In this document: positions 1 to 64,000 of the stretch, in pieces | How positions within the stretch are numbered: position 1 is the first letter of the stretch | Layout of the letters: each line of letters opens with the position of its first letter | Origin: Chloroflexota bacterium | GTDB lineage: Bacteria > Chloroflexota > UBA6077 > FW602-bin22 > JACPRP01 | DNA length: 64,000 bases | Direction of reading: 5' to 3' | NCBI GenBank assembly: GCA_016189905.1 | Contig: JACPRP010000125.1 | Coordinates: 1-64,000, forward strand | Made by a program: the position numbers and the translations under genes | Notes under the pieces: generated by a model | What the model was told of the DNA's origin: nothing | Seen by the model: the letters and a program-made list of their open reading frames with translations, nothing else | The model's database searches: none

Positions 1-10
1 AAGCAGAAAC

Positions 11-45
11 AGTTCACTTTTCAAGCATTAAGAGTTCACTTTTCA
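11..45. repeat. Direct repeat upstream of rpsT
   Basis: The 13-mer AGTTCACTTTTCA occurs twice, at 11-23 and 33-45, with a period of 22 bp (about two helical turns). It lies just upstream of the predicted rpsT promoter, so it could be a tandem regulator site. The left side is cut by the window edge, so more copies could exist. Confidence 0.6.
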
Positions 46-73
46 GTCGTTACTGACAAAAGTCAAGTTTGGC

Positions 74-102
74 TGGACAAGTTCTAAGAAATGTTGTATA
101 TT
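74..102 (+). promoter_or_regulatory. Predicted sigma70-type promoter of rpsT
   Basis: A -35 like TGGACA (74-79) and a -10 like TATATT (97-102) are separated by exactly 17 bp. This would start transcription near 109, giving a leader of about 40 nt before rpsT. Confidence 0.6.
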
Positions 103-147
103 TTGTTGTCGGACGAATGCAGGCTAAAAAGCTGGAGGTGAACTCGT

Positions 148-417
148 TTGGCCAATACCAAATCAGCTATAAAGATGATCCGCGTGGCGGAGCGAAGACG
201 GGCGCGCAACAAGCCGTTTCGCTCGGCAGTCAAGACTTACATTTCTAAAGCCGAGCGCTCGATCACACGGCGCGATCTCGATATCGCGGCGAGCGCTGTG
301 GCCGAAGCAATTAGCGAGCTCGACAAGGCCGCCGAAAAGGGGATCATTCACCCGAACAACGCGGCGCGCCGCAAGTCACGGCTCATGCGCAAATTCAACC
401 TTGTCAAGACGTCTTAG
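148..417 (+). CDS. rpsT: 30S ribosomal protein S20
   Basis: Ribosomal protein S20 binds 16S rRNA early in assembly of the 30S subunit. The 89-residue product has the usual family length and look: a very basic helical N-terminus (KSAIKMIRVAERRRARN), a central acidic and alanine-rich helix, and the conserved IIHPNNAARRKSRL block near the C-terminus. The start is TTG at 148, supported by GGAGGTG at 134-140, 7 nt upstream; no ATG lies closer to the expected N-terminus. It appears monocistronic with its own promoter. TTG starts are known for rpsT genes and can hold translation down. Identification is secure. Confidence 0.97.
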   Translation: MANTKSAIKMIRVAERRRARNKPFRSAVKTYISKAERSITRRDLDIAASAVAEAISELDKAAEKGIIHPNNAARRKSRLMRKFNLVKTS

Positions 418-447
418 TGCCAGGTAGGCGTGACGCGTTCCTGGCAC
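417..447 (+). terminator. Hairpin after rpsT, possible terminator
   Basis: GTGCCAGG (417-424) pairs with CCTGGCAC (440-447) across a 15-nt loop, directly at the rpsT stop codon. No T run follows, so it may be a Rho-type or 3' end stabilising hairpin rather than a classical terminator. Confidence 0.45.
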
Positions 448-562
448 CATCACCCCCTCGCACAAGATCAGCGCAGCACGGTGTTTCTTGTAGAAGCGTT
501 GCTGGGCCCTCTGCATTAAGCTCGGTAGAACGCTTTCGCGCTGTTTCGCGCGTTGCGGTTTA

Positions 563-731
563 ACCACCTTATTAGGTGGTGACGGCAACAAAATAGCGAA
601 GTTCGATCGAAGATTCGAGCTTCGCGCGCCGCTGCAGCGAGCGCGCTAATGCAATCCTTCAGCGGAAGGACCCGATCGAGCGGGCTAAGGCCATCCTTCA
701 GCGGAAGGACCCGATCGAGCGGGCTAAGGCC
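563..731. repeat. Hairpin and 39-bp tandem duplication between rpsT and the small ORF
   Basis: The 418-762 gap holds no convincing gene. It contains a hairpin, ACCACCT-TATT-AGGTGGT (563-580), and a 39-bp unit present twice in tandem without change (654-692 and 693-731), followed by a decayed third start. Each unit carries the palindrome CCTTC-AGCG-GAAGG, which recurs near 12.9, 30.6 and 56.7 kb. Confidence 0.8.
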
Positions 732-762
732 AGTCTTTCAGATATGATATCAGGTCGGTTTG

Positions 763-930
763 CTACCTACCGAATATTCCACCGAGCGGGCCTTCGCCCC
801 CGATCAGTGACCGAATCTGTTCGGGGGAGCGTTGCTTGATGAACTCAATGGCTACATCAGCGGCAGTCTCGGCCTGCTGTCTATCGAGCCCGACGCGTTC
901 CTGCAAGAGCTTAATCAACTCTTCGCGCAT
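763..930 (-). CDS. Small helical protein of unknown function, 55 aa
   Basis: This ORF is too short for the supplied track. The minus strand from ATG at 930 reads MREELIKLLQERVGLDRQQA and ends ...GPLGGIFGR, 55 residues. A strong ribosome binding site (GGAGGT, about 6 nt upstream) supports the start. The N-terminal two thirds is predicted helical and the pattern 'GLDRQQAETAADVAIEFIKQ' resembles small helical proteins with a G(I/L)s..qA..a...v..fl motif, in the manner of DUF2267-like proteins, followed by a Gly-rich tail. It lies downstream of the histidine kinase on the same strand, 142 bp away. Function is unknown. Confidence 0.72.
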   Translation of the reverse strand: MREELIKLLQERVGLDRQQAETAADVAIEFIKQRSPEQIRSLIGGEGPLGGIFGR

Positions 931-1072
931 TGGTTTACCTCCTCTCCAAAGCGGTTATGGTTAGGCTTTATTGGTCAGCCCCCTGGCAGGGTGACGAGCT
1001 CGTCGCCTCTGCGATAACGGCAGGGCGCCAAATAACTATCGCAAAACGCCGTGACATTGCTGATCGAGCTCC
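931..1072. repeat. Short palindromic repeat DNA between kinase and small ORF
   Basis: The gap contains AGGGTGACGAGCTCGTCGCC-type palindromic sequence and CTATCGCAAAACGCC, both of which have relatives in other gaps (near 26.16 kb, and the GCGTTTTGCG ends near 15.8 and 34.9 kb). No gene is seen here. Confidence 0.5.
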
Positions 1073-3988
1073 TCAGTGTTTGTTAAGCGGCAGGGTGAAA
1101 TGGAAGGTGCTGCCCTTGCCCAATTCGCTCTCGACCCAAGTGCGGCCACCGTGCGCCTCCACGATTCCCTTTGTGATGTAAAGACCGAGCCCCACGCCTG
1201 CCGCTCGCCTTTCACGGTAGAGGCGGGAATACGGCTGGAACAGAAGAGGGATGTCTTCATGGGCGATGCCGCTGCCCCGGTCACTCACGCTCACCGACGC
1301 CTCTCCATCTGTTCGGCACACCATCACCAGCACCTCACTGCCTTCGGGCGAGTACTTGGTGGCATTGCTCACAAGATTGGTGATGGCCTGGGCTACTCGT
1401 TGTCGATCCCATAGTCCCTCCACGGATCCGTCTGGCGCCTTCAGGATCAATCGGTGGCGAGTGGCGATAGCCTGCTGCTCCTGGATGACCTGCCGAGCTA
1501 CCGTCGTGAGGTCCGTGGCCTCCCGCTCAATGGCGAAGCGTCCCGCCAGAATGCGTGAGAAGTCCAGGAGATCGGCGATCAGGCGATTAAGCTTGCGCGC
1601 CTGTTGTTCGACTGTCTCCAACATCTTATCACGGGACTCGGGCTCCAGGGCCGTCCACCGACGCAGCACCTGTACATAGCCGATGAGCACGGTTATCGGC
1701 GAGCGCAACTCGTGGGCCACCACTGAGATGAATTGCTCTCGACGCATCCGCTCCTCCTCGAGCTCTTCGGCGCGTCGCCGGCCCTCCTGGAACAGGCGCG
1801 CGTTCTCGATGGCCATGCCGAACATATCCACCGCCCGGGTGACGGTGTTCAGATCTTCACGGGCAAAAATGCGAGGCGTACGCGTGGCAAACGCAATCAC
1901 GCCAACGGGTCTCCCTGCCGCACGCATCGGCACAGCCACCACGGAGCGATAACCCTCGGATTCGGCGACGGCCCGAGCGGAGGCGAATTCGGGACCAAGC
2001 TGGGATACGTCCTCAACCACCCGAATTTCGCCAGCGGTGAAGGCGGCCGCAGCCAAGAAGGGAGCATCGAAAGGTATCCGGCTGAAGATGCGCTGGGCCG
2101 CTGGCCCGATGAAGCGGTGCGCCACCAGCACTAACTCCCGTCGTTCCCAATCAGCCAGGAAGGCAATCACCGAGTCCGCGCCGAGCACGTCGAGTGTCTG
2201 CTCTATTATCGTTCCCAAGACGGTGTCCACATCCAGTTTCTGACTCAGCGCCTCTCCAATCTGCGACAGCACCTCTCGCTGCCGCGCCCAGCGTCGCTCC
2301 TGGGTCACGTCCCGCGCAACCACGACGACCAACTCGACCTGGCCTCTCTCGTCAAAGACCGGCACCGCGCTGTATTGCGCCAGGTGGTCTTCGCCATCCT
2401 GCAGACGCACTCGCGCCTCCATGAACAGCACTCGCTCCCCGTGCAGCGCCCGTGCAAGGGCGGATTCCTCCGGTGGGATCGGGCGCCCATCAAGATAGCG
2501 GGCATTGAAAAGCCGCCGGAACTCGGCAACAGGCTTGAGCGCCTCCTGTCGGTCTGTGAACCTACCAAGGCGCACCAGCGCTGAATTGACGGCCACCACA
2601 TCGCCCCGCCGATCCACGACCACGACTCCGTCGGGCACGGCCTCGATTATGGCCTCGAGCTGCCTGATCCTCGCCTCAGCCTGGACGCGAGCGGCCTGCT
2701 CCCGGGCAAGCTGCTCGCGCGCTTTCTCTGCCCGTTTGCGCTCGGTGATATCCTCGACCACGGCGATGAAGTAACTTGGCTCGCCCGCTGGTCCTCGCAC
2801 GAGCGACACCGTGAGATCTGCCCACACGAGCGAGCCATCCTTGCGGATATAGCGCTTCTCCATCGTGTACGTGCGAATCTCACCAGCAAGGAGGCGATGG
2901 ACATACACGAGATCGGCCTGGAGATCCTCGGGGTAGGTGATATCCTGAAAAGTCAGCCTGGCGAGCTCCTCGCGCGTGTAATCGAGGATATCGCATAGCC
3001 GCTGATTGACACGCAGGAATCGTCCTTCCAACCCTACATGCGCCATGCCCACGGCGGCCTGCTCGAACGTGGCGCGAAAGCGCTCCGCGCTATCCTGTAA
3101 CGCGTCCGCTGCCCGCTTTCGCCCCGTCACGTCCCGAAAGTACACTGACAGCCCATCTTCCGAAGGATAGACGTGCACTTCGTACCACGCGTCGAACGGG
3201 GGGTAATACTCCTCGAATACGATTGGCACTCGTTCGGAAATCGCTTTCTGATATTGGCGGTAAAACGCCGTTTCTCTCGCAGCCGGAAACTCTTCCCATA
3301 TGTTCTTGCCGACAAGGTATCTTCGGCTCTTCCGCAGCACCTGCTCCGCCCGCTTGTTCACATAGGTGAACCGCCACTGGCGGTCCAGCGCCAAGAAGCC
3401 GTCGGTGATGCTTTCGAGAATGTCGATAGTCTGCTGTCGCGCCGCCTCGGCCTGATCCGCCTGCTTTCGCAATCGCGCGAGCAGCCGCTGCTGCTCGCGC
3501 TCCATGCGGGCCTGAGCCGATACCTCGCGCCCCGCGATCAGCACGCCCACGCCATCATCTAACGGCACGGGAGAAAGGGTGCAATCCCACCAGGTCTCAC
3601 GTCCGGCGACGCGATGCGCATGTCGCGGTACGACAACCGTCTCACCACCCAGGGCTCGGGCCTGCGCTTCCAGCATCAGCTCACGTGAATCGGGCAGCAG
3701 ATCAAGTATATTCCTGCCAACCGCCTGCTCAGCTTGCAGTGACGTAGCTCTCAGCCACTCGACGTTGGCAGCGATGACGCGATTATCGGGGCCGAGCAGG
3801 CAAAGAGCAATTCCAGCTCGCTGGAATATGGTCGAAAGCAGCGCCCGGTCCTCTGCGCATCGCGCAAGCAACATCCGTGGCTCGTGCTCTGCCCCGCCCG
3901 CCGCACCAGGCGGCGTCGTCGATTCTGCACCTTCGTCGATCGGCCCCATTGGACCTCTGCTGCCTGCCTTCCCCTTGCTGGGCGCCAT
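1073..3988 (-). CDS. Multi-PAS/GAF sensor histidine kinase
   Basis: Sensor kinase that would autophosphorylate on His and pass the phosphate to an unlinked response regulator. With the start at ATG 3988 (GAGGAG just upstream) the protein is 971 aa; the 67 extra residues in the track ORF look like untranslated leader. In order it shows about four PAS domains (residues 30-560), each followed by PAC-like ends such as DITERKRAE and DVTQERR, a GAF domain (about 580-730), a HisKA domain with the H-box HELRSP (His about 759), and a HATPase domain with N-box NLVSNATKYSPEG, G1 DRGSGI and G2 GVGLGLYI. No transmembrane segment is evident, so it is probably a cytosolic sensor, perhaps of redox state or a small ligand. 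No response regulator gene lies nearby. Confidence 0.93.
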   Translation of the reverse strand: MAPSKGKAGSRGPMGPIDEGAESTTPPGAAGGAEHEPRMLLARCAEDRALLSTIFQRAGIALCLLGPDNRVIAANVEWLRATSLQAEQAVGRNILDLLPDSRELMLEAQARALGGETVVVPRHAHRVAGRETWWDCTLSPVPLDDGVGVLIAGREVSAQARMEREQQRLLARLRKQADQAEAARQQTIDILESITDGFLALDRQWRFTYVNKRAEQVLRKSRRYLVGKNIWEEFPAARETAFYRQYQKAISERVPIVFEEYYPPFDAWYEVHVYPSEDGLSVYFRDVTGRKRAADALQDSAERFRATFEQAAVGMAHVGLEGRFLRVNQRLCDILDYTREELARLTFQDITYPEDLQADLVYVHRLLAGEIRTYTMEKRYIRKDGSLVWADLTVSLVRGPAGEPSYFIAVVEDITERKRAEKAREQLAREQAARVQAEARIRQLEAIIEAVPDGVVVVDRRGDVVAVNSALVRLGRFTDRQEALKPVAEFRRLFNARYLDGRPIPPEESALARALHGERVLFMEARVRLQDGEDHLAQYSAVPVFDERGQVELVVVVARDVTQERRWARQREVLSQIGEALSQKLDVDTVLGTIIEQTLDVLGADSVIAFLADWERRELVLVAHRFIGPAAQRIFSRIPFDAPFLAAAAFTAGEIRVVEDVSQLGPEFASARAVAESEGYRSVVAVPMRAAGRPVGVIAFATRTPRIFAREDLNTVTRAVDMFGMAIENARLFQEGRRRAEELEEERMRREQFISVVAHELRSPITVLIGYVQVLRRWTALEPESRDKMLETVEQQARKLNRLIADLLDFSRILAGRFAIEREATDLTTVARQVIQEQQAIATRHRLILKAPDGSVEGLWDRQRVAQAITNLVSNATKYSPEGSEVLVMVCRTDGEASVSVSDRGSGIAHEDIPLLFQPYSRLYRERRAAGVGLGLYITKGIVEAHGGRTWVESELGKGSTFHFTLPLNKH

Positions 3989-4181
3989 TCGCTCCTCGGC
4001 ACTGCCACCTGGTTCGATGCGGATTCGAAAGTATCGTTTCAGTGCTGTGTCAACCACATCATCGCAATTTCGATGCCGCGTTGTTCCACCTGTCGGGGTC
4101 GCGGGCCTGATGAAGCTCAATAGGATAACCGGATTTCGGAGGTGGCGGTGCATTTGGCCTTGCAAAATGCTGAAAATCATC

Positions 4182-4210
4182 TTGACCAAATGCCGCCAGA
4201 CGAGTATGAT
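4182..4210 (+). promoter_or_regulatory. Predicted promoter of the ferredoxin gene
   Basis: TTGACC (4182-4187) and TATGAT (4205-4210) are separated by 17 bp. Transcription would start near 4217, a few bases before the ribosome binding site GGGGAGG of the ferredoxin gene. Confidence 0.7.
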
Positions 4211-4239
4211 ATGTTCAAAAAGTGGGGAGGTTTTTTCGG

Positions 4240-4416
4240 ATGGGGATCATCATCAACGCCGATGTTTGTCAGGGAGTTGCCGATTGCGTCGAGGTGTGTC
4301 CGGTCGAGGTTATCGCGAGCCAGGGTGGCAAATGCGTTGTCGTACAAAACGACGAATGCATCGAGTGCGAGGCTTGTATCTCTGCCTGTCCACATGGCGC
4401 CATCGCGATGGAGTAA
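4240..4416 (+). CDS. Small dicluster ferredoxin with an altered first motif
   Basis: Electron carrier of the bacterial 2[4Fe-4S] ferredoxin type, 58 aa from ATG 4240. That start is preferred over GTG 4222 because GGGGAGG (4224-4230) sits 9 nt upstream. The C-terminal motif CIECEACISACP is a complete CxxCxxCxxxCP. The N-terminal motif reads CQGVADCVEVCP: the second Cys of the usual set is Val. That spacing suits a [3Fe-4S] cluster, as in seven-iron ferredoxins, but this is inference. It has its own promoter and is followed by hairpins and cutA. The redox partner is unknown. Confidence 0.9.
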   Translation: MGIIINADVCQGVADCVEVCPVEVIASQGGKCVVVQNDECIECEACISACPHGAIAME

Positions 4417-4469
4417 GGCGCTTCCTTTTTTCAAGGTATCGAAGCGCGAAACGCCATTATCCCGGCTAC

Positions 4470-4515
4470 GGCGAGGTCTCTTTCGGGGACCTCGCCTTGG
4501 CTTGTCTCGCCAAGG
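4470..4515 (+). terminator. Two adjacent hairpins between ferredoxin gene and cutA
   Basis: GGCGAGGTC (4470-4478) pairs with GACCTCGCC (4488-4496), and directly after it CCTTGGC pairs with GCCAAGG (4495-4515). Both stems are perfect and they share two bases, so they are mutually exclusive at the junction. No long T run follows. They may end ferredoxin transcripts or set the ratio of ferredoxin to cutA mRNA. Confidence 0.5.
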
Positions 4516-4594
4516 CAGGTTTGTCATTTGTCAAACGCGGCGCGGTGGGCGAAGGTCTGGGGGCGCAAAGGATGGTTTACAGGATGGATGAGCG

Positions 4595-4900
4595 ATGATA
4601 TTAATCTACATAGTTTGCGCAAATACCGAAGAAGCAAGAAGGATATCCAGCCATCTGGTGGAGCAGCGGCTTGCTGCCTGCACGAATATGCACCCGATCA
4701 CGTCCACTTACTGGTGGGAGGGGAAGGTGGTCGAAGAGAACGAGATCGCGCTGATAGCCAAGACCGTGCCGGCCAATTTCGAACGGGTCAAGGAGGCCGT
4801 CCTCAAGCTACACAGCTACCAGGTGCCTTGCATTATCTCGATTCCCGTCGACCACGTCGAGTCCAGGTATCTAGAATGGCTGCAGGGTGAGATTCGATAA
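4595..4900 (+). CDS. cutA: CutA1 divalent-cation tolerance protein
   Basis: CutA1 is a small, very stable trimeric cytosolic protein linked to divalent metal tolerance; its biochemical role is not settled. The 101-aa product has the normal length and family marks: the N-terminal strand with VxCANTEEA, then L(V)EQRLAACTNM, STYWWEGK, the E-I-A-L-I-A-K-T strand, and the C-terminal block SYQVPCIISIPV...YLEWL. The start at ATG 4595 fits family alignments; the ribosome binding site is weak. It lies 178 bp after the ferredoxin gene and could be read from that promoter. Confidence 0.95.
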   Translation: MILIYIVCANTEEARRISSHLVEQRLAACTNMHPITSTYWWEGKVVEENEIALIAKTVPANFERVKEAVLKLHSYQVPCIISIPVDHVESRYLEWLQGEIR

Positions 4901-4966
4901 GGAATCTCGCCGCCCACACATCATTTTTCCACAATCATGTATTCACTGCCCAAGCCCCAGGGTAGC

Positions 4967-4995
4967 TTGACCCACCTATGCACGAGTGCTATACT
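4967..4995 (+). promoter_or_regulatory. Strong predicted promoter of the hydantoinase operon
   Basis: TTGACC (4967-4972) and TATACT (4990-4995) are separated by exactly 17 bp, each matching the sigma70 consensus at five of six positions. Transcription would begin near 5002, about 110 nt before the first hydantoinase gene. No riboswitch-like fold was recognised in that leader. Confidence 0.75.
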
Positions 4996-5110
4996 GCGCC
5001 CGACCAATAAACAGCAGCAAGTACAAATCGGTTCAGTAGCTTCCGGCAGAGGGAATACGGGAGCAATTCAGGGCGAAATCGATTTGAAGAAGGTTATCGA
5101 TTAACAGTTT

Positions 5111-7243
5111 ATGGACTACGCTATCAAGAGTGCTGGGGAAGTATCAATAGTGGAAATGAATCAATCGGCATGGGTAATTGGGATTGATACCGGCGGGACG
5201 TTCACGGACCTGGCGGCGGTGAACGTGGCCACGGGAACGAAACATGTCACCAAGGTGCCATCCACCCCTGGGAATCCGGCCGAGGGAATTCTTGGTGCGC
5301 TGCGGACCTTCTCGCTGGAATGTGGGGCTCACCTTGGGCAGATCACCTTTCTGGCGCACGGGACTACGGTGGCAACCAACGCCGTCCTCGAAGGCAGAGG
5401 CGCCAGAGCCGGGTTGCTCATCAACCGTGGGTTCCACGCGATCTACGAGATGCGGGCCGGGACGCGACCCGGCCAGGTGGACCTTGTGGACCCGCGCTAC
5501 CAGAAGCCGCGCTCGCTGATTCCACTATCACTGACGCGTGGGGTATCGGGGCGGGTGGCCTACGATGGGGCGATCATCGAACCCCTCGACGAGGACGACG
5601 TTCGCCAGGCCGTAGAATCCCTTCGGGAAGAGGGTGTCGAGTCCATCGCCGTCGTCTGCCTCTTCTCGTTCATGAACCCGTCCCAGGAGGAGCGCATCGG
5701 GGCGATCATCCGGGAAGCCTACCCAGGCTGCAGGGTATCCCTGTCGAGCCAGGTCTTGCCCGTCATTCGCGAGTATCCCAGGCTCTCGACGACGGCTCTA
5801 GACGCCTATGTCGGACCTGTGGTCGAGCGATACTTCCAGGACCTGCAGCTTCGCGCGCGGCGCGAGGGGCTGAACACACAGCAGTTCTACGTGATGCAGT
5901 CCAACGGTGGGTTGATGCGCATCGTTCTGGCCGTGCACTATCCCAACGAGACCCTCCTGTCCGGGCCCGCCGCGGGGGTCGTCTTCGGTACCCGACTCGG
6001 GGAGCAGACAGGAGACGAGAACCTGGTAACCCTGGATATGGGAGGCACGAGCACAGACATGAGCGTGATCCGGCGCGGCGGGTTCTCGCTGACGCGGGAG
6101 GGCAAGATCGCCGGCCAGGAGATAGGCACGCCGATGATCGAGATCGAGACGCTGGGCGCAGGCGGCGGGGCCATAGCCTGGATCGCCAAGGACGGGCTGA
6201 TGAAAGTGGGGCCACAGAGCGCCGGCGCGGCGCCCGGACCGGCCTGCTATGGCAAGGGAGGGCAAGAACCCACGGTGACAGACGCGAACGTGGCTCTCGG
6301 ATACCTGGATGCCGGCCGGTTTCTCGGAGGCAGAATGCAGGGCAGCGCCGAACTGGCGCGAGAGGCTCTCGCCCGGGTCGGACGGGGTCTGGGGCTTGAC
6401 GCTATCGAGACGGCCATCGGCGTGAACCGGATCGTCAACACACACATCGCCGGAGGGCTGCGCCTGACGTTGACCGACAAGGGGTGCGATCCGAGTCGCT
6501 TCACGCTGGTGGCCTTTGGCGGGTCGGGACCGGTTCATGCCTGGCGGGTGGCCGAGGACGTGGGCATACCCCGCATAATCATCCCACCTCATCCCGGCAT
6601 CGGCTGCGCCATCGGCCTGCTTCAGACCGACGTTATCCACGTCTATATGCAATCCTACCTGGTGGATCTGGGCACGGCGCTCCTCGGCGAGATCAACGAG
6701 CGGTTCGTTTCGCTCGAGAAGCGGGCTTATGAAGATGCTTCCGTAGAAGGATTCCCCAGGGAGGATGTCCGCCTCGTCCGACAGCTTGACCTGCGCTACC
6801 CACACCAGAGCTACGAGCTATCCGTCGATTGTCCGCTGCATGAGCTCACAGAGGAAGACCGCGCTCTCATTCGCGCCGCGTTCGACGCGCAGCATGAGCA
6901 GGTCTATGGAATCTCAGGTCCGGATGAAAAGGTGGAAGTCGTCAACGTGCGTGTGCGCTCGGTGGTGCCTCAGCGTCATACGACGGCGATGCAAACCGAG
7001 AAGCAGCCCGATGCGGGGGAAGGCGGTCCGCGGGGAAGACGAATGGCCTATTTCGAGGCGCTCGGCGGGTTTGCGGAGGCGATGGTTTACGATCGCGCGC
7101 TGTTGAGCCCCGGCAATAGAGTGCCTGGCCCGGCGATCGTCGAGCAACTCGACTCCACCACCGTTATCGGGCCAGCCTGGCTGGGACGGGTGGACACTTT
7201 CGGCAACATAATCATCGAGAAGAAAAGCGGGGAGGGCGCGTGA
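5111..7243 (+). CDS. hyuA: Hydantoinase/oxoprolinase family protein, subunit A
   Basis: ATP-dependent ring-opening amidohydrolase subunit of the N-methylhydantoinase / 5-oxoprolinase / acetone carboxylase family, acting with the B subunit encoded next. The 710-aa protein has the actin-like N-terminal motif VIGIDTGGTFTDL, then HGTTVATNAVLEGRG, TLDMGGTSTDMSVI (second phosphate-binding motif), the GAGGGAIAWI block, GPACYGKGG and a C-terminal FGGSGPVHAWRVAEDVG region. Length and order are normal. The start is uncertain: ATG 5111 lacks a good ribosome binding site, while GTG 5150 has GGGGAAG 8 nt upstream and would bring the N-terminus closer to the family norm. The true substrate (hydantoin, oxoproline or other lactam) cannot be read from sequence. 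Confidence 0.92.
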   Translation: MDYAIKSAGEVSIVEMNQSAWVIGIDTGGTFTDLAAVNVATGTKHVTKVPSTPGNPAEGILGALRTFSLECGAHLGQITFLAHGTTVATNAVLEGRGARAGLLINRGFHAIYEMRAGTRPGQVDLVDPRYQKPRSLIPLSLTRGVSGRVAYDGAIIEPLDEDDVRQAVESLREEGVESIAVVCLFSFMNPSQEERIGAIIREAYPGCRVSLSSQVLPVIREYPRLSTTALDAYVGPVVERYFQDLQLRARREGLNTQQFYVMQSNGGLMRIVLAVHYPNETLLSGPAAGVVFGTRLGEQTGDENLVTLDMGGTSTDMSVIRRGGFSLTREGKIAGQEIGTPMIEIETLGAGGGAIAWIAKDGLMKVGPQSAGAAPGPACYGKGGQEPTVTDANVALGYLDAGRFLGGRMQGSAELAREALARVGRGLGLDAIETAIGVNRIVNTHIAGGLRLTLTDKGCDPSRFTLVAFGGSGPVHAWRVAEDVGIPRIIIPPHPGIGCAIGLLQTDVIHVYMQSYLVDLGTALLGEINERFVSLEKRAYEDASVEGFPREDVRLVRQLDLRYPHQSYELSVDCPLHELTEEDRALIRAAFDAQHEQVYGISGPDEKVEVVNVRVRSVVPQRHTTAMQTEKQPDAGEGGPRGRRMAYFEALGGFAEAMVYDRALLSPGNRVPGPAIVEQLDSTTVIGPAWLGRVDTFGNIIIEKKSGEGA

Positions 7244-8979
7244 TGACGGTGGACCCTATCACTCTGGAGGTCGTACGCAACCGTCTGGGGGAGATCGTCG
7301 GGACGATGGAGAGGCTGTTGTTCCACAGCGGTTACTCGCCCATCCTGCGGGAATCCTTCGACGGCAGCGCCTGCATCCTGGACGGCAACGGCCAGGCGGT
7401 CGTCGGCTCCGGCATGCCCATCCATCTCTTCCCTTACTACTACACTGTTCAGGCCATCATTCAAAGGCACGGGGAGCGGATGCGCCCCGGCGATGCCTTC
7501 ATTCTGAACGATCCCTACGTCGGGGGCAGTCTGCACGTCCCCGACGTGGCCATCGTCACTCCTGTTTTCTACCAGGGACAGCGCGTCGCCTTCTGCGCCA
7601 GCATCGCGCATAAGCCAGACATCGGCGGGCTCGTCGCCGGCTCGTCGGGAGCTGGAGCCCGTGAGATCTTTCACGAGGGTCTCTTGATCCCGGGTGTGCG
7701 CTACTGGACCAGCGACGGGGTCAACCCCGACGTGGAGGCCATGCTGCGCCACAACAGCCGCACGCCCGACGAGGTACTCGGGGACCTGCGAGCGCAGGTG
7801 GGCTGCACACGGGTCGGCAGGCGACGCCTGATGGAATTATGCGACGAGTACGGGGTCGAGACGGTGACCGAGAGCTTCGAGTTGCTCATCCAGCGAGCCG
7901 AGCGACTGCTGAGAATGGAGCTGCTCAGCCTGCCCGATGGCGAGCAAGAGGCCGAGGGATTTCTCGACGACGACGGCGTGGACCTGGGCCATCCGGTGCG
8001 CTTCCACGTGCGAATCCGCAAGCAGGGCGAGGAGATCGAGTTCGACTACAGCGGCAGCAATCCGCAGGTCAAGGGGCCGGTCAATCTGCGGCCGCAGAGC
8101 AGTGAGACGGCGGCGGCCCTCGCGTTGATCGGCTATCTGGACCCGTCGATCCCCATCAACGACGGGCCGCGACGCCTGCTCCGCTTCGTCAATCCGCCGG
8201 GGCTGGTGACCAACGTGCAGCACCCCGCACCCATCAACACCTACTACGCGACGATGCTGCTGCTATTCAGTTGCGTGCAACTGGCGCTGTCGAAGTTCGA
8301 TCCCGCGCGAGCGATCGCGCCTCCCGGTTTCAGCGCGGGAGGCATCACGTTTGGCTACGCGCAGTCGCGCACGGGCCAGCCGGCGGTGCAATACGAGCTG
8401 ATCGGCTCGTCGTTGGGGGGGACGCCCGCCGGGGATGGGGCCTTCGGCACCAGCCCTCTCTACCACATCACGACCAGCCAGCCGGTGGAAATATTGGAAA
8501 CTGAGTACCCGCTGCAGGTCACACGCTTCGAGCTACTGCCAGATTCGGCCGGCGACGGCAAACACCGGGGCGGGCCGGCATACCTTCGCGAGTACCGGCT
8601 CCTCACTGAGGCCAAGTTCTCCTTGCGCAGAGGCGGCGCTCGGGACGGCGGCTGGGGAGTTGTAGGAGGGCATGGTCCGAGGCCCTCGACCTGCATCGTG
8701 AACCCGGGCACCGACTGCGAAGAAAGGCTGCCCGCTCTGGCAACGCGAGACCTGAAGCCAGGGGATATCGTCCGGCTCACCTCGCCCGGCGGAGGCGGCT
8801 ACGGCAGCCCGTTGGAGCGTGATCCCCTCGCGGTGCTGGAGGACGTGCGCAACGGCCTCGTGTCGCGGGAGGTGGCGCGAGAGGTGTATGGGGTGGTAGT
8901 TCGGCCGGGGCTGGATGGCGTCGACGAGATGGCTACCGCCGAAGTTCGGGGGGGAAGGCGAGAGCGTTCGGCGGGTTGA
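7243..8979 (+). CDS. hyuB: Hydantoinase/oxoprolinase family protein, subunit B
   Basis: Partner subunit of the preceding gene. It shows the family signatures VDPITLEVVRNRL at the N-terminus, then FHSGYSPILRESFD, HLFPYYYTVQ, GDAFILNDPYVGGSLHVPDV, the IAHKPDIGG block, and a Gly-rich end LTSPGGGGYGSPLERDP. The ATG at 7243 overlaps the upstream TGA (TGATG), with GGGGAGGG a few bases before; GTG 7240 is an alternative. Such overlap implies translational coupling and equal amounts of both subunits. Its 3' end overlaps the convergent TPR pseudogene by 47 bp. Confidence 0.92.
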   Translation: MTVDPITLEVVRNRLGEIVGTMERLLFHSGYSPILRESFDGSACILDGNGQAVVGSGMPIHLFPYYYTVQAIIQRHGERMRPGDAFILNDPYVGGSLHVPDVAIVTPVFYQGQRVAFCASIAHKPDIGGLVAGSSGAGAREIFHEGLLIPGVRYWTSDGVNPDVEAMLRHNSRTPDEVLGDLRAQVGCTRVGRRRLMELCDEYGVETVTESFELLIQRAERLLRMELLSLPDGEQEAEGFLDDDGVDLGHPVRFHVRIRKQGEEIEFDYSGSNPQVKGPVNLRPQSSETAAALALIGYLDPSIPINDGPRRLLRFVNPPGLVTNVQHPAPINTYYATMLLLFSCVQLALSKFDPARAIAPPGFSAGGITFGYAQSRTGQPAVQYELIGSSLGGTPAGDGAFGTSPLYHITTSQPVEILETEYPLQVTRFELLPDSAGDGKHRGGPAYLREYRLLTEAKFSLRRGGARDGGWGVVGGHGPRPSTCIVNPGTDCEERLPALATRDLKPGDIVRLTSPGGGGYGSPLERDPLAVLEDVRNGLVSREVAREVYGVVVRPGLDGVDEMATAEVRGGRRERSAG

Positions 8980-10141
8980 GCTGGCGCCTGGGTTGGCCCA
9001 GGCGGCGTCTCAACTTCGCGATCAGCGCCTTGCCCATGTCCTGTCGATACGCTTCGCCGACCTCCTGGATCAGCGCCTGCAGTTGGTCCTGGCCGTAACC
9101 CAGTGGTCCAGCCATCTCAGCCAGGGCGCGGAAATCGCTTTCCGTATCACGGTGGCCAATGGCACTGTCGATGAGGAAGCACAGAGCGACCAGCCGCATG
9201 CCATCGGCGGGTCATCCCAGTCGCGCAGCCAGGTAGCCCAACTGGTGCAAGGCAGCCGCTTCGCCCGCACGGTCGCTGCCCCCGCGACTGACCCTCAACG
9301 CCTCCTGCACTTTGCCCCTGGCCTCCCCGTACCGGGCAACCCTGATGTCGATGTTGGCTGCTTGCCTCATCACACTCGCTGCGCCGCGCTCGTCGCCCAG
9401 GGCACTGAAGAGCTCAAGGGCAGCCGCCGCGGCCTCGCTCGCCGCCTGATACTCGGCCAGTTGCTCGTGCATCTGACTGAGCTGTAACGCGATCCGCGCA
9501 TGGGCCAACCGCTCGGCTGGGGTTTTCCCGGAGTATTCGTCCCCCAGGCCTTTCAGGAGCGCCATGCGCTCTCTCGTCTTCCCCTCTTCAGCACTGCGGA
9601 AACCTGGAAGCTGGTTCAGCGTCTCCGTCAACATCGAAAGGCGCGCCACCTCTGGAACCTTGAACTCGTAGACCCCGCTGTTCCAATCGAAGAAGTCCGG
9701 GGCGTTCCGCGCGAGCAACGGCACCGCAAACTCCGGCAGCCAGAATACCAGTGGACGGTCCAGGCGACGATAAGCCGCACGACGCCAGTTGAGCTGGCTC
9801 AGTACCTCTCGAGCGCCCTTCTCGTCAACAGACGTGAGGAGCGCCTCAAGCCCGTAGATGAAGAGTATCACATCCTCAGGGGCTTCATTCCTCGCACTGG
9901 CGACGGCTTCGTGTGGGTCGCACTCGCGACGAAGGGTGATCTCGACTATCGGTCGCCCCACCATCGTCTTCAACTGGCGCACCATGTCCGCTCTGAAAAG
10001 CGGCACGTTGCAGAGGGCGATGTACAGGCTGAAGCCTCGGGACCGGCGCAGGGCACGAACGAGGCGCTCGAAATCCGCCAAAGGGGTCCACGGGCCAATG
10101 GTTCGCGTCCGGGGGGGGCGCTGGGTCATCTTTCTAGCCAT
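8933..10141 (-). pseudogene. TPR protein interrupted by one in-frame TGA
   Basis: The minus strand encodes a 309-aa ORF that ends at TGA (9212-9214); the same frame then continues PADGMRLVALCFLIDSA for 93 residues to TAG at 8933. The sequence on both sides reads as one tetratricopeptide-like helical array, so one base change (for example CGA to TGA) explains the break. The N-terminal 180 residues contain a block (SRGFSLYIALCNVPLFRADM, later RPLVFWLPEFAVPLLARNAP and DFFDWNSGVYEF) that resembles degenerate P-loop/effector-linked domains seen before TPR repeats in bacterial conflict proteins. It follows the truncated ATPase gene with a 16-bp overlap. Readthrough or recoding cannot be excluded from one sequence. 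Confidence 0.75.
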
Positions 10142-10791
10142 TCACGCACTCTCGGTATCGCCAGAACAGCGGGGTGCAGGTCCGCCCATCGCTGGTGGTT
10201 TTGATATTCCAGTACCAGGCGCAGGTGCAGGAGTCGGCCGGGAATGTCATCGCCCGCGACGCGCCGCAGTCTGTGGACCTGCCGAAGTCGTTCGATGTCT
10301 TCGTCGCGCACGAGCTGGTCGTAGTCCCTGATCAGCCGTCGAATTGGCGCCTCACAGTGATCCAGAGCGATGCGGTCGTCGGTCTCATCGCAGGCGAAGC
10401 GCACGAGGCGCAGAAGGTCTCGAATCGATCCTCCACTCATCTCGACCAGGCGCTCGACGATCTCCGGTTTCTCAAACACCCGCTCCACGTTCACGCGCCT
10501 GGCCACCACTTCGAAAAGCGCCCGGCGTCCTTCGGCGCTAGGGGTTTGCCCGTCAGATTCAAATACCTTGACCATCGGGATGAGATCCGTCTCCGCGAAG
10601 GCGTCGCCCAGGTTCACATTGAACACCAACCAGACAGGGACCGTGTAGATAATGTGGCATTGCGGCGCTTTCAGTTGCTCGGCGTGATGCACGAAAAGCG
10701 CAGAATCGCTGGTCTGGCCATCCGCCAGAGTCTGGTAGAACATCTTCTCTGGCGACAGGCGAAGGCGCCTATGGTTGGGGTCACGCCTCAC
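10126..10791 (-). pseudogene. C-terminal part of a P-loop ATPase, 5' truncated
   Basis: The 221-aa ORF looks like the second half of an AAA/KAP-like ATPase: a strand-loop HIIYTVPVWLVF (sensor-like), then AEGRRALFEVVARRV and the helical lid block EMSGGSIRDLLRLVRFA. No Walker A or Walker B motif is present, an in-frame TAG lies six codons before the GTG at 10791, and nothing upstream (10.8-11.1 kb) encodes the missing half. The first 30 residues do not fit the family and may come from repeat DNA. The gene overlaps the TPR gene by 16 bp, so the two were an operon. Probably non-functional. Confidence 0.65.
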
Positions 10792-11009
10792 GACGCGGCG
10801 GCGCTGCTAAGGGAGCCACCTGTTGTCGCTAAGAATTATAGCTCACCGGCGAGGGTATGTACAGGCCGCTTTCGAACACCGGCGGGCAAGGTGCGAGTAC
10901 CCAGCAGTCTTAGACCACAGCCTTAGGCCATGTTTCGAGCGCTAGTTGCTCAGTTGCGAACACACCTCGCTTCCCAGTTAGCGGGCGGGTGGCACGAGAC
11001 GGCCCTCGT

Positions 11010-11095
11010 GCGCATCAAGCTAAGACGCAATTCAGCAACGAAAGAGCCCGTGCGGCCGACCAAGCCACTCCTCTCCCTCACGCTTGAGGGAGAGG
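11010..11095. repeat. Dispersed repeat with 11-bp hairpin (also at 26.2 kb)
   Basis: About 70 bp (11010-11080) is repeated with scattered changes at 26191-26262. It ends in a perfect hairpin, CCTCTCCCTCA (11070-11080) with TGAGGGAGAGG (11085-11095), loop CGCT. It sits about 55 bp past the ubiD stop codon on the minus strand and may serve as its terminator. The rest of the 10792-11151 gap shows no gene. Confidence 0.75.
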
Positions 11096-11151
11096 CTGGG
11101 TGAGGGTGCCCTGATCTCAGTGCTTGAAAGGTGCATCAATCCCCGATCGAT

Positions 11152-12741
11152 CTACACCTTGATTCTGTTCTTGGCCAACTTTTCGCCGGTGATGTAGTGA
11201 TCGCCTCTGAGGGCTAGCTCGGCCTCTTCGGCGATCTCGTCGGGCCAGTAGCCGAGGGAGGAGCCGTACCAGGGCATCTTGGGCGATAGCGTTGGCAGGC
11301 CTTCCTCCTCCCAGATCTGGCGGGCTCGCTCCATGAACTGCTTCGCAGGCAGGGAGGTTGGCGGGTAGCCCCATTTCCTCGTGGCGTCGACCAGCAGGGT
11401 AGACGTCTGCGGGCGCGTCGTCAGATGGAGCTTCTCACTCGGCGGAACGGCCGATGGGTCCAGGCCGGCGGTTCTGCCCTGGGCGACGCTGAGATCGCGA
11501 TGCGGCTGCATGCGATAGCACAGCGCCCAGGCGACGGAATCCATATCTCGCGGGTCGATGTCGTCGTCGACGGCGATGATGATCTTCGAGTAGCTGGCGG
11601 TGGCGGCGGCAACGCCGTATAGCGCCTGCCACACCTGCGGCGTGGTGCTGTTCTTCAACACAATGACGCCCAGCATTCGCCCGCCGCTATCCTCGTGGTA
11701 GCCCATCTCGATGACGCTATCGATGCCCAGGTCGTGCTTCAGGAGCTTAAAATGAGCGGCCTCCATGCCCATCTGGGTCATCAAGCTGCTCTCACTGGGC
11801 GGGAACTGGCTGAGATAGGCATTCCAGATCGGCTGTTTGCGATGGGTGATGCACTTGACGTTTAAGAACAGGTTGGGCCCGGCCATCCCCATATAGCCAG
11901 TGAATTCGCCGAACGGTCCCTCGCGCTCGAGGGCGTCGGTCGGAATCTCACCCTCAATGACGATCTCGGCGGTGGCCGGAACCTCGACGTCGACCGTCTT
12001 GCACTTGACCAGTTGGATCGGCTCGCCGGCGATGCCGCCCGCGACGCCTAGCTCGTCGAAGCCATAGGGGACCTGGGTTACCGCCACCAGACCGACGTTG
12101 GGCGTTGGGCCGATCACGACGGCCGCCGGCATTGGCACGCCTTGCGCCTTGTACTTCTGCCACTGCTGTCGGAGGTCCTTGGGCATCGTGGCGCAGATTC
12201 CCACCCTGGTCGGGCTCTTCAGCATCGTCCGGTAGTTGCCCACGTTCCTGCTGCCGGTTTCCGGGTCCTTGGATATCCAGTTGCCCGCGGAAAAATAGGG
12301 GGCGTTGTCGAAGCCAGGGGTCGAGTTGGGGATGGCGAACTCTTCCAACGCCCCGTGCTCCATCAGGCTATCGCCCAGGTGCACCTCTTCCTGGCACGAT
12401 CCGGACGCGACCATAACAGGCGCAATGGGATGGAGCTGAGCCTCGTCCCATTTCTTCATGATGTGGTCTCTACTTGGCTCGGTCGCCATGGCCATAGCAT
12501 AGATCGCCCTGGAAGCTGCGTGCGAGCCTACCAGCACCTGGCCAAAATACTTCTTGCCCTTGGCATCCGTGATGTTCTCGAACAGGAACGTCTTCCTTTC
12601 CTTCTCCGGCAGGCCGCGGAACTCCCATCTGACCAAGGGCATGAGCTCCGTGTCCTTGTTGATCTCACGCTTGATTCTTATTAGCTTGTCGTTTTCCTCA
12701 AGAACGCGGATATACTCTCTAAGGTCCCTGTAATAGCCCAT
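11152..12741 (-). CDS. UbiD family prenylated-FMN decarboxylase
   Basis: UbiD-type enzymes use prenylated FMN and a metal for reversible decarboxylation of aromatic or unsaturated acids. From ATG 12741 the protein has 529 aa, the usual size. Family blocks seen include YYRDLREYIRVLE at the N-terminus, the R-containing SRNVGNYRTM loop, and EREGPFGEFTGYMG, which carries the catalytic Glu-Arg-Glu set together with that Arg. The ATG was chosen over GTG 12750 because AAGAGGG lies about 9 nt before it. No ubiX (flavin prenyltransferase) gene is in the window, so the cofactor must come from elsewhere. The substrate is unknown; phenolic acid or quinone pathway roles are both possible. Confidence 0.93.
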   Translation of the reverse strand: MGYYRDLREYIRVLEENDKLIRIKREINKDTELMPLVRWEFRGLPEKERKTFLFENITDAKGKKYFGQVLVGSHAASRAIYAMAMATEPSRDHIMKKWDEAQLHPIAPVMVASGSCQEEVHLGDSLMEHGALEEFAIPNSTPGFDNAPYFSAGNWISKDPETGSRNVGNYRTMLKSPTRVGICATMPKDLRQQWQKYKAQGVPMPAAVVIGPTPNVGLVAVTQVPYGFDELGVAGGIAGEPIQLVKCKTVDVEVPATAEIVIEGEIPTDALEREGPFGEFTGYMGMAGPNLFLNVKCITHRKQPIWNAYLSQFPPSESSLMTQMGMEAAHFKLLKHDLGIDSVIEMGYHEDSGGRMLGVIVLKNSTTPQVWQALYGVAAATASYSKIIIAVDDDIDPRDMDSVAWALCYRMQPHRDLSVAQGRTAGLDPSAVPPSEKLHLTTRPQTSTLLVDATRKWGYPPTSLPAKQFMERARQIWEEEGLPTLSPKMPWYGSSLGYWPDEIAEEAELALRGDHYITGEKLAKNRIKV

Positions 12742-12926
12742 TCTAAGCACCCTCTTCTTTCTGTTGTTCCCTGGAATGGTTCGCTGGCAAGAAAACGCCA
12801 GATCTACTGGGGATTTATGTCTTCAAAGCGCCCGGAGCGGGTTCGCCAGGCGCGAACAATATAGCACGGCGAAAGTGGCGTGTCAATGTAAGCACATCGC
12901 GATAGGTGTGGCAGGCGCATTCACCG

Positions 12927-13010
12927 TCCTTCTGCGGAAGGATGTATCCTTCTGCGGAAGGACAAAGGGCGCAACGAAATACTGGGAGGCACTGTCCCTC
13001 TGCAGAAGGG
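12927..13010. repeat. Three CCTTC-NGCG-GAAGG type palindromes between ubiD and purM
   Basis: The 16-bp palindrome TCCTTCTGCGGAAGGA occurs at 12927-12942 and 12947-12962, and a relative, CCCTCTGCAGAAGGG, at 12996-13010. They lie between the divergent ubiD and purM-like genes. The same motif family is found at 0.66, 30.65 and 56.70 kb. Confidence 0.8.
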
Positions 13011-13103
13011 CAGTGAACCCTATCGCGACATAGTCAGGATGAACCTTGACGTAGGTCGCGCGGGTGAATTATCATCTGGGTGCACGAAGTGACTATAGCA
13101 ATT

Positions 13104-13155
13104 TAGGAGCACATCCAGTAGGAGCACATCCAATAGGAGCACATCCAATAGGAGG
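13104..13155 (+). repeat. 15-bp tandem repeat carrying Shine-Dalgarno cores
   Basis: TAGGAGCACATCCA(G/A) is repeated three times (13104-13148), and the next TAGGAGGG holds the proper ribosome binding site AGGAGG (13150-13155), 10 nt before the TTG start of the purM-like gene. Each unit brings its own AGGAG. Because 15 is a multiple of three, the track ORF reads through as GAHPV-GAHPI-GAHPI. Confidence 0.85.
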
Positions 13156-13165
13156 GATCGCCGAG

Positions 13166-14275
13166 TTGAACGAGACGCCACCAGCCCCACGCGAAGAATC
13201 CACCTACGCCACGTCAGGCGTCGACACGGAGCAGGCCGCGTCTTCGCTGAAAGGCATGCTCGCGTGGATCGGCAAGACGCTTTCTTTCCGCCAGACCATC
13301 GGCGCAGCCAGGCTGCCCATCGGCTATTTTGCCAACGTCGTGGACATCGGGAACGGTATGGGGCTGGCCATCTCCACGGACGGTGTCGGAACTAAGGTGC
13401 TGGTCGCGCAGATGATGGGTAAGTACGACACCGTGGGGATCGATTGCGTCGCGATGAACGTCAACGATATCATCTGCGTAGGCGCCGAGCCGATCTCGCT
13501 GGTCGATTGCATCAGCGTTCAAGAGGCGTGGCCCGATCTTCTGGAGGGAATCGCCAAAGGCCTCTGCAGAGGCGCGGAGCTTGCCAGGGTGACCATCACC
13601 GGTGGCGAGATCGCCCAGATTCGCGACATCATCAAAGGCGAGCGCGAAGGCTACGGCTTCGACCTCGTCGCCACGGCCATCGGCCTGATCAGGCTGGACA
13701 GCATGATTGTCGGCGCCGACATCCAGGAAGGAGACGCTATCGTCGGCCTGCGCAGCAGCGGCATCCACAGCAACGGTATGACGCTGACCAGAGAGGTCTT
13801 TTTCCGCCGCGCGGGCATCGCCCCCAATAAGCACTTCGACGAGCTAGGACGGACGCTGGGGGAGGAGATTCTGGAGCCCACCAGGATTTATGTACCGGAG
13901 ATTATGGATGTCCTTAAGGCCAATATCGCGGTGAAGGCGCTCGCCCACATCACCGGCGATGGCTTCCTCAACCTCAGCCGTGTCAGCTCGGACACCGGCT
14001 TCGTCATCGAGTATCTTCCGCCGCCGCACCCCATCTTCGATTTGATTCAGCGGGTTGGGGGCATCGCCGACGAAGAGATGTTCCAGGTCTACAACATGGG
14101 CATCGGATTTTGCGTGGTCGTGCCGCCGGCTGATGCCGACGACGTCATCGCGATTGCGCGGCACCACGGGGTCGAAGCGTTCAGAATCGGACGAACGGTG
14201 CGCGACGCCGAGAAGCGAGTCACCATCGAGCCTCGCAGGCTGGTGAGCAAAGGGAACACGTTCATCAGATACTAG
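13166..14275 (+). CDS. purM: Phosphoribosylformylglycinamidine cyclo-ligase (AIR synthetase), PurM-like
   Basis: PurM closes the imidazole ring (FGAM to AIR, using ATP) in purine synthesis. From TTG 13166 (AGGAGG 10 nt upstream) the protein is 369 aa, close to the family's 340-350; the track start at 13064 would add repeat-encoded residues. Family motifs: SGVDTEQA, then AISTDGVGTK, DCVAMNVNDIICVGAEPISLVDC, the ITGGEIAQ loop, GLRSSGIHSNGMTL, and ALAHITGDGFLNLSRV near the C-terminus. The sequence resembles the shorter, archaeal-like PurM branch. No other pur gene is adjacent. The tandem SD region upstream could tune its translation. Confidence 0.88.
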   Translation: MNETPPAPREESTYATSGVDTEQAASSLKGMLAWIGKTLSFRQTIGAARLPIGYFANVVDIGNGMGLAISTDGVGTKVLVAQMMGKYDTVGIDCVAMNVNDIICVGAEPISLVDCISVQEAWPDLLEGIAKGLCRGAELARVTITGGEIAQIRDIIKGEREGYGFDLVATAIGLIRLDSMIVGADIQEGDAIVGLRSSGIHSNGMTLTREVFFRRAGIAPNKHFDELGRTLGEEILEPTRIYVPEIMDVLKANIAVKALAHITGDGFLNLSRVSSDTGFVIEYLPPPHPIFDLIQRVGGIADEEMFQVYNMGIGFCVVVPPADADDVIAIARHHGVEAFRIGRTVRDAEKRVTIEPRRLVSKGNTFIRY

Positions 14276-14414
14276 CACGAGTTTATGTCAACCGCAAAGA
14301 GCGAAAAGCCCAATACATCGAAGCAACTGTTATTATCGGGGCAAAGGGCGCAAAGGTCTTTTGTGTTTTCCTTGCGCTCTTTGTGATCTTTGCGGTGAAA
14401 CGACGTGCTACAGT

Positions 14415-14520
14415 TATAGCAGTTTGCAAAGGGTTTTGGCTAGCGGAGCAGCCACCGATATACCGAGCGTATGCAATGTAGCGCGGGGGCTTGTCCCCGC
14501 GCTACATTGCAGTGTATTAA
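14415..14520. repeat. Partial MITE-like element with 16-bp perfect palindrome
   Basis: Starting with TATAGCAGTTTGCA (14415-14428), about 80 bp is nearly identical to the 151-bp element at 39713-39863. It ends with a perfect inverted repeat, GCAATGTAGCGCGGGG (14473-14488) and CCCCGCGCTACATTGC (14495-14510). The right terminal repeat of the full element is missing. It lies between convergent genes and may act as a two-way transcription barrier. Before it, 14290-14400 holds another repeat with ACCGCAAAGAGCG-type ends, also seen at 50.6 kb. Confidence 0.85.
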
Positions 14521-14540
14521 GCGGTTTTCCTGGGGTGCGT

Positions 14541-15569
14541 TCAATCGTTCAACTGCCAGTTGTCGAAGATGACTTTTATCGCGGCGGCGGCGGGAATGGC
14601 GAGCGCCATTCCGAGAACGCCGGCAAGCAGGCCGCCGGCTAACACGGCGAAGATGGCCACTACTGGGTGCAGAGCCACGGCGCGGCCGAGGACATAGGGC
14701 GCCACGAACTGATCTTCGGCCTGCCTGACCACGTAGTAGAAGATCCCGATCCAGACCGCCGTCGAGATGCCGGCGTATTCCAGGCCCACGATCACGGCAA
14801 TCGCCCCGGCCGCGATCGGTCCGATCAGCGGGATCACCTCCAGGAACCCCGTGGCGAGCGCGATCGGCAGGGCATAGGGCAGTTGGAACAGGAACGTCAG
14901 ACCTAGCCAGGTAACGGTGGACATCAGCAAGACCAGAAACATAAGGCCTCGGAGATACTGGCTCAGCGCCACGTGAATTTTCGCCATCGTCTTCCGTACG
15001 TCGTCCCTCACGTGTCCGGGAAGGAGCAAGAGCAGGGCCTCGCCGAAGCGCTCGCGATCCAACAGAAAATAGAACAGAAGGACCAGCGAGAGAACCGTGT
15101 ACAAGATCGTTCGCAGAATCACGCCCGCGATGTAGATGGCTTCCGCAGGCTGCCCAAGGAAAACCAACAGCGAGCTCACGATTTGAGCCGAGATATCGCG
15201 AACAGCCATTTCCTGGCCAAACAGCACCACAACATCCGAGCCGAACAACTGAACCAGAATAGAAGTTATGATATCGGGGGCTCCACCTACCAGCGCAACC
15301 GTCTCTTCGAGAAGCCTCGGAGCAACAGCGACCAGGATCACCGCTAGCGGCAAGAAGAGCACGACAAAGAACAGCGCCACAGCCGCCACGCGCGGCAGAG
15401 GGAGTCGCTTTTCTATGCGGTCGATAACACCACTGAAAATGAAGGCGAACACCGCAGCAATAACGAACGGCACCAGGATGCCACGAACGACGAAAAGAAA
15501 GACCAGGACAGCCGTAAGGATCAGATACCGCGGCAAGTGCGCCCTTAACTCGTCGTGTCGGATCTCCAT
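14541..15569 (-). CDS. AI-2E family transporter (PerM-like permease)
   Basis: Polytopic inner-membrane protein of the AI-2 exporter/UPF0118 family, 342 aa. About eight hydrophobic segments are visible: two at the N-terminus (LILTAVLVFLFVV, IAAVFAFIFSGVI), one near residues 65-85, a long soluble-like middle, and the C-terminal set including the family block LPYALPIALATGFLEVIPLIGP and YYVVRQAEDQFVAPYVLG. Some members export autoinducer-2 or act as Na+/H+ antiporters, so the substrate here cannot be stated. GGGAGGTGA lies about 14 nt before the ATG. The gene is alone and convergent with purM. Confidence 0.9.
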   Translation of the reverse strand: MEIRHDELRAHLPRYLILTAVLVFLFVVRGILVPFVIAAVFAFIFSGVIDRIEKRLPLPRVAAVALFFVVLFLPLAVILVAVAPRLLEETVALVGGAPDIITSILVQLFGSDVVVLFGQEMAVRDISAQIVSSLLVFLGQPAEAIYIAGVILRTILYTVLSLVLLFYFLLDRERFGEALLLLLPGHVRDDVRKTMAKIHVALSQYLRGLMFLVLLMSTVTWLGLTFLFQLPYALPIALATGFLEVIPLIGPIAAGAIAVIVGLEYAGISTAVWIGIFYYVVRQAEDQFVAPYVLGRAVALHPVVAIFAVLAGGLLAGVLGMALAIPAAAAIKVIFDNWQLND

Positions 15570-15659
15570 AAGGCGAAGTTAGCTCACCTCCCATCCTAAT
15601 TTTACCGCGTTTCGATCGCTAACACTATGGTGGTTACCGATAGGTCGAGCGTAGCAAAC

Positions 15660-15725
15660 GTAGCGCGGGGGCTCGTCTCCGCTCACCCCCCGGCCGGGCT
15701 GAGCGGAGACGAGCCCCCGCGCTAC
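15660..15725. repeat. 26-bp perfect inverted repeat (GTAGCGCGGGGG family)
   Basis: The arm 15660-15685, starting GTAGCGCGGGGGCTCG, is repeated as a perfect reverse complement at 15700-15725, with a 14-nt GC-rich loop. The same GTAGCGCGGGGGCTC core forms the palindromes at 14.5 and 39.8 kb. A second repeat-like stretch with GCGTTTTGCG ends follows (about 15779-15877). The 15570-16094 gap shows no clear gene apart from the 5' part of the next reading frame. Confidence 0.88.
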
Positions 15726-16094
15726 AAGCACCACACCTTCTCGAAGAAGGGGCACGTTTCTTGCAGTAGAAGGCGACTAGAGCGTTTTGCGTTAGGATAT
15801 GATACTCTGCCCAAGGCAACCACCGAGGGATTGTCCCTACGCCGCCCGGGCGAACGCTAAACCTATCGCAAATCCCTTTAATGGAAACCAGCCGAGCGTC
15901 GCTCAAGAGATGATCGACGACGATTGTGGCGCAGAAGGCCACACATTTGACCTGATGGAGCACAGACACTGACCACGATATTCCCGCCCGATCCACGCCG
16001 GCGACGGCGTTCTGCAAGAATATTTGAAAGCGCATGGGGCACAAGGGCCATCGCGAAGCCGCTTCTTGTCGGCCTCGGCGCTCTGGCCATCATT

Positions 16095-16655
16095 ATGTCG
16101 ATTGCCTGCGCTCCGGCCGCAGGGCCATCGCCCACTCCGTCGCCGACGACATCCGTGACCCAACGATCGCCAACACCAGAGGTGTCGATGGAAACGCCAA
16201 CGCCGCCCAAGCCAACCGAGACGCCGACACCGGTCGCTCCAACACAAACCCCGGCGTCGCCAGCCCCGCCGGAGACACCAACTCCTGTCCCGCCAACGCC
16301 AACCCCAACGGTGCCAACTCCGACGGAGACGCCAACCCAAATGACGCCTAATCCGACGGCGACACCAAAGCAGGCTTCATGTGAAAAAGTCGAAAGCCGA
16401 CTCTACGGGCTCACGGTCGCCGGGGACCCGTCCGCTTACGCCGCCAACAACCGCCTGCACTACGTCAACGGGTCTGTCCGCGCCATCATCGAGCTGGGGA
16501 GCCAGACCGATAGCTTGCCGGCCGGCTACGCGGTCACGGTTGAGGCGAAGCAGGGGGCGATGGTCCAGGCGCTGGTACCTGTCAGCGACCTTTGTAATCT
16601 TTCTAACGAGCCTGAGGTCCGCTTCGTTCGCGCCCCAATTGAGGCCGTGAGGTAG
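16095..16655 (+). CDS. Putative lipoprotein with long Pro/Thr linker
   Basis: Unrecognised secreted protein. Residues 8-85 are a Pro/Thr-rich linker of the TPTPxxP kind, followed by a compact domain of about 90 residues with two Cys (ASCEKV and SDLCNL). The only ATG (16095) falls inside what looks like a signal peptide: the open frame upstream reads AKPLLVGLGALAII before MSIAC, and SIAC could be a lipobox. No ATG, GTG or TTG lies in the open frame between the TGA at 15948 and 16095, so the start is either a rare codon or lost by a frameshift. The stop is 2 nt before the subtilase gene, so the two are co-translated and possibly work together at the cell surface. Confidence 0.65.
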   Translation: MSIACAPAAGPSPTPSPTTSVTQRSPTPEVSMETPTPPKPTETPTPVAPTQTPASPAPPETPTPVPPTPTPTVPTPTETPTQMTPNPTATPKQASCEKVESRLYGLTVAGDPSAYAANNRLHYVNGSVRAIIELGSQTDSLPAGYAVTVEAKQGAMVQALVPVSDLCNLSNEPEVRFVRAPIEAVR

Positions 16656-16657
16656 GG

Positions 16658-19342
16658 ATGCTAGTGAAGATGGTGTCTCTTCAGATCAGACTCGCCCGCA
16701 TCGTGGCCATCGCGTTCCTGGTCTCGGGCAGCATCCTACCCGTCGGCGCGGGCAGCGAATCATCTGGGCAGACGTCGCCTGAATCGGAGGCGCATTGGCG
16801 CTATCTGCCATCGTCTTTCAGAGCATTTGAGGGGCAGGCAAAGTATATTCGCGGGTCTTTGTATGGACGTGCCCGGGGCGAGCCGCCAACGCGGCAGGCC
16901 GCGGAGGCGAAGAAAGGGCATCCTAAGCTTGAACACGCGCTCGACGAGCTGGTTTCATATTATAGGGATGGAGGGCTCGCTCACGCGGTGGCGCTCGCCG
17001 AAGAGCGCGGCATCGCGCAAACACAGGGCGAAATCCGCGTGGTGATCGAGACCACCCAGGGTAGAATCGACGAGATTGCGACAATTGCCCGTTCGCTCGG
17101 CGCGAAGGAAGAAACGCGTCACGAGAATCTCCTCCAGATGCGCGCCCCGATCAGCGTGCTGACCGAGCTAGCGGACCTACCAGGCGTCAATTTCATCAGG
17201 CAGCCGTTCAGGGCCCGCTTCCCATCGACGGGACCAACTGGCAACACGGCCTCTTCCGATTGGGATAACAGGCAACTGTCTGTGGTGATCAGCGAGGGGG
17301 TGCAGGCCATCGGCGCCGACGTCTGGCAAAACGCTGGGTTTCGCGGACAGGGAGTCAGGATCGCCATCGTGGACGTCGGGTTCTCGGGCTATCAGTCTTT
17401 GCTCGGAGCCGAGCTGCCGGCCTCGGTGGCCACAAGGTCGTTTCGCGCTGACGGCGACATCACAGGCGGTGGTGAGCGCCACGGAACGGCAGTGGCCGAA
17501 ATCGTGCACTCGGTCGCTCCCGACGCCGAACTGCTCCTGATCAATTTCGACACAGACGTGGAGTGGGGCAACGCCCTGGATTTCGTCATCTCACAAGGCG
17601 TAGACGTCGCGTCGTCTTCGGTTGGTTTTCTCTTCGGGCCATTGGATGGAACTGGATTCTTTGCTCAGAAGGTCAACGCCGTCAGAGATGCCGGCATTTT
17701 CTGGGCGCAGTCGGCGGGAAACTACGCGACAGAGCACTGGCAGGGGAGCTTCAGCGATCTAGATGGCAACGCCAAGCTTGAATTTGCGCCCGGCGCGGAG
17801 CTGAACGCCTTCAGCGTACCACCCGATAGTGCGATAGCTATCTTTCTGAGTTGGGATGATTGGCCAGCTTCGAGCCAGGATTACGATCTTTTGCTGTTCG
17901 CGCAGAACAATGGCCAATGGGTGCTGGTGGATCAATCGACGACCGTCCAATCCGGCACGCAACCACCTTTTGAGGCGATCGTTGGGAGAACCGGTTCTGG
18001 GGGCACGTTCGGCGTCGCGATCGAGGAATCCTCCGCCACTCGCAACGTTCAATTTCAATTATACGCGCCCGGCTTCGACCTGCAGTTCCAGGTAGCCGCG
18101 ACCAGCCTGGTGCCGCCAGCCGATTCACCGGGCGCCGTGACCGCTGGCGCCGTTCGCGTCGGCACCAATGAGTTGGAGACATTCAGCTCTCAAGGACCCA
18201 CCACCGACGGCAGGGCAAAGCCCGATCTGGTGTCACCCAACGGGGTTTCCACCGCCACTTACGGCTTGCAGCGTTTCTTCGGCACATCGGCCTCAGCGCC
18301 TCATCTGGCCGGAGCGGCCGCGCTCGTTAAGTCCGCGAATCCAGCGCTGGGGACGGTGGACATTCAAGCATTCCTCGAGCAGCGAGCGGTAGAACTGGGG
18401 CCGCCCGGTAAAGACGACAGCTTTGGCGCCGGACGGCTCGATCTGGGACCCCCAGTCGGCGCACAACCCGGTCCGGCGCCGGGTCCGGACCCGGGTCCGG
18501 CTCCCGAGTTGAACGCTGTGGACGCCAAGATCGAAATAGTCTTCCCGCACGACGCAGCCGGGAACCCGACCAGTGTTAGCGGTGGCACCCTCGCCAACGT
18601 CGGCGCGTTCCTATTCTTTCCCAACTCGCTGGAGCCGGTGCCGTGTAGCTTCAACAACCCACTACGTCTCTTCCGATCGCTCAACAACGAGGTAGCGGAG
18701 GAGGTGGGAGCGGCAACCCCTCAAAGCGTCACGATAGCTGGCAGGCAAACTTTGCTCTGGCAGTTCGACGACGTGGATGTCGCGCAGGCGATCGACCCGT
18801 CGAACAAGTATTACTTCTTCATGAGCGTCGACGGGGTCCCCTCGAACACGAACGTCTGGTCGCACGGCGAAGACGCGCGCACCAGCTTCCCGCAGCAGGA
18901 CGCCATCGCCGGGCTCGGGCCGTTGGGGTCCGAAGTCGACGCCAGAATCGAGGTCGTTTTTCCCCATGACGCGCAGGGCAATCCGAGACCCGTCGCCGAG
19001 GCGGACTTCGTGAATCTTGGCGTCGACGTGTTCACAGCCGGCACGCTTGTATCGGCGCCCGCCGACGCAGAGCTAACGGTGCGGCTGTATCGGTCGCTGA
19101 ATAACGATATCGAGGAGTTCGTCGGAGTAGCAAAGAAGCAGATCGTCTCGGACGGTGGGGTGAGCCACCCTCGCTGGCTACTCGACGACATCGACGTCTC
19201 GGCAGCCAAGAATCCGCTCAACAAGTATTACTTCCGTGTGGCCGTGGACGGGTTCGCCACACGCTCGAACACCTGGAGCCACGGCTCGGACGCGCGAACG
19301 ATCTTTCCGGAGCAAGATATCCCGACGTCGAGTTGCCGGTGA
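16658..19342 (+). CDS. Secreted subtilisin-like serine protease (S8) with two C-terminal repeats
   Basis: Extracellular serine protease of 894 aa. Residues 1-32 form a signal peptide (RIVAIAFLVSGSILPVGAG). The catalytic triad is visible: Asp about 239 (IAIVDVGFSGY), His about 275 (GGERHGTAVAEI) and Ser about 544 (FGTSASAPHLAG), with oxyanion Asn about 355 (SAGNYA). A propeptide-like region covers about 40-200. After a PGPAPGPDPGPAP linker come two related domains of about 125 aa, each starting VDA(K/R)IE(I/V)VFPHDA and ending WSHG(E/S)DAR. The gene begins 2 nt after the lipoprotein gene, implying coupling. The insertion between His and Ser blocks includes a jelly-roll-like stretch. Substrate unknown. 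Confidence 0.93.
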   Translation: MLVKMVSLQIRLARIVAIAFLVSGSILPVGAGSESSGQTSPESEAHWRYLPSSFRAFEGQAKYIRGSLYGRARGEPPTRQAAEAKKGHPKLEHALDELVSYYRDGGLAHAVALAEERGIAQTQGEIRVVIETTQGRIDEIATIARSLGAKEETRHENLLQMRAPISVLTELADLPGVNFIRQPFRARFPSTGPTGNTASSDWDNRQLSVVISEGVQAIGADVWQNAGFRGQGVRIAIVDVGFSGYQSLLGAELPASVATRSFRADGDITGGGERHGTAVAEIVHSVAPDAELLLINFDTDVEWGNALDFVISQGVDVASSSVGFLFGPLDGTGFFAQKVNAVRDAGIFWAQSAGNYATEHWQGSFSDLDGNAKLEFAPGAELNAFSVPPDSAIAIFLSWDDWPASSQDYDLLLFAQNNGQWVLVDQSTTVQSGTQPPFEAIVGRTGSGGTFGVAIEESSATRNVQFQLYAPGFDLQFQVAATSLVPPADSPGAVTAGAVRVGTNELETFSSQGPTTDGRAKPDLVSPNGVSTATYGLQRFFGTSASAPHLAGAAALVKSANPALGTVDIQAFLEQRAVELGPPGKDDSFGAGRLDLGPPVGAQPGPAPGPDPGPAPELNAVDAKIEIVFPHDAAGNPTSVSGGTLANVGAFLFFPNSLEPVPCSFNNPLRLFRSLNNEVAEEVGAATPQSVTIAGRQTLLWQFDDVDVAQAIDPSNKYYFFMSVDGVPSNTNVWSHGEDARTSFPQQDAIAGLGPLGSEVDARIEVVFPHDAQGNPRPVAEADFVNLGVDVFTAGTLVSAPADAELTVRLYRSLNNDIEEFVGVAKKQIVSDGGVSHPRWLLDDIDVSAAKNPLNKYYFRVAVDGFATRSNTWSHGSDARTIFPEQDIPTSSCR

Positions 19343-19468
19343 GACTCTTCGCTCCAAGTAGTCTGATTAGGCGTGGTCCGCACGCGGGAACAGACCTCAG
19401 AATAGAGGCCAACCCATCCTCTTACGATATCAGGTAAGCGTTCAACAACCTCGTAGCCGAACAGAATC

Positions 19469-19812
19469 TCATCTGTCATCTTTCTGTTTGTTCATTGGCA
19501 AGGGTGCCGATGGTTGAAGTTCAGACTTCAGGCTGTAGAAGACATTCCTCGCCCGCTCAGCGTCCATCAGCCGTGGCTCCACAAAGGTATTGAGCACGCG
19601 AGCTCGATACTCGAAGTAATCCCTCAGGTTGACACCAAGCTCTGTTGGCCATCCACGCACGTCATCATAAAGGCGGACATTGCTCAATCCGATTGCCCGC
19701 ATAGCTGCCATATTTTCTTTATCGAATGAGTTTTTATCTGCTTCGTGCTACGGTCGGTATAGCCACGCTGCTCACTAATGGTCCGTACGTAGGCCCAGAA
19801 CTCCAATGGCAT
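19469..19812 (-). pseudogene. Frameshifted and truncated gene downstream of an XRE regulator
   Basis: The minus strand starts MPLEFWAYVRTISEQRGYTD (ATG 19812) and runs into a stop at 19684, while the next frame continues AAMRAIGLSNVRLYDD and later PRLMDAERARNVFYSL and LPMNKQK to 19469. A single missing A in the AAAGAAAAT run near 19708-19714 would join them. The joined N-terminus resembles, from memory, a family found beside XRE regulators in restriction-like or toxin loci; this is not certain. After MNKQK the expected rest is absent: a short overlapping ORF (19228-19479) follows, which lies partly inside the subtilase gene. Best read as the remains of a larger gene. Confidence 0.55.
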
Positions 19813-19868
19813 CTTTGAGAAACGGCTATCCGGAAGCATCACTCTCCTTCAGGCAGGCGCTCTTCGAG

Positions 19869-20105
19869 TTATCGCAGGAATTCCGCCAATGGGACACCCA
19901 GCGCGGCACAAATCTGACGAAGCTCCAGCACATCGAGTCGGCGCTCCCCAGATTCGTACTTGCTCACGAAAGATTGCGGCTCACTGATTCTAGAAGCAAG
20001 GTCCTGCTGGCGCAAGTCCGCTCTCTGCCGCACCTCGCGCAGCAACTCTTGAAAAGTGATTTGTTGTCGCCTAAAACGCTTTTTTCCATCGTCCTTCCCA
20101 CGCAC
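19869..20105 (-). CDS. XRE-family helix-turn-helix regulator
   Basis: Small DNA-binding protein, 78 aa. The HTH is plain: LREVRQRADLRQQDLASRI followed by SEPQSFVSKYESGERRLDVLELRQICAALGVPLAEFL. The reading frame would continue LEERLPEGE after the TAA at 19869, so the last nine residues may have been lost by a GAA to TAA change. The GTG start at 20105 has no clear ribosome binding site and lies only about 10 bp from the end of the IS element, which may have removed the native promoter and N-terminus. It probably regulated the broken gene downstream, like a C-protein or antitoxin. Confidence 0.82.
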   Translation of the reverse strand: MRGKDDGKKRFRRQQITFQELLREVRQRADLRQQDLASRISEPQSFVSKYESGERRLDVLELRQICAALGVPLAEFLR

Positions 20106-20114
20106 CGTGTATTC

Positions 20115-21458
20115 CAGGGCGCATGCGTTCTAAATAGGGGGTAACAAAAAAGGCTCTTCTTTGGTAAGATGTTTATGCCCAAATAAACGACCCCACCAAG
20201 GAGAGCCCAAATGCAGTATAAGACTCCATCCGCTTCCTTGGCAAGGCCTTCTGGAACATCCGTCGCAACACCGTCTCCAATTCGCGCATTGCCTGTCGAT
20301 TTATTCGCCGCCATCGCCTCCGTGCCCGATCCCCGCCGCCGCCAGGGCGTTCGGTTTCCCCTGCCCGCCGTCCTCGCTTTAGCCGCCGCAGCTATTCTTT
20401 GCAATCACCTCTCGGTCCTAGCGATCGCTGAGTGGGGGACATCTCAGTCGGCTGATCTGCTGCGGACGCTTGGTTTCCGAAAAGGGGTTAGCCCTCACCA
20501 AACGACGCTTCAACGCCTCTTTGCCAAGATCAACCCGGATCATCTCTCGATAGCGCTAAGCGGCTACTTTGGTAAAACCACTTCCTCGCCCCAAGGGCGT
20601 CCTCACGGCAGCCAAGGCGTAGCTATCGACGGCAAGGCCCAGCGCGGCCGTCTCGCCTTCGATTCCTCCGGTTGCCCGGTCCACGCCTTGAGCGCTCTCT
20701 TGCACGACCTTGGCATCGTGCTCGCTCACGAACCCATCGAAAACCACGGCCCGAACGACAAGGCCGAGGCAGAACTCACTGTTGCCCCTGCTCTCATCGG
20801 GCGCATCGATTGGCAAGGGCGCGTGATGACCGCGGACGCGCTTTTATGTCAGCGCAATCTCTGTCAACAAGTGCTTCAAGCTAAAGGCGACTACCTACTG
20901 ACCGTAAAAGAAAACCAGCACACTCTCTACGAGGATATTCGCCTGCTCTTCGATCCGCCTCTTGATACGTTGCCTTTGGATGACCGACGCGAAGCACAGA
21001 CCATGGACAACGGCCACGGGCGGCACAATGATACTCGCCGGCTCATCGCCTCGACCGACGCCGTCGGCTACATTAATTGGCCAGGGCTGGCCCAGGTATT
21101 CCGTCTGGAGAGGTCTTGGGAAGAGCACGGTGAGACAAAGCGAGAGGTGCAATACGGCATCACCAGCTTGCCGCCAAAGGTCGCCGACCCCGCCAGATTG
21201 CTGGAACTCAAGCGGGGACACTGGCAGATAGAGAACAGGCTGCACTACATCAAAGACGTCACCTTGGGTGAAGACCGCAGCCTCATCCATCGTGGCAATG
21301 GTGCGTCAGTTATGGCGCTACTACGTGATCTTGCCATTAGCCTCTTGCGCCATAATGGGCACCGAGCCATTGCACCACGCTTACGTTCCAATAGTCGTCA
21401 TCCAAGCCAAGCTGTGGCTCTAATCATAGGGGTTGCGGCATAGAACGCATACGCCCTG
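20115..21458 (+). mobile_element. Complete ISAs1-type insertion sequence, 1344 bp
   Basis: Imperfect terminal inverted repeats of 18 bp bound the element: the left end CAGGGCGCATGCGTTCTA (20115-20132) matches the reverse complement of 21441-21458 at 17 of 18 positions. One intact transposase gene fills most of it. No clear target duplication was seen in the flanks. It is inserted just upstream of the XRE gene. Confidence 0.88.
20211..21443 (+). CDS. ISAs1 family DDE transposase
   Basis: Transposase, 410 aa and apparently intact. The N-terminal block (about 35-70), AIASVPDPRRRQGVRFPLPA then LALAAAAILC, is the usual DDE-associated domain of ISAs1. Catalytic acidic residues can be placed at IDGKAQRG (first Asp), VMTADALLCQ (second Asp) and GHWQIENRLHYIKD (Glu). 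It starts at ATG 20211 after AAGGAGAG, about 6 nt upstream. The element may still be mobile. Confidence 0.94.
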   Translation: MQYKTPSASLARPSGTSVATPSPIRALPVDLFAAIASVPDPRRRQGVRFPLPAVLALAAAAILCNHLSVLAIAEWGTSQSADLLRTLGFRKGVSPHQTTLQRLFAKINPDHLSIALSGYFGKTTSSPQGRPHGSQGVAIDGKAQRGRLAFDSSGCPVHALSALLHDLGIVLAHEPIENHGPNDKAEAELTVAPALIGRIDWQGRVMTADALLCQRNLCQQVLQAKGDYLLTVKENQHTLYEDIRLLFDPPLDTLPLDDRREAQTMDNGHGRHNDTRRLIASTDAVGYINWPGLAQVFRLERSWEEHGETKREVQYGITSLPPKVADPARLLELKRGHWQIENRLHYIKDVTLGEDRSLIHRGNGASVMALLRDLAISLLRHNGHRAIAPRLRSNSRHPSQAVALIIGVAA

Positions 21459-21501
21459 CTGCGTGATATGCACTTACTTCCAACCCACATCCCCAATGAT
21501 A

Positions 21502-21536
21502 TATAATAGTTAAGCCGCCTGTTACAGGCTCAGGAG
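21502..21536 (+). promoter_or_regulatory. Candidate -10 box and ribosome binding site of rpe
   Basis: A perfect TATAAT (21502-21507) lies 40 bp before the rpe start, but no good -35 is visible at the right distance. Between it and the AGGAGG ribosome binding site (21531-21536) a small hairpin GCCTG-TTA-CAGGC can form. Confidence 0.4.
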
Positions 21537-21546
21537 GATTTGCAGG

Positions 21547-22221
21547 ATGGGAAGCACGCAGATCAAGATATCTCCCTCGATTCTATCGGCTGATTTCGGT
21601 CGGTTGGGCGAACAGATCGCCGAAGTCGAGCGACTGGGAACGGTCGACCGCATCCACGTGGACGTCATGGACGGGCATTTCGTGCCGAATATAACCATCG
21701 GCCCCATCGTCGTCCAGGCCATTCGACCACGAACGAAGCTCAAGCTGGAAGTTCATTTGATGATAGAGTCCCCGGGGGCCTTCGTGGAATCTTTCATCGA
21801 TGCCGGCGCCGATATTCTGGTCGTCCATTTTGAAGCCTGCCCCCATCTGCATCGTGAAATCGAAGTCATCAAGCAGCGTGGTACCAAGGCCGGCGTTGCC
21901 ATCAACCCCGCGACACCTCTCGCGAGCATCGGCGAGATAGCTGACTACGTCGATCAGGTCCTCCTGATGACCGTGAATCCCGGTTTTGGCGGGCAACGCT
22001 TCATCGAAGGCGTTTTACCCAAGATCCGGCAGATGCGGGACCTGGCCCGCGAGAGGAATCTCGCCGCCGAGATAGCCGTCGACGGCGGCATCAACGCGGC
22101 GAACGCCCCGAAGGCGGTGGCCGCTGGCGCGCAGGTCCTCGTCACCGGCTCGGCGGTTTTCTTTCATCCTCAAGGAATCGAGCTCGCGATTCAAGAAATC
22201 CTCGGGAGCGTGGCGCAGTAG
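21547..22221 (+). CDS. rpe: Ribulose-phosphate 3-epimerase
   Basis: Interconverts ribulose-5-phosphate and xylulose-5-phosphate in the pentose phosphate and Calvin pathways. The 224-aa (beta/alpha)8 protein has all family marks: ISPSILSADFGRLGEQI, the metal and catalytic block RIHVDVMDGHFVPNITIGP, LEVHLMIESP, MTVNPGFGGQRFIEGVLPKI, and the phosphate loop VDGGINAANA with VTGSAVF. The ATG at 21547 has AGGAGG 10 nt upstream. It follows the IS element directly and precedes a membrane protease gene on the same strand. Confidence 0.97.
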   Translation: MGSTQIKISPSILSADFGRLGEQIAEVERLGTVDRIHVDVMDGHFVPNITIGPIVVQAIRPRTKLKLEVHLMIESPGAFVESFIDAGADILVVHFEACPHLHREIEVIKQRGTKAGVAINPATPLASIGEIADYVDQVLLMTVNPGFGGQRFIEGVLPKIRQMRDLARERNLAAEIAVDGGINAANAPKAVAAGAQVLVTGSAVFFHPQGIELAIQEILGSVAQ

Positions 22222-22281
22222 CATCGAGAGCCTGCGCGCCAGCTCATTAATCGTGCCAGCCCAAGAAAGCAAAACTTGTTA

Positions 22282-22317
22282 CCCTATCTCCCTTCTCTCT
22301 CCCTATCTCCCTTCTCT
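22282..22317. repeat. Pyrimidine-rich 19-bp direct repeat
   Basis: CCCTATCTCCCTTCTCT occurs at 22282-22298 and again at 22301-22317 in the gap between rpe and the protease gene. Strongly pyrimidine-biased on the plus strand. No promoter was recognised. Confidence 0.7.
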
Positions 22318-22427
22318 TATGAACCATCCTATGCCTGCCGTGACCTGGCACAGATTATGCAGACTAGTCTCTGCGGCCCTCCGGTCGTCGAGGACTCGAT
22401 GGCCGCTGAGGGGGGAGGTGTGAGGGA

Positions 22428-23552
22428 ATGCAAAGCTCGTTTCGTCTGGGCAACATCTTTGGCATTGACATTGGCATACATTATACGTGGCTGTTCGTCT
22501 TCGCTCTGGTCACGTGGTCGCTCGCCGCGCTGGTCTTCCCGCAAACATTCCAGGGCTGGTCGACTGCCGCATACTGGACGGTTGGCGCGATAGCTGCGCT
22601 GCTCCTTTTCGTGTCGGTTCTCGTACACGAGTTGGCACATTCACTGGTGGCGAAGAGGGAGGGGCTTCCTGTCGCGAGTATCACTCTATTCATTTTCGGT
22701 GGGGTCTCCAACATTCAAAAAGAGGCTACCCGACCCCGCGACGAGTTCCTGATGGCCTTCGTCGGCCCCCTTTCCAGCCTGGTGATCGGCGTGGTTATGA
22801 CCATTCTGGCCCTGCTGCTCAGCAACGCCAACCAGCAGGTGTTCGCTATAGTCTCGTACCTGGCAGGAATCAACATACTACTGGCAGCCTTCAATCTGGT
22901 CCCAGCTTTCCCTCTCGACGGGGGGCGCGTGTTGCGTGCCATCCTATGGTGGTGGACGGGTAGCATGATGCGCGCCACCCGAATCGCATCCATCGCCGGG
23001 CAGGTCTTCGCCTACCTGATAATTTTCATAGGCTTGCTTTTCGTGTTCCGTGGCGACATCATCGGTGGTCTGTGGCTGGTATTCATCGGCTGGTTCCTTA
23101 ACAACGCCGCTGAGAGCAGCTATAAGCAGCTTGCCACGCAGCAGCTCCTCCGAGGCATCCCAGTAAGGAACATAATGACCAAGGACCTGCAGACTACCAG
23201 CCCTGACATTACAGTGCGAGAACTGATCGAGAGATACATTCTGCCCGGCAGCATCCGTGCACTGCCCGTCGTGCGAGATTCTCGCATGGTCGGCCTCGTG
23301 ACGCTGAGCGACGTGCAGCACGTCCCACAAGAGGAATGGGATAACGTCCGCGTCGAGGAGATCATGACCCCCAGGGAGAAACTCCACGTACTGACGCCCC
23401 GGGATGATATCAACATGGCTCTCGAATCGTTGGGGGAACAAGACCTGAACCAACTGCCCGTCGTGGACGACGGAAGGGTCATCGGTATGGTGACGCGGGG
23501 ACACATCATCAGGTTCATGCAGGTCAGGGAAGAGCTAGGGGTTAGAAAGTAA
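22428..23552 (+). CDS. Site-2 protease family zinc metalloprotease with two CBS domains
   Basis: Intramembrane metalloprotease (M50, SpoIVFB-like), 374 aa. The zinc motif HELAH lies in the third membrane segment (VLVHELAHSLVAK) and the third ligand in NLVPAFPLDGGRVLRA. About six hydrophobic segments fill residues 10-225. The C-terminal 140 residues are a CBS pair (IPVRNIMTKDL..., VEEIMTPREKLHVL...), which in this subfamily binds adenine nucleotides and may gate the protease. GGGGAGGTG lies about 10 nt before ATG 22428. Targets of such enzymes are usually anti-sigma factors or other membrane-bound regulators; none is adjacent. The 3' end overlaps the convergent nagA by 18 bp. Confidence 0.94.
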   Translation: MQSSFRLGNIFGIDIGIHYTWLFVFALVTWSLAALVFPQTFQGWSTAAYWTVGAIAALLLFVSVLVHELAHSLVAKREGLPVASITLFIFGGVSNIQKEATRPRDEFLMAFVGPLSSLVIGVVMTILALLLSNANQQVFAIVSYLAGINILLAAFNLVPAFPLDGGRVLRAILWWWTGSMMRATRIASIAGQVFAYLIIFIGLLFVFRGDIIGGLWLVFIGWFLNNAAESSYKQLATQQLLRGIPVRNIMTKDLQTTSPDITVRELIERYILPGSIRALPVVRDSRMVGLVTLSDVQHVPQEEWDNVRVEEIMTPREKLHVLTPRDDINMALESLGEQDLNQLPVVDDGRVIGMVTRGHIIRFMQVREELGVRK

Positions 23553-24773
23553 GCGATCTGGCCTCGTGTAGACGACGCGGCCCTGGACCATCGTCAGACA
23601 AACGCAGAAAGCATCGTCCAGGACGACGATATCCGCATCCCTCCCGACCTCTAGCGTGCCGCTATTGAGCGAAAGCACCCGCGCCGGCGTGCGGGAGGCG
23701 GTGTTCAAAGCGACCTCAAGCGGCAACCCGGTCATTTCGACCAGCCTTCGCAGCGCTGAATCCAGCGGCGTTATGCTTCCCGCCAGGGCGCCACTCTCAA
23801 GGGCCGCCGTCCTGCCGTCGCCGACTACACTCTGACCAAGCCACGTGTGGGCGCCTGGCGGCAAATCCGCCAGAGGCATGACATCGCTCACCAGGCAGGT
23901 ACGCTCAACCCCCTTTAACCGGAGAATGAGACCAACGACGGCTGGATGAAGATGATAGCCATCGGCGATCAGCTCCACCGTTATCTCGTCACGATAGAGC
24001 GCCGCGCCGGCTGCCCCTGGCTGACGGTGATGGAACTGCCGCATCGCGTTAAACGTATGCGTGGCATGACGCAGGCCATTTCGGGCCGCCTCTGTGACCT
24101 GCTCGAACGACGCGGCGGAGTGCCCGACCGAAGGTATGACGCCCTGCGACGACAACCATGATATAAGCTCCAGCGCACCGTCTAGCTCCGGAGCGATCGT
24201 CACCATGCGAACCTTGCCGCGTCCAGCCAGCAGCAGCTCGCCTGCCTCACCTCGGTTCGGCAGACGAAAGAACCGTGGGTCCAGCGCTCCCGCGTAGTGT
24301 GACGAGATGTAAGGCCCTTCAAGATGGATCCCGACGATCCTCGCGCCCCACTCGCCGCGTCGTCTCTTGAGGACGGAAATACGTCGCGAGGAGGGCGTTA
24401 CTTCGGCCACGGATTTCTGTGTCGATAGGTCGGCCGCGGTGGCGACTCTCTCGATCGCCGTCAGCAAGCTAGAGTGAGGGGCGGCGATCAGAGTGGCGAC
24501 GAAAGCAGTGACGCCGTGCTCCGCGAGCGCCCGGGAAATCGAGGCGAGATCGCCATCGGCGACATCCTGCCCCCTGATGCCGTGAACGTGCAGGTCGATC
24601 AGGCCGGGGACAACGCTCATTCCGGTAACGTCGATCACCTCAGCATCGGATGGTAGGGTGAGCGCCGGCCGGGCGCCGAGCGCTTCTATCCGGCCTTCAC
24701 GCACCACGACACAGCCATCGTCAACCAAACAATCGGAAGCGAAAACCTTTCCGCCAGTCAGGCAGATACGCAT
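23535..24773 (-). CDS. nagA: N-acetylglucosamine-6-phosphate deacetylase
   Basis: Removes acetate from GlcNAc-6-phosphate to give glucosamine-6-phosphate, the substrate of NagB in the same operon. The start at ATG 24773 (TAGcATG, one base after the upstream stop) gives 412 aa; the 53 extra residues of the track ORF are antisense-like leader. Metal and catalytic sites are present: DLHVHG, HLEGPYIS, SVGHSAAS, HATHTFNAM and the catalytic Asp in VSDVMPLAD. Residues about 117-144 (STQKSVAEVTPSSRRISVLK and on) sit between conserved blocks and are longer than in typical NagA. They could be another repeat-derived insertion, but no second copy of this stretch is in the window. Last gene of the operon. 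Confidence 0.94.
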   Translation of the reverse strand: MRICLTGGKVFASDCLVDDGCVVVREGRIEALGARPALTLPSDAEVIDVTGMSVVPGLIDLHVHGIRGQDVADGDLASISRALAEHGVTAFVATLIAAPHSSLLTAIERVATAADLSTQKSVAEVTPSSRRISVLKRRRGEWGARIVGIHLEGPYISSHYAGALDPRFFRLPNRGEAGELLLAGRGKVRMVTIAPELDGALELISWLSSQGVIPSVGHSAASFEQVTEAARNGLRHATHTFNAMRQFHHRQPGAAGAALYRDEITVELIADGYHLHPAVVGLILRLKGVERTCLVSDVMPLADLPPGAHTWLGQSVVGDGRTAALESGALAGSITPLDSALRRLVEMTGLPLEVALNTASRTPARVLSLNSGTLEVGRDADIVVLDDAFCVCLTMVQGRVVYTRPDRLLSNP

Positions 24774-24774
24774 G

Positions 24775-26121
24775 CTACCATCCTGCGCCGTCCTTGAACA
24801 CAGGCGGCTCTTTATCCTCCACTGAGTGGTGTGCGTAAATGTACATCGCGGCCGACCAGGATTGATTGGCGAAGCCCATCGGGAGGCCGGTCTGGCCGTG
24901 AAACCACTCGTTGAACTCCCATTCGCCCTCACGGCCCTGTCGATTCAGGTCTGCCAGCTTAGCCAGGTGCCTGGCCGCCCGCGCGTGCATGCCGGCTTTC
25001 ACCAGCGCGGCCACGTAGAACCCGCCGACGAACGCCCAGATTCCGCCGTTATGATATTGATAAGGCAGGTTCAGGTTGCGAATCCGATAGTATTCCCGCC
25101 AATCCTTATCGCCAGGATTGACGACAGGGTGCAGGACGCGAACCGGGTATGGCTCGTCGAGCCCAATACCTTGGATATATTCGAGAATCTTTCGGGCCTG
25201 CTGATTATCGGCCACGCCAAACAAGATAGCCAGGAGATTGCCCAGCACGTCGCAGCGATCGCAATAGTCGCGAAAGGCCATGTATGGCAGATAATACGGC
25301 CGCTCCACGAGAGTGAGGTCGGTCAATTTGACGGGATAGAGCCACTCCTTGCGATTTCTCTCGATCCATTTCAGGTCCCGGCTGTGCTCAGGTCCAACCC
25401 ACAACAAGGTGTTGATTTTCTCGCGCACGTCCGCCGCCATAACAGTGTTGCGAACGCCTGGTAGACCGAACATCTCACTCAGCTCTCCCACCGCCCGAAG
25501 GCAGGCGTAGTAAAGCACGTTGTCATATAGAACATTATATCTGTTAGCAAACAGGTCGGCCCAATCGGCGGCTTCGTGGACTTCCAGCAGGCCGCAGCCG
25601 TTGCTATCCTGATATCTCAGCCACAACAGCGCCTTCTCGACGCTCGGCCAGCCTTCGCGCAAGAACTCGACGTCCCCGGTGAGGCGAAAATGGTAATACT
25701 GCGCCAGAATGTACCACAGACTGCTATCGACACAGCCGGCGTGCGCCGTGTCGGCCTCTGGCGATAGCTGCTCCTCATCTTCCTCTCCCCTGTATTGGTT
25801 CAGGGCGATGAGCGCTGGATCGGAACGAGATGGATATCCAACACAATGAGGGATACTGCCCAGCTCCGACTGGAACCGGCGCAGCGTCTGGAGCGAGCGG
25901 CGAAGCAACTCGGCCGCCTCAGGGCGGCGTGAAAGCATCAGGCCCAGGCCGTTGATCGCCGCATCCCGCGCCCAGACCTGCTGGTACGCCTTCCTCGCGC
26001 CCAGCACGCCAAGCTCACCCCTGTTGCATTCCAGTACATCCTCGGCCTTCTCCAGCGCAAGATCCGTCGTCGTCAAGGTCGCAGTGTCCACAGTTCCCCC
26101 CAGTTTCCGGTATGAATTCAA
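24775..26121 (-). CDS. GH100-like / amylo-alpha-1,6-glucosidase-like six-hairpin glycosidase
   Basis: Predicted (alpha/alpha)6-barrel glycoside hydrolase, 448 aa. Sequence blocks resemble neutral invertase-like and debranching enzymes: VWARDAAINGLGLML, HAGCVDSSLWYILAQYYHF, LPYQYHNGGIWAFVGGFYVAAL and GFANQSWSAAMYIYA. The acidic residues in WARDA and in the C-terminal EWEFNEWFHG are candidates for catalysis. It lacks a signal peptide and is probably cytosolic, acting on short oligosaccharides brought in by an unknown transporter. The gene ends one base before nagA; 174 bp with repeat DNA separates it from nagB upstream. The start is not certain: ATG 26121 has a weak ribosome binding site. Exact specificity cannot be read. 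Confidence 0.8.
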   Translation of the reverse strand: MNSYRKLGGTVDTATLTTTDLALEKAEDVLECNRGELGVLGARKAYQQVWARDAAINGLGLMLSRRPEAAELLRRSLQTLRRFQSELGSIPHCVGYPSRSDPALIALNQYRGEEDEEQLSPEADTAHAGCVDSSLWYILAQYYHFRLTGDVEFLREGWPSVEKALLWLRYQDSNGCGLLEVHEAADWADLFANRYNVLYDNVLYYACLRAVGELSEMFGLPGVRNTVMAADVREKINTLLWVGPEHSRDLKWIERNRKEWLYPVKLTDLTLVERPYYLPYMAFRDYCDRCDVLGNLLAILFGVADNQQARKILEYIQGIGLDEPYPVRVLHPVVNPGDKDWREYYRIRNLNLPYQYHNGGIWAFVGGFYVAALVKAGMHARAARHLAKLADLNRQGREGEWEFNEWFHGQTGLPMGFANQSWSAAMYIYAHHSVEDKEPPVFKDGAGW

Positions 26122-26154
26122 AGTCTACAGCGGTGCTCGTCAGCGTTTGTTGGT

Positions 26155-26262
26155 CGGCACCCTGACAGGGCGACGAGCCCGTCGCCCTATGCGCATCAAG
26201 AATAAGACACAATTCAGCGACGAAAGAAGCCGTGTGGTCAACCAAGCCGCTCCTCTCCCTCA
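26155..26262. repeat. Dispersed repeat between nagB and the GH100-like gene
   Basis: AGGGCGACGAGCCCGTCGCCCT (a palindrome) starts the stretch, and 26191-26262 matches 11010-11080 with scattered changes. It sits inside the operon, so it is transcribed and may form a processing or attenuating hairpin that separates nagB from the last two genes. Confidence 0.75.
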
Positions 26263-26295
26263 GGGGATCTTGCGCTCCTCCCACTATGTTCATAA

Positions 26296-27174
26296 TCAGC
26301 GCGATGTTAACGTAAGCTGTCGCAGACTAGCCACGGCGGGCTCATCCGCGACGACGGTCAGTCCCGAGTGGCGCTGGAGCGCCGACGCCGGAACGTCGGA
26401 CGTGATATCTCCTTCCAGAGCCCTCGCAAGGATTCGCGCCTTTTTCCCGTCGGACGCGAGCAGCAGGATTCGACGCGCCTCCATTATCGTACCGATGCCC
26501 ATGGTCAAAGCAAAACGGGGAACCGCCGTGGCATCGGCAAAGTAGATGCTGTTATCCGCCAGCGTCCGTTCTGTCAGCTTCACCAGTCGCGTTCTTGCAT
26601 CGAAGGGCGAGCCCGGCTCGTTGAAGGCGATGTGGCCGTTGTGCCCGATGCCCAGGATGGCCAGATCGATGCCGCCGGCCCGACGAATCTTACGCTCGTA
26701 GCCATGGCATTCCTCGTCAGCGTCTGGCGCTGCACGACCAGGGCACCTTTTTTGATTTTGCGCCCCACCAGCCCGCTTCGGAAAGGGGAATTCTTGGGGG
26801 TGTCCCCCAAGCCCCCGCACTGACGGGGCAGACGCCAGGGAATCGAGCAGGTTGATATTCTCGGGATGAAGGTTCACTCGATCGAAGAGCTCCCGGCGCA
26901 TGTAGGCGGCGAAGCTTCCGGGATGCTCCGCGGGAATGCCATAGAACTCGTCAAGATTGAACGTCGTGACGCCGGCGAAATCGACCTCACCTTCCTCGTA
27001 CAGATGCCTCAGTTGGCGGTACATGCCGAGAGGGGTGCGCCCTGTCGGCAGGGCAAGGACCGCTCGTGGATTATCGCGAAGCTCCTTGGCGACGATCAGC
27101 GCCGCCACCTTCCCCAGGTCATCGGCATCGCCGACGACGATCAAGCGAAACCCGTATTTCATGCCGCGATGCAC
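26296..27174 (-). CDS. nagB: Glucosamine-6-phosphate deaminase with an in-frame insertion
   Basis: Converts glucosamine-6-phosphate to fructose-6-phosphate and ammonia. Family blocks: ALPTGRTPLGMYRQL, TTFNLDEFYGI with catalytic Asp, and GIGHNGHIAFNEPGSPF with catalytic His and Glu. Between NINLLDSLA and PDADEECHGYERKI, where normal NagB has only a few residues, this protein carries about 35 extra residues (114-148, including GLGGHPQEFPFPKRAGG) made from repeat-like DNA. Without them it would be about 257 aa, the family size. The insertion keeps the frame and falls in a surface loop before the active-site lid region, so the enzyme may still work. GTG 27174 has AAGG about 10 nt upstream; ATG 27162 is the alternative. 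It begins 2 bp after the nagZ stop. Confidence 0.93.
   Translation of the reverse strand: MHRGMKYGFRLIVVGDADDLGKVAALIVAKELRDNPRAVLALPTGRTPLGMYRQLRHLYEEGEVDFAGVTTFNLDEFYGIPAEHPGSFAAYMRRELFDRVNLHPENINLLDSLASAPSVRGLGGHPQEFPFPKRAGGAQNQKRCPGRAAPDADEECHGYERKIRRAGGIDLAILGIGHNGHIAFNEPGSPFDARTRLVKLTERTLADNSIYFADATAVPRFALTMGIGTIMEARRILLLASDGKKARILARALEGDITSDVPASALQRHSGLTVVADEPAVASLRQLTLTSR
26728..26835. repeat. Palindrome-bearing insertion inside nagB
   Basis: About 105 bp with no counterpart in typical nagB. It contains a perfect hairpin CTTGGGGG-TGT-CCCCCAAG (26793-26811). Length is a multiple of three. Boundaries are estimated from the protein alignment remembered for the family, so they may be off by several bases. 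Confidence 0.7.
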
Positions 27175-27176
27175 GG

Positions 27177-28928
27177 TTAGAAACCTTCTAGTCCATGGCC
27201 AAACGGAAACAGGCCAGGCAAAGAAATCGGTAGCTTCCCACTCGGCTCGTACTCGCCGAACAACAAGTCTACCGCCGCCTCCAGCGCCACCGGCGAGTCG
27301 CCATAAGAAGCCACATAGCAGGTGGCCGAGGGAAACGAAATGAGATCGTAGGGATTTCTCACAGCCAGCACGACCGTGGGCTTGCCAAGCTCCAGGGTCT
27401 TTCGAACTAACGCCGCCTGCTCATAGATGATATGCGCATCCCTGGTCACGACCACCATCACATCACATTCCTCGGCGAATTTTGCAAGCGCCGGTTTGCC
27501 GTCTTGCGGCGCGACGTCAATCGCCAGGTAGCTCACGGCAGAATGACGTTTGCTCAAGAGCTTCACCATCGATCCGTCGTCACACGCGTCGTCCTCGACC
27601 GGGGAGAGACACGCGCGGGTGAACTCGACGAGCCCGAGCCGCTCACCGTTGCGCAGGCATAGAGGCAGCAAACCGCCACCGTTCTTCACCAGCGTTATCG
27701 ACCTTCGCGCCACGTCCCGCGCCAACCTCCGGTGCTCCTCAAGAGACCAACTGGCAAAATCCATACCGTGGGCCTGGATTCCCGTCCTTTCAGGAAGAAC
27801 GGGAATGACGGGTGGGGGGGCTTCAAGGGGCCAACTGGCAGCGTTCGTACCGTTGGGGGCCTCGCTCAAGGCGAAGCTGGTGAGACGGGCTTTTGCGGCG
27901 AGGATCCTCGCGACGGAGGCATCGACGGCATCCACCGGGATTTGCCCCGCCTTTACCGCTCGCAAAAGCCCCTCAAAGACTTCGACGTTTTCATCCAGCC
28001 TGCCCAGCGTCAGGACGATGTCACTTCCCGATTGGATGGCGGCTATCGCCGCCTCGGCCAGCGAGTAGCGCTCGGCTATCGCCCGCATCACTATGGCGTC
28101 GGTGATCACGATGCCAGCGAACCCCATCTCGCGACGGAGAACGCCAGTAATGATCTCAGGGCTGACGGTCGCAGGCAAATGGTCGCTCGCGAGGGCCGGG
28201 AACACCGCGTGCGCGGTCATCACCATATCGACCCCATTCGCAATCGCCTCACGAAAAGGGTGCAAATCGACTTCGTTAAGCAGATCTCGACTGCGAAGAA
28301 TGACTGGCAGCCCGAGATGGGAATCGACATTGGCGCCGCCGTGGCCAGGGAAGTGCTTCGCCGTCGTGACGATGCCGCCGCTGCCCAGAGCCCTGATGAC
28401 GGCAACACCCATCTCCGCGACGAGAGAAGGCGAATCGCCGAACGATCTGATCCCAATGACCGGGTTAGATGGCTCAGAGTTCACGTCGAGGACTGGCGCG
28501 AAGTTCGTGTTGATCCCGACCGTGCGCATATCCCGCGCGGTGGCCAGAGCACAGGCTACCGCGTGTCGAGCGTCGCGGGTCGCGGCGAGCGCCATCGCGC
28601 TGGGCATAACGGTCGCGCTGGCCCTCAGACGATTCACGGTTCCGCCTTCCTGATCCACCGCGACGAACATAGGGAGCCCCGTTTCCGAGACGGAAAGCTG
28701 TTGGAGACCAGCGGTCAAAATGGCAACCTGCCCCGGATTCGCGATATTCCCCTGTGACAGCATCACGCCTCCCAGGTGGCACTGGCCGACCATAGCCGCC
28801 ACTTCTGGCGCCAGGATTGGGCCAGGAAACCCGGCGACCAGCATCTGGCCGATCTTCTGCTCGAGGAATAGCTCGCTCAGCTTATTCCGAATCCGCGCTT
28901 CTCTCAAAGAAGCATCGACATCGATCAT
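27177..28928 (-). CDS. nagZ: GH3 beta-N-acetylglucosaminidase (NagZ type) with an in-frame insertion
   Basis: Family 3 glycosidase that releases terminal beta-GlcNAc, 583 aa. NagZ marks: AVDQEGGTVNRLR, the KHFPGHGGANVDSHLGLP motif that supplies the catalytic His loop, and FAGIVITDAIVM with the nucleophile Asp. A C-terminal second domain (about 395-583) is present, as in longer GH3 proteins. The interdomain linker holds APPPVIPVLPERTGIQAHGM, the translation of a common palindromic repeat, flanked by NAASWPLE and DFASWSLE. No signal peptide, so cytosolic. The start ATG 28928 overlaps the upstream GH gene's stop by one base, and the stop is 2 bp from nagB. Feeds GlcNAc to the ROK kinase and NagA/NagB. 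Confidence 0.92.
   Translation of the reverse strand: MIDVDASLREARIRNKLSELFLEQKIGQMLVAGFPGPILAPEVAAMVGQCHLGGVMLSQGNIANPGQVAILTAGLQQLSVSETGLPMFVAVDQEGGTVNRLRASATVMPSAMALAATRDARHAVACALATARDMRTVGINTNFAPVLDVNSEPSNPVIGIRSFGDSPSLVAEMGVAVIRALGSGGIVTTAKHFPGHGGANVDSHLGLPVILRSRDLLNEVDLHPFREAIANGVDMVMTAHAVFPALASDHLPATVSPEIITGVLRREMGFAGIVITDAIVMRAIAERYSLAEAAIAAIQSGSDIVLTLGRLDENVEVFEGLLRAVKAGQIPVDAVDASVARILAAKARLTSFALSEAPNGTNAASWPLEAPPPVIPVLPERTGIQAHGMDFASWSLEEHRRLARDVARRSITLVKNGGGLLPLCLRNGERLGLVEFTRACLSPVEDDACDDGSMVKLLSKRHSAVSYLAIDVAPQDGKPALAKFAEECDVMVVVTRDAHIIYEQAALVRKTLELGKPTVVLAVRNPYDLISFPSATCYVASYGDSPVALEAAVDLLFGEYEPSGKLPISLPGLFPFGHGLEGF
27737..27853. repeat. Palindromic insertion with flanking duplication inside nagZ
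   Basis: An imperfect palindrome with arms ATTCCCGT (27778-27785) and ACGGGAAT (27799-27806) lies between two copies of a 33-bp sequence (27737-27769 and 27821-27853), which agree at about 25 of 33 positions. The unit length is 84 bp, 28 codons, so the frame is kept. The encoded VIPVLPERTGIQ matches the well-known peptide produced by ATTCCCG-type repeats in many genomes. Confidence 0.78.
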
Positions 28929-30904
28929 CAGTCCGCACCTTCCACGACCACCGCGCCATCCGATCCACTCCGCACTTTGCTCCGGTAATCGGCCCAGAGT
29001 TGAGCTATTTCTCGGGCGTGCGTCTCGGCGATCTCCTCGCCCGATTCGTCGATGTGTGTTACATAGTAGAGGGACGGAACACCTAGCTCAGGCTGCAGAC
29101 GTATGTATTCGAGCCACGATGCCAACGTCGGGCTCGGCCAGTTATCGGTATCGATTAGCCAGGCGGGGGAAGCCGCCCGCGCCACTTTTTGCCGATGGAT
29201 CATGCTTTCCGCGTATCTGTCGTCGGCCGACAGGATGGCGACGTCGTTCAGGCGAAGCATATCGACGACATCCGCAAAATAAGGATTGGCGGTGTGGGCG
29301 ATAATCAGGGCGTCGGGCTTCGTCTGTTTGGCTTCGTCGTAGATTATCCAAAGCAGGCGTCGCAGTAGCTCGACACCCCACAGTCCAGGAGCATCCGCTC
29401 GCATCCTGGCCAAAGGCATGCTGGCGGTGAAATCGATCTTGAAGCCATCGGCGCCGAATTCCCCGACGAGCGTTCTAATGCAGCGCCGCAACCTCTTTTC
29501 ATATCCTGCGCTCGCGGGATCGACGCCGACGGCGGAGCCATAACGATCGACAAGACATTCCTCTGGCGGCACGCCTTCAGGGTCCCAGGCTTTTAGCCAT
29601 AACAGCACACGCCGCCCCGCCGCGCGCTGTCGGGCGATGAAACCCGCCAGGTCGGGCCACTTCTCGAGATCCGGCAAGGGCTCGCCATAGTCTTTCTGCC
29701 ATTTGTCGTCGACGACGACGGTGCCTGGCGTCAGGCCGATATGCTCGAGCCTGGCGACAAAGCGCTCGTAATCATCCTGCGTCGCGTAGCTCTGCGCGTT
29801 TCTCACCGAACCCTCCGCATAGCTCAGGTAGACCTGTTCACCCCAGCCGCAGAAGATGGGCTCGCGCCACCAATCATAAGCAGGCTTGCCGCCGGCAAAG
29901 ACGTAGCCCGCCTCGCGCAAATGGTCACAGTAGCGTCCGATGGCGGAATACTCGTCGTCGGCCCGAAACAAAACGACGTGAGGGCTTTCCCAGGCTCGAT
30001 CGACGCATAGCTTACCCTCGTACCTGAGACTCAGCCCGAAGCCGTTGCCCCCGTTAAACTCGTACTCCGTGAATCCGTTCTCTCCCGGCCGCGCCATCAG
30101 GCCGATGGCCAGCCATTTCCCAGCACGGGTCTGGACAGCGTAGCAAAACGGCGCGGGGGTGAAGAACCAGTTGCCGCGACAGTAGGACTTGTCGCTGCGC
30201 ACGCCGATGGTCGAGGATTCCGTGGGGGAGAAGTGTTGCTTGCGCAGCCCGTTGGGCTCAGGATTGAAGAAGCCAGGGAAGCGCGCCTTAGATCTCACTC
30301 GCCCGTGGAGGCCGCCCTCGTAGCCGGCCTCGATCCACGGCCTGTCAGGACCTACGACAGGCGCGCGGCCGACGAAGCCCTGAAAGAACTCACAATCATC
30401 GACGTGGCCACTGCCCTGAACCAGATAGTAATACTCGATTCTGTCGCTAGTGCAGCGCAGAAAGTACTTCTTGCGCTGCCAGATGCTGCTGGCCGATACG
30501 ATCTCAACCACCGCTGCATCGTTCTCCTGGTGGATAACCGGAGGGCTCGCATCGTAGCTGTAATCGGGCCGGCCATCGGCGTTGCAGGCAGAGAGAAGGA
30601 AGAGGTCGGCGATGGCAGGGCGGAGGTCTGGGGTTACAACACGGAGACATCCTTCCGCGGAAGGACCGGCAGGAGACACGGTGGGACCGAGATCACCGGG
30701 GATACAGAGGAACGACGTGTCAGACGACATCGTAGGGGCAACCGGACGGTCGCCCCTAGCGGATGGGCTCACACCGGCTATGAAAGGCTCCGGTAGATCA
30801 CACGCCACCAGAGTAGCCATCAGGCCGTCAGCTTTGTCGAGCAAGATATGAAAGCTGTCGGTGCGAAGAACAGTGACTTTTTCGCCACGCTCGAGCTGAA
30901 GCAT
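28928..30904 (-). CDS. GH36-like TIM-barrel glycosidase with an N-terminal in-frame insertion
   Basis: Predicted alpha-galactosidase-like (clan GH-D type) enzyme, 658 aa. It has an N-terminal beta-sandwich part (to about 350) and a barrel with VVVDDKWQKDYG, RRVLLWLKAWDPEG and GADGFKIDFTASMP, whose Asp in KID is the likely nucleophile, then IAHTANPYF and DDRYAESMIHR. Residues about 45-92 (GDRPVAPTMSSDTSFLCIPG and on) interrupt the sandwich domain and are encoded by repeat DNA with two palindromes. No signal peptide; cytosolic. It overlaps nagZ by one base and follows the ROK gene by 21 bp. Whether it cuts alpha-galactosides, alpha-GalNAc or another alpha-linked sugar is open. Confidence 0.83.
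   Translation of the reverse strand: MLQLERGEKVTVLRTDSFHILLDKADGLMATLVACDLPEPFIAGVSPSARGDRPVAPTMSSDTSFLCIPGDLGPTVSPAGPSAEGCLRVVTPDLRPAIADLFLLSACNADGRPDYSYDASPPVIHQENDAAVVEIVSASSIWQRKKYFLRCTSDRIEYYYLVQGSGHVDDCEFFQGFVGRAPVVGPDRPWIEAGYEGGLHGRVRSKARFPGFFNPEPNGLRKQHFSPTESSTIGVRSDKSYCRGNWFFTPAPFCYAVQTRAGKWLAIGLMARPGENGFTEYEFNGGNGFGLSLRYEGKLCVDRAWESPHVVLFRADDEYSAIGRYCDHLREAGYVFAGGKPAYDWWREPIFCGWGEQVYLSYAEGSVRNAQSYATQDDYERFVARLEHIGLTPGTVVVDDKWQKDYGEPLPDLEKWPDLAGFIARQRAAGRRVLLWLKAWDPEGVPPEECLVDRYGSAVGVDPASAGYEKRLRRCIRTLVGEFGADGFKIDFTASMPLARMRADAPGLWGVELLRRLLWIIYDEAKQTKPDALIIAHTANPYFADVVDMLRLNDVAILSADDRYAESMIHRQKVARAASPAWLIDTDNWPSPTLASWLEYIRLQPELGVPSLYYVTHIDESGEEIAETHAREIAQLWADYRSKVRSGSDGAVVVEGAD
30629..30772. 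repeat. Double palindrome insertion inside the GH36-like gene
   Basis: This stretch holds CCTTCCGCGGAAGG (about 30650-30663) and AGGGGCAACC-GGA-CGGTCGCCCCT (about 30731-30755). The surrounding CAACACGGAGACATC...GCGGAAGGAC also occurs at 56.69 kb outside any gene, and the AGGGGC...GCCCCT palindrome has a relative at 34.91 kb. The insertion length keeps the frame open. Confidence 0.75.
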
Positions 30905-30925
30905 CTAGCGAAATTCCTTTGCCAA

Positions 30926-31942
30926 TCATCCTTTGCCTTCGAGGTGTTGCAGCGCCACGGCTATGGCGCCGACGACCCCGACATCGGTGCCCAGTTTGGG
31001 AGAAACTATCTTCACACGGTCGAGCGGCACAAGGAATACCCGCTTACCGACCGCCTGCCTCAAAGGTGCATACAGCAGATCGCCAGCCTCCGTCACGCCG
31101 CCGCCGATCACGACCATATCCGGGGCAAGGGTCGTGATCACGTTTGCCACCCCGATTGAAAGGTATTCGATTGTCTCGTTCCAGATCTCGAGTGCGACCG
31201 AATCCCCTTCCCTGACTGCTTGCACGACGGTCTCCGTCGTAACTTTCTGAAGGTCGCCGCCGGCGATGGCCATCATTCGCCCGTTAGGCCGACTCGCCAG
31301 CGCCTCTCGCGCCCGGCGTGCGATCGCTGTTCCAGAGGCCAGGGCCTCAAGACAACCCCGATTGCCGCACTTGCAGCGCACGCCATCCCGCAGGATAGTC
31401 TGATGGCCGATCTCACCCGCGCTGGCACGGATTCCCTGCAAGAGCCTGCCGTTGACGATTATGCCGCCGCCGATGCCGGTGCTCACGGTGATGTAGACCA
31501 GGTTACTGGCCTCGACGCCCGCGCCGAATCGGTACTCTCCTAACGCGGCAGCATTGGCATCATTGTCTATGTACACGTAAGTGCGAAACTCGTCCTCGAG
31601 TATCTGTCGCAACGGGATGGCGTCCCAGCCGGGCAGGTTGGGTGGGGAGAGGATCACGCCTTCGTCAGGATCTAGAGGACCACCGCAGCCGACACCCACC
31701 GCGATCGGTCGCGCCGCGCCACTGTCATCGAGCACCTGGCGCACCAGTGCGATTATCTTCTGGATGGTGTATTGAGGGCCTTTCTCGACCTCGGTCGGCA
31801 TTTTTCTCTTGGCAACGATTCTCCCACCGATCTCGGCCGTGGCAACCGCCACCTTGGTGCCACCGATATCGATCCCCACGAGGAGTTTGGCGGCGCCATC
31901 CTGTGCGCCACGGCTTACTGTTTCACCAGCTTTATCGAACAA
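30926..31942 (-). CDS. ROK family sugar kinase (glucokinase/GlcNAc kinase type)
   Basis: ATP-dependent hexose kinase, 338 aa. Actin-fold phosphate loop LVGIDIGGTKVAV at the N-terminus, second motif VSTGIGGGIIVNGRL, the sugar-binding SAGEIGHQTI, and the ROK zinc motif CKCGNRGCLEALASG are all present. It has no HTH, so it is an enzyme rather than a NagC-type repressor. In this operon the likely substrate is GlcNAc or mannose. The TTG start at 31942 overlaps the end of the GH38 gene by 28 nt and has GAGAGG upstream, which suggests coupled translation. The exact sugar cannot be told from sequence. Confidence 0.93.
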   Translation of the reverse strand: MFDKAGETVSRGAQDGAAKLLVGIDIGGTKVAVATAEIGGRIVAKRKMPTEVEKGPQYTIQKIIALVRQVLDDSGAARPIAVGVGCGGPLDPDEGVILSPPNLPGWDAIPLRQILEDEFRTYVYIDNDANAAALGEYRFGAGVEASNLVYITVSTGIGGGIIVNGRLLQGIRASAGEIGHQTILRDGVRCKCGNRGCLEALASGTAIARRAREALASRPNGRMMAIAGGDLQKVTTETVVQAVREGDSVALEIWNETIEYLSIGVANVITTLAPDMVVIGGGVTEAGDLLYAPLRQAVGKRVFLVPLDRVKIVSPKLGTDVGVVGAIAVALQHLEGKG

Positions 31943-34629
31943 ATCTCATACCCTCTCATATGGAAATTGATGGTGTTGTGACGATCCACGCACAAAGGCG
32001 CAAGCCCGAGGTCGCGTTCTGCCAGATTCACGAACCTGGCCTCTTTAAGTATGGCGCTCAAGCGTACGCTGGCATGAACCGGATTGGCTGTCGGATTGTA
32101 AAGCCGCAGAATAAGCGCGCCTTCACCCTCAGCTTTCTTGAGAGCGCTCATCGTCAGGTCGTCGGGCTCCACCGTGACGAAGCCTTGCGCCAGCGGCATA
32201 CGTCCGCCTTCGCCCCGCACTACCGTGCACAGTGGCGGCGCGACATACCGTTCGGCCTCCTGGTGTACGTTCGCGGTAAACCAGGTCCCGGCGTGGGGCA
32301 GTATCGCGTATTCGAAGACGTGCCTGCCGAGACACTGAGCATCAGGCGTTGGCAGGCCAGGTCCGGCGTTCCCGAAGCGCGTCTGCAGGTCGGGGCGAGA
32401 AAGCCAGCCCACTGAGCGCAGCAGGGTCAGGGCAACCGTCACTCCTTCGGCGCCAGGTATGACCTCGTATTCCGTCAGGCCACGGCTCAAGATAGCCAAT
32501 CCTCTGGCACCGTCGTTCACGTCGACGAAGGCGTGATGGGGATAGGTATTGACCGCGGTCTCCTCGTCCGGGCCCGGAGCGCGCTCCAGTTCCTCCTGGG
32601 GCAGACGAACCGGACGGCTCACCACCTCGAACTGCCCCAGCGCATTCGAGCGGTCGGTCTGGATCGGCGTAGGGAAGATAACACGCAAGACGTTATCCTC
32701 CGCCAGGTTCACCAGCTCGACACGAACCTCGACCCGTGGGTTTCCGGCGGTGAGGCTGACACGGGTGACCAGAGGACAGCCAACACGGTCCTCGGTGCGG
32801 CACAGTCTGTCCTCGTTGAGCCGCTTCGGCAGCAACACCGTGGCTTCAATCTCAAAAGTGGCGCGAACCGGCCCGTCTTCGACGAGCCTTATGTGCGGCT
32901 CGAATTCAGCCGTCGAGGTGACAATATCCTGTTCCGGCGGACAGTGCGTGTATTCGTCGCCACAGTCCCCCTTATCCTCCAACAAGTTCAACTGGGAATA
33001 GATCGTGTTATTCCGCTTGTCGACGATGTCGATGCTGCCGTTTCGATTGACGGCGACCTTCACAAGATCGTTTTCCAGGTAATCTGCGCCTGTCTTCAGG
33101 TCCGTCGTCGGCGCCTCCCCGTTTTGCAGATGAATGCTATAGGTGGTATAGCCGCACGCGGGCAGATCTCCGGGAAGAACCAGCAGCTCCAGCTCTTCGC
33201 CACGCCATTGGTGCGAGACATCGTCCGCGAGGATCTGCCGTACCTCAGATTGTGGCGCGGCCAGCATAGCCGGCTTCTGTCGGCCTTCGAGCTCAACCCG
33301 TCCCCGCACAGGATCGTAAAACAGCGACACGCGCTTGCGGGAGATCACCTGATGAGGCACAACCTCGCCAAGGTGATTTCTGACGTGAAACTCCTGGCCT
33401 AGCTCGAGGAAATCGACGTAGTGCTGGCAGACATCGCGACGCGGCTGGCCCAGCGGGTTGAAGGCCACGAAGGCCGCGTCGTCGCCGAGCGCACTCGCAT
33501 CCACCGCCGACGCCAGTCGGTCGATGCCGCGATAGATGACCTCCTCGGCGATTTCCTGCACCCAGCGGAAGCGCGACAACATGTCACGATGCACCGCGTC
33601 GACGCTGCAGCCGCAAATCGAATCGTGAGGATGATTCTGCAGCAGGTACTTCCAGGCCTGCCAGAGGAACGCGTGCGGATACGGCTCTCCGAGCAGCCAC
33701 GCCAGCGCCGAGATCGGCTCGGCGTATTTCTCCAGCGCGGTGAACGAGCGGAAGTTCTCGATCTTGAGATACATACGCGTCGAGATAACGCCCGGCGTCA
33801 CGCGCCCTGGGCACGGCTTGCGGAACTCGCCCCGGATCGTCTCCAGCTTCGGATTGGCGGCCTTCACTCGCTCGACGTATTCCGGCAGCGTCCCCTGCTT
33901 CAATCTGACGCCATTATCGAGGCGCTGGTTTGCCTGGGTGATGATCCGCTCGATCTCGTGCCTCGGCGCCAGATGGTCGCACCCGTTCATCAAGAGGATA
34001 TGATCCGTCGTCGCCATCGCTTTGATCTTCGCGACGAGGTGCTCGACGTTCTCGATGAAACGCTGGGGGGCGGAGGTAAGCTGCATGGCGTTGCAATAGC
34101 CACCCGGTAAGAATACGGCCAGGACAGCCGTGCCATCCGGCGCTTCCCAGAGAAACTCAGAGCTAACGGTCTGCACTCCGCGATAGATAATGGCGTTATC
34201 CAGGCCGAATCCCTGGAATATCTGGGGTATCTGAGATGGGTGGCCAAAAGTATCGGGAAGGTAGCCAACCGGCATCACACCACCGTATTGCTCGGCGATC
34301 AGGCGGCCGAGCAAAAGATTGCGCACCAACGATTCTCCGCTGACGAGGAACTCGTCGGGCAGCACGTACCATGGACCGATGAGGATGCGGCCGTTGCGGA
34401 TGTGCGCCGCCAGGCGCTGGCGATTCTCGGGACGGATCTCGAGGTAATCCTCCAGAACGATAGTCTGTCCATCCAGCGTGAAATACTTAAAACTCGGCTC
34501 GCCGTCCAGGGTATCCAGCAGTCCATCGATCATCTCGACCAGCCTCATGCGAAACCGCTGAAACGGCAGATACCATTCTCGGTCCCAGTGCGTATGGGAA
34601 ACGACCAACGCCGTCGTCTTCTCAGCCAC
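31915..34629 (-). CDS. GH38 alpha-mannosidase
   Basis: Zinc-dependent retaining alpha-mannosidase, 904 aa, first gene of the glycan operon. Zinc ligands and nucleophile are visible: VSHTHWDREWYLPF at the N-terminus (His and Asp), GYLPDTFGHPSQIPQIFQGF (nucleophile Asp), MNGCDHLAPRHEI, and HPHDSICGCSVDAVH, followed by the central helical bundle and C-terminal beta domains. No signal peptide, so it acts in the cytosol, like bacterial and class II enzymes. GTG 34629 has GGGGGTGG 5 nt upstream. With NagZ, NagA, NagB and the kinase it fits degradation of mannose/GlcNAc oligosaccharides such as N-glycan cores. No insertion like those of its neighbours is obvious. Confidence 0.93.
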   Translation of the reverse strand: MAEKTTALVVSHTHWDREWYLPFQRFRMRLVEMIDGLLDTLDGEPSFKYFTLDGQTIVLEDYLEIRPENRQRLAAHIRNGRILIGPWYVLPDEFLVSGESLVRNLLLGRLIAEQYGGVMPVGYLPDTFGHPSQIPQIFQGFGLDNAIIYRGVQTVSSEFLWEAPDGTAVLAVFLPGGYCNAMQLTSAPQRFIENVEHLVAKIKAMATTDHILLMNGCDHLAPRHEIERIITQANQRLDNGVRLKQGTLPEYVERVKAANPKLETIRGEFRKPCPGRVTPGVISTRMYLKIENFRSFTALEKYAEPISALAWLLGEPYPHAFLWQAWKYLLQNHPHDSICGCSVDAVHRDMLSRFRWVQEIAEEVIYRGIDRLASAVDASALGDDAAFVAFNPLGQPRRDVCQHYVDFLELGQEFHVRNHLGEVVPHQVISRKRVSLFYDPVRGRVELEGRQKPAMLAAPQSEVRQILADDVSHQWRGEELELLVLPGDLPACGYTTYSIHLQNGEAPTTDLKTGADYLENDLVKVAVNRNGSIDIVDKRNNTIYSQLNLLEDKGDCGDEYTHCPPEQDIVTSTAEFEPHIRLVEDGPVRATFEIEATVLLPKRLNEDRLCRTEDRVGCPLVTRVSLTAGNPRVEVRVELVNLAEDNVLRVIFPTPIQTDRSNALGQFEVVSRPVRLPQEELERAPGPDEETAVNTYPHHAFVDVNDGARGLAILSRGLTEYEVIPGAEGVTVALTLLRSVGWLSRPDLQTRFGNAGPGLPTPDAQCLGRHVFEYAILPHAGTWFTANVHQEAERYVAPPLCTVVRGEGGRMPLAQGFVTVEPDDLTMSALKKAEGEGALILRLYNPTANPVHASVRLSAILKEARFVNLAERDLGLAPLCVDRHNTINFHMRGYEICSIKLVKQ

Positions 34630-34673
34630 CGAAATCCACCCCCAAACGAAGAACGATGATCCGAGGAAACACA

Positions 34674-34701
34674 GAGTCTACCTGCCGGGACAGGTAGACT
34701 C
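34674..34701. promoter_or_regulatory. 11-bp perfect inverted repeat before the glycan operon
   Basis: GAGTCTACCTG (34674-34684) and CAGGTAGACTC (34691-34701) flank a 6-nt spacer, about 45 bp upstream of the GH38 start. It could be an operator for an unlinked sugar-responsive repressor or a hairpin in the 5' leader. No clear promoter hexamers were found next to it. Confidence 0.65.
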
Positions 34702-34865
34702 ATCTAAGTCAAATAATTCAATTGCTACAGCAGTCTTATTGACGCCACATAATGCACAACAACGATAGTCCACTTCAACCGCCCCACCTGCAGCATCTTG
34801 CGACGAGGCCAGGCCGCCATCTGCTTACCTATGAGCGGCTCGTCCTGACGCAAACTGCCGTACCC

Positions 34866-34986
34866 TACAGCGGTTTGCGCTAATATCGACCACTCGGTTC
34901 TCTGCTGAGGGCGACTGGCAGTCGCCCCTACAGTCGCCCCTACACAGTCTGGACAACAGCTCAATCTTTTCGCAAAACGCTATAAG
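34866..34986. repeat. MITE-like repeat with imperfect terminal inverted repeats
   Basis: The left end TACAGCGGTTTGCG (from about 34866) and the right end CGCAAAACGCTATA (34973-34986) are inverted repeats agreeing at 12 of 14 positions and resemble the ends of the element at 39713-39863. Inside is GGGCGACTGGCAGTCGCCC, a palindrome, with a second GTCGCCCCTAC copy. The 34630-35077 gap contains no gene. Confidence 0.7.
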
Positions 34987-35077
34987 TCTATTAGCGCCGC
35001 CATTATATCACTTATGTCTAGTCCAGACAACGGGAAACGAGAGGCAGAGAAGGCATTTGGTACTTTATTCCTATGGT

Positions 35078-36004
35078 TTACCTCACGCTGACACTGGCGA
35101 CACCGCTATCGACGTCCAGATCGATTCGGTCGATCGCGGAGTCCCAGTCGCTCGACACGAAGTACTCGCCCCTTCTGGGGAAACGTTCCTCGTCGACATT
35201 CGTCGAGCTCAGGCCTGCCCTGGCCCGCACCCTGGCCGCCATGGTCGGCAGTATCTCGATCCTGACCGAGGCGGCCCCGGCCTTCACGGTCGCCTTCGTC
35301 GATCCCGCCTGCGGCATCCTCAGGTCCAACGTGCTCGCGCCGACGTCGACCCACAGATCAGCAACATTCAGGTCGGTGAGATCCAGCAAGCTGCGGCTGG
35401 CGCCGGTCTTCACGCGCAGAGAAAGTGGGATATTCCGAGTTAGCTTGACGTCCCAGGAATCGCCCACGTTCGGTCCCACAAACGCCCAGGAGCGCGCCTG
35501 GCTCCTGAGCGTCAAGACGCCTTGCCCGTTAGATGCGTTGAAGTTCTTCTCCACCTGGCGTCCGCCGGTCCCCGGCACGATGTCGGCCTCGACCAGGTTC
35601 GAGGACTCCTTGGGAAGGCTGTCGATTGTTATGTCGCCCGCACCGAACTCGAGCTGCACGTTCGCGCTCGTAAGGTTCCCCGTCTCCTCGACGATTCGCT
35701 CGACCTTGGCCGATCCTGCTGCAATTGGACGTGATATCTCCCCTGCTGTAAGCGCGGCGAAGACTGTGACACCCGCCAGTACGACCACCGCGGTGATCGC
35801 TCCCACCCACGGCCAGGATCTGCCGAAAAGGACTTCGACGCCGAACAAAATCAGGATCACGGGCCAGAATCGCAACAGACTCTGCCAGAACCCCCAGCTC
35901 AGGTAGCCCAGGTTGCCGAGCAGAAACAGCACCCCGATCGTTATGAGTATCAGTGGACCGACGAACGAGCCTCGACGTACTTTATGCGTCACTTCGCTGC
36001 GCAT
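35078..36004 (-). CDS. Membrane protein with LiaI/DUF5668 head and toast-rack (DUF2154-like) domain
   Basis: Envelope protein of 308 aa from ATG 36004, chosen because AAGGAGGT lies just upstream; the 28 extra residues in the track belong to the overlapping gene. Residues 15-90 hold three hydrophobic segments (GPLILITIGVLFLLGNLGYL, LLRFWPVILILFGVEVLFG, AITAVVVLAGVTVFAAL). The rest is a repeated beta pattern (VQLEFGAGDITIDSL, LRVKTGASRSLLDLTDLNV, VKAGAASVRIEILP) typical of toast-rack beta-helix folds seen in LiaF/VraT-like stress sensors. The four base-pair-rich overlap (16 bp) with the PspC gene marks an operon. Likely a cell-envelope stress component; exact role unknown. Confidence 0.82.
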   Translation of the reverse strand: MRSEVTHKVRRGSFVGPLILITIGVLFLLGNLGYLSWGFWQSLLRFWPVILILFGVEVLFGRSWPWVGAITAVVVLAGVTVFAALTAGEISRPIAAGSAKVERIVEETGNLTSANVQLEFGAGDITIDSLPKESSNLVEADIVPGTGGRQVEKNFNASNGQGVLTLRSQARSWAFVGPNVGDSWDVKLTRNIPLSLRVKTGASRSLLDLTDLNVADLWVDVGASTLDLRMPQAGSTKATVKAGAASVRIEILPTMAARVRARAGLSSTNVDEERFPRRGEYFVSSDWDSAIDRIDLDVDSGVASVSVR

Positions 36005-36474
36005 AGGTACCTCCTTATTCGACCAAAAATCAGCAGTAGTCCGATCGCCACAAGGACCAGTGGCCAAACCAGGTTGAAGTTCACCCATCTGAAAAAGCCC
36101 AGGTTGCCCAAGAGGAACACCATTCCGAGCCCGATCAAGATAAGCGCAAGGACATCACGTCCACGGTCTTGTCGCTCGACGCGCTCCTGGTCGGTGAGGA
36201 AAGCCTCAGGGCCTGACTCCGATTCGCTCCCCAGTTTGCCCGTCTCACGGAGGTCCTGCTCCGCCAGCGCCGTGGGCCTTCTTGTCTGCACCGTTTCCTC
36301 CGGCATAACGAGCGCCAGAACGATATAGGCCAGAATACCGATACCGTTCAGAAAGGCCAGGGCCACGAAAGCCAGCCGCACGATCACCGGATCGACGTCG
36401 AAGTAGTTCGCCAGCCCGCCGCAGACGCCGAAGATCATCTTATCTGTTCGACCTCGTTGCAGTTTTCTCGTCAT
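35989..36474 (-). CDS. PspC domain protein with LiaI-like membrane segments
   Basis: Membrane protein of 161 aa from ATG 36474 (GGAGGAG just upstream). The PspC domain at the N-terminus is clear: GRTDKMIFGVCGGLANYFDVDPVIVRLAFVALAF followed by IGILAYIVLALVMPEE. A charged linker (about 75-115) leads to two more membrane helices, VLALILIGLGMVFLLGNLGF and WPLVLVAIGLLLIFGRI, which match the DUF5668/LiaI head of the next gene. The stop overlaps that gene's start by 16 bp. Together they look like an envelope stress pair of the PspC/Lia kind. Confidence 0.88.
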   Translation of the reverse strand: MTRKLQRGRTDKMIFGVCGGLANYFDVDPVIVRLAFVALAFLNGIGILAYIVLALVMPEETVQTRRPTALAEQDLRETGKLGSESESGPEAFLTDQERVERQDRGRDVLALILIGLGMVFLLGNLGFFRWVNFNLVWPLVLVAIGLLLIFGRIRRYLCAAK

Positions 36475-36736
36475 ACTATCTCCTCCAGCTAAACCTCCGC
36501 TCGTCATTCTATCTGCTCTCACACATCCCTCCTATCTGGGCGTCCAGCTTTCCACTTGCCTCTGCATGATATTCGTACCGTCGCATCAGAAGTTACCTTC
36601 ATCCATCACCACTGTACCATCTGACCCTCCAGCGTGCGCCCTCCAACTGGCGGGATTTGCATCTGGAGGCCTGGCCAGCGTTCCTCCTGGCCATCTGACC
36701 AGGGACGTGGGGAGCGCCCCGGTGTTGCCAAACACC

Positions 36737-36766
36737 TTGACACTACCTGTCCGATTGTGTTACTTT
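36737..36766 (+). promoter_or_regulatory. Possible promoter before the GT2 gene
   Basis: A perfect TTGACA (36737-36742) is followed 18 bp later by TACTTT (36761-36766), a weak -10. It would read the glycosyltransferase, methyltransferase and exporter genes. The rest of the 36475-36910 gap shows no gene. Confidence 0.4.
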
Positions 36767-36910
36767 CAAGGCGGGATGAGCGCTGGCGTCAGGGTGATCC
36801 AGACGCGCGGGAGCGTCTCTGACAGGCCCGATCATTCCCCGTCGCCGAGCGCTGCCGACCGAATCCCGCCAGTTTCGACGGAGAATTGATGGTGCAAGGA
36901 GAACAGCAGG

Positions 36911-37726
36911 ATGGACTGGAAAACCGATACAGACATTCGTAAGGTGAGCGAGTCCGTTTCCGTTTTCTTCCCGGCCTACAACGATGGTGGGACGATAGCG
37001 AGCATGGTGATTTCCGCTGACACGGTCTTGCGCACCTATACCACCGATTACGAGATCATCGTGGTCAACGACGGCAGCTCGGACTATACGCAGGAGATGC
37101 TCGACGAGCTCGAGACGAAGTACGACCGTTTAAGGATCGTGAAACACGTCAAGAACCGAGGCTACGGCGGCGCTATTCGTTCCGGACTCTCTAGCGCGAC
37201 CAAGGATCTCGTCTTCTACACAGATGGAGACGCACAATACGACCCGCACGAAATAGTCCTTCTTTTCGGTGCGCTTCGCGATGGGGTCGACGTAGTCAAT
37301 GGCTACAAGATCTCGCGCAACGACCCGCTGCACCGCATAATTATCGGCCGCCTCTATCACTGGACGGTCAGGACAGCTTTCGGGCTGAACCTCAAGGATG
37401 TGGATTGCGATTTTCGCCTGATTCGACGGTCCGTCCTTGACCGGGTGCAACTGATATCCAATAGCGGCGTGATCTGCGTCGAGATGATGAAGAAGATACA
37501 GGATGCCGGGTTTGTCATCGAGCAGGTGCCAGTCCACCATTTCCATCGAGCCTACGGCATCTCCCAGTTCTTCAATTTCCGCAGGGTTTTCAAGACGCTG
37601 GTCGATCTGACCAGGCTCTGGTTCGAGTTGGTACTCTTCAAGAAGCAGCCATCGGCCGAGCCATCCCCCTGCGAGACTGCCCCTCAGGCTGGGATTGAAG
37701 GGGTTGGGAGAATTTCGGGCAGGTGA
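36911..37726 (+). CDS. GT2 family glycosyltransferase (dolichol-phosphate mannosyltransferase-like)
   Basis: Cytosolic-face GT-A glycosyltransferase, 271 aa. Motifs: SVFFPAYNDGGTIASMV at the N-terminus, YEIIVVNDGSSDYTQEML, NRGYGGAIRSGL, the nucleotide-sugar/metal site YTDGDAQYDPHE, and VDCDFRLIRRSVLD. It lacks a C-terminal membrane pair, ending in a Pro-rich tail. It likely moves a sugar onto a polyprenyl phosphate or lipid. The methyltransferase gene starts inside its stop (GTGA), so the two are translated together and probably modify the same glycolipid or polysaccharide. Confidence 0.9.
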   Translation: MDWKTDTDIRKVSESVSVFFPAYNDGGTIASMVISADTVLRTYTTDYEIIVVNDGSSDYTQEMLDELETKYDRLRIVKHVKNRGYGGAIRSGLSSATKDLVFYTDGDAQYDPHEIVLLFGALRDGVDVVNGYKISRNDPLHRIIIGRLYHWTVRTAFGLNLKDVDCDFRLIRRSVLDRVQLISNSGVICVEMMKKIQDAGFVIEQVPVHHFHRAYGISQFFNFRRVFKTLVDLTRLWFELVLFKKQPSAEPSPCETAPQAGIEGVGRISGR

Positions 37727-38463
37727 ACAAAGAAGAGTACGAAAACATGTATCACCTGGAGGATACTCACTGGTGGTACATGGGAATGCGCCACATCGTG
37801 TTCGATTTCCTCGCAAAGTACGCCACCAAGTCCCGTGATGGCTCTCTGTCGATTCTCGACGCTGGGTGTGGGACCGGAGGCATGCTCAAGCATCTGCAGA
37901 AACTCGGACAGGCGACCGGCATCGACGCCTGTGAAGAGGCGCTCGAGTTCTGTCGGCAGCGCGGGCTGCAGCGGCTGGCGCTCGCCTCAGTCACCGACAT
38001 ACCATTCGCCGATACCTCCTTCGATCTGATAGTTTCCTTCGACGTTCTCTACCACAAAAACGTGCGGGACGACGTCGCCGCGATGAGGGAGTTTCACCGC
38101 CTTTTGAAGCCAGGCGGCCATCTGTTGATTCGGCTGCCAGCCTACAACTGGCTGCGCGGCAGCCACGACGAAGCAGTGCACACGCGGCAGCGATACGATT
38201 CGACCGAGCTCAGGCAGAAGATGTCACGGGCAGGTTTTCAGGTAACGAAGGTTACCTACGCCAACTCGATACTCTTTCCACTGGCTGCGACGAAGCGCCT
38301 GACAGAGATGGCCTTTGGCTTGCGCAGCAAGTCCGATGTCAAGGAGGTCTCTCCACTGCTAAACCGCACCCTCGCGATGGTGCTCGGAATCGAGGCGAGA
38401 CTTCTAAACCTGACGAGCTTGCCCTGGGGACTGTCGGTGTTCGCGCTGGGAAAAGCATTATGA
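37723..38463 (+). CDS. Class I SAM-dependent methyltransferase
   Basis: Methyltransferase of 246 aa. The N-terminus NKEEYENMYHLEDTHWWYMG is typical of a bacterial family that often sits beside glycosyltransferases. Motif I is ILDAGCGTGGMLKHL, the acidic residue ending strand 2 is in ATGIDACEEAL, and motif IV is FDLIVSFDVLYH, with GGHLLIRLPAYNW after it. The GTG start (37723) overlaps the GT2 stop by four bases. The acceptor may be a sugar or lipid; not decidable. Confidence 0.9.
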   Translation: MNKEEYENMYHLEDTHWWYMGMRHIVFDFLAKYATKSRDGSLSILDAGCGTGGMLKHLQKLGQATGIDACEEALEFCRQRGLQRLALASVTDIPFADTSFDLIVSFDVLYHKNVRDDVAAMREFHRLLKPGGHLLIRLPAYNWLRGSHDEAVHTRQRYDSTELRQKMSRAGFQVTKVTYANSILFPLAATKRLTEMAFGLRSKSDVKEVSPLLNRTLAMVLGIEARLLNLTSLPWGLSVFALGKAL

Positions 38464-38486
38464 TCCTTCGTCAGCGAACGTTTTGA

Positions 38487-39677
38487 GTGCCTGTCACCTT
38501 GGACGCGAGAGATGATTCGACGCAGAAAACATCGCCTCGGGAGAGAATCTTCACACCAGGCTTCGCTCTAAACTGCGCGGCCTCCTTCGGATCGTTCATC
38601 AGCTTCTACGTGATGCTGGCCTCACTCCCCCTCCTCGTCGTCAAGGAACTGGAGGGTCAAGAATCCGATGTCGGCCTGGTCATGGGCGTCTTTGCGGTCA
38701 GCGCAGTGACGGTGCGTCCGTTTGTCGGCAGGGCAGCGGACCGATGGGGGAGAAAGGGATTGATGGCTGGGGGCGCCGCGCTAATGGTGATGACAGCCAT
38801 CGCCTTCATCCTGGTACCGAGCATCACCTTCCTCCTACCGCTTCGCTTCGTGCAGGGCATGGGATGGGGCGCGTTCAGCACGGCCGCGGCGGCACTGATC
38901 GCCGATGTCGCTCCGGCGAGCAGGCGTGGAGAGGCGCTAGGCTACTATGGAATGTTTGCGGGCATCGCGATGGCAGTTGGTCCCGCCGTTGGCGTCTTCC
39001 TCGCCGATAGCTACGGCTTCCCTGCGATGTTTGCGCTATCCGCCGCCGCAGCGGCGGCCGGCATGGTATGTTCGCTAGCCATCGTGGAGCCACGGCCCGC
39101 TCTCCAGAGAAGTGCGGCGCCGCTGAGCCTTACGAACACCTTGCATCGCAAGTCGTTTTTCCCATCGAGCGTCATATTCTGCAGCTCGGTGCCCTACTCC
39201 GCGGTGATGACCTTCATCCCCGTTTTCGCCGCGGCGCAGGGAATCGGCAACCCGGGCCTGTTCTTCACCGTCTACGCTATTTCCCTCGTGGTATTTCGCG
39301 CGCCAATCGGTAAGCTGTCAGACATCCTTGGCCGCAAGCCGGTCATAGGGCCAGGGCTGGTGGTGGGCGCTCTTTCGCTCGCTATTCTGTCGCAGGCTGG
39401 GTCGATGCCTATGTTCGTCCTGGTCGCCTTCCTCTATGGCCTTCACTTCGCGGCGGTGCAGCCGCTGCTGATGGCGATGACCGTCGACCGCGTTTCCCCT
39501 GGCGAACGTGGCGCGGCGATGGGCACATTCACCCTGGCCATGGACCTTGGCATCGGCATCGGCGCGTTCCTCTGGGGATACGTCGCCGAGGCGGTCGGCT
39601 TCAACTCGACCTATGTCATCGCGGCCGCGCTCACGTCAGTGGGCCTCGGCGTTCTCTTGCTTGGGCGAAGGCGATAA
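38487..39677 (+). CDS. MFS transporter (drug/sugar exporter type)
   Basis: Twelve-helix major facilitator, 396 aa. The loop 2-3 signature is VRPFVGRAADRWGRKGLM, with the symmetrical one FRAPIGKLSDILGRKPVIG in the second half; motif-C-like GYYGMFAGIAMAVGPAVGVFL lies in helix 5, which points to an exporter. Hydrophobic segments are spread over the whole length. The start codon is GTG with a weak ribosome binding site, 23 bp after the methyltransferase stop, so it is probably co-transcribed. Substrate unknown. Confidence 0.9.
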   Translation: MPVTLDARDDSTQKTSPRERIFTPGFALNCAASFGSFISFYVMLASLPLLVVKELEGQESDVGLVMGVFAVSAVTVRPFVGRAADRWGRKGLMAGGAALMVMTAIAFILVPSITFLLPLRFVQGMGWGAFSTAAAALIADVAPASRRGEALGYYGMFAGIAMAVGPAVGVFLADSYGFPAMFALSAAAAAAGMVCSLAIVEPRPALQRSAAPLSLTNTLHRKSFFPSSVIFCSSVPYSAVMTFIPVFAAAQGIGNPGLFFTVYAISLVVFRAPIGKLSDILGRKPVIGPGLVVGALSLAILSQAGSMPMFVLVAFLYGLHFAAVQPLLMAMTVDRVSPGERGAAMGTFTLAMDLGIGIGAFLWGYVAEAVGFNSTYVIAAALTSVGLGVLLLGRRR

Positions 39678-39712
39678 CTCCAGCATCTCCTCAACCAGAA
39701 TGCTCCGATGCC

Positions 39713-39863
39713 TATAGCAGTTTGCAAAGGATTTTGGCTGGCGGAGCAGCCACCGATATACCGAGCGTATGCAATGTAGCGCGGGGGCTCGTCCCCCGCC
39801 CCGCCCAGCGGGGGGAGGAGCCCCCGCGCTACGGGTAGCCATATCAAAATGCAAACTGCTATA
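39713..39863. mobile_element. 151-bp MITE-like element with 14-bp terminal inverted repeats
   Basis: The ends TATAGCAGTTTGCA (39713-39726) and TGCAAACTGCTATA (39850-39863) are perfect inverted repeats. Inside, GTAGCGCGGGGGCTC (39776-39790) pairs with GAGCCCCCGCGCTAC (39818-39832). Its left half is nearly identical to 14415-14494. It has no coding capacity, so if mobile it depends on a transposase from elsewhere. The TA at each end may be part of a target duplication. Confidence 0.82.
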
Positions 39864-39976
39864 TGAGCACTCTTCGCGGGAGCGTTTTGTCGCACCCTTT
39901 GTGAAAGGGAGGGGATATCTTGACCGCGTTCATCGTTCGGTCGCGTTTGCGCCTACTGCATAGAGGGAGGCGTGAG

Positions 39977-40073
39977 GTGGAGACGCGCTTCAAGTGGAAG
40001 GACGTCTCCACGCCTGCGCGCTATGTGCCACTATCGATGGAGACCGACGCGGATTTTGAAAACCGCGTCGGTC
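39977..40073. terminator. Two strong hairpins beyond the ABM-like gene
   Basis: GTGGAGACG (39977-39985) pairs with CGTCTCCAC (40003-40011), and GACCGACGCGG (40042-40052) pairs with CCGCGTCGGTC (40063-40073) with a TTTTgAAAA top. The second lies 12 bp past the stop of the minus-strand ABM-like gene and probably ends it. No gene is seen between 39864 and 40084. Confidence 0.6.
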
Positions 40074-40084
40074 TATTTGCAGTG

Positions 40085-40438
40085 CTACATTCGGAGCGGC
40101 GACTGTCCCTTGCTGAAGAAGGTTATCTCTCCGTCGTGCCACTCGGGCTCGCCCTCCATAAAGCTCAACATTTTTTTGTAACGAGCATCTTGCTCAGGAC
40201 TCTTGGCGTTGGCCCAATACTTATCTTTGTTTTCGAACACGACGGCCATGAAGCAATCGTTGGGGTCCGAATCCATGCGGTAGATATACGTACCGACGAT
40301 GCCAGGTATCTGCTTCATGTTTTCTTGAAGTTCTTTCGACAGCATATCGAACGAGGCACCTGACTTCAGGCGGAAGTGAGCTACTGTTCCGTACACTTTG
40401 GTCTCCTTGTGAATTTGCTCTCGAATCGGCTTGGCCAT
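40085..40438 (-). CDS. Antibiotic biosynthesis monooxygenase (ABM) superfamily protein
   Basis: Small dimeric alpha/beta barrel (ferredoxin-like) protein of 117 aa from ATG 40438; ATG 40486 would add 16 residues that do not look conserved. The core strands GTVAHFRLKSGASFD, GIVGTYIYRMDSDPND and FMAVVFENKDKYWANA, then the helix with ARYKKMLSFMEGEPEWHDGEI, fit the ABM/YdhR-like fold. Such proteins range from heme-degrading to quinone monooxygenases and many have no known reaction. Isolated gene. Confidence 0.75.
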   Translation of the reverse strand: MAKPIREQIHKETKVYGTVAHFRLKSGASFDMLSKELQENMKQIPGIVGTYIYRMDSDPNDCFMAVVFENKDKYWANAKSPEQDARYKKMLSFMEGEPEWHDGEITFFSKGQSPLRM

Positions 40439-40627
40439 TCGGCTCTTTTGAGCCAGAGCATTAACTAATTGCAAGAAATGTGCCATTCAATGGTCTTCCT
40501 TCGGCGGACGAGAGGTGAAGATGGCTCAGCCGCCTCTTTCGTTGTTCGAATCGCCGCAGGGGTTGTAATAATGGGCGTTAGATAATATAATTCTGCGCGG
40601 CGCGAGTAAGTCGGCGAGGGGGGTAGA

Positions 40628-40993
40628 TTGAATAGTCTCGTATTATTGATCATCGCTATATGCATGTCGGCAACTGGAGAGCTTCTGCTCAAGTACGGCA
40701 TGAATCAGGTTGGCGTTCTATCGTTGCACCCGGACAACATTGTCGCGGGCCTGTGGCGGAGCTTCACATCCCCGTTCATACTGTTGGGATTCGTCGCGGT
40801 CTTCGGCGGGTCTATCTTCTGGCTTTCCGTCATATCCCGCGTGCAACTCAGCTACGCGTATCCGATGCTTAGCCTCGGATATGTGCTGGTGGTGGTCGCC
40901 TCCTGGATGTTTCTCAACGAGCAGTTCAATCCGATGCGGCTCGTCGGAGTTCTCGTGATTTGCGCGGGCGTGGTGGTCGTATCTCGGACCTGA
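40628..40993 (+). CDS. Small four-helix DMT (EamA/SMR-like) membrane protein
   Basis: Membrane protein of 121 aa with four predicted helices (1-20, 48-70, 74-95, 98-118). The N-terminus AICMSATGELLLKYGMNQVG and the block SYAYPMLSLGYVLVVVASWMFLNEQF followed by RLVGVLVICAGV are those of half-size EamA proteins such as ArnE/F-like flippase subunits. These work as dimers, so a homodimer or an unlinked partner is expected. TTG 40628 is supported by GAGGGGGG a few bases upstream. It could move a lipid-linked sugar, which fits the glycosyltransferases in the region. Confidence 0.83.
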   Translation: MNSLVLLIIAICMSATGELLLKYGMNQVGVLSLHPDNIVAGLWRSFTSPFILLGFVAVFGGSIFWLSVISRVQLSYAYPMLSLGYVLVVVASWMFLNEQFNPMRLVGVLVICAGVVVVSRT

Positions 40994-41022
40994 CGGGTCT
41001 TCGAATGTTCCCGCGAAGCACT

Positions 41023-41661
41023 TCAGCGGCGCGGCAAGCGCTCCAGTTGTGTCTTCGTGCAGTTGAGAAGCACGCGATCATTCCTGGCCTCGGCGATCCA
41101 GTTGGCTGGCACGACGAAATCGTTCGTCCGAATCATACCGGCCCGCACGACGATGGCCGTCACCTCCTGGGACACGGGAGCGAAGATGACCTCCTGAATG
41201 GTCCCAACCCGGCCATCCCTGCAATCGACTTCAGTGCCCTCACTCAACTCAACGCCACCGCTGGGAACCCTCTCTCCCCGCTGCGCCTCCTGGGCCTTCG
41301 TTTGTAGCTCCTCACGCGAGCCGCTGATATCGACATAGCCCGGCACCGGCACCAGCACATGGGCAGGCACGTAGATAGACGGCGGCGTCCAGTGAGTCGG
41401 CGGAACCGTATAGTTCTCGGGGATAAACTCCGGCATCTTCTCCAGCTCTCTGGCCGTTACCTTCAGGGAGACAGTTTTCCTGTCGGCGGCGGCAATGAGA
41501 GCTGTAGGAACAACGACGTCGCGAGGAAGAAAGAAACCTTTGTGGACCACGATGCTAATCAACCTGTCTTGTTCCGGCAGAACGATCACACGGTCCACAT
41601 GGCCCGCTTTCTGGCCATCAGAGGTGATCACCTCCGCTCCGATATTGACTTCCATCGCCAC
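41023..41661 (-). CDS. Protein with two PRC-barrel domains
   Basis: Cytosolic protein of 212 aa. Two similar beta-barrel blocks are visible: residues 4-75 (VNIGAEVITSDGQKAGHVDRVIV ... FFLPRDVVVPTALI) and about 138-208 (LSEGTEVDCRDGRVGTIQEVIF ... NDFVVPANWIAEA). PRC barrels occur in RimM and photosynthetic reaction centre subunit H and usually bind proteins or RNA. Between them is a Pro-rich stretch. The start may be 41661 or the ATG two codons later. No partner is evident; DNA 41662-41826 downstream of tgt holds only short GGGTTTAG-like repeats. Confidence 0.85.
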   Translation of the reverse strand: MAMEVNIGAEVITSDGQKAGHVDRVIVLPEQDRLISIVVHKGFFLPRDVVVPTALIAAADRKTVSLKVTARELEKMPEFIPENYTVPPTHWTPPSIYVPAHVLVPVPGYVDISGSREELQTKAQEAQRGERVPSGGVELSEGTEVDCRDGRVGTIQEVIFAPVSQEVTAIVVRAGMIRTNDFVVPANWIAEARNDRVLLNCTKTQLERLPRR

Positions 41662-41826
41662 CCCTCCCGGACACAGGCCTCAGGGTTCAGGGTAGAGGGT
41701 TTAGGTTTGAGGGTCCCGATATCATCCTCCATCACCACCCCTCCTGCACGCGGCGGCACCGTGTCATAGCTCCCGCGAACACCGTGGGTAACGGTGTTTC
41801 GCGAAACAGGCGCAAGATGTGTGCCA

Positions 41827-42999
41827 TCACGCTTTTCTTCTCTGCGCTTCGACCCACTTCGCCTTCTGGGAGAGGCGGACGCCTTGATCGGTGGGGGTAT
41901 AGCTCGCCAAGAACTCTTCGCGCAACCGGTCGAAGCTGCCACTCAAGATGGAAGCCCTCACCTCTTCCATCAGCCTAATCATAAAGCGGAGGTTATGGAT
42001 GCTGGCCAGCCTGTAGGCCAGAAGCTCCTCGGAGCGGAACAGATGATGAACGTAGGCGGCGCTGAACGTGCGGCAGGTGTAGCAGTCGCAGGATTCGTCG
42101 ATGGGTTGGTCGAGCGCCTTGAACGAAGCATTGCCAATATTGCGACGGCCGTGGCGCGTGAAGAGCGCACCGTTTCGAGCCACCCGCGTAGGCAACACGC
42201 AGTCGAACATGTCGATGCCGCGCGCCACGAACTCAACCAGGTCCTCGGGGGAGCCGACCCCCATCAGGTAGCGCGGCTTGCCCTCTGGGAGCAGGGGGAC
42301 GGTTTCCTCGAGGATTTTCGCCGAAAGCTCTTTCGGCTCGCCCACGCTAAGGCCGCCGATGGCGTAGCCCGGAAAGTCGAGCGAGGTCAGGAAGCGCGCG
42401 CTCTCGCGACGTAGCTCCGGGAACATCCCGCCTTGCACGATGCCGAAAAGCGCCTGATCCCGCCTGGTTTGAGCGGCGAGGCAACGCTGGGCCCAATTGT
42501 GGGTTCTTTTCAGCGCTTTGCGGTTGTACTCCAGGTCGCTGGGATAGGGCGTACACTCGTCAAAGGCCATAATCACGTCCGCGCCAAGCTCTTCCTGGAT
42601 GGCGATCACCCGTTCAGGCGTGAAAAGATGCTCCGAGCCATCGATGTGCGAGCGAAAGGACACACCGTCGTCTCTGACGCGACCCAGATGCCCCAGGCTG
42701 AAGACCTGGAAGCCTCCGCTGTCGGTGAGAATCGGCCGTGGCCACGCCATAAATCGGTGCAAGCCGCCAAAGGAAGCGATCAGCGACGATCCCGGGCGCA
42801 GGAAAAGATGGTATGTGTTGGAGAGGATGATCCTGGCGCCGATCTCCAGCAGCTCGAGCGGCGAGAGGGTTTTCACGGTGGCCTGAGTGCCAACAGGCAT
42901 AAATACAGGCGTCGGCACGTCGCCATGGGGCGTGTGCAATACCCCGGCCCTCGCCGCGGAATGCTTTTCAGTTTTGACTAGCTCAAAGAAAGCCGCCAT
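41827..42999 (-). CDS. tgt: tRNA-guanine transglycosylase
   Basis: Exchanges the wobble guanine for preQ1 in tRNAs with GUN anticodons, the first tRNA step of queuosine synthesis; QueA, encoded 4 kb away, acts next. The 390-aa protein from ATG 42999 has PVFMPVGTQATVKTL, LSNTYHLFLRPG, ILTDSGGFQVFSL (nucleophile Asp nearby), IVQGGMFPELRRES, GGLSVGEPKE, the second catalytic region MGVGSPEDLVEFVARGIDMFDCVLPTRVARNG, and zinc ligands DCYTCRTFSAAYVHHLF. TAGGTGAG lies upstream. Length and all key residues are normal. Confidence 0.97.
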   Translation of the reverse strand: MAAFFELVKTEKHSAARAGVLHTPHGDVPTPVFMPVGTQATVKTLSPLELLEIGARIILSNTYHLFLRPGSSLIASFGGLHRFMAWPRPILTDSGGFQVFSLGHLGRVRDDGVSFRSHIDGSEHLFTPERVIAIQEELGADVIMAFDECTPYPSDLEYNRKALKRTHNWAQRCLAAQTRRDQALFGIVQGGMFPELRRESARFLTSLDFPGYAIGGLSVGEPKELSAKILEETVPLLPEGKPRYLMGVGSPEDLVEFVARGIDMFDCVLPTRVARNGALFTRHGRRNIGNASFKALDQPIDESCDCYTCRTFSAAYVHHLFRSEELLAYRLASIHNLRFMIRLMEEVRASILSGSFDRLREEFLASYTPTDQGVRLSQKAKWVEAQRRKA

Positions 43000-43427
43000 C
43001 TTACTCACCTACACAATGCTCAAGGCTCAAGGCTCGATGACAAATTATACCAGAAGCCGTCCCGGGTCTCCCACTCCTGTCGCCCCCAATCGGGGATCAC
43101 GCTTCCCTGCCTCCCGCCCCACAGTCTTACTGATGTCTGCATAGCATGCTAAACCTCGCTGGGGCGACAACGCAGGCTGGTTTCAAACCCGCCCCTACAA
43201 GTGCTCAGGCATCTACGCAGGAATCGGTAAGGTTGTGTTGAGCTTCCCGCGTGATACTCGGTAAATCAACACAGCCTCTCGTGCACACGGAGTGAGGTTT
43301 GGTTATCGCTACGGAAGGGCAACTAGAGAGCACACGCGCAGATTGCCTGGTGGAAACCCTGTTGGCGCATCTTGTATAATAGCTGTTGTCGGCTGAACAT
43401 AAGAGCAGGTGGTGGGAGTAGAGACGG
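43000..43427. promoter_or_regulatory. tgt-ruvB divergent gap with a TATAAT box
   Basis: A perfect TATAAT at 43375-43380 lies about 48 bp before ruvB, without a clear -35. GGGGCGACAACGCAGGCTGG...CGCCCCTAC near 43160-43200 looks like another GGGGC...GCCCC dispersed repeat. No gene was found in this 428-bp gap. Confidence 0.45.
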
Positions 43428-44471
43428 ATGATGGAACGAGTTGTGTCGCCGAAGATGAAGGAAGAAGACCTGGCCATTGATGCCAGCCTGAGGCCAAAGC
43501 GTCTTGACGATTACATCGGCCAGAACAAGGTAAAAGAGAACCTCAAGATTCTTATCGGGGCAGCGAAGGCTCGTGGAGAGGCGCTAGACCACGTGCTGCT
43601 TTATGGTCCGCCGGGACTGGGCAAGACGACGCTGGCGAACATCATCGCCAACGAGATGGAGGTAAAGATCAAGGTAAGCTCGGGTCCCGCCATCGTCATT
43701 CCCGGCGACCTGGCCTCCATTTTGACGACGCTGCAAAAGGGCGACATGCTGTTCGTCGACGAGATACACCGCCTCAGTCGGGTGGTGGAAGAGGCTCTTT
43801 ATCCCGCGATGGAGGATTTTGCCTGGGACATGATCCTTGGCAAAGGGATGGCCGCCAAGAGCATCAGGCTAAAGCTGCCACATTTCACGATCATCGGCGC
43901 TACCACCCGCTACGCTCTCTTGAGCTCGCCCCTGCGGGATCGCTTCGGCGCCACCTACCGTCTCGACTTCTACGACGTAGAGGCCATGGAGAAGATCGTC
44001 CACCGCTCGGCCAGAATCCTGAACGTGAAGATCGAGGACGCGGGCACATACGAGATAGCCCGTCGGTCGCGGGGCACGCCGCGCGTCGCCAACCGCTTGC
44101 TCAAGCGGGTGCGGGACTTCGCCGAGGTTAGGGCTGGTGGCATCGTCACCGAGGCGGTGGCGGCCGAGGCGCTGGAGCTGCTGGAGGTCGATCATCTCGG
44201 ACTGGACGACGTCGATCGCAGGGTGCTCGAAACGATCATCAAGAAGTTCGAGGGCGGACCCGTCGGCATCGAGACGATCGCGGCGGCGACCAGCGAGGAG
44301 GCCGACACGATTATGGACGTCTACGAGCCATACCTTCTGCAGCTCGGCTTTATCGCGAGGACGCCACGCGGCCGCGTGGCCACCAGGGCAGCCTACGAAC
44401 ACCTTGGCTTGCCCTATAAGGAGAAGGCGCCGGAGCCGGATGACAGGCCGCAGCAACAGGCGTTGTGGTAG
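43428..44471 (+). CDS. ruvB: Holliday junction branch-migration helicase RuvB
   Basis: Hexameric AAA+ motor that drives branch migration with RuvA. The 347-aa protein is full length: N-terminal [20 protein letters not shown], Walker [18 protein letters not shown], Walker [17 protein letters not shown], sensor 1 [20 protein letters not shown] with arginine finger region, sensor 2 [17 protein letters not shown] and a C-terminal winged helix [19 protein letters not shown] precedes the start. ruvA and ruvC are not here, which is usual in this kind of genome. It is followed by a DUF2905 gene, a pairing seen in other bacteria. Confidence 0.97.
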
Positions 44472-44479
44472 ATGGTAGG

Positions 44480-44713
44480 ATGACAGAGTTCGAGAATCTG
44501 GGACGAATCCTGCTCTTGATCGGGCTGCTGGCTGTCGTGCTGGGAGGAATTCTGCTCCTGGCCGGGAAGGTCCCTTTTGTGGGACGGCTGCCAGGGGATA
44601 TTCTGATAAAGTCCGACAATGTGACCTGCTGGATTCCGATCATGACCTCGATTTTGCTCAGCATCTTGCTGTCTATTATTCTGATGCTCGTGAACTTGTT
44701 TCTCCGCCGCTAA
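44480..44713 (+). CDS. DUF2905 family small membrane protein
   Basis: Two-helix membrane protein of 77 aa from ATG 44480 (the track start at 44465 overlaps ruvB). The first helix LGRILLLIGLLAVVLGGILLLAG leads to the family signature PFVGRLPGDILIKSDN, then a second helix ILLSILLSIILMLVNLFL. Function is unknown. DUF2905 genes often lie beside ruvB, as here. Confidence 0.9.
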   Translation: MTEFENLGRILLLIGLLAVVLGGILLLAGKVPFVGRLPGDILIKSDNVTCWIPIMTSILLSILLSIILMLVNLFLRR

Positions 44714-44738
44714 GTAAGCACAAATGGAGGTGGTCGCC

Positions 44739-45530
44739 GTGGCATTCGACTTTCGGCAAAAGATAGTTGAAGATGGAGAGATCATCGACGAAGAAGCTGC
44801 GCGCAGCTATGTCGAGGAGCTCATCGAGCTGTTCGCGGAATCGCCAGAGGGTAAGGCGCTGGCCAGCCGTGGGGTAGAACCTGGGCATTACCTCGACATG
44901 TTCCTGGACTACGAACTGAGGTACGTCGGCGCCAGCCCGGCCGAGATGGACCCGCACGATATTCGCGAGACCCTCGACGTGATGGCCGAGAAGATCACGG
45001 CCAGGCCAGAAGATCTGGACAAGGCAATCCCGGAGCTGGAGGCATTCTGCGACTTCGTCGGTCGCGCCTTCGCGTTCGAGAAAGCCGCCGCTTGGAAGCG
45101 CGCGATTCAGGATGCCGCGTCGGGCTTCCACCGCTCTGTTCGGGACCCCCGACACTGGGGCATGGCGAAGTCGATGATGATGGGAGGTATGTCACGGGGC
45201 TTCGACCTTGGCACCAAGGAAGGCGTAAATCGATGGCTTAGCGTGAAGCAGGCCGAGCAGGTCGCAAGGCTGGAAGCCGAAACGGGTCTGGCGCCCAAAA
45301 GGAAGATGTCGCTTGGGGATCGACTGCTCCGCGCCATCGGCATCAGAAGGGAAGCGAGCATACCTGCCCCCAGCGCGCAAGAAGCCGGGGAACTTTACAT
45401 CGGCGACCTCGCCGGTGATGAGCCCGATCTTCTCACGCCCGGCCCCCCGACGACGTCACCCAGCAGTCGAAAGAAGAACAAGGCCCGCCGCAAGCAGGCC
45501 AAGGCCAACCGACGGAAGAACCGGCGTTAG
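44739..45530 (+). CDS. Conserved-looking hypothetical protein with basic tail
   Basis: Not recognised. From GTG 44739 the protein has 263 aa; this start is preferred over ATG 44724 because GGAGGTGG (44726-44733) stands at the right distance. Residues 1-150 are acidic and helical (IIDEEAARSYVEELIELFAES, then GHYLDMFLDYELRYVG), followed by a more basic middle and a very basic C-terminus, KKNKARRKQAKANRRKNRR, which could bind nucleic acid or ribosomes. No membrane segment or signal peptide. It continues the ruvB-DUF2905 run with 25 bp spacing. Confidence 0.75.
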   Translation: MAFDFRQKIVEDGEIIDEEAARSYVEELIELFAESPEGKALASRGVEPGHYLDMFLDYELRYVGASPAEMDPHDIRETLDVMAEKITARPEDLDKAIPELEAFCDFVGRAFAFEKAAAWKRAIQDAASGFHRSVRDPRHWGMAKSMMMGGMSRGFDLGTKEGVNRWLSVKQAEQVARLEAETGLAPKRKMSLGDRLLRAIGIRREASIPAPSAQEAGELYIGDLAGDEPDLLTPGPPTTSPSSRKKNKARRKQAKANRRKNRR

Positions 45531-45586
45531 ATTGATGGCTGTGTAGTAGTCACATCGGCACTGCGTGCTAGAGTCGCCGGTCTGGC

Positions 45587-46002
45587 TCACGATATCTCAT
45601 GCTCCTCTCGCTTCAGGAACGCCTCCGTTTGGGCAAGAAACTCGGCTGCCTTGCGCTGGAGATCGACTACATCGGCTTCCGTTGCCGTTTCCAGGAATTG
45701 ATACTCACTCACCTGTCGGCGATCGAAGGCGTTGTGTAGCCAGGCGTGCAATTCGGATGGCAAGACCTTGGTCTTCGGTCTTCGGTCTTCGCGAAGTGAC
45801 GTCCAAACGCGGCAATGACGGCTTGGCGCTTAGTGTAGGTCATACCTTGCGCCCGAAGCAGGGCTTGCGCACAGTAGAACATCGCATAATAGAGCCGGGA
45901 GACGGCTGAATCGTAATCACCATACCGGCGCAGCACTTCAGCGGTATCAAGGTAGCGACGCGCCTTGGCAAGCATGAGCGCGATGGGGTCTGGCTGGCTC
46001 AC
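45587..46002 (-). pseudogene. HEPN-domain toxin gene, out of frame through a 7-bp repeat
   Basis: The N-terminus MSQPDPIALMLAKARRYLDT then GDYDSAVSRLYYAMFYCAQALL is a HEPN domain (PF05168-like). After AFGRHFAKT the frame hits three copies of GAAGACC and goes astray, ending at 45709. With one copy the frame would run on as KVLPSELHAWLHNAFDRRQV ... FLKREEHEIS to TGA at 45587, 124 to 125 residues in all, the normal size. The two extra copies add 14 bp, hence the frameshift; one copy or four copies would restore it. It overlaps the MNT nucleotidyltransferase gene by four bases, the standard HEPN/MNT toxin-antitoxin order on this strand being MNT then HEPN. Either a recent mutation or a phase-variable switch. 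Confidence 0.85.
45770..45790. repeat. Three tandem copies of a 7-bp unit inside the HEPN gene
   Basis: GGTCTTC (plus strand) is repeated three times without change at 45770-45776, 45777-45783 and 45784-45790. Seven is not a multiple of three, so each copy gained or lost by slippage changes the reading frame. Confidence 0.95.
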
Positions 46003-46391
46003 ACGGCAACTCCTTCACGCAACACGCTCTCAAACAGTGGCTCGACTTGCTTGTGAAACCACTCCTCAGCAACTGGCACCGTGCTGATCAGGAGATCGTG
46101 GCGCAGGCAGATGTCAGCGACAATCTGGCTGTAGCGGTTGATCTCCTCGCCAGGCCTGACCGTGCCGGACAGCACGATGAGCACATCCACATCGGAATCA
46201 TCACGATAGTCACCTCTGGCATAGGATCCGAAGAGATAGATCCCCCGCATCCTCTCGCCGTAAAGATTCGCAAGCGCCATCTTCAACTCCGCCAGAGCAG
46301 CCTCGACATTCGGCGGTGGCTTAGACTTACGCCGTCGGCCCAACGGGCACCCCCTTCCAGTCCCTGGCAATGTAACGCACCGTTCTTTCAA
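45999..46391 (-). CDS. MNT-type minimal nucleotidyltransferase (antitoxin of HEPN pair)
   Basis: Small nucleotidyltransferase of up to 130 aa. The core motif GIYLFGSYARGDYRDDSDVDVLIVL holds the GSxxRG and DxD catalytic residues. MNT partners of HEPN toxins neutralise them by adding AMP to a Tyr. The start is unsure: the track uses TTG 46391, but the first 28 residues are basic and Pro-rich and the family normally begins near VEAALAELKMALANLYG. The ORF overlaps the HEPN gene by four bases. Intact, unlike its partner, so the cell would have antitoxin without toxin in the present state. Confidence 0.9.
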   Translation of the reverse strand: MKERCVTLPGTGRGCPLGRRRKSKPPPNVEAALAELKMALANLYGERMRGIYLFGSYARGDYRDDSDVDVLIVLSGTVRPGEEINRYSQIVADICLRHDLLISTVPVAEEWFHKQVEPLFESVLREGVAV

Positions 46392-46462
46392 GCGGAATCG
46401 TAATCGCCATCGTTGCGGAGCACTTCGGCCGAACGGAGATACCGCTTTGCATTCTCGATCAG
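46388..46462 (-). pseudogene. Fragment of a second HEPN gene
   Basis: The minus strand reads LIENAKRYLRSAEVLRNDGD followed by YDSA and a stop. This matches the start of the neighbouring HEPN protein (KARRYLDTAEVLRRYGDYDSA) at most positions. The fragment ends exactly where the MNT reading frame begins, so it looks like the remains of a duplication or recombination inside the module. Confidence 0.8.
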
Positions 46463-46701
46463 GGCTCAGTTCGCCCTATGTCGAATGGCTCCACTGTTAT
46501 GGTCTCCATAATCTGATTGACTCGCGCCACAGTCGCTTCGCTCACACATTTGAATTGTGCGCCACTGGAGATGTTGGACGTGCAGGAACGTCGCGCAAAT
46601 GAACAACCCCTCTGCTTGGTATTATAGCAGGATTCAGGTGCCATTGGTAACTGAGGTCTACTCGACGTTCGCCGGCGGGCAGGGGTAATGCGTTTTCGGA
46701 G

Positions 46702-46798
46702 GCGTCGATGATAGCAAGGCCTCGGCCATCGAAGAGGGCAAGGCATTCGCGCCTTATTATCGGAGTATTCTATAAGGCGAGGGCGGGAATGCTTTGCC
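46702..46798. repeat. Palindromic repeat also present at 59.64 kb
   Basis: About 52 bp from GCGTCGATGATAGCAAGG is shared with 59638-59690. It contains a near-perfect inverted repeat, GGCAAGGCATTCGCGCC (46737-46753) and GGCGGGAATGCTTTGCC (46782-46798). The 46463-46920 gap shows no other gene. Confidence 0.75.
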
Positions 46799-46920
46799 GC
46801 TACCAGCCTAGCGGTCATATGGTGGCTCGGCCCCGGTCTGCCTAACCACGCATCCCCCAAGGACGGGCCGCTACGTCTTTGGGGAATGCCCATTGGGGAA
46901 TGCCCATTCGCCAGCTCGAT

Positions 46921-46950
46921 TTGCAGCCATCGGCTCAAATCGGCTAGAAT
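46921..46950 (+). promoter_or_regulatory. Predicted promoter of queA giving a leaderless mRNA
   Basis: TTGCAG (46921-46926) and TAGAAT (46945-46950) are spaced 18 bp. Transcription would start about 46957, at or next to the ATG at 46958. No ribosome binding site is present, which agrees with a leaderless message. Confidence 0.5.
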
Positions 46951-46957
46951 CGAATTG

Positions 46958-48049
46958 ATGAGGAATGTTATTGTTTCACCCAGGACAGAAGATTATCATT
47001 ACGAGCTGCCGGCGGGGCGCATTGCTCAGGCGCCGGTGGAGCCGCGCGATGCCTCTAAGCTGATGCTTGTCTACCGGCGGGACGGGAGCATCGACCACAG
47101 GCGCTTTCGCGACATCGTGGATTACCTGCGGCCTGGCGATTTGCTCGTGTGCAACGAGAGCCGCGTGATTCCGGCCCGCCTCAACGGCCGCAAGGTCGGG
47201 ACGGGTGGACAGGTGGAGGCGCTGCTGGTCTCCAGGCAAGGGCCCTGCGTCTGGGAGGCGCTGGTCAGGCCGGGGCGTCGGCTTCGAGAGGGATCGATCG
47301 TCGAGTTCGTAAAGCCTGGCAGCGACGGAGCAGACAAGCAGGCGCAGGTCACGGGCACGATTTATGGTCGAACGCCGTCGGGTGGACGGCTTGTCGAGTT
47401 CACCTGCGAGGGCGATGTCGACAAGCGACTGGAAGAGTTGGGCGTCGTGCCGTTGCCGCCTTATGTCCACCTGCCCCTGGACGATCCGGAGCGCTATCAA
47501 ACGGTGTACGCCCGGGTGAAGGGATCGGTGGCCGCGCCGACGGCGGGACTGCACTTCACGCCGGACCTGCTGGAAAGAATCCGAAGCCGGGGCGTAGACT
47601 TCGCCTTCGTCACGCTGCATATCGGACTGGATACGTTTCGTCCGGTTCAGGTAGAGAACGTCGCCGAGCACAAGATGCACTCGGAGTACTGTGAGCTGAC
47701 CGATGTTGTGAGCGCTCAGCTCAACGCGGCGAGGCGGGAGGGCAGGCGGATCATCGCCATCGGCACCACCAGCGTCAGGGCGCTGGAATCGGCGGCTCAA
47801 GCCGCCGCCCGGGCAGGTGCGACGGAAGTATTCACTCCCTTCCGTGGGTGGACGGATATCTTCATTTACCCTGGATACCGGTTCCGCGCCGTCGACGCCC
47901 TCGTGACCAACTTTCACCTACCGAGATCGACGCTTCTGATGCTCGTCTCCGCGTTCGCCGGCAAGGACTTGATCGACAGGGCATACGCCACCGCAGTTGC
48001 GGAAGACTACAGGTTCTTCAGTTTTGGGGACGCGATGCTTCTGATCTAG
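46958..48049 (+). CDS. queA: S-adenosylmethionine:tRNA ribosyltransferase-isomerase
   Basis: Transfers and rearranges the ribosyl group of SAM onto preQ1 in tRNA to form epoxyqueuosine, the step after Tgt. The protein is 363 aa from ATG 46958; the track start at 46886 adds 24 residues without support. Family marks: YHYELPAGRIAQAPVEPRDASKLM, NESRVIPARLNGRK, LVEFTCEGD, VPLPPYVHLPLDDPERYQTVYA, GSVAAPTAGLHFT, HIGLDTFRPV, MHSEYCEL, IAIGTTSVRALE, FIYPGYRF and TNFHLPRSTLLMLVSAFAG. All expected blocks are intact. Confidence 0.97.
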   Translation: MRNVIVSPRTEDYHYELPAGRIAQAPVEPRDASKLMLVYRRDGSIDHRRFRDIVDYLRPGDLLVCNESRVIPARLNGRKVGTGGQVEALLVSRQGPCVWEALVRPGRRLREGSIVEFVKPGSDGADKQAQVTGTIYGRTPSGGRLVEFTCEGDVDKRLEELGVVPLPPYVHLPLDDPERYQTVYARVKGSVAAPTAGLHFTPDLLERIRSRGVDFAFVTLHIGLDTFRPVQVENVAEHKMHSEYCELTDVVSAQLNAARREGRRIIAIGTTSVRALESAAQAAARAGATEVFTPFRGWTDIFIYPGYRFRAVDALVTNFHLPRSTLLMLVSAFAGKDLIDRAYATAVAEDYRFFSFGDAMLLI

Positions 48050-48135
48050 CGCTCCCCTAGCCGGGCAAAAATACCCTTCAGGTCCTGCTCAAAGTCTTCC
48101 AGATCGTATTGCATCAGCACTTTCTTTTGTCTAAT

Positions 48136-48164
48136 TTGACAAAGCGGTGGCGATGGCTTATGCT
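48136..48164 (+). promoter_or_regulatory. Predicted promoter of the prepilin peptidase gene
   Basis: A perfect TTGACA (48136-48141) and TATGCT (48159-48164) are spaced 17 bp. It lies 46 bp before the first possible start of the peptidase gene and could also serve the following GT2 and rsmG genes. Confidence 0.65.
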
Positions 48165-48209
48165 TGCGGCTATGCGATGCGGTAGCTTCTTTCTGATACT
48201 TCCGCAGGC

Positions 48210-48986
48210 TTGCGTATACTTCTGCCAAATCGTAGCGCGAGGTGGAGATTGCTTGTCGCGTGGGCAATAGCTGGATTGGCAGTCGGGGCAGTACTCAATA
48301 TACTTGTAGCGCGTCTGCCGCGAAGGAGGTTCTCCTTCGGCTGGCCCGTTCGCTGCCGTTATTGTCGCGCGCCGCTCGCGCTTAGCGAGGTGCCGGCGCT
48401 GGCCAGTTACCTGTTCCATGGGGGCAAGTGCACGGCTTGCGGCCACCGCATCGGGCCGCGCTATCTGCTGGTCGAGATCGCCACGGGCGCGTTGTTCGCC
48501 GGACTCTACCTGCGCTTTGGTATGTCGTGGCCATTGCTAGTCTATAGCCTGTACGCGAGCATATTCGTGATAATCACGATGATTGACCTGGAGCATCGGC
48601 TCATCCTTAACGTTGTGACGTATCCGAGCATACTCCTCGGCGCGGCGTTGAGCTTTGTTACTCCAGGGCTGGAGGGCGGACAGGGATTGCTGGGCGGGCT
48701 ATTCTACGGTGGACTGTTCTTGCTCTTTTATTTAGGCGCTGTTTTGTTTTATCGGAATGCCGTGGCCCTTGGGTTGGGCGACGTCAAGCTGGCGCTGTTT
48801 ATCGGATTGGTTACCGGGCTCCGGGGGGCGTTTATTGCCACACTGCTGGGAACGCTGATCGGCGCCGCGATAGGTATCTGGCTTATGTTGTTTCGGGGCA
48901 AATCATCCCAAGCGACGATGCCTTATGGACCATCTTTGACCCTGGGGGCAGCCGTGACGATTCTGTGGAGCCCGTGGGTTGGTTGA
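48210..48986 (+). CDS. pilD: Type IV prepilin peptidase (A24 family)
   Basis: Inner-membrane aspartic protease that cuts and often methylates type IV pilin-like precursors, 258 aa. It has the N-terminal zinc motif pair CRYCRAPL and CTACGHRIGPRYLLVE, the first catalytic Asp in ITMIDLEHRLILN and the second in LGLGDVKLALFIGL. About seven hydrophobic segments are visible. TTG 48210 follows the track; a later TTG in the RLLVAW region is possible. No pilin gene is close by, so its clients lie elsewhere. It heads a run of three plus-strand genes. Confidence 0.94.
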   Translation: MRILLPNRSARWRLLVAWAIAGLAVGAVLNILVARLPRRRFSFGWPVRCRYCRAPLALSEVPALASYLFHGGKCTACGHRIGPRYLLVEIATGALFAGLYLRFGMSWPLLVYSLYASIFVIITMIDLEHRLILNVVTYPSILLGAALSFVTPGLEGGQGLLGGLFYGGLFLLFYLGAVLFYRNAVALGLGDVKLALFIGLVTGLRGAFIATLLGTLIGAAIGIWLMLFRGKSSQATMPYGPSLTLGAAVTILWSPWVG

Positions 48987-48989
48987 GAG

Positions 48990-49766
48990 ATGATAAGATC
49001 ATCTGACGAGGAGCTGTTTCTGTCGGTAGCAATAACCGCTTACAACGAAGAAGCGCGGATAGGCCCGAGCCTGGCGAAGATCGCCGCCTTTCTCGATAGT
49101 AATGGCTATCTGGCTGAGATCGTAGTCAACGACGATGGCTCTGAAGACAGAACTCAGGAGATAGTGCGCTCTTTCGAATGGCCGAGGCTGAAGCTCATTT
49201 GCTCGCCGAAGAACCAGGGGAAAGGCGCGGGCATCCGCAACTCCGTCCTAGCATCGCGCGGCCAGTACATCCTCTTCACCGACGCCGACCTGTCCACGAA
49301 CATCGAAGAGGTCGAGAAACTCCTGAAAGGGATCAAAGATGGCTGCGATATCGCCATCGGCTGTCGCATCCAGCCTGACGGCTACGACATGCGTGAGAGC
49401 CAGCCTTTTTACCGCCGCCTGTTCGGCAAAGTTTTCCACACGCTGACGTGGCTGTTCGTGATTCGGGGCATCGCCGATACGCAATCCGGGTTCAAATGCT
49501 TCCGAAAGGAGGCGGCGCACGACCTTTTCTCTTCGACAACTCTTGCCAGCATTATTTTTGACGTCGAAGTCCTCTATCTCGCGAGGAAACGTGGCTACCG
49601 CATCGTAGAAGTTCCCGTGGCGTGGACAAATGCCGGGGGGTCGAGAATGCGCGTCACGGCGGGGCACGCGCTCAGGGTGATCTGGGACCTGTTGAGCATC
49701 CCGCTGATTCATCGTGGGGGGCGCGGAAGGTCGGCGATTCGAGATCTGGAAAGCAAGATGGGCTGA
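48990..49766 (+). CDS. GT2 family glycosyltransferase (dolichyl-phosphate glucosyltransferase-like)
   Basis: GT-A glycosyltransferase of 258 aa. It shows LSVAITAYNEEARIGPSL, AEIVVNDDGSEDRTQEIV, NQGKGAGIRNSVLASRG, the metal site FTDADLSTNIEEV and DTQSGFKCFRKEAA with VEVPVAWTNAGGSRMRV near the end. The last motif is typical of enzymes that charge polyprenyl phosphate with glucose or a related sugar. No membrane segment. It follows the prepilin peptidase by 3 bp. It could supply lipid-linked sugar for surface glycans or pilin modification. Confidence 0.91.
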   Translation: MIRSSDEELFLSVAITAYNEEARIGPSLAKIAAFLDSNGYLAEIVVNDDGSEDRTQEIVRSFEWPRLKLICSPKNQGKGAGIRNSVLASRGQYILFTDADLSTNIEEVEKLLKGIKDGCDIAIGCRIQPDGYDMRESQPFYRRLFGKVFHTLTWLFVIRGIADTQSGFKCFRKEAAHDLFSSTTLASIIFDVEVLYLARKRGYRIVEVPVAWTNAGGSRMRVTAGHALRVIWDLLSIPLIHRGGRGRSAIRDLESKMG

Positions 49767-49788
49767 TGTCAAGAGTTAGTGGTCAAAA

Positions 49789-50544
49789 ATGAACCTGCTA
49801 ATCGAAGGTAGCCACCTCCTGGGCATCCCTCTGAGCGAGCACCAGCTAAGGCTCTTCCGACTGTATGCCGAAGAACTGGCGCTCTGGAACCGCCAGTTCA
49901 ATCTCACCGCCGTCACCGACTACGAAGGGATTCAGACCAGGCACTTTCTGGATTCCATCACCTGTCTACTGGCCTTCCCTGCAGTGGAAGTACGAGACCC
50001 GCCGTGTCAGATCGCTGGCCTGCCGTCGATGACAGGACTAAGAGTTATCGACATCGGGGCTGGAGGCGGCTTCCCCGGCCTTCCCCTCAAGATCGTTTGC
50101 CCCGAGATCACCCTGACACTGCTCGATTCAGTAGCCAAAAAGACGAAGTTTCTCGATCATTTGGTGAACAAGCTGGGCCTGGCGGGCGTACACGTGGTGA
50201 CCGGTCGAGCAGAGGAGGTTGCTCGCGACCCGCAACACCGCGAACGTTACGACGTCGTCGTGTCTCGCGCCGTCGCGGAGCTTGCCGTGCTGGCGGAGTT
50301 ATGCCTACCGTTTGCAAGGGTAGGCGGACGCATGATCGCGCCAAAAAAAGGGGCCCTGGAACGAGAGATCGAGATGGGAGAGGGCGCGGTAGAGCGCTTA
50401 GGTGGGCGAATGGGCAAGGCCATCGCCGTCGAGCTACCAGGGTTTCTCGACATACGCCATCTGATCGTCGTCGACAAAGTAAGCCCCACGCCTGCCGTCT
50501 ATCCACGCCGGCCCGGCATACCCTCCAAGAGACCGCTGAGGTGA
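49789..50544 (+). CDS. rsmG: 16S rRNA (guanine527-N7)-methyltransferase
   Basis: Methylates N7 of G527 in 16S rRNA; loss gives low-level streptomycin resistance in several bacteria. The 251-aa protein has the N-terminal helical part ELALWNRQFNLTAVTDYEGIQTRHFLDSI, motif I VIDIGAGGGFPGLPLKIV, then LLDSVAKKTKFLDHLV and VVSRAVAELAVLAELCLPF. A short insertion precedes motif I. It ends 34 bp before repeat DNA and is the last of the three-gene run. Confidence 0.95.
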   Translation: MNLLIEGSHLLGIPLSEHQLRLFRLYAEELALWNRQFNLTAVTDYEGIQTRHFLDSITCLLAFPAVEVRDPPCQIAGLPSMTGLRVIDIGAGGGFPGLPLKIVCPEITLTLLDSVAKKTKFLDHLVNKLGLAGVHVVTGRAEEVARDPQHRERYDVVVSRAVAELAVLAELCLPFARVGGRMIAPKKGALEREIEMGEGAVERLGGRMGKAIAVELPGFLDIRHLIVVDKVSPTPAVYPRRPGIPSKRPLR

Positions 50545-50599
50545 CGTTAGGTCCAAATGATAGTGTAGCAACTACAACGCAAACAGGTGTGGCACGGGC

Positions 50600-50680
50600 T
50601 TTCACCGCAAAGAGCGCCAAGAAATCCTTGGGAACCATTGCGCTCTTTGGGGAGAAACTTGTTGCGAATACCTAATACGA
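50600..50680. repeat. Repeat with CACCGCAAAGAGCG ends (also near 14.3 kb)
   Basis: TTTCACCGCAAAGAGCG and, after about 35 bp, GCGCTCTTTGGGG form an imperfect inverted repeat, similar to the one at about 14290-14400 with CCGCAAAGAGCG and CGCTCTTTGTG. The 50545-50802 gap holds no gene. Confidence 0.6.
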
Positions 50681-50802
50681 CAACGACGGTTCCACTTGGC
50701 TGCATACGGGCGACTGGCATTCGCTGACTAGCAGAGCCAATATCTTGAGCACTCAAGTAAGCTGGAGCGTAGTCGATTTATGCACGAACCGTCGTTGCAG
50801 TA

Positions 50803-51795
50803 CTAACCTATTAACCGGAACGCCAGGCGAAAGAGAAAGGCAAAAAGAGCGGCGAGCGGCAGCGTGAGGAACCATGCCAGCACGATATTGCCCGCGACGC
50901 CCCAGCGCACGGCCGAGAACCTGCGCGATGCCCCAACGCCCATAATCGACGACGAGATGACGTGGGTTGTGCTGACCGGAGCGCCGAAATGGGTAGCCAA
51001 TTGAATCACCAGCGCGGAAGACGTCTCGGCGGCGAAACCATTGACGGGCATCAGGCTGACCAGCCTCACGCCGAGCGTCTTGATTATCTTCCAGCCGCCC
51101 GCCGCCGTTCCCAAACCCATGGCAAGGGCCGCGACGGACATAACCCAAAGTGGCACCTCAAACGTCGGCAGGGCGCCGTAGGACACGAGCGCCATAGTTA
51201 TTATCCCCATGGTCTTCTGCGCGTCGTTCGAGCCGTGGCTGAAGGCCACGAAAGCCGCCGATAGAACCTGCAAGTGGCGAAAATAGCCGTTGACCTGTGA
51301 CTGCGACGAGCGCCTGAACAACCACATCAACAGGACCATGATCAGAAAGCCGAAGATTAGCCCGGCGATGGGGGATAAGAACAGAGAGCCGAAAATCGTG
51401 CTGAGCCCCTCGGGATTGAACACGCCAAGCCCGCTGCCGGCAATCGACGATCCGATGATCGCGGCAATCAGCGCGTGAGAAGAGCTGGTGGGAACACCAA
51501 AATACCAGGTGATGAGATTCCACACGATCGCGCCGAGTAAAGCCGCGGCAACAGTCTGCTGCGTGACCGCCTCTGGGGCAACTATGCCTGTGCCAATGGT
51601 CTTGGCCACCGCCGTCCCGACAAATGCGCCGACAAAGTTCAAAGAAGAGGCCATAACGATAGCTACCGCCGGTGGGAGCACCCGCGTGGAGACCGACGTA
51701 GCGATGGCATTTGCCGTGTCGTGGAAGCCATTGATGAAATCGAACGCCAGTGCCAGAATAACCACGAGCACAAGCAATGCCAAGGGATCAAGCAT
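50803..51795 (-). CDS. pit: Low-affinity inorganic phosphate transporter (Pit family)
   Basis: Membrane symporter for phosphate with cations, 330 aa. The Pit signatures are present in both halves: DFINGFHDTANAIATSVSTRVL near the N-terminus and FVAFSHGSNDAQKTMGII in the second half, with GVPTSSSHALIAAIIGSSIAG and APVSTTHVISSSIMGVGA. About nine hydrophobic segments. It overlaps the DUF47 gene by eight bases, the usual arrangement in which the PhoU-like DUF47 protein controls the transporter. Confidence 0.95.
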   Translation of the reverse strand: MLDPLALLVLVVILALAFDFINGFHDTANAIATSVSTRVLPPAVAIVMASSLNFVGAFVGTAVAKTIGTGIVAPEAVTQQTVAAALLGAIVWNLITWYFGVPTSSSHALIAAIIGSSIAGSGLGVFNPEGLSTIFGSLFLSPIAGLIFGFLIMVLLMWLFRRSSQSQVNGYFRHLQVLSAAFVAFSHGSNDAQKTMGIITMALVSYGALPTFEVPLWVMSVAALAMGLGTAAGGWKIIKTLGVRLVSLMPVNGFAAETSSALVIQLATHFGAPVSTTHVISSSIMGVGASRRFSAVRWGVAGNIVLAWFLTLPLAALFAFLFRLAFRLIG

Positions 51796-52417
51796 GCTTC
51801 ATTACCATTCCCTGTAGCACGTCCGCCACGTCTTCACAGCGGTCGGTCGCCTCTTCCAGTTGCCCGTAAATCTCTCGCCATCTTATCACGTCGATCGTAT
51901 TGGTAGGATTCTCAAAAAGGGCAACCAGAGCGGCGCGTTGAAGTTGATCCGCCTCGTTTTCGAGGCGGTTGATTTCGATGCAGCGATTCAGTATCTCTTT
52001 CATACGATCTCTTTTTCTCAATAGCGGCACGGCGCTGTTGATCTCCTCGGCCGACCTCACGAGAATGCTCGCAAACTTCTGAAGCTCCGGTGTCGGCCTC
52101 TCAATGCGGTAGATAAGCATCACATCCGCCGCCGCCTCGATGCGATCGACGACGTCGTCGATCGCGCTGGTCAGGTGGTGAATGTCTTCACGGTCAAACG
52201 GCGTCACGAAGGTGCTGTTGAGCTTGGCGATGATATCGTGCGTTATGGCATCGCCCTGGTGCTCGCGCTCGGTTATCTCACTCACCTTCTTTTCCACATC
52301 TTCGTAGTGGCTGAGCATTTCCTGGAGCAGTTTCGCTGCCTCCAGCATGTTTCGAGAAGCCTTCTCGAACATATCGAAGAACTTCTCCTCACGCGGAATC
52401 AGTCTGAGCCGGACCAC
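51788..52417 (-). CDS. DUF47/PhoU-like regulator of phosphate transporter
   Basis: All-helical cytosolic protein of 209 aa, of the TIGR00153/DUF47 family. GTG 52417 was chosen because GGAGGT lies 8 nt upstream; the track start adds nine residues. Marks: RLIPREEKFFDMFEKASRNML, EHQGDAITHDIIAKLNSTFVTPFDREDIHHLTSAIDDVVDRIEA and the C-terminal IDVIRWREIYGQLEEATDRCEDVADVL. Metal-binding acidic residues sit in EREHQGD and DREDIH. Co-translated with pit. Confidence 0.94.
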   Translation of the reverse strand: MVRLRLIPREEKFFDMFEKASRNMLEAAKLLQEMLSHYEDVEKKVSEITEREHQGDAITHDIIAKLNSTFVTPFDREDIHHLTSAIDDVVDRIEAAADVMLIYRIERPTPELQKFASILVRSAEEINSAVPLLRKRDRMKEILNRCIEINRLENEADQLQRAALVALFENPTNTIDVIRWREIYGQLEEATDRCEDVADVLQGMVMKHA

Positions 52418-52469
52418 GATAATACCTCCAAGCCTTGCAATCACTAGCTTCAGCGGCAGTCAGTCTATT

Positions 52470-54743
52470 TTACACAAAAAACGGCATCTTTTGCATGCAC
52501 GTCGGCGCGAGATTGATGGATTCGCTGGATGAGGTTATCACCGAGTCGTCAACGATAACGTCCAGGTCACCACTCTGCCTGGCGGTCGTTATCCCTGCGC
52601 GGTTTACCAGGATGTCGATTTTAGCTTTTCCCACGCGAAGGTTGCGCACCACTACCTCGTTAAGCCAGCCCGGTAAGGTCGGTCGCAGATAAATCTTCCG
52701 CTCCGCAGCATCCGCCCGGATGCCAAGAATAGTATGCAGGAAGAAGACCGGCGCGCCGGTTGCCCAGGCCTGGGGGGAGCAGGAAACCGGATATTCGGCC
52801 GGCATCGACTGATAGCGGAGATCACGGTCGAAGCCGCAGAAGAGCTCTGGTAAGCGTCCATAGCGAAATCGCAAACCCGCCAGAAAGATACCTGTTATCG
52901 TCTGGATCGCATATTCGTCCAGCCCGTAGCTCTTGAGCCCGGCTGCAACGATCGAATTATCGTGAGGCCAGACTGATCCGTTGTGATAGCTCATCGGATT
53001 AAAGTTCGGCGAACGACTGCTGAGCGTTCTGATCCCCCAGCCACTAAAGAGGTCTGGCGCCAGCAAGCGATCGGCCACCACCGACGCCTGATCCGGCTTC
53101 AGGATGCCCGACCAGAGGCAGTGGCCGGCCTCTGAAGTGACGGAAGGGATCTGACGCTTATCGCGGTCGAGGCCTTGAGCGCAGTAGCGCTCCTCTTCCA
53201 TCCAGAAATCCACGGCGAAGCGCTCGCGGAGCCTCTCCGCGTCATCCCGCAGCCTGGTCGCGAGGTCCCCATCTCCCTTCCGCGCAAGCAACTTCGCCAG
53301 CCGCAGCTTAGCATCGTAAACATAGCCCTGGGCCTCGATACAGGCGATCGGTGGCTCCGCAGGCTCGCCGTTGGGAAAGGCGAACGAATCGCGCGAATCC
53401 TTCCAGCCCTGGTTCCTCAATCCGCGAGGCGACAGGCTCTGATACTCGATATACCCATCGCCGTCGACATCACCGAATTCATCTATCCATTCGAGCGCCG
53501 CCATGGCCGATGGCAACAGCTCAGCATACAGGTCATCGTCGTCAAGCCAGTCCATCGCTTCTGAGAAAAGAATGAGAAACAGCGGGGTGGAATCGACGCT
53601 GCCATAGTATGGCGTGTGGGGGACCGCTCCACGCCGCGACATCTCGCCAACACGGGTCTCGTGCATTATCTTGCCCGGCTGCTCGTCGCGCCACTCACTT
53701 ACTTCCTTCCCCTGATGCAGCGCCAGAAAGCGCAAAGTACCGACGGCGATGTCACTGTTCAGCATCATAGTCTGAAGAGACGTTATGAGCGCGTCGCGAC
53801 CGAACGGGGCGGCAAACCAGGGTATTCCGGCGGACGGGAAGAGGCCGGTAGGGCGGTAGGTGAGCAGAGCGCGCAGGTCACTCTGCCCTCGGCGCAGCAT
53901 CCGGTTAAAGAACTCATTGTCGGTCTCGATAGAGGTGCACTCGGCGAACCATCTCTCGTACGAATCGCGGAGCTCCTTCACTTCGATATCGAAGAACGAG
54001 CGACGCGGCTTCTCGTCGGCGACAGCAGGCCTCACGTACATCGTGATCGAGTAGGGTTTGTTTGGCTCAAGGATCAAGCGAAAAACGGACTTTACCCCGG
54101 GAGGCAGGCTCTCCTTCTGGGCCACCGCGGTCGCACACGAGGCAGATTGGATCACCGTCGTCGTTTCATGGCTTCCACCCGCGAGAAACTCTAGCGATGT
54201 CGGCGGGGTCTCGAACACGATATCTGTCCGTCGCCTGACGTCGTCCAGCCCCAGGTAGTTGAGCGAGATCGTGGAATCCTGATATTCAGGAGCAAGAATC
54301 TTGCCCTGGCTTGGAGCGAGAACCTTTCCGTTAGGCTCGCGCGTCAGTCCCCGCACCTGAAACATGTCCTTGAAGTCAGCCGCGAGCAAGAGGACCAACT
54401 CCACGTCGACCGGAAAAGGATTGTAATTGAATAAGCCGATGCGTTCCTCCAATCCGCAATCGACGAATCGATTGCGGCGTATGCTCACGGTGTGCGAGCG
54501 CACCACTTCCCCAGAGCAGTTCAGCCAGGCGGGGTTGGCCATCTGCAAGTGGCCCATGAAGTTTTGTTCTGCCGAGCCGCTGAGGAGGATCGGTTTAGAG
54601 TTGTTGATTGTGAGATCGAAAACACTCAAGAAGCGGGTGTCGAGATAATAGAGCCCGAGGCCGAGGTTGTTTCCAAATGGCACGTCGCCCAGTTCATCGC
54701 TGACCAAGAATACCTGGTCCTCGATTAGTACAAGCTTTTCCAT
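52470..54743 (-). CDS. Glycogen debranching-type glycosidase (amylo-alpha-1,6-glucosidase-like)
   Basis: Two-domain enzyme, 757 aa. The N-terminal beta-sandwich (GDE_N-like) starts VLIEDQVFLVSDELGDVPFG with GLGLYYLDTRFLS. The C-terminal (alpha/alpha)6 domain has FPSAGIPWFAAPFGRDALIT, YYGSVDSTPLFLILFSEA, NQGWKDSRDSFAFPNGEPA, SGWGIRTLSSRSPNFNPMSYHNGSVWPHDNSIVA and CSPQAWATGAPVFFLHTILG. The Asp residues in GWKDSRDS and the acidic pair near SVWPHDN are the likely catalytic region. Cytosolic. It may trim glycogen or another alpha-glucan or mannosylated substrate. Not tightly linked to neighbours. Confidence 0.9.
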   Translation of the reverse strand: MEKLVLIEDQVFLVSDELGDVPFGNNLGLGLYYLDTRFLSVFDLTINNSKPILLSGSAEQNFMGHLQMANPAWLNCSGEVVRSHTVSIRRNRFVDCGLEERIGLFNYNPFPVDVELVLLLAADFKDMFQVRGLTREPNGKVLAPSQGKILAPEYQDSTISLNYLGLDDVRRRTDIVFETPPTSLEFLAGGSHETTTVIQSASCATAVAQKESLPPGVKSVFRLILEPNKPYSITMYVRPAVADEKPRRSFFDIEVKELRDSYERWFAECTSIETDNEFFNRMLRRGQSDLRALLTYRPTGLFPSAGIPWFAAPFGRDALITSLQTMMLNSDIAVGTLRFLALHQGKEVSEWRDEQPGKIMHETRVGEMSRRGAVPHTPYYGSVDSTPLFLILFSEAMDWLDDDDLYAELLPSAMAALEWIDEFGDVDGDGYIEYQSLSPRGLRNQGWKDSRDSFAFPNGEPAEPPIACIEAQGYVYDAKLRLAKLLARKGDGDLATRLRDDAERLRERFAVDFWMEEERYCAQGLDRDKRQIPSVTSEAGHCLWSGILKPDQASVVADRLLAPDLFSGWGIRTLSSRSPNFNPMSYHNGSVWPHDNSIVAAGLKSYGLDEYAIQTITGIFLAGLRFRYGRLPELFCGFDRDLRYQSMPAEYPVSCSPQAWATGAPVFFLHTILGIRADAAERKIYLRPTLPGWLNEVVVRNLRVGKAKIDILVNRAGITTARQSGDLDVIVDDSVITSSSESINLAPTCMQKMPFFV

Positions 54744-54918
54744 GGTCGGTGGCAGCTCCGCGCGCGATTCCTACGTATTAATCTCCTGGGCGATAGGGTC
54801 GATATCCGACACAAACCTGACACGCCTATCGAAGGCCGGTATGCAAAGGCCGCTCGCCAACATTGTAGCAGAAAAGCTGCGAACGTCAACTGATTTCGCG
54901 ATCTAATGATTTCGCGAT

Positions 54919-55635
54919 CTAAGCTGTCTTCTTTCTCAGCCTGGCGCCGGGCACCTCTCCGCCAGATTCGACCAGGGCCTTGATCTCGGCGTCGGTCGGG
55001 ATACGCCACTTTCGGTAGAACGTGCCAATTCGCAGTCCCCATGTGTCGTAGGTGATGGGGCAGATGACGTCATCCACCAGCGGTCGAAGCCGCTGAACCT
55101 CGAAGAGCGGGCTCACCGGCACGGCGACGATGACATCTCGAGGATTTCCTCGCTTCACCCAGTTGCAGGCGCTAATGGTGGGAAATCCAAGCGCCATCCC
55201 ATCGTCGGCGATGATGACGGTTTTGTTGGCGAGCTCAGGGACCGGTCGTGCTCCTCTATACACGGACATCTCATCGCTCGCCTCATCCTGCGCATCCCGG
55301 GCGAGGTGGCGGATGGCGTCTCTTTTGATGCCCCACTGCGCGGCAAGGGCGTAGTTGAGGATAACCACGTCCTGCGTGACAGCCCCGAAAGCCGTCTCCG
55401 GCTGTTGTGGAACCCGCAAGAGCCGGGATATCACGATATCCATTGGGGCCTTGAGCCGTTGGGCCAGTGAGAAAGCAACCTCTACCCCCCCTTTAGAAAT
55501 CGCCAAGACGATGACATCCTTCTTGCCCTGGTACTTCACTAGCAGCTTTGCAAGCGATTGGCCTGCCTGAAGTCGATCCTCGTATTCCGGTGCTTTAGCC
55601 AGCATTACCAACACCCGATCATATGATACAGCCAA
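54919..55635 (-). CDS. Phosphoribosyltransferase domain protein
   Basis: Type I PRTase fold, up to 238 aa. The PRPP motif is VIIADDGMALGFPTISA, and the N-terminal ISKGGVEVAFSLAQRL and DIVISRLLRVPQQPETAFGAV match a family of orphan PRTases often found beside stress or hydrolase genes. The start may be Met at residue 11 (MLAKAPEYEDRLQAG), where the family similarity begins. No substrate can be assigned; many relatives lack a defined base and could have regulatory roles. Confidence 0.85.
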   Translation of the reverse strand: MAVSYDRVLVMLAKAPEYEDRLQAGQSLAKLLVKYQGKKDVIVLAISKGGVEVAFSLAQRLKAPMDIVISRLLRVPQQPETAFGAVTQDVVILNYALAAQWGIKRDAIRHLARDAQDEASDEMSVYRGARPVPELANKTVIIADDGMALGFPTISACNWVKRGNPRDVIVAVPVSPLFEVQRLRPLVDDVICPITYDTWGLRIGTFYRKWRIPTDAEIKALVESGGEVPGARLRKKTA

Positions 55636-55644
55636 GCTGACGTG

Positions 55645-55863
55645 TCAATGCAAGCGAGGTCGGAAGTAGGCCATGTAGAACACAAGAGCCAGGCCTGTTA
55701 TCGCCCCGAGCGCAATTGCCGTGGTAGCCAATGGATGGTGCTCGGCCTGAGCGCGAACGTTCATCGTCTCTCTAACGCGTCGCTCGAGCTCGTTCAGCAC
55801 ACGGTCAGTATCGGCTCGCAGATATTCTATCTCCCGCTCGATATCGGCTGTCTTTTTACCCAT
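55645..55863 (-). CDS. DUF3618-like small membrane-anchored protein
   Basis: Small protein of 72 aa from ATG 55863 with GGGAGGATG upstream. It opens MGKKTADIEREIEYLRADTD then RVLNELERRV, an acidic amphipathic helix as in DUF3618, followed by a C-terminal membrane helix LATTAIALGAITGLALVFYMAYF. The start codon lies inside the upstream holin-like gene (37-bp overlap), so the pair is co-translated. Likely a partner in envelope stress, as with YqjD/YqjE pairs in other bacteria. Confidence 0.83.
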   Translation of the reverse strand: MGKKTADIEREIEYLRADTDRVLNELERRVRETMNVRAQAEHHPLATTAIALGAITGLALVFYMAYFRPRLH

Positions 55864-56228
55864 TCTACATCCTCCCTCAACGACTCCCTGGTCTTTGCCA
55901 AAGGCTTTACTTGCAAGCGGGCTTTGCCGATAAGTAACACAAGGACGCCGACGACCAAGAAGAAGATACCCACGATTAGCGCCGCGAGCCAATCTGGCAT
56001 CGCCCTGGAGATCAAAAAGATACCGGTCACGATGAACGAGACCCATGCCGACAGGAGCAAGACTGCCCCGACAATCGCCAGCATCGCACCTCGAAGGGCA
56101 TGCGAGAAATCCTCCCGTGCCTCTTCCTTCGCCAGATCGATCTGTTTGTCGACGATGAGTGCCACATTGTTGGCCAATCGGCGAATCAGATCAGCCCATC
56201 CGAGGCCTTCAATTCTCTCTGCACGCAT
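55827..56228 (-). CDS. Phage-holin-like membrane protein (DUF1469/YqjE type)
   Basis: Membrane protein of 133 aa. The N-terminal helix LIRRLANNVALIVDKQIDLAKEEAREDFSH is typical of the YqjE/Actinobacterial holin superfamily, followed by two membrane helices, MLAIVGAVLLLSAWVSFIVTGIF and WLAALIVGIFFLVVGVLVLL, and a charged tail. Despite the family name, these are chromosomal envelope proteins; no phage genes are nearby. It overlaps the DUF3618-like gene. Confidence 0.88.
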   Translation of the reverse strand: MRAERIEGLGWADLIRRLANNVALIVDKQIDLAKEEAREDFSHALRGAMLAIVGAVLLLSAWVSFIVTGIFLISRAMPDWLAALIVGIFFLVVGVLVLLIGKARLQVKPLAKTRESLREDVEWVKRQPISSGR

Positions 56229-56365
56229 GGCTCATACCTCCCCATTAACGCCGTCTCGCGATAATATTGCAAAACCTGTGCCAGGAGCCGGTATGAGTCT
56301 TGCAGGTACAAGAAGATTAGCTTACCGTGACCGCGCAAGGGCGAATGAGTGAGGAGGTGATTTGT

Positions 56366-56665
56366 GTGGAAGACTTGTTGAGGAAATGGGGGGATCAAGA
56401 GCCCAAGTTGCGGCGGGACTGGCATCGCAAGTTTGGCTACACTGGTCTGGAATGGGGGTCGATAAGAGACGCCTACCAGTTTGGGTGGATCGCCGCTCAA
56501 TTGCCTGAGTTCGAAGGATACTCCTGGAACCAGGTAGAGAAGGACCTATCAGAACACTGGTATAACCCGCAGCTAGCCACCGAGGAATCGGCATGGGATT
56601 ATGTTAAGGAAGCGGTAGAGACCGGATGGACCAGGGCGCGCGAAGGGCTGAAGCGCGCGGCGTAG
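56366..56665 (+). CDS. Small Trp-rich hypothetical protein
   Basis: Unrecognised protein of 99 aa from GTG 56366, supported by GAGGAGGTGA 8 nt upstream; the track start at 56327 is earlier and unsupported. It contains evenly spaced aromatic motifs: RRDWHRKFGYTGLEWGSIRD, AYQFGWIAAQ, YSWNQVEKDLSEHW, then AWDYVKEAVETGWTRARE. The repeated W/Y...R/E pattern suggests a compact helical domain similar to small stress-linked proteins found beside BON or YqjE-type genes, but no function is known. It is the only plus-strand gene in this stretch. Confidence 0.78.
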   Translation: MEDLLRKWGDQEPKLRRDWHRKFGYTGLEWGSIRDAYQFGWIAAQLPEFEGYSWNQVEKDLSEHWYNPQLATEESAWDYVKEAVETGWTRAREGLKRAA

Positions 56666-56689
56666 CGCCGTTGCTATGAGCCCAGTTTC

Positions 56690-56795
56690 AACACGGAGAC
56701 ATCTTCTGCGGAAGGACAGGTCCTTCACTCGTTTATTATGGGAACGAGTGAAGGACAGGCAGGAGGTACGGAGATGGAGAAGGTGGACAACCATT
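56690..56795. repeat. Palindromic repeat matching the insertion in the GH36-like gene
   Basis: CAACACGGAGACATC-TTCTGCGGAAGGAC at about 56692-56720 matches the sequence inside the GH36-like gene near 30.64 kb with few changes. It is followed by TCCTTCACTCGTT...AACGAGTGAAGGA, a perfect 13-bp inverted repeat around TATTATGGG. Confidence 0.75.
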
Positions 56796-56868
56796 ATTAG
56801 CTTCTCCGTGTCCCCGTGTGGCTCGTAACCTTCACGATTGTTTGGTCATCTCACGGTCAGATGAAGAT

Positions 56869-56906
56869 AAGCAAGCCCTGAGCGTCCGAGCTCAGGGCTT
56901 GCTTTT
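56869..56906 (+). terminator. Strong bidirectional terminator
   Basis: AAGCAAGCCCTGAGC (56869-56883) pairs perfectly with GCTCAGGGCTTGCTT (56890-56904) across a 6-nt loop and is followed by TT, giving a TTTT run on the plus strand. It lies between the plus-strand Trp-rich gene and the minus-strand BON gene and can serve both. Confidence 0.9.
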
Positions 56907-56951
56907 GTGACAAGCGTCTCTATCGCGATCGCGTCCAGCGCCACCCTGCGG

Positions 56952-57533
56952 TTAGCGCCGCCGCGGCTTGGTGGTCTGCGATGTGGTAGCGGTCTCTGTC
57001 ATTCCTGCTCGTGGAGCGCTCTTAATCCGCCGCTGGCCGGAGACCGTCAGATTGTTGTGCAGGTCGGTTACACCCGGGACCCACCACGTGTCGTCACCAG
57101 CCGCGTGTTTCACCGTCTTATTCGGCACCGTGCCACTCAGCACCACTGTGCCAGCTTCCACCTCGACATTGATGTCGGCATCGTACGGAATCAGGGGATC
57201 GGCGTCGATCGAGTCGTAAACCATCTCGGTTATCTCTTCATCGGTGGGAAGACCCGTCGCGGCGTATTGAGGCGAATACGTACCACCCCAGCGCCGTAGA
57301 CCGCCCAGGCCCCAGCCTCCGTACGCCCCGTTGAAACCAGGGCCGAAGCCGCCAAATCCCCCGCCTGCCATCGCGGGTGATAGGCCGGGATGCCAGACAG
57401 GGCCACTATAACCGCAGACGGGGCAATGGAAGGCACCGAATGTGCCCATCATCGATCCCTGGTTCATGCCCCCGGCCATCGGGCCACCCATTTGCCCGAA
57501 TGTGCCGGGCTGCATTGGAAATCCATATTGCAT
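56952..57533 (-). CDS. CPxC / Gly-rich BON-domain protein
   Basis: 193 aa from ATG 57533 (AGGAGGT about 11 nt upstream). The N-terminal 90 residues are Met/Gly/Pro/Tyr-rich (QPGTFGQMGGPMAGGMNQGS) and hold one FHCPVCGYSGP pair that could bind zinc. A BON domain follows (about 95-170): DEEITEMVYDSIDADPLIPY then VEVEAGTVVLSGTVPNKTVK. BON domains bind lipid membranes or act as envelope attachment modules. No signal peptide is evident. The end is basic. It is a paralogue of the gene at 58687-59364, last of four BON genes in one run. Confidence 0.88.
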   Translation of the reverse strand: MQYGFPMQPGTFGQMGGPMAGGMNQGSMMGTFGAFHCPVCGYSGPVWHPGLSPAMAGGGFGGFGPGFNGAYGGWGLGGLRRWGGTYSPQYAATGLPTDEEITEMVYDSIDADPLIPYDADINVEVEAGTVVLSGTVPNKTVKHAAGDDTWWVPGVTDLHNNLTVSGQRRIKSAPRAGMTETATTSQTTKPRRR

Positions 57534-57587
57534 GGTTGTCAAACCTCCTAATCTAGCTCGACGTGTTCACTAATTCGAGGCGGTGTG

Positions 57588-58247
57588 CTATGCAACCACC
57601 TTCACCTCATTGAGTACGCCCTTAACACCCTGGGTACGCCGAACGATTTCCTCTATCGCGCGGCGCGTTCCGATCGACCAGACGCTGCCTCTCACTCGGA
57701 CCATCCCATCTTTCACCGAGACGTCGATCTCCGAGCGCCCCAGGCGCAGCTCTCTTAGCAAGGCAAGACGTATGTCGCTTGCCATCTCTTCATCGTGGCG
57801 CGTTGGACCGGGGGCGATATCTATGCCATTGACGATCTTCTTGACCCCCCTGACGGTTCGAGCATCGTCTTCTGCCGAGGCTCGCTCGACGTAAGAGTCG
57901 ACCACCCCGTCTAGGAATATCACGCCACGTTCAACCCGCACGCTTATCCCGTGACCGTCGATCCAGGTGTCACGCAGCAAGGTCGCCGCGACGTCGGCCG
58001 CGATATCAATATCAGGCCTGATGGCCATCGGCGCCACGGCCAGATCGTTGATCACCTTTGTCACACCCTTTATCCGGCCCGCTGCGTGCTCCGCCAGATG
58101 ATGCTGGAACAGATTAGATACGGCGCCACGTAGAACGACTGTTCCGCGCTGCACCTCCACATTCAAATCGGTTATGTCGAGCCGCACATCGCCCAACAAG
58201 GCGTCAACAACATCTCGTTCGATTTCGTCGTCAAGCCTTACTGCCAC
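57588..58247 (-). CDS. Triple BON-domain protein
   Basis: 219 aa with three BON domains in a row (about 5-72, 80-147, 150-218), each with a (D/E)(I/V)xxD helix start and a VxVxxGxVxLxGxV strand pair: LNVEVQRGTVVLRGAV, ISVRVERGVIFLDGVV, IDVSVKDGMVRVRGSV. Similar to OsmY-type proteins that respond to osmotic or envelope stress, but no signal peptide is visible. Third gene of the BON run. Confidence 0.92.
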   Translation of the reverse strand: MAVRLDDEIERDVVDALLGDVRLDITDLNVEVQRGTVVLRGAVSNLFQHHLAEHAAGRIKGVTKVINDLAVAPMAIRPDIDIAADVAATLLRDTWIDGHGISVRVERGVIFLDGVVDSYVERASAEDDARTVRGVKKIVNGIDIAPGPTRHDEEMASDIRLALLRELRLGRSEIDVSVKDGMVRVRGSVWSIGTRRAIEEIVRRTQGVKGVLNEVKVVA

Positions 58248-58266
58248 GGTACAGGACCTATTTGCT

Positions 58267-58587
58267 TCACTTGATTCTCAACTCGTTCCTGACGTCGACC
58301 ACGCCAGGCACATCCCACGCATCGTCTTCGGCAACCTTCTTCTCGGCCGAACTGTGCGCGGTGCCTGTCAGTGTCACCACGCCATTCTCGACCTCGACCC
58401 TGACGTTGGTCGCATCGACCCACGAGTCCCAAAACAGTGAATCGCGTATGTCACGCTCTATCTCATCATCGGTTCTAGTGGCACCCGGATAGGTGCCACT
58501 GTACGGGCCGTAGTAGCCGTAATGACGATGGCCCGCGTGCCAATGTGAGTATTCGTGCCAGTGCCAGCAGGTCGGACAGAATGGCAT
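58267..58587 (-). CDS. His-rich CPxC BON-domain protein
   Basis: 106 aa from ATG 58587, with GAGGTGAG just upstream. The N-terminal 35 residues, MPFCPTCWHWHEYSHWHAGH then RHYGYYGPY, hold a CPTC pair and seven His, a likely metal-binding patch. One BON domain follows (DDEIERDIRDSLFWDSWVDA, then VRVEVENGVVTLTGTAHS). Second gene of the BON run, 20 bp before the triple-BON gene. Confidence 0.87.
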   Translation of the reverse strand: MPFCPTCWHWHEYSHWHAGHRHYGYYGPYSGTYPGATRTDDEIERDIRDSLFWDSWVDATNVRVEVENGVVTLTGTAHSSAEKKVAEDDAWDVPGVVDVRNELRIK

Positions 58588-58686
58588 TTCGCTCACCTCA
58601 ACAGTCAATAGCGCCTTTCACAGTCTTCCCAGGCCGGGGACCTGGCCAGCGGCACGCTTGCCGCTGGCCAGGCCACGACCAATGAA

Positions 58687-59364
58687 CTATTTCTTCTTCG
58701 CCTCTTTTGTTTCCCTTGTAGTCTCCCTCATCTTGGCGAGCTCGGTTAGAGCGGCCGTCTTCATAGTCCTTTCGCGCCGTCCGACGATCTCCAGATTGTT
58801 GTTGACGTCCCAGACGCCCGGCACCCACCAGACGTCATCGCCGATCGCGTGTTTGACCCTCTTGCTTGGCACCGTGCCGCTCAGCGTGACCACACCGCCC
58901 GTGACATCTATGCTGACGTCGGAATCGAACGGGACGATGGGATCGGCGTCGATGGCATCGAAGATGGCCTCGCGAATCTGCTCGTCACTCGGCCAGTTTT
59001 CGGCGAACGTCCATCCGCCGCCGGGGTACATCCCCTGGCCGGGGTACATTCCCTGACCGGGATACATTCCCTGACCGGGATACATCCCCTGGCCCGGGTA
59101 CATCCCCTGACCAGGGTATAACGCCTGGCCAGGGTACATTCCTGGGAAAGTGCCGCCCCAGGTCATGGGACCGCCGTAGAAGGGATTGAAGCCGGGCGTA
59201 AAGCCGTAGGGGAAGCCCCCACCGTACGGGTAGCCATAGGGGAAACCCATTCCCATTCCGCCACCCATACCTGCCGCGGCACCCATCGCACCAGGTGCAC
59301 ACCCGCAGGTTGGGCAGGCCATCGAGCCGCCGGACATCGGGTTATTCCCGAAACCGTTTGGCAT
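58687..59364 (-). CDS. CPxC BON-domain protein with MYPGQG repeats
   Basis: 225 aa. The N-terminus has MACPTCGCAPG, then Gly/Pro/Tyr-rich sequence and six to seven copies of the hexapeptide (M/L)YPGQ(G/A) encoded by an 18-bp tandem repeat. A BON domain (about 125-200) follows, DEQIREAIFDAIDADPIVPF then SIDVTGGVVTLSGTVPSKRV, very like that of the gene at 56952. The C-terminus is charged (ETTRETKEAKKK). YPGQ-like repeats resemble low-complexity regions that drive self-assembly, an inference only. First gene of the BON run. Confidence 0.9.
   Translation of the reverse strand: MPNGFGNNPMSGGSMACPTCGCAPGAMGAAAGMGGGMGMGFPYGYPYGGGFPYGFTPGFNPFYGGPMTWGGTFPGMYPGQALYPGQGMYPGQGMYPGQGMYPGQGMYPGQGMYPGGGWTFAENWPSDEQIREAIFDAIDADPIVPFDSDVSIDVTGGVVTLSGTVPSKRVKHAIGDDVWWVPGVWDVNNNLEIVGRRERTMKTAALTELAKMRETTRETKEAKKK
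59027..59152. repeat. 18-bp tandem repeat inside the BON gene
   Basis: Seven units of about TACATYCCCTGRCCGGGG begin at 59027, 59045, 59063, 59081, 59099, 59117 and 59135. The period of 18 keeps the frame, so copy number changes would only alter protein length. Confidence 0.93.
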
Positions 59365-59637
59365 TGCAGTTACCTCCTGCTCTTGTAATTGTTTTCATAA
59401 GTCTGCTGATTTCCGTTACCGCCATCGCGCGGTTCTGTTGCGAAGCCTTTTCAGAGGCTCCGTCGATCGTGCGGATCCCCAACCGTTTTTGGAGGAAGAC
59501 TGACAAATAGCGCCTTTTCACATCTGACGTCTTGTGCAAAGACCGTGCCAGGAACAAGTGCAAAAGGGGGATGTCTCAGGCGACGGGTAACCGTTCGGCG
59601 ATGGGGTTAGCCGGTTCATCCAGTTCTAGCACTGTGG

Positions 59638-59734
59638 GCGTCGACAATAGCAAGGGCTTGGCCCATGAGCAGGGCAAAGCGTTCGCGCCCTCCCCCTGCG
59701 CAAAGCCCTCAATTACCGCGCGATTGCTTTGCCC
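59638..59734. repeat. Palindromic repeat also present at 46.70 kb
   Basis: The first 50 bp matches 46702-46753. It contains the inverted repeat GGGCAAAGCGTTCGCGC (59672-59688) and GCGCGATTGCTTTGCCC (59718-59734), 15 of 17 positions paired. The rest of the 59365-60077 gap has no convincing gene. Confidence 0.72.
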
Positions 59735-59912
59735 CGCGCACAAAAACAGCGTCGAGCCGGGTGCGCTCAGCTAGGTCATCATATCGTTCATTTCGAGCAC
59801 GCTCGCCTAGCACCTCGGCACGACAACGGAAAAACGAGCGCACTGGTGTAGGCAGTTTGACCTGCGCTGTTCCGAACGCGACTTCGTGTAGGTTGAAGGG
59901 ATTGATCTCAAG

Positions 59913-59932
59913 ATAGAGTGAATTCACTCTAT
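59913..59932. promoter_or_regulatory. 20-bp perfect palindrome upstream of the multicopper oxidase gene
   Basis: ATAGAGTGAATTCACTCTAT is a perfect dyad without spacer, 145 bp before the ATG of the giant oxidase gene. Its AT-rich symmetric form is that of an operator for a dimeric regulator such as TetR, GntR or MarR type. No promoter hexamers could be placed with confidence. Confidence 0.6.
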
Positions 59933-60077
59933 TTCCTCGCCTGCTATTCTTGATATTCTGGATGGGTGAATTCGCTACCAATTACCCTTTGCTGCACCCG
60001 CACCTCAATCGCGGATGATCGATGGGGTCTCGTCAGGATGAGGTTCACAGAGCATTCTTCCTGGGGTAGGAGGTCTT

Positions 60078-63000
60078 ATGAAGTTTTCTATGGTACCAAG
60101 GCTGCTACTGAAGGGCTCGCAGGCTCGTTACAGTCTACGGGCGCTGGGGGCATTGCTAATGGTCGCGGCAATCGCACTACCTCCGTTGGAGCCGCTTACG
60201 ACGCCATCGCCAGTACCTATCTCTAATGCGGCAGCGATCTCATCTTCTTCAGACGTGTGCACGAATGCCAGCCGCACCATCTTCTACGATGTCGTGGCGT
60301 TCCAAACGTTGATCCCCATCAATGGGTGGGGAGACCATATTCCTGATGGGCTGATGTACGCCCTGTCCAACGCCGACGCCATGGCCAACAAAGCAGCCAT
60401 CCTGGCCAATCCGCAACTGGCCAGCCCGCTGGTTCTCAGGGCGGCCGTCGGCGACTGCATCAAGGTGAACTTCCGCAACGAGATCAGCGGCAAGCGCATC
60501 GGTATGCACGCGGCCGGCCTTTCCAAGGACCCCAAGGAGTCCGACGGAGCCCGCATCGGGTATAACCCCGACACCACGGTAGCTTACGGGGGCGAGATCA
60601 CCTACACCTGGTATGCCGAGCACGAAGGCCAGTTCGTGATCAGCGACTACGGCAGCGGAACTAATTTCAAGCTGCCGATGAATGGTAGCGTGCAGCAGGA
60701 TACGACGAGCAAGGGACTGTACGGGGCCATCATCGTACTGCCACCAGGTTCCACATGGCACGATCCCAGGACCGGCAATAATCTGCTCAATGCACAGAAC
60801 AAGGGCGTTGGCACGCCCGTCTTTGCCGACGTGCGTGTGCCGGGGGCGGGCAACGATTTCCGGGACATCGCGCTGGTGATGATGGACGAGCCCCAGGGCG
60901 TCCGTGATCGCTTCGGCAAGACGCCGACCTTTCCGGCCACCGGCCTGGAGGACTCCACGTTCGGCTTCAACTATCGCTCGGAACCGCTGCGGAACCGCCT
61001 GCGCGCCGTTTTGGAGCACAGGGGAGATCGGCGGTTTGACCCGGTTAGCGGGCAGTACGTGACGGGCGCAACCGCCATCACGCTCCCCAACGGCACGGTG
61101 GTCCAGCCAACCGATAACTTCTGCGACGGCTACGTGCCTGACCTCTACGGCTCGGGGCAGGGGGGAATCGTCGCCGATCCGGGGGCCAAGTGCCTGGGGG
61201 AGGAAGCTCACCTCCAGTCCTGGCCCTTCGGCGACCACGGGAAGCTAACGCGCAAGCTTCAGGATGGGTCAATCGTGGTGGACACCGATAACCTTATTCC
61301 CAAGGCCTACGCTGGCGACCCCACGCGCGTGCGCGTCATTAACCCGGGCATCAAGGAGACACACCCGTTCCACCAGCACACGAATCGTTGGTTCCACGAG
61401 CCTGATGATCCTGGCTCGATCCGTCTGGACGTCCAATCCGTGGGGCCCGGCGAGAGCTATGTGCTCGTCTACGAGGGGGGCGCCGGCGAGGCCATCGAGG
61501 GTCCTGGGACCGGCAGCATCGGCGATCAGATCTTTCACTGCCACATCTACCCGCACTTTGCCCAGGGCTTCTGGGGCTCTCTCCGTGTGTTCGATAGATT
61601 GCGACGGGTAGAGTACAACCAGAAGTATCCCGATGGCACGCCCATCGAGCCGCTGATGGAACTCCCCGATCGCACGAGCCAGATTCCGGCTCCGGACGCG
61701 ACGCATCCCGGCTACCCGCTCTTCGTCAAAGGCGACTATCTGCAGAGAGCTTACCGTCCCCCGAACGCGGTGGTCAACGACTACTTCCAGAACGGCCCGC
61801 AGGGGAATGATCCCTATTTCCGCCGCCCCGGCGATACGGTTCGCGGCCCGAATACGTTAGAAGCGGCCAATATGGCCCGTAAGTCAGACGGGTCGGTCAC
61901 CACGACCCCGGGCGTCTTTACCATCGACCCCTGCCCAACGGGGGTGCCAGAGCGCACCTATTATCCTGCCGCGATAGACGCCCGGATCGTCTACAACAAG
62001 GCGGGATGGTACGATCCCGCGGGCAAACTTTACGTCGAGGCGCCGCCGGAGGCGGGGAAGACGGCGCTACAGAAGGCCGACGAGATCAGGCAGGCGATCA
62101 ACGCCGGGACCATCGAGCCCGAGCCCTACACGATCAGGTCACGCCTTGGGGAGTGCGTGAACCTGCGCACCACCAACGCCACGCACATAGACAACGATCC
62201 AAACGTGGCGCTGGATATCCACGGGGGGACTGAAGGAGATCGCTTCCACGGGCCCACCCCGATGAGCGAGCTCACCACCCACGTGCACCTGGTTCGCTTC
62301 GACGAACTGGGCAGCGATGGCACCTCCGTGGGGTGGAACTATATCCAGGGACCGATGATCGGGCAAACCTATGGCTACCGCTGGTTCGTCGACGTCGCGC
62401 TGCGCACGGTCTTCTTCCACGATCACCAGTACGCCAACACCCACCAGCAGCACGGCTTATGGGCGGCGATGAACGTGGAGCCGCAGGATGCCACCTGGCA
62501 CAATCCGAGGACGGGCCAGGAGACGAACGGGGTGGGAACGGTGATGGACATTCGCACGCCCAGCGGACCCGATTTCCGCGAATTTACCATCCATTACTCT
62601 GACCGCGTTCCCCAGTTCGACGCGGCCGGCCAGCCGCTCGAGCTGCCTTCTATCCCCGATGCCTACGGGGAGGACCAGGGGGTGATGGGCGTCAACTACC
62701 GGAACGAGCCTTTCCCCATCAGGATAAACTCCGCAAGCCGTGGGGACCAGGCCGAGCCGGCGTACGTGTTCAGCTCGGCCGTGCACGGCGACCCGTCCAC
62801 GCCGGTCTTTCAGGCCTACTCGGGCGATCCGGTGGTGATCCGACTGATGGACGGGGCACACGAAGAGATACACAATTTCAATCTGGCGGGGCACCGCTGG
62901 CTAGCCGAGCCCGACGACCCCAACTCGAACATCTACGATACACAGGCCATGGGGCTCGCGGAGTTCTTCAACTTTGAGATCGACGGCAATCAGGTGGTAA

Positions 63001-64000
63001 AGCGCGGCCGGGGTCGTGAGCGGGCACGGGAGAGCGCGATCACCCATCAGGGGCAAGTCCTGATCCTACCATCAGGCGCGGGCGCGCCGGGCGATTACCT
63101 CTACAGCTCGCAGCCTTTGAACGACCTCTGGCTGGGCATGTGGGGCATAATGCGTGTGCCGGGCAGGCAAATAGACGGCCTCCAGCCACTGCCCGATCGT
63201 CCCGCTCCCCCCACGGGCAATCCAGGTGACGAGTGGCCGGCCTTGAAGCCGGGCGATTCTGTCAAATCTCCCCAGGACAGTGACGTTGGCAATCCCTGTC
63301 CTCTCGGTACGCCCAACCGGGGCTATCAAATCAGCCTGGTCCAGCAGAAGCTGGTTTACAACTCTTTCGGGGACAACGACCCTAGCGGGATCATCTACGT
63401 TCTCGACCAGGACCTCGACCGGCAGGGCAGACCGAAGGACGGCACGGCCTCCAAGCCGCTGTTCATCCGCGCCAACGAGGGCGACTGCGTGAGCATCGAG
63501 CTGACTAACCGGCTGCCGCGCCAAGGCATCTCCGTGCACTCTGGAGATCCGATGAATCCATTGGAGAACGAGGGCGTGACTAACCTGGTCGATGGAACCC
63601 CGCGGACGGTTCAAGCCACCTGGCCGTCGAGTGATCGGGGGTCCATCCACATCGCCGGATTGGCCCGCTACGACGTGACCAAGAGCGACGGCTCGGCCGT
63701 GGGCTACAATTTTGACACCACGGTCGCGGCCGGGAGGAAGCGCCTGTACAAGTACTACCTCGACACTGAGGACATCGGCGTCGTCAATATGCAGAACCAG
63801 GCCAACGTTCGCGGCACCAGGCACCACGGTGCATGGGCCGGCCTGGTGGTCGAGCCCAGAGGCGCCGTCTTCCTGGATCCGAAGAATCTGCAGACTCTCG
63901 CCCGCGGCGAAGCGGCGGTGATCAAGTACGAGGAAAACGGCGTCGTCAAAGCCTTCCGCGAGTTCATCGTAGACGTACAGGACGGCCTCAACCTGTTCGA
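60078..64000 (+). CDS. Giant secreted multicopper-oxidase-like protein, 3' end beyond window
   Basis: An open frame runs from ATG 60078 (AGGAGG 4 nt upstream) to the window edge, at least 1307 residues without a stop, which is why the ORF track lists only its shadows. Residues 1-45 form a signal peptide (RALGALLMVAAIALPPLEPL). Cupredoxin-type copper motifs recur: WYAEHEGQF (about 178), HPFHQHTNRWFHEP (about 429), the HCH motif IFHCHIYPHFAQGFWG (about 487), FFHDHQYANTHQQHGLW (about 779) and GTRHHGAWAGLVVEP (about 1247), with WHDPRTG repeated. At least three pairs of cupredoxin domains are implied. Size and layout recall the very large Mn(II) oxidases of the MnxG/MofA kind, but the substrate is an inference. 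Gene stands alone behind a 713-bp regulatory gap. Confidence 0.88.
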   Translation, partial: MKFSMVPRLLLKGSQARYSLRALGALLMVAAIALPPLEPLTTPSPVPISNAAAISSSSDVCTNASRTIFYDVVAFQTLIPINGWGDHIPDGLMYALSNADAMANKAAILANPQLASPLVLRAAVGDCIKVNFRNEISGKRIGMHAAGLSKDPKESDGARIGYNPDTTVAYGGEITYTWYAEHEGQFVISDYGSGTNFKLPMNGSVQQDTTSKGLYGAIIVLPPGSTWHDPRTGNNLLNAQNKGVGTPVFADVRVPGAGNDFRDIALVMMDEPQGVRDRFGKTPTFPATGLEDSTFGFNYRSEPLRNRLRAVLEHRGDRRFDPVSGQYVTGATAITLPNGTVVQPTDNFCDGYVPDLYGSGQGGIVADPGAKCLGEEAHLQSWPFGDHGKLTRKLQDGSIVVDTDNLIPKAYAGDPTRVRVINPGIKETHPFHQHTNRWFHEPDDPGSIRLDVQSVGPGESYVLVYEGGAGEAIEGPGTGSIGDQIFHCHIYPHFAQGFWGSLRVFDRLRRVEYNQKYPDGTPIEPLMELPDRTSQIPAPDATHPGYPLFVKGDYLQRAYRPPNAVVNDYFQNGPQGNDPYFRRPGDTVRGPNTLEAANMARKSDGSVTTTPGVFTIDPCPTGVPERTYYPAAIDARIVYNKAGWYDPAGKLYVEAPPEAGKTALQKADEIRQAINAGTIEPEPYTIRSRLGECVNLRTTNATHIDNDPNVALDIHGGTEGDRFHGPTPMSELTTHVHLVRFDELGSDGTSVGWNYIQGPMIGQTYGYRWFVDVALRTVFFHDHQYANTHQQHGLWAAMNVEPQDATWHNPRTGQETNGVGTVMDIRTPSGPDFREFTIHYSDRVPQFDAAGQPLELPSIPDAYGEDQGVMGVNYRNEPFPIRINSASRGDQAEPAYVFSSAVHGDPSTPVFQAYSGDPVVIRLMDGAHEEIHNFNLAGHRWLAEPDDPNSNIYDTQAMGLAEFFNFEIDGNQVVKRGRGRERARESAITHQGQVLILPSGAGAPGDYLYSSQPLNDLWLGMWGIMRVPGRQIDGLQPLPDRPAPPTGNPGDEWPALKPGDSVKSPQDSDVGNPCPLGTPNRGYQISLVQQKLVYNSFGDNDPSGIIYVLDQDLDRQGRPKDGTASKPLFIRANEGDCVSIELTNRLPRQGISVHSGDPMNPLENEGVTNLVDGTPRTVQATWPSSDRGSIHIAGLARYDVTKSDGSAVGYNFDTTVAAGRKRLYKYYLDTEDIGVVNMQNQANVRGTRHHGAWAGLVVEPRGAVFLDPKNLQTLARGEAAVIKYEENGVVKAFREFIVDVQDGLNLF

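Follow-up and report, generated by a model that had tools for sequence, protein, structure and literature searches.

A nagZ-like gene in the 64,000-nucleotide stretch of Chloroflexota DNA analysed here (the window) carries an in-frame addition of about 28 codons, in which a dispersed REP-like hairpin lies between two diverged copies of nagZ sequence. With moderate confidence, we favor an explanation in which a REP hairpin inserted in the linker of nagZ, the insertion or a later slippage duplicated adjacent nagZ sequence, and the enzyme tolerates the addition. In-frame insertion of a CGTC-type REP is of a known kind; only the flanking duplication is unusual. The features within the gene are as follows.

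27177 to 28928, minus strand: nagZ-like gene for a GH3 beta-N-acetylhexosaminidase of 583 aa, with an uninterrupted reading frame and the catalytic-motif residues retained
27823 to 27856, minus strand: upstream repeat copy in nagZ (copy A), TCAAGGGGCCAACTGGCAGCGTTCGTACCGTTGG, coding for NGTNAASWPLE
27775 to 27810, minus strand: CGTC-tagged REP-like element, with the CGTC tag at 27810-27807, the stem-loop at 27806-27778 and the CCA tail at 27777-27775
27778 to 27806, no strand assigned: palindrome ATTCCCGTCCTT-TCAGG-AAGAACGGGAAT
27739 to 27772, minus strand: downstream repeat copy in nagZ (copy B), TCAAGAGACCAACTGGCAAAATCCATACCGTGGG, coding for HGMDFASWSLE
27739 to 27822, minus strand: 84-bp (28-codon) extra unit in one possible delimitation, consisting of the second repeat copy and a 50-bp core

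The insert lies in the inter-domain linker of NagZ

The encoded protein has the N and C domains of a GH3 NagZ (PF00933, residues 22-344, 2e-88; PF01915, residues 411-571, 4.5e-12) together with the catalytic-loop residues, and its relatives in the PDB are NagZ/YbbD. Because D202, H204 and D277 are among the residues that are invariant in an alignment of 24 relatives, the enzyme is probably active. Relative to orthologs and to GH3 chains in the PDB, the protein has ~28-30 extra residues exactly where a short linker joins the two GH3 domains of its two-domain relatives. The 84-bp (28-codon) unit proposed in a preliminary description of the sequence corresponds to this in-frame addition, with ~28 residues absent from the orthologs. 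These orthologs are not close: the source genus is represented by one genome in the set examined and the class by 29, nagZ is absent from the only other family member, the nearest nagZ orthologs are at most 46% identical, and a scan of named genomes gave distant relatives only.

An AlphaFold model based on a 24-sequence alignment had a mean pLDDT of 87.6, with high values in both domains. Among segments of at least 3 residues, pLDDT fell below 50 only at residues 1-3 and at residues 352-390, which form the linker that holds the insert. This linker is predicted to be disordered, and because the extra residues fall within it, between the GH3 domains, the insert is probably tolerated.

The hairpin belongs to a dispersed, mainly intergenic repeat

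The two arms of the palindrome (27778-27789 and 27795-27806) are complementary at 11 of 12 positions. The palindrome is of a dispersed, mobile type: pattern, DNA and covariance-model searches show that the genome contains about ten near-full copies, along with many shorter relatives that share the CCCGTCCTTC core. The consensus of the dispersed repeat is CGTC-ATTCCCGTCCTTC..GAAGGACGGGAAT-CCA, and the nagZ element is 93% identical to its nearest genomic relative over 39-40 bases. None of the 20 other sites inspected lies inside a convincing gene. They are found between plausible genes, and the few ORFs that overlap them are short (101-214 aa, judged by ORF alone) or, on contig C20, start within the element. 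The nagZ copy is a clear intragenic case of an otherwise intergenic repeat.

Rfam gave no match for the nagZ element, and the exact pattern of the long palindrome, which is overly strict, had no match across the 29 genomes of the class. A literature search with GGGAATGACG returned matches that, by their titles, are unrelated to repeats. Intergenic copies L124, L125, L127 and L129 have GTATGCGTTCTA / TAGAACGCATAC inverted repeats on either side, resembling a larger MITE-type carrier. We rejected the idea that the nagZ element sits in such a GTATGCGTTCTA-bracketed composite, since the arrangement is not found at nagZ.

Relation to known repeat families

CGTC-tagged REPs, which include Neisseria dRS3 and Rickettsia RPE-4/RPE-6, have a CGTC tag, a stem whose first two positions are AT, and a CCA tail; the phyla given for them are Proteobacteria, Chlorobi, Bacteroidetes, Spirochaetes and Thermotogae (Di Nocera et al. 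2013, PMC3733652). The nagZ element, at ~40 bp, has the same parts. GACG occupies 27807-27810 on the plus strand (CGTC on the minus strand), unpaired at the end of the stem-loop; in 6 aligned copies of the element the stem-adjacent GAC is invariant, and the fourth base is G in 4. The stem begins with complementary A-T at its first two positions (ATTCCCG / CGGGAAT). CCA follows the stem in nagZ and in the copies on contigs C12, C20 and C108, with GACCATA in its place in those on C80 and C93. Like the CGTC-tagged REPs, the element is dispersed and mostly intergenic with some copies within genes, and no dedicated transposase has been found for either. It differs in its flanking duplication of the target gene (the string 'duplicat' does not occur in the main text of PMC3733652) and in its stem, which is 12-13 bp across the nagZ-type element (12 bp with a loop of 5 in nagZ itself), whereas stems in the four published CGTC families are 8-9 bp (PMC3733652), with loops of 4-5. 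Because of this difference in stem length, we file the element as a CGTC-type REP outside families 1-4.

Three other systems invite comparison. Rickettsia RPEs are palindromic repeats that lie in frame within genes for conserved proteins and are translated with them, but they are Rickettsia-specific and 105-146 bp long (original description), and their target duplication is listed as unknown. The likeness of the nagZ insert to RPEs would be one of how the insert works only. YPAL/RU-2 of Yersinia, likened here to the nagZ element by description, are also palindromic repeats with sizeable target duplications and are sometimes co-translated; they differ in length (~168 bp) and in having duplications of 3-26 bp (PMC2229807). 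GTAG REPs and REPINs, which are moved by RAYT transposases, are likewise short tagged stem-loops, from which the nagZ element differs by its CGTC tag. RAYT-driven movement of the nagZ REP was considered and rejected, as the genome, which is 86% complete, yielded no Y1 (PF01797) transposase. GTAG-type palindromes (GTAGCGCGGGGGCT...) do occur in the window, at 14415-14511, 15636-15725 and 39713-39832, of which two have an 84-bp stretch in common (96%); GTAG and CGTC types coexist though Y1 transposase was not found.

The flanking repeat is nagZ sequence

Copies A and B are identical at 26 of 34 positions (24% divergence) and are spaced by 84 bp (28 codons). The preliminary description had placed the palindrome between two diverged copies of a 33-bp piece of nagZ, with xASWxLE repeated in the protein. 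We found the same arrangement and the same protein repeat, NGTNAASWPLE and HGMDFASWSLE in one reading frame; the DNA repeat is 34 bp, one base longer and with slightly different edges. The residues differ at 5 of 11 positions, and these changes look unconstrained, which fits a neutral linker. In a gapped alignment, the similarity extends over ~40-48 bp and starts at AGGCC, which overlaps the REP tail, placing the start of the second copy's homology in the AGG of the tail. Between the palindrome and one of the copies lie 12-16 bases that are not part of the repeat.

A linker is free to drift, and the repeat might be a coincidence or a protein-level convergence in a low-complexity sequence. In keeping with this, a few real window positions match the A/B score (3-4 among 8,847, at other repeat-like stretches). 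However, the score of 18 at the insert compares with at most 12 elsewhere in nagZ, and dinucleotide shuffles equaled the repeat's score in 0 of 20,000 trials with 60-bp or 100-bp flanks and in 1 of 20,000 with 150-bp flanks (gapped). With the copies also in the same frame and directly beside the hairpin, we regard coincidence as highly improbable.

A DNA search of the genome found no other match to copies A and B longer than 14-15 bases; the copies are nagZ's own sequence. We rejected the possibility that they are part of the mobile element, given that they have no other genomic copies.

Other full-length copies of the element lack the duplication

At ten full-length copies of the element, flank-repeat scores were 7-12 versus 18 in nagZ, with a null 95th percentile of 12; none of the other full-length copies has a flanking duplication above background. 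Scores of 18-20 at three shorter relatives (L131, L133 and L134) are due to a composite repeat that has TCCCGCTTCACGGGAC-type units of its own. On contig C32 (L063, C32:6871-7002), a copy of the repeat type that is also present in nagB (below) is interrupted by a 41-bp hairpin-bearing stretch, providing a within-genome filled/empty pair, and no duplicated bases are evident at the filled site. Because this hairpin has the CGTCCTTC/GAAGGACG core in common with the nagZ element and lacks its ATTCC arms, it is a relative of the element and not the same element. Since neither the other full-length copies nor the C32 site show a duplication, the element does not usually duplicate its target.

These results bear directly on classical transposition with a target-site duplication of ~34 bp. 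Direct repeats on both sides of a mobile-type element are what such an event would leave, and the 3-26 bp duplications reported for YPAL elements (PMC2229807) offer a precedent. The repeats of a target-site duplication would, however, directly adjoin the element and be seen again where it inserted independently, and this pattern was not seen: the 12-16 extra bases intervene on one side, the duplication is missing from the other full-length copies and from the C32 site, and 34 bp exceeds the YPAL range. We therefore consider transposition of this kind quite improbable. The arrangement had been called the expected footprint of either a target-duplicating insertion or slippage around the palindrome; the first part is not supported, and slippage, or template switching, is the better version.

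The most fitting reading of the flanking duplication is an isolated local event, by template switch or slippage at the hairpin, which is more likely than a transposition signature. A CGTC-tagged REP-type hairpin of ~40 bp, which in this genome normally lies between genes, would have entered the unstructured inter-domain linker in frame, and the insertion event, or later slippage at the hairpin, would have copied ~34-40 bp of adjacent nagZ. The result would be the 84-bp, 28-codon addition, tolerated by NagZ. The start of the homology at the AGG of the REP tail is compatible with a polymerase jumping back at a microhomology junction.

Short tandem duplications are frequent in linkers, and the duplication may predate the REP: the linker would first have gained a short tandem duplication, and the REP would have inserted afterwards between the two copies. 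The 24% divergence of copies A and B is greater than the difference between the element and its nearest genomic relative, which argues against a single event, although the numbers are too small to decide. In addition, as other REP copies lack the flanking duplication, the two events need not be linked. Nevertheless, the homology of the second copy starts in the REP tail itself, and it is less parsimonious to suppose that one short linker underwent two independent events; we judge this order of events possible but rather unlikely. An in-frame, inter-domain REP with a flanking duplication could offer a way to test how CGTC REPs, which lack a transposase, insert into DNA.

Neighboring genes and other repeats in the window

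Both genes next to nagZ contain repeats of other types.

26731 to 26830, minus strand: in-frame insert in nagB, the second such insert, made up of a different dispersed repeat of ~105 bp (~35 codons)
30637 to 30681, minus strand: GGTCCTTCCGCGGAAGGA-type repeat in the next gene
30723 to 30758, minus strand: GTAGGGGC-type palindromic repeat near the start of the same gene, with >15 genomic copies

The nagB gene occupies 26296-27174. PDB deaminases lack ~35 residues at the insert site, and the DNA of the insert matches contigs C32, C60, C49 and C86. On the other side of nagZ, an ortholog of the glycosidase-like gene at 28928-30904 (putative start) aligns with gaps at both repeats, which lie near the start of the gene (30637-30758), and this gene probably holds two more in-frame repeat inserts. 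In-frame repeat inserts would then be present in two, and probably three, genes in a row, a situation reminiscent of Rickettsia RPEs, which would let one ask why the operon tolerates them. One can speculate that CGTC REPs, for which no transposase is known, multiply when replication switches template at the hairpin, sometimes copying neighboring host sequence, and that the operon of nagB, nagZ and the glycosidase gene beside them is a hot spot in which repeats of several families are tolerated and have come to be translated as linkers, but we hold this broader proposal to be doubtful.

The remaining palindromic repeats in the window are intergenic or lie in one doubtful 136-aa ORF. The window also contains a tandem array of an 18-bp repeat (CCGGGGTACATCCCCTGG) at 59003-59146 and a 60-bp dispersed repeat at 11021-11080 and 26203-26262, the two copies of which are 87% identical and both outside the ORFs picked as genes.
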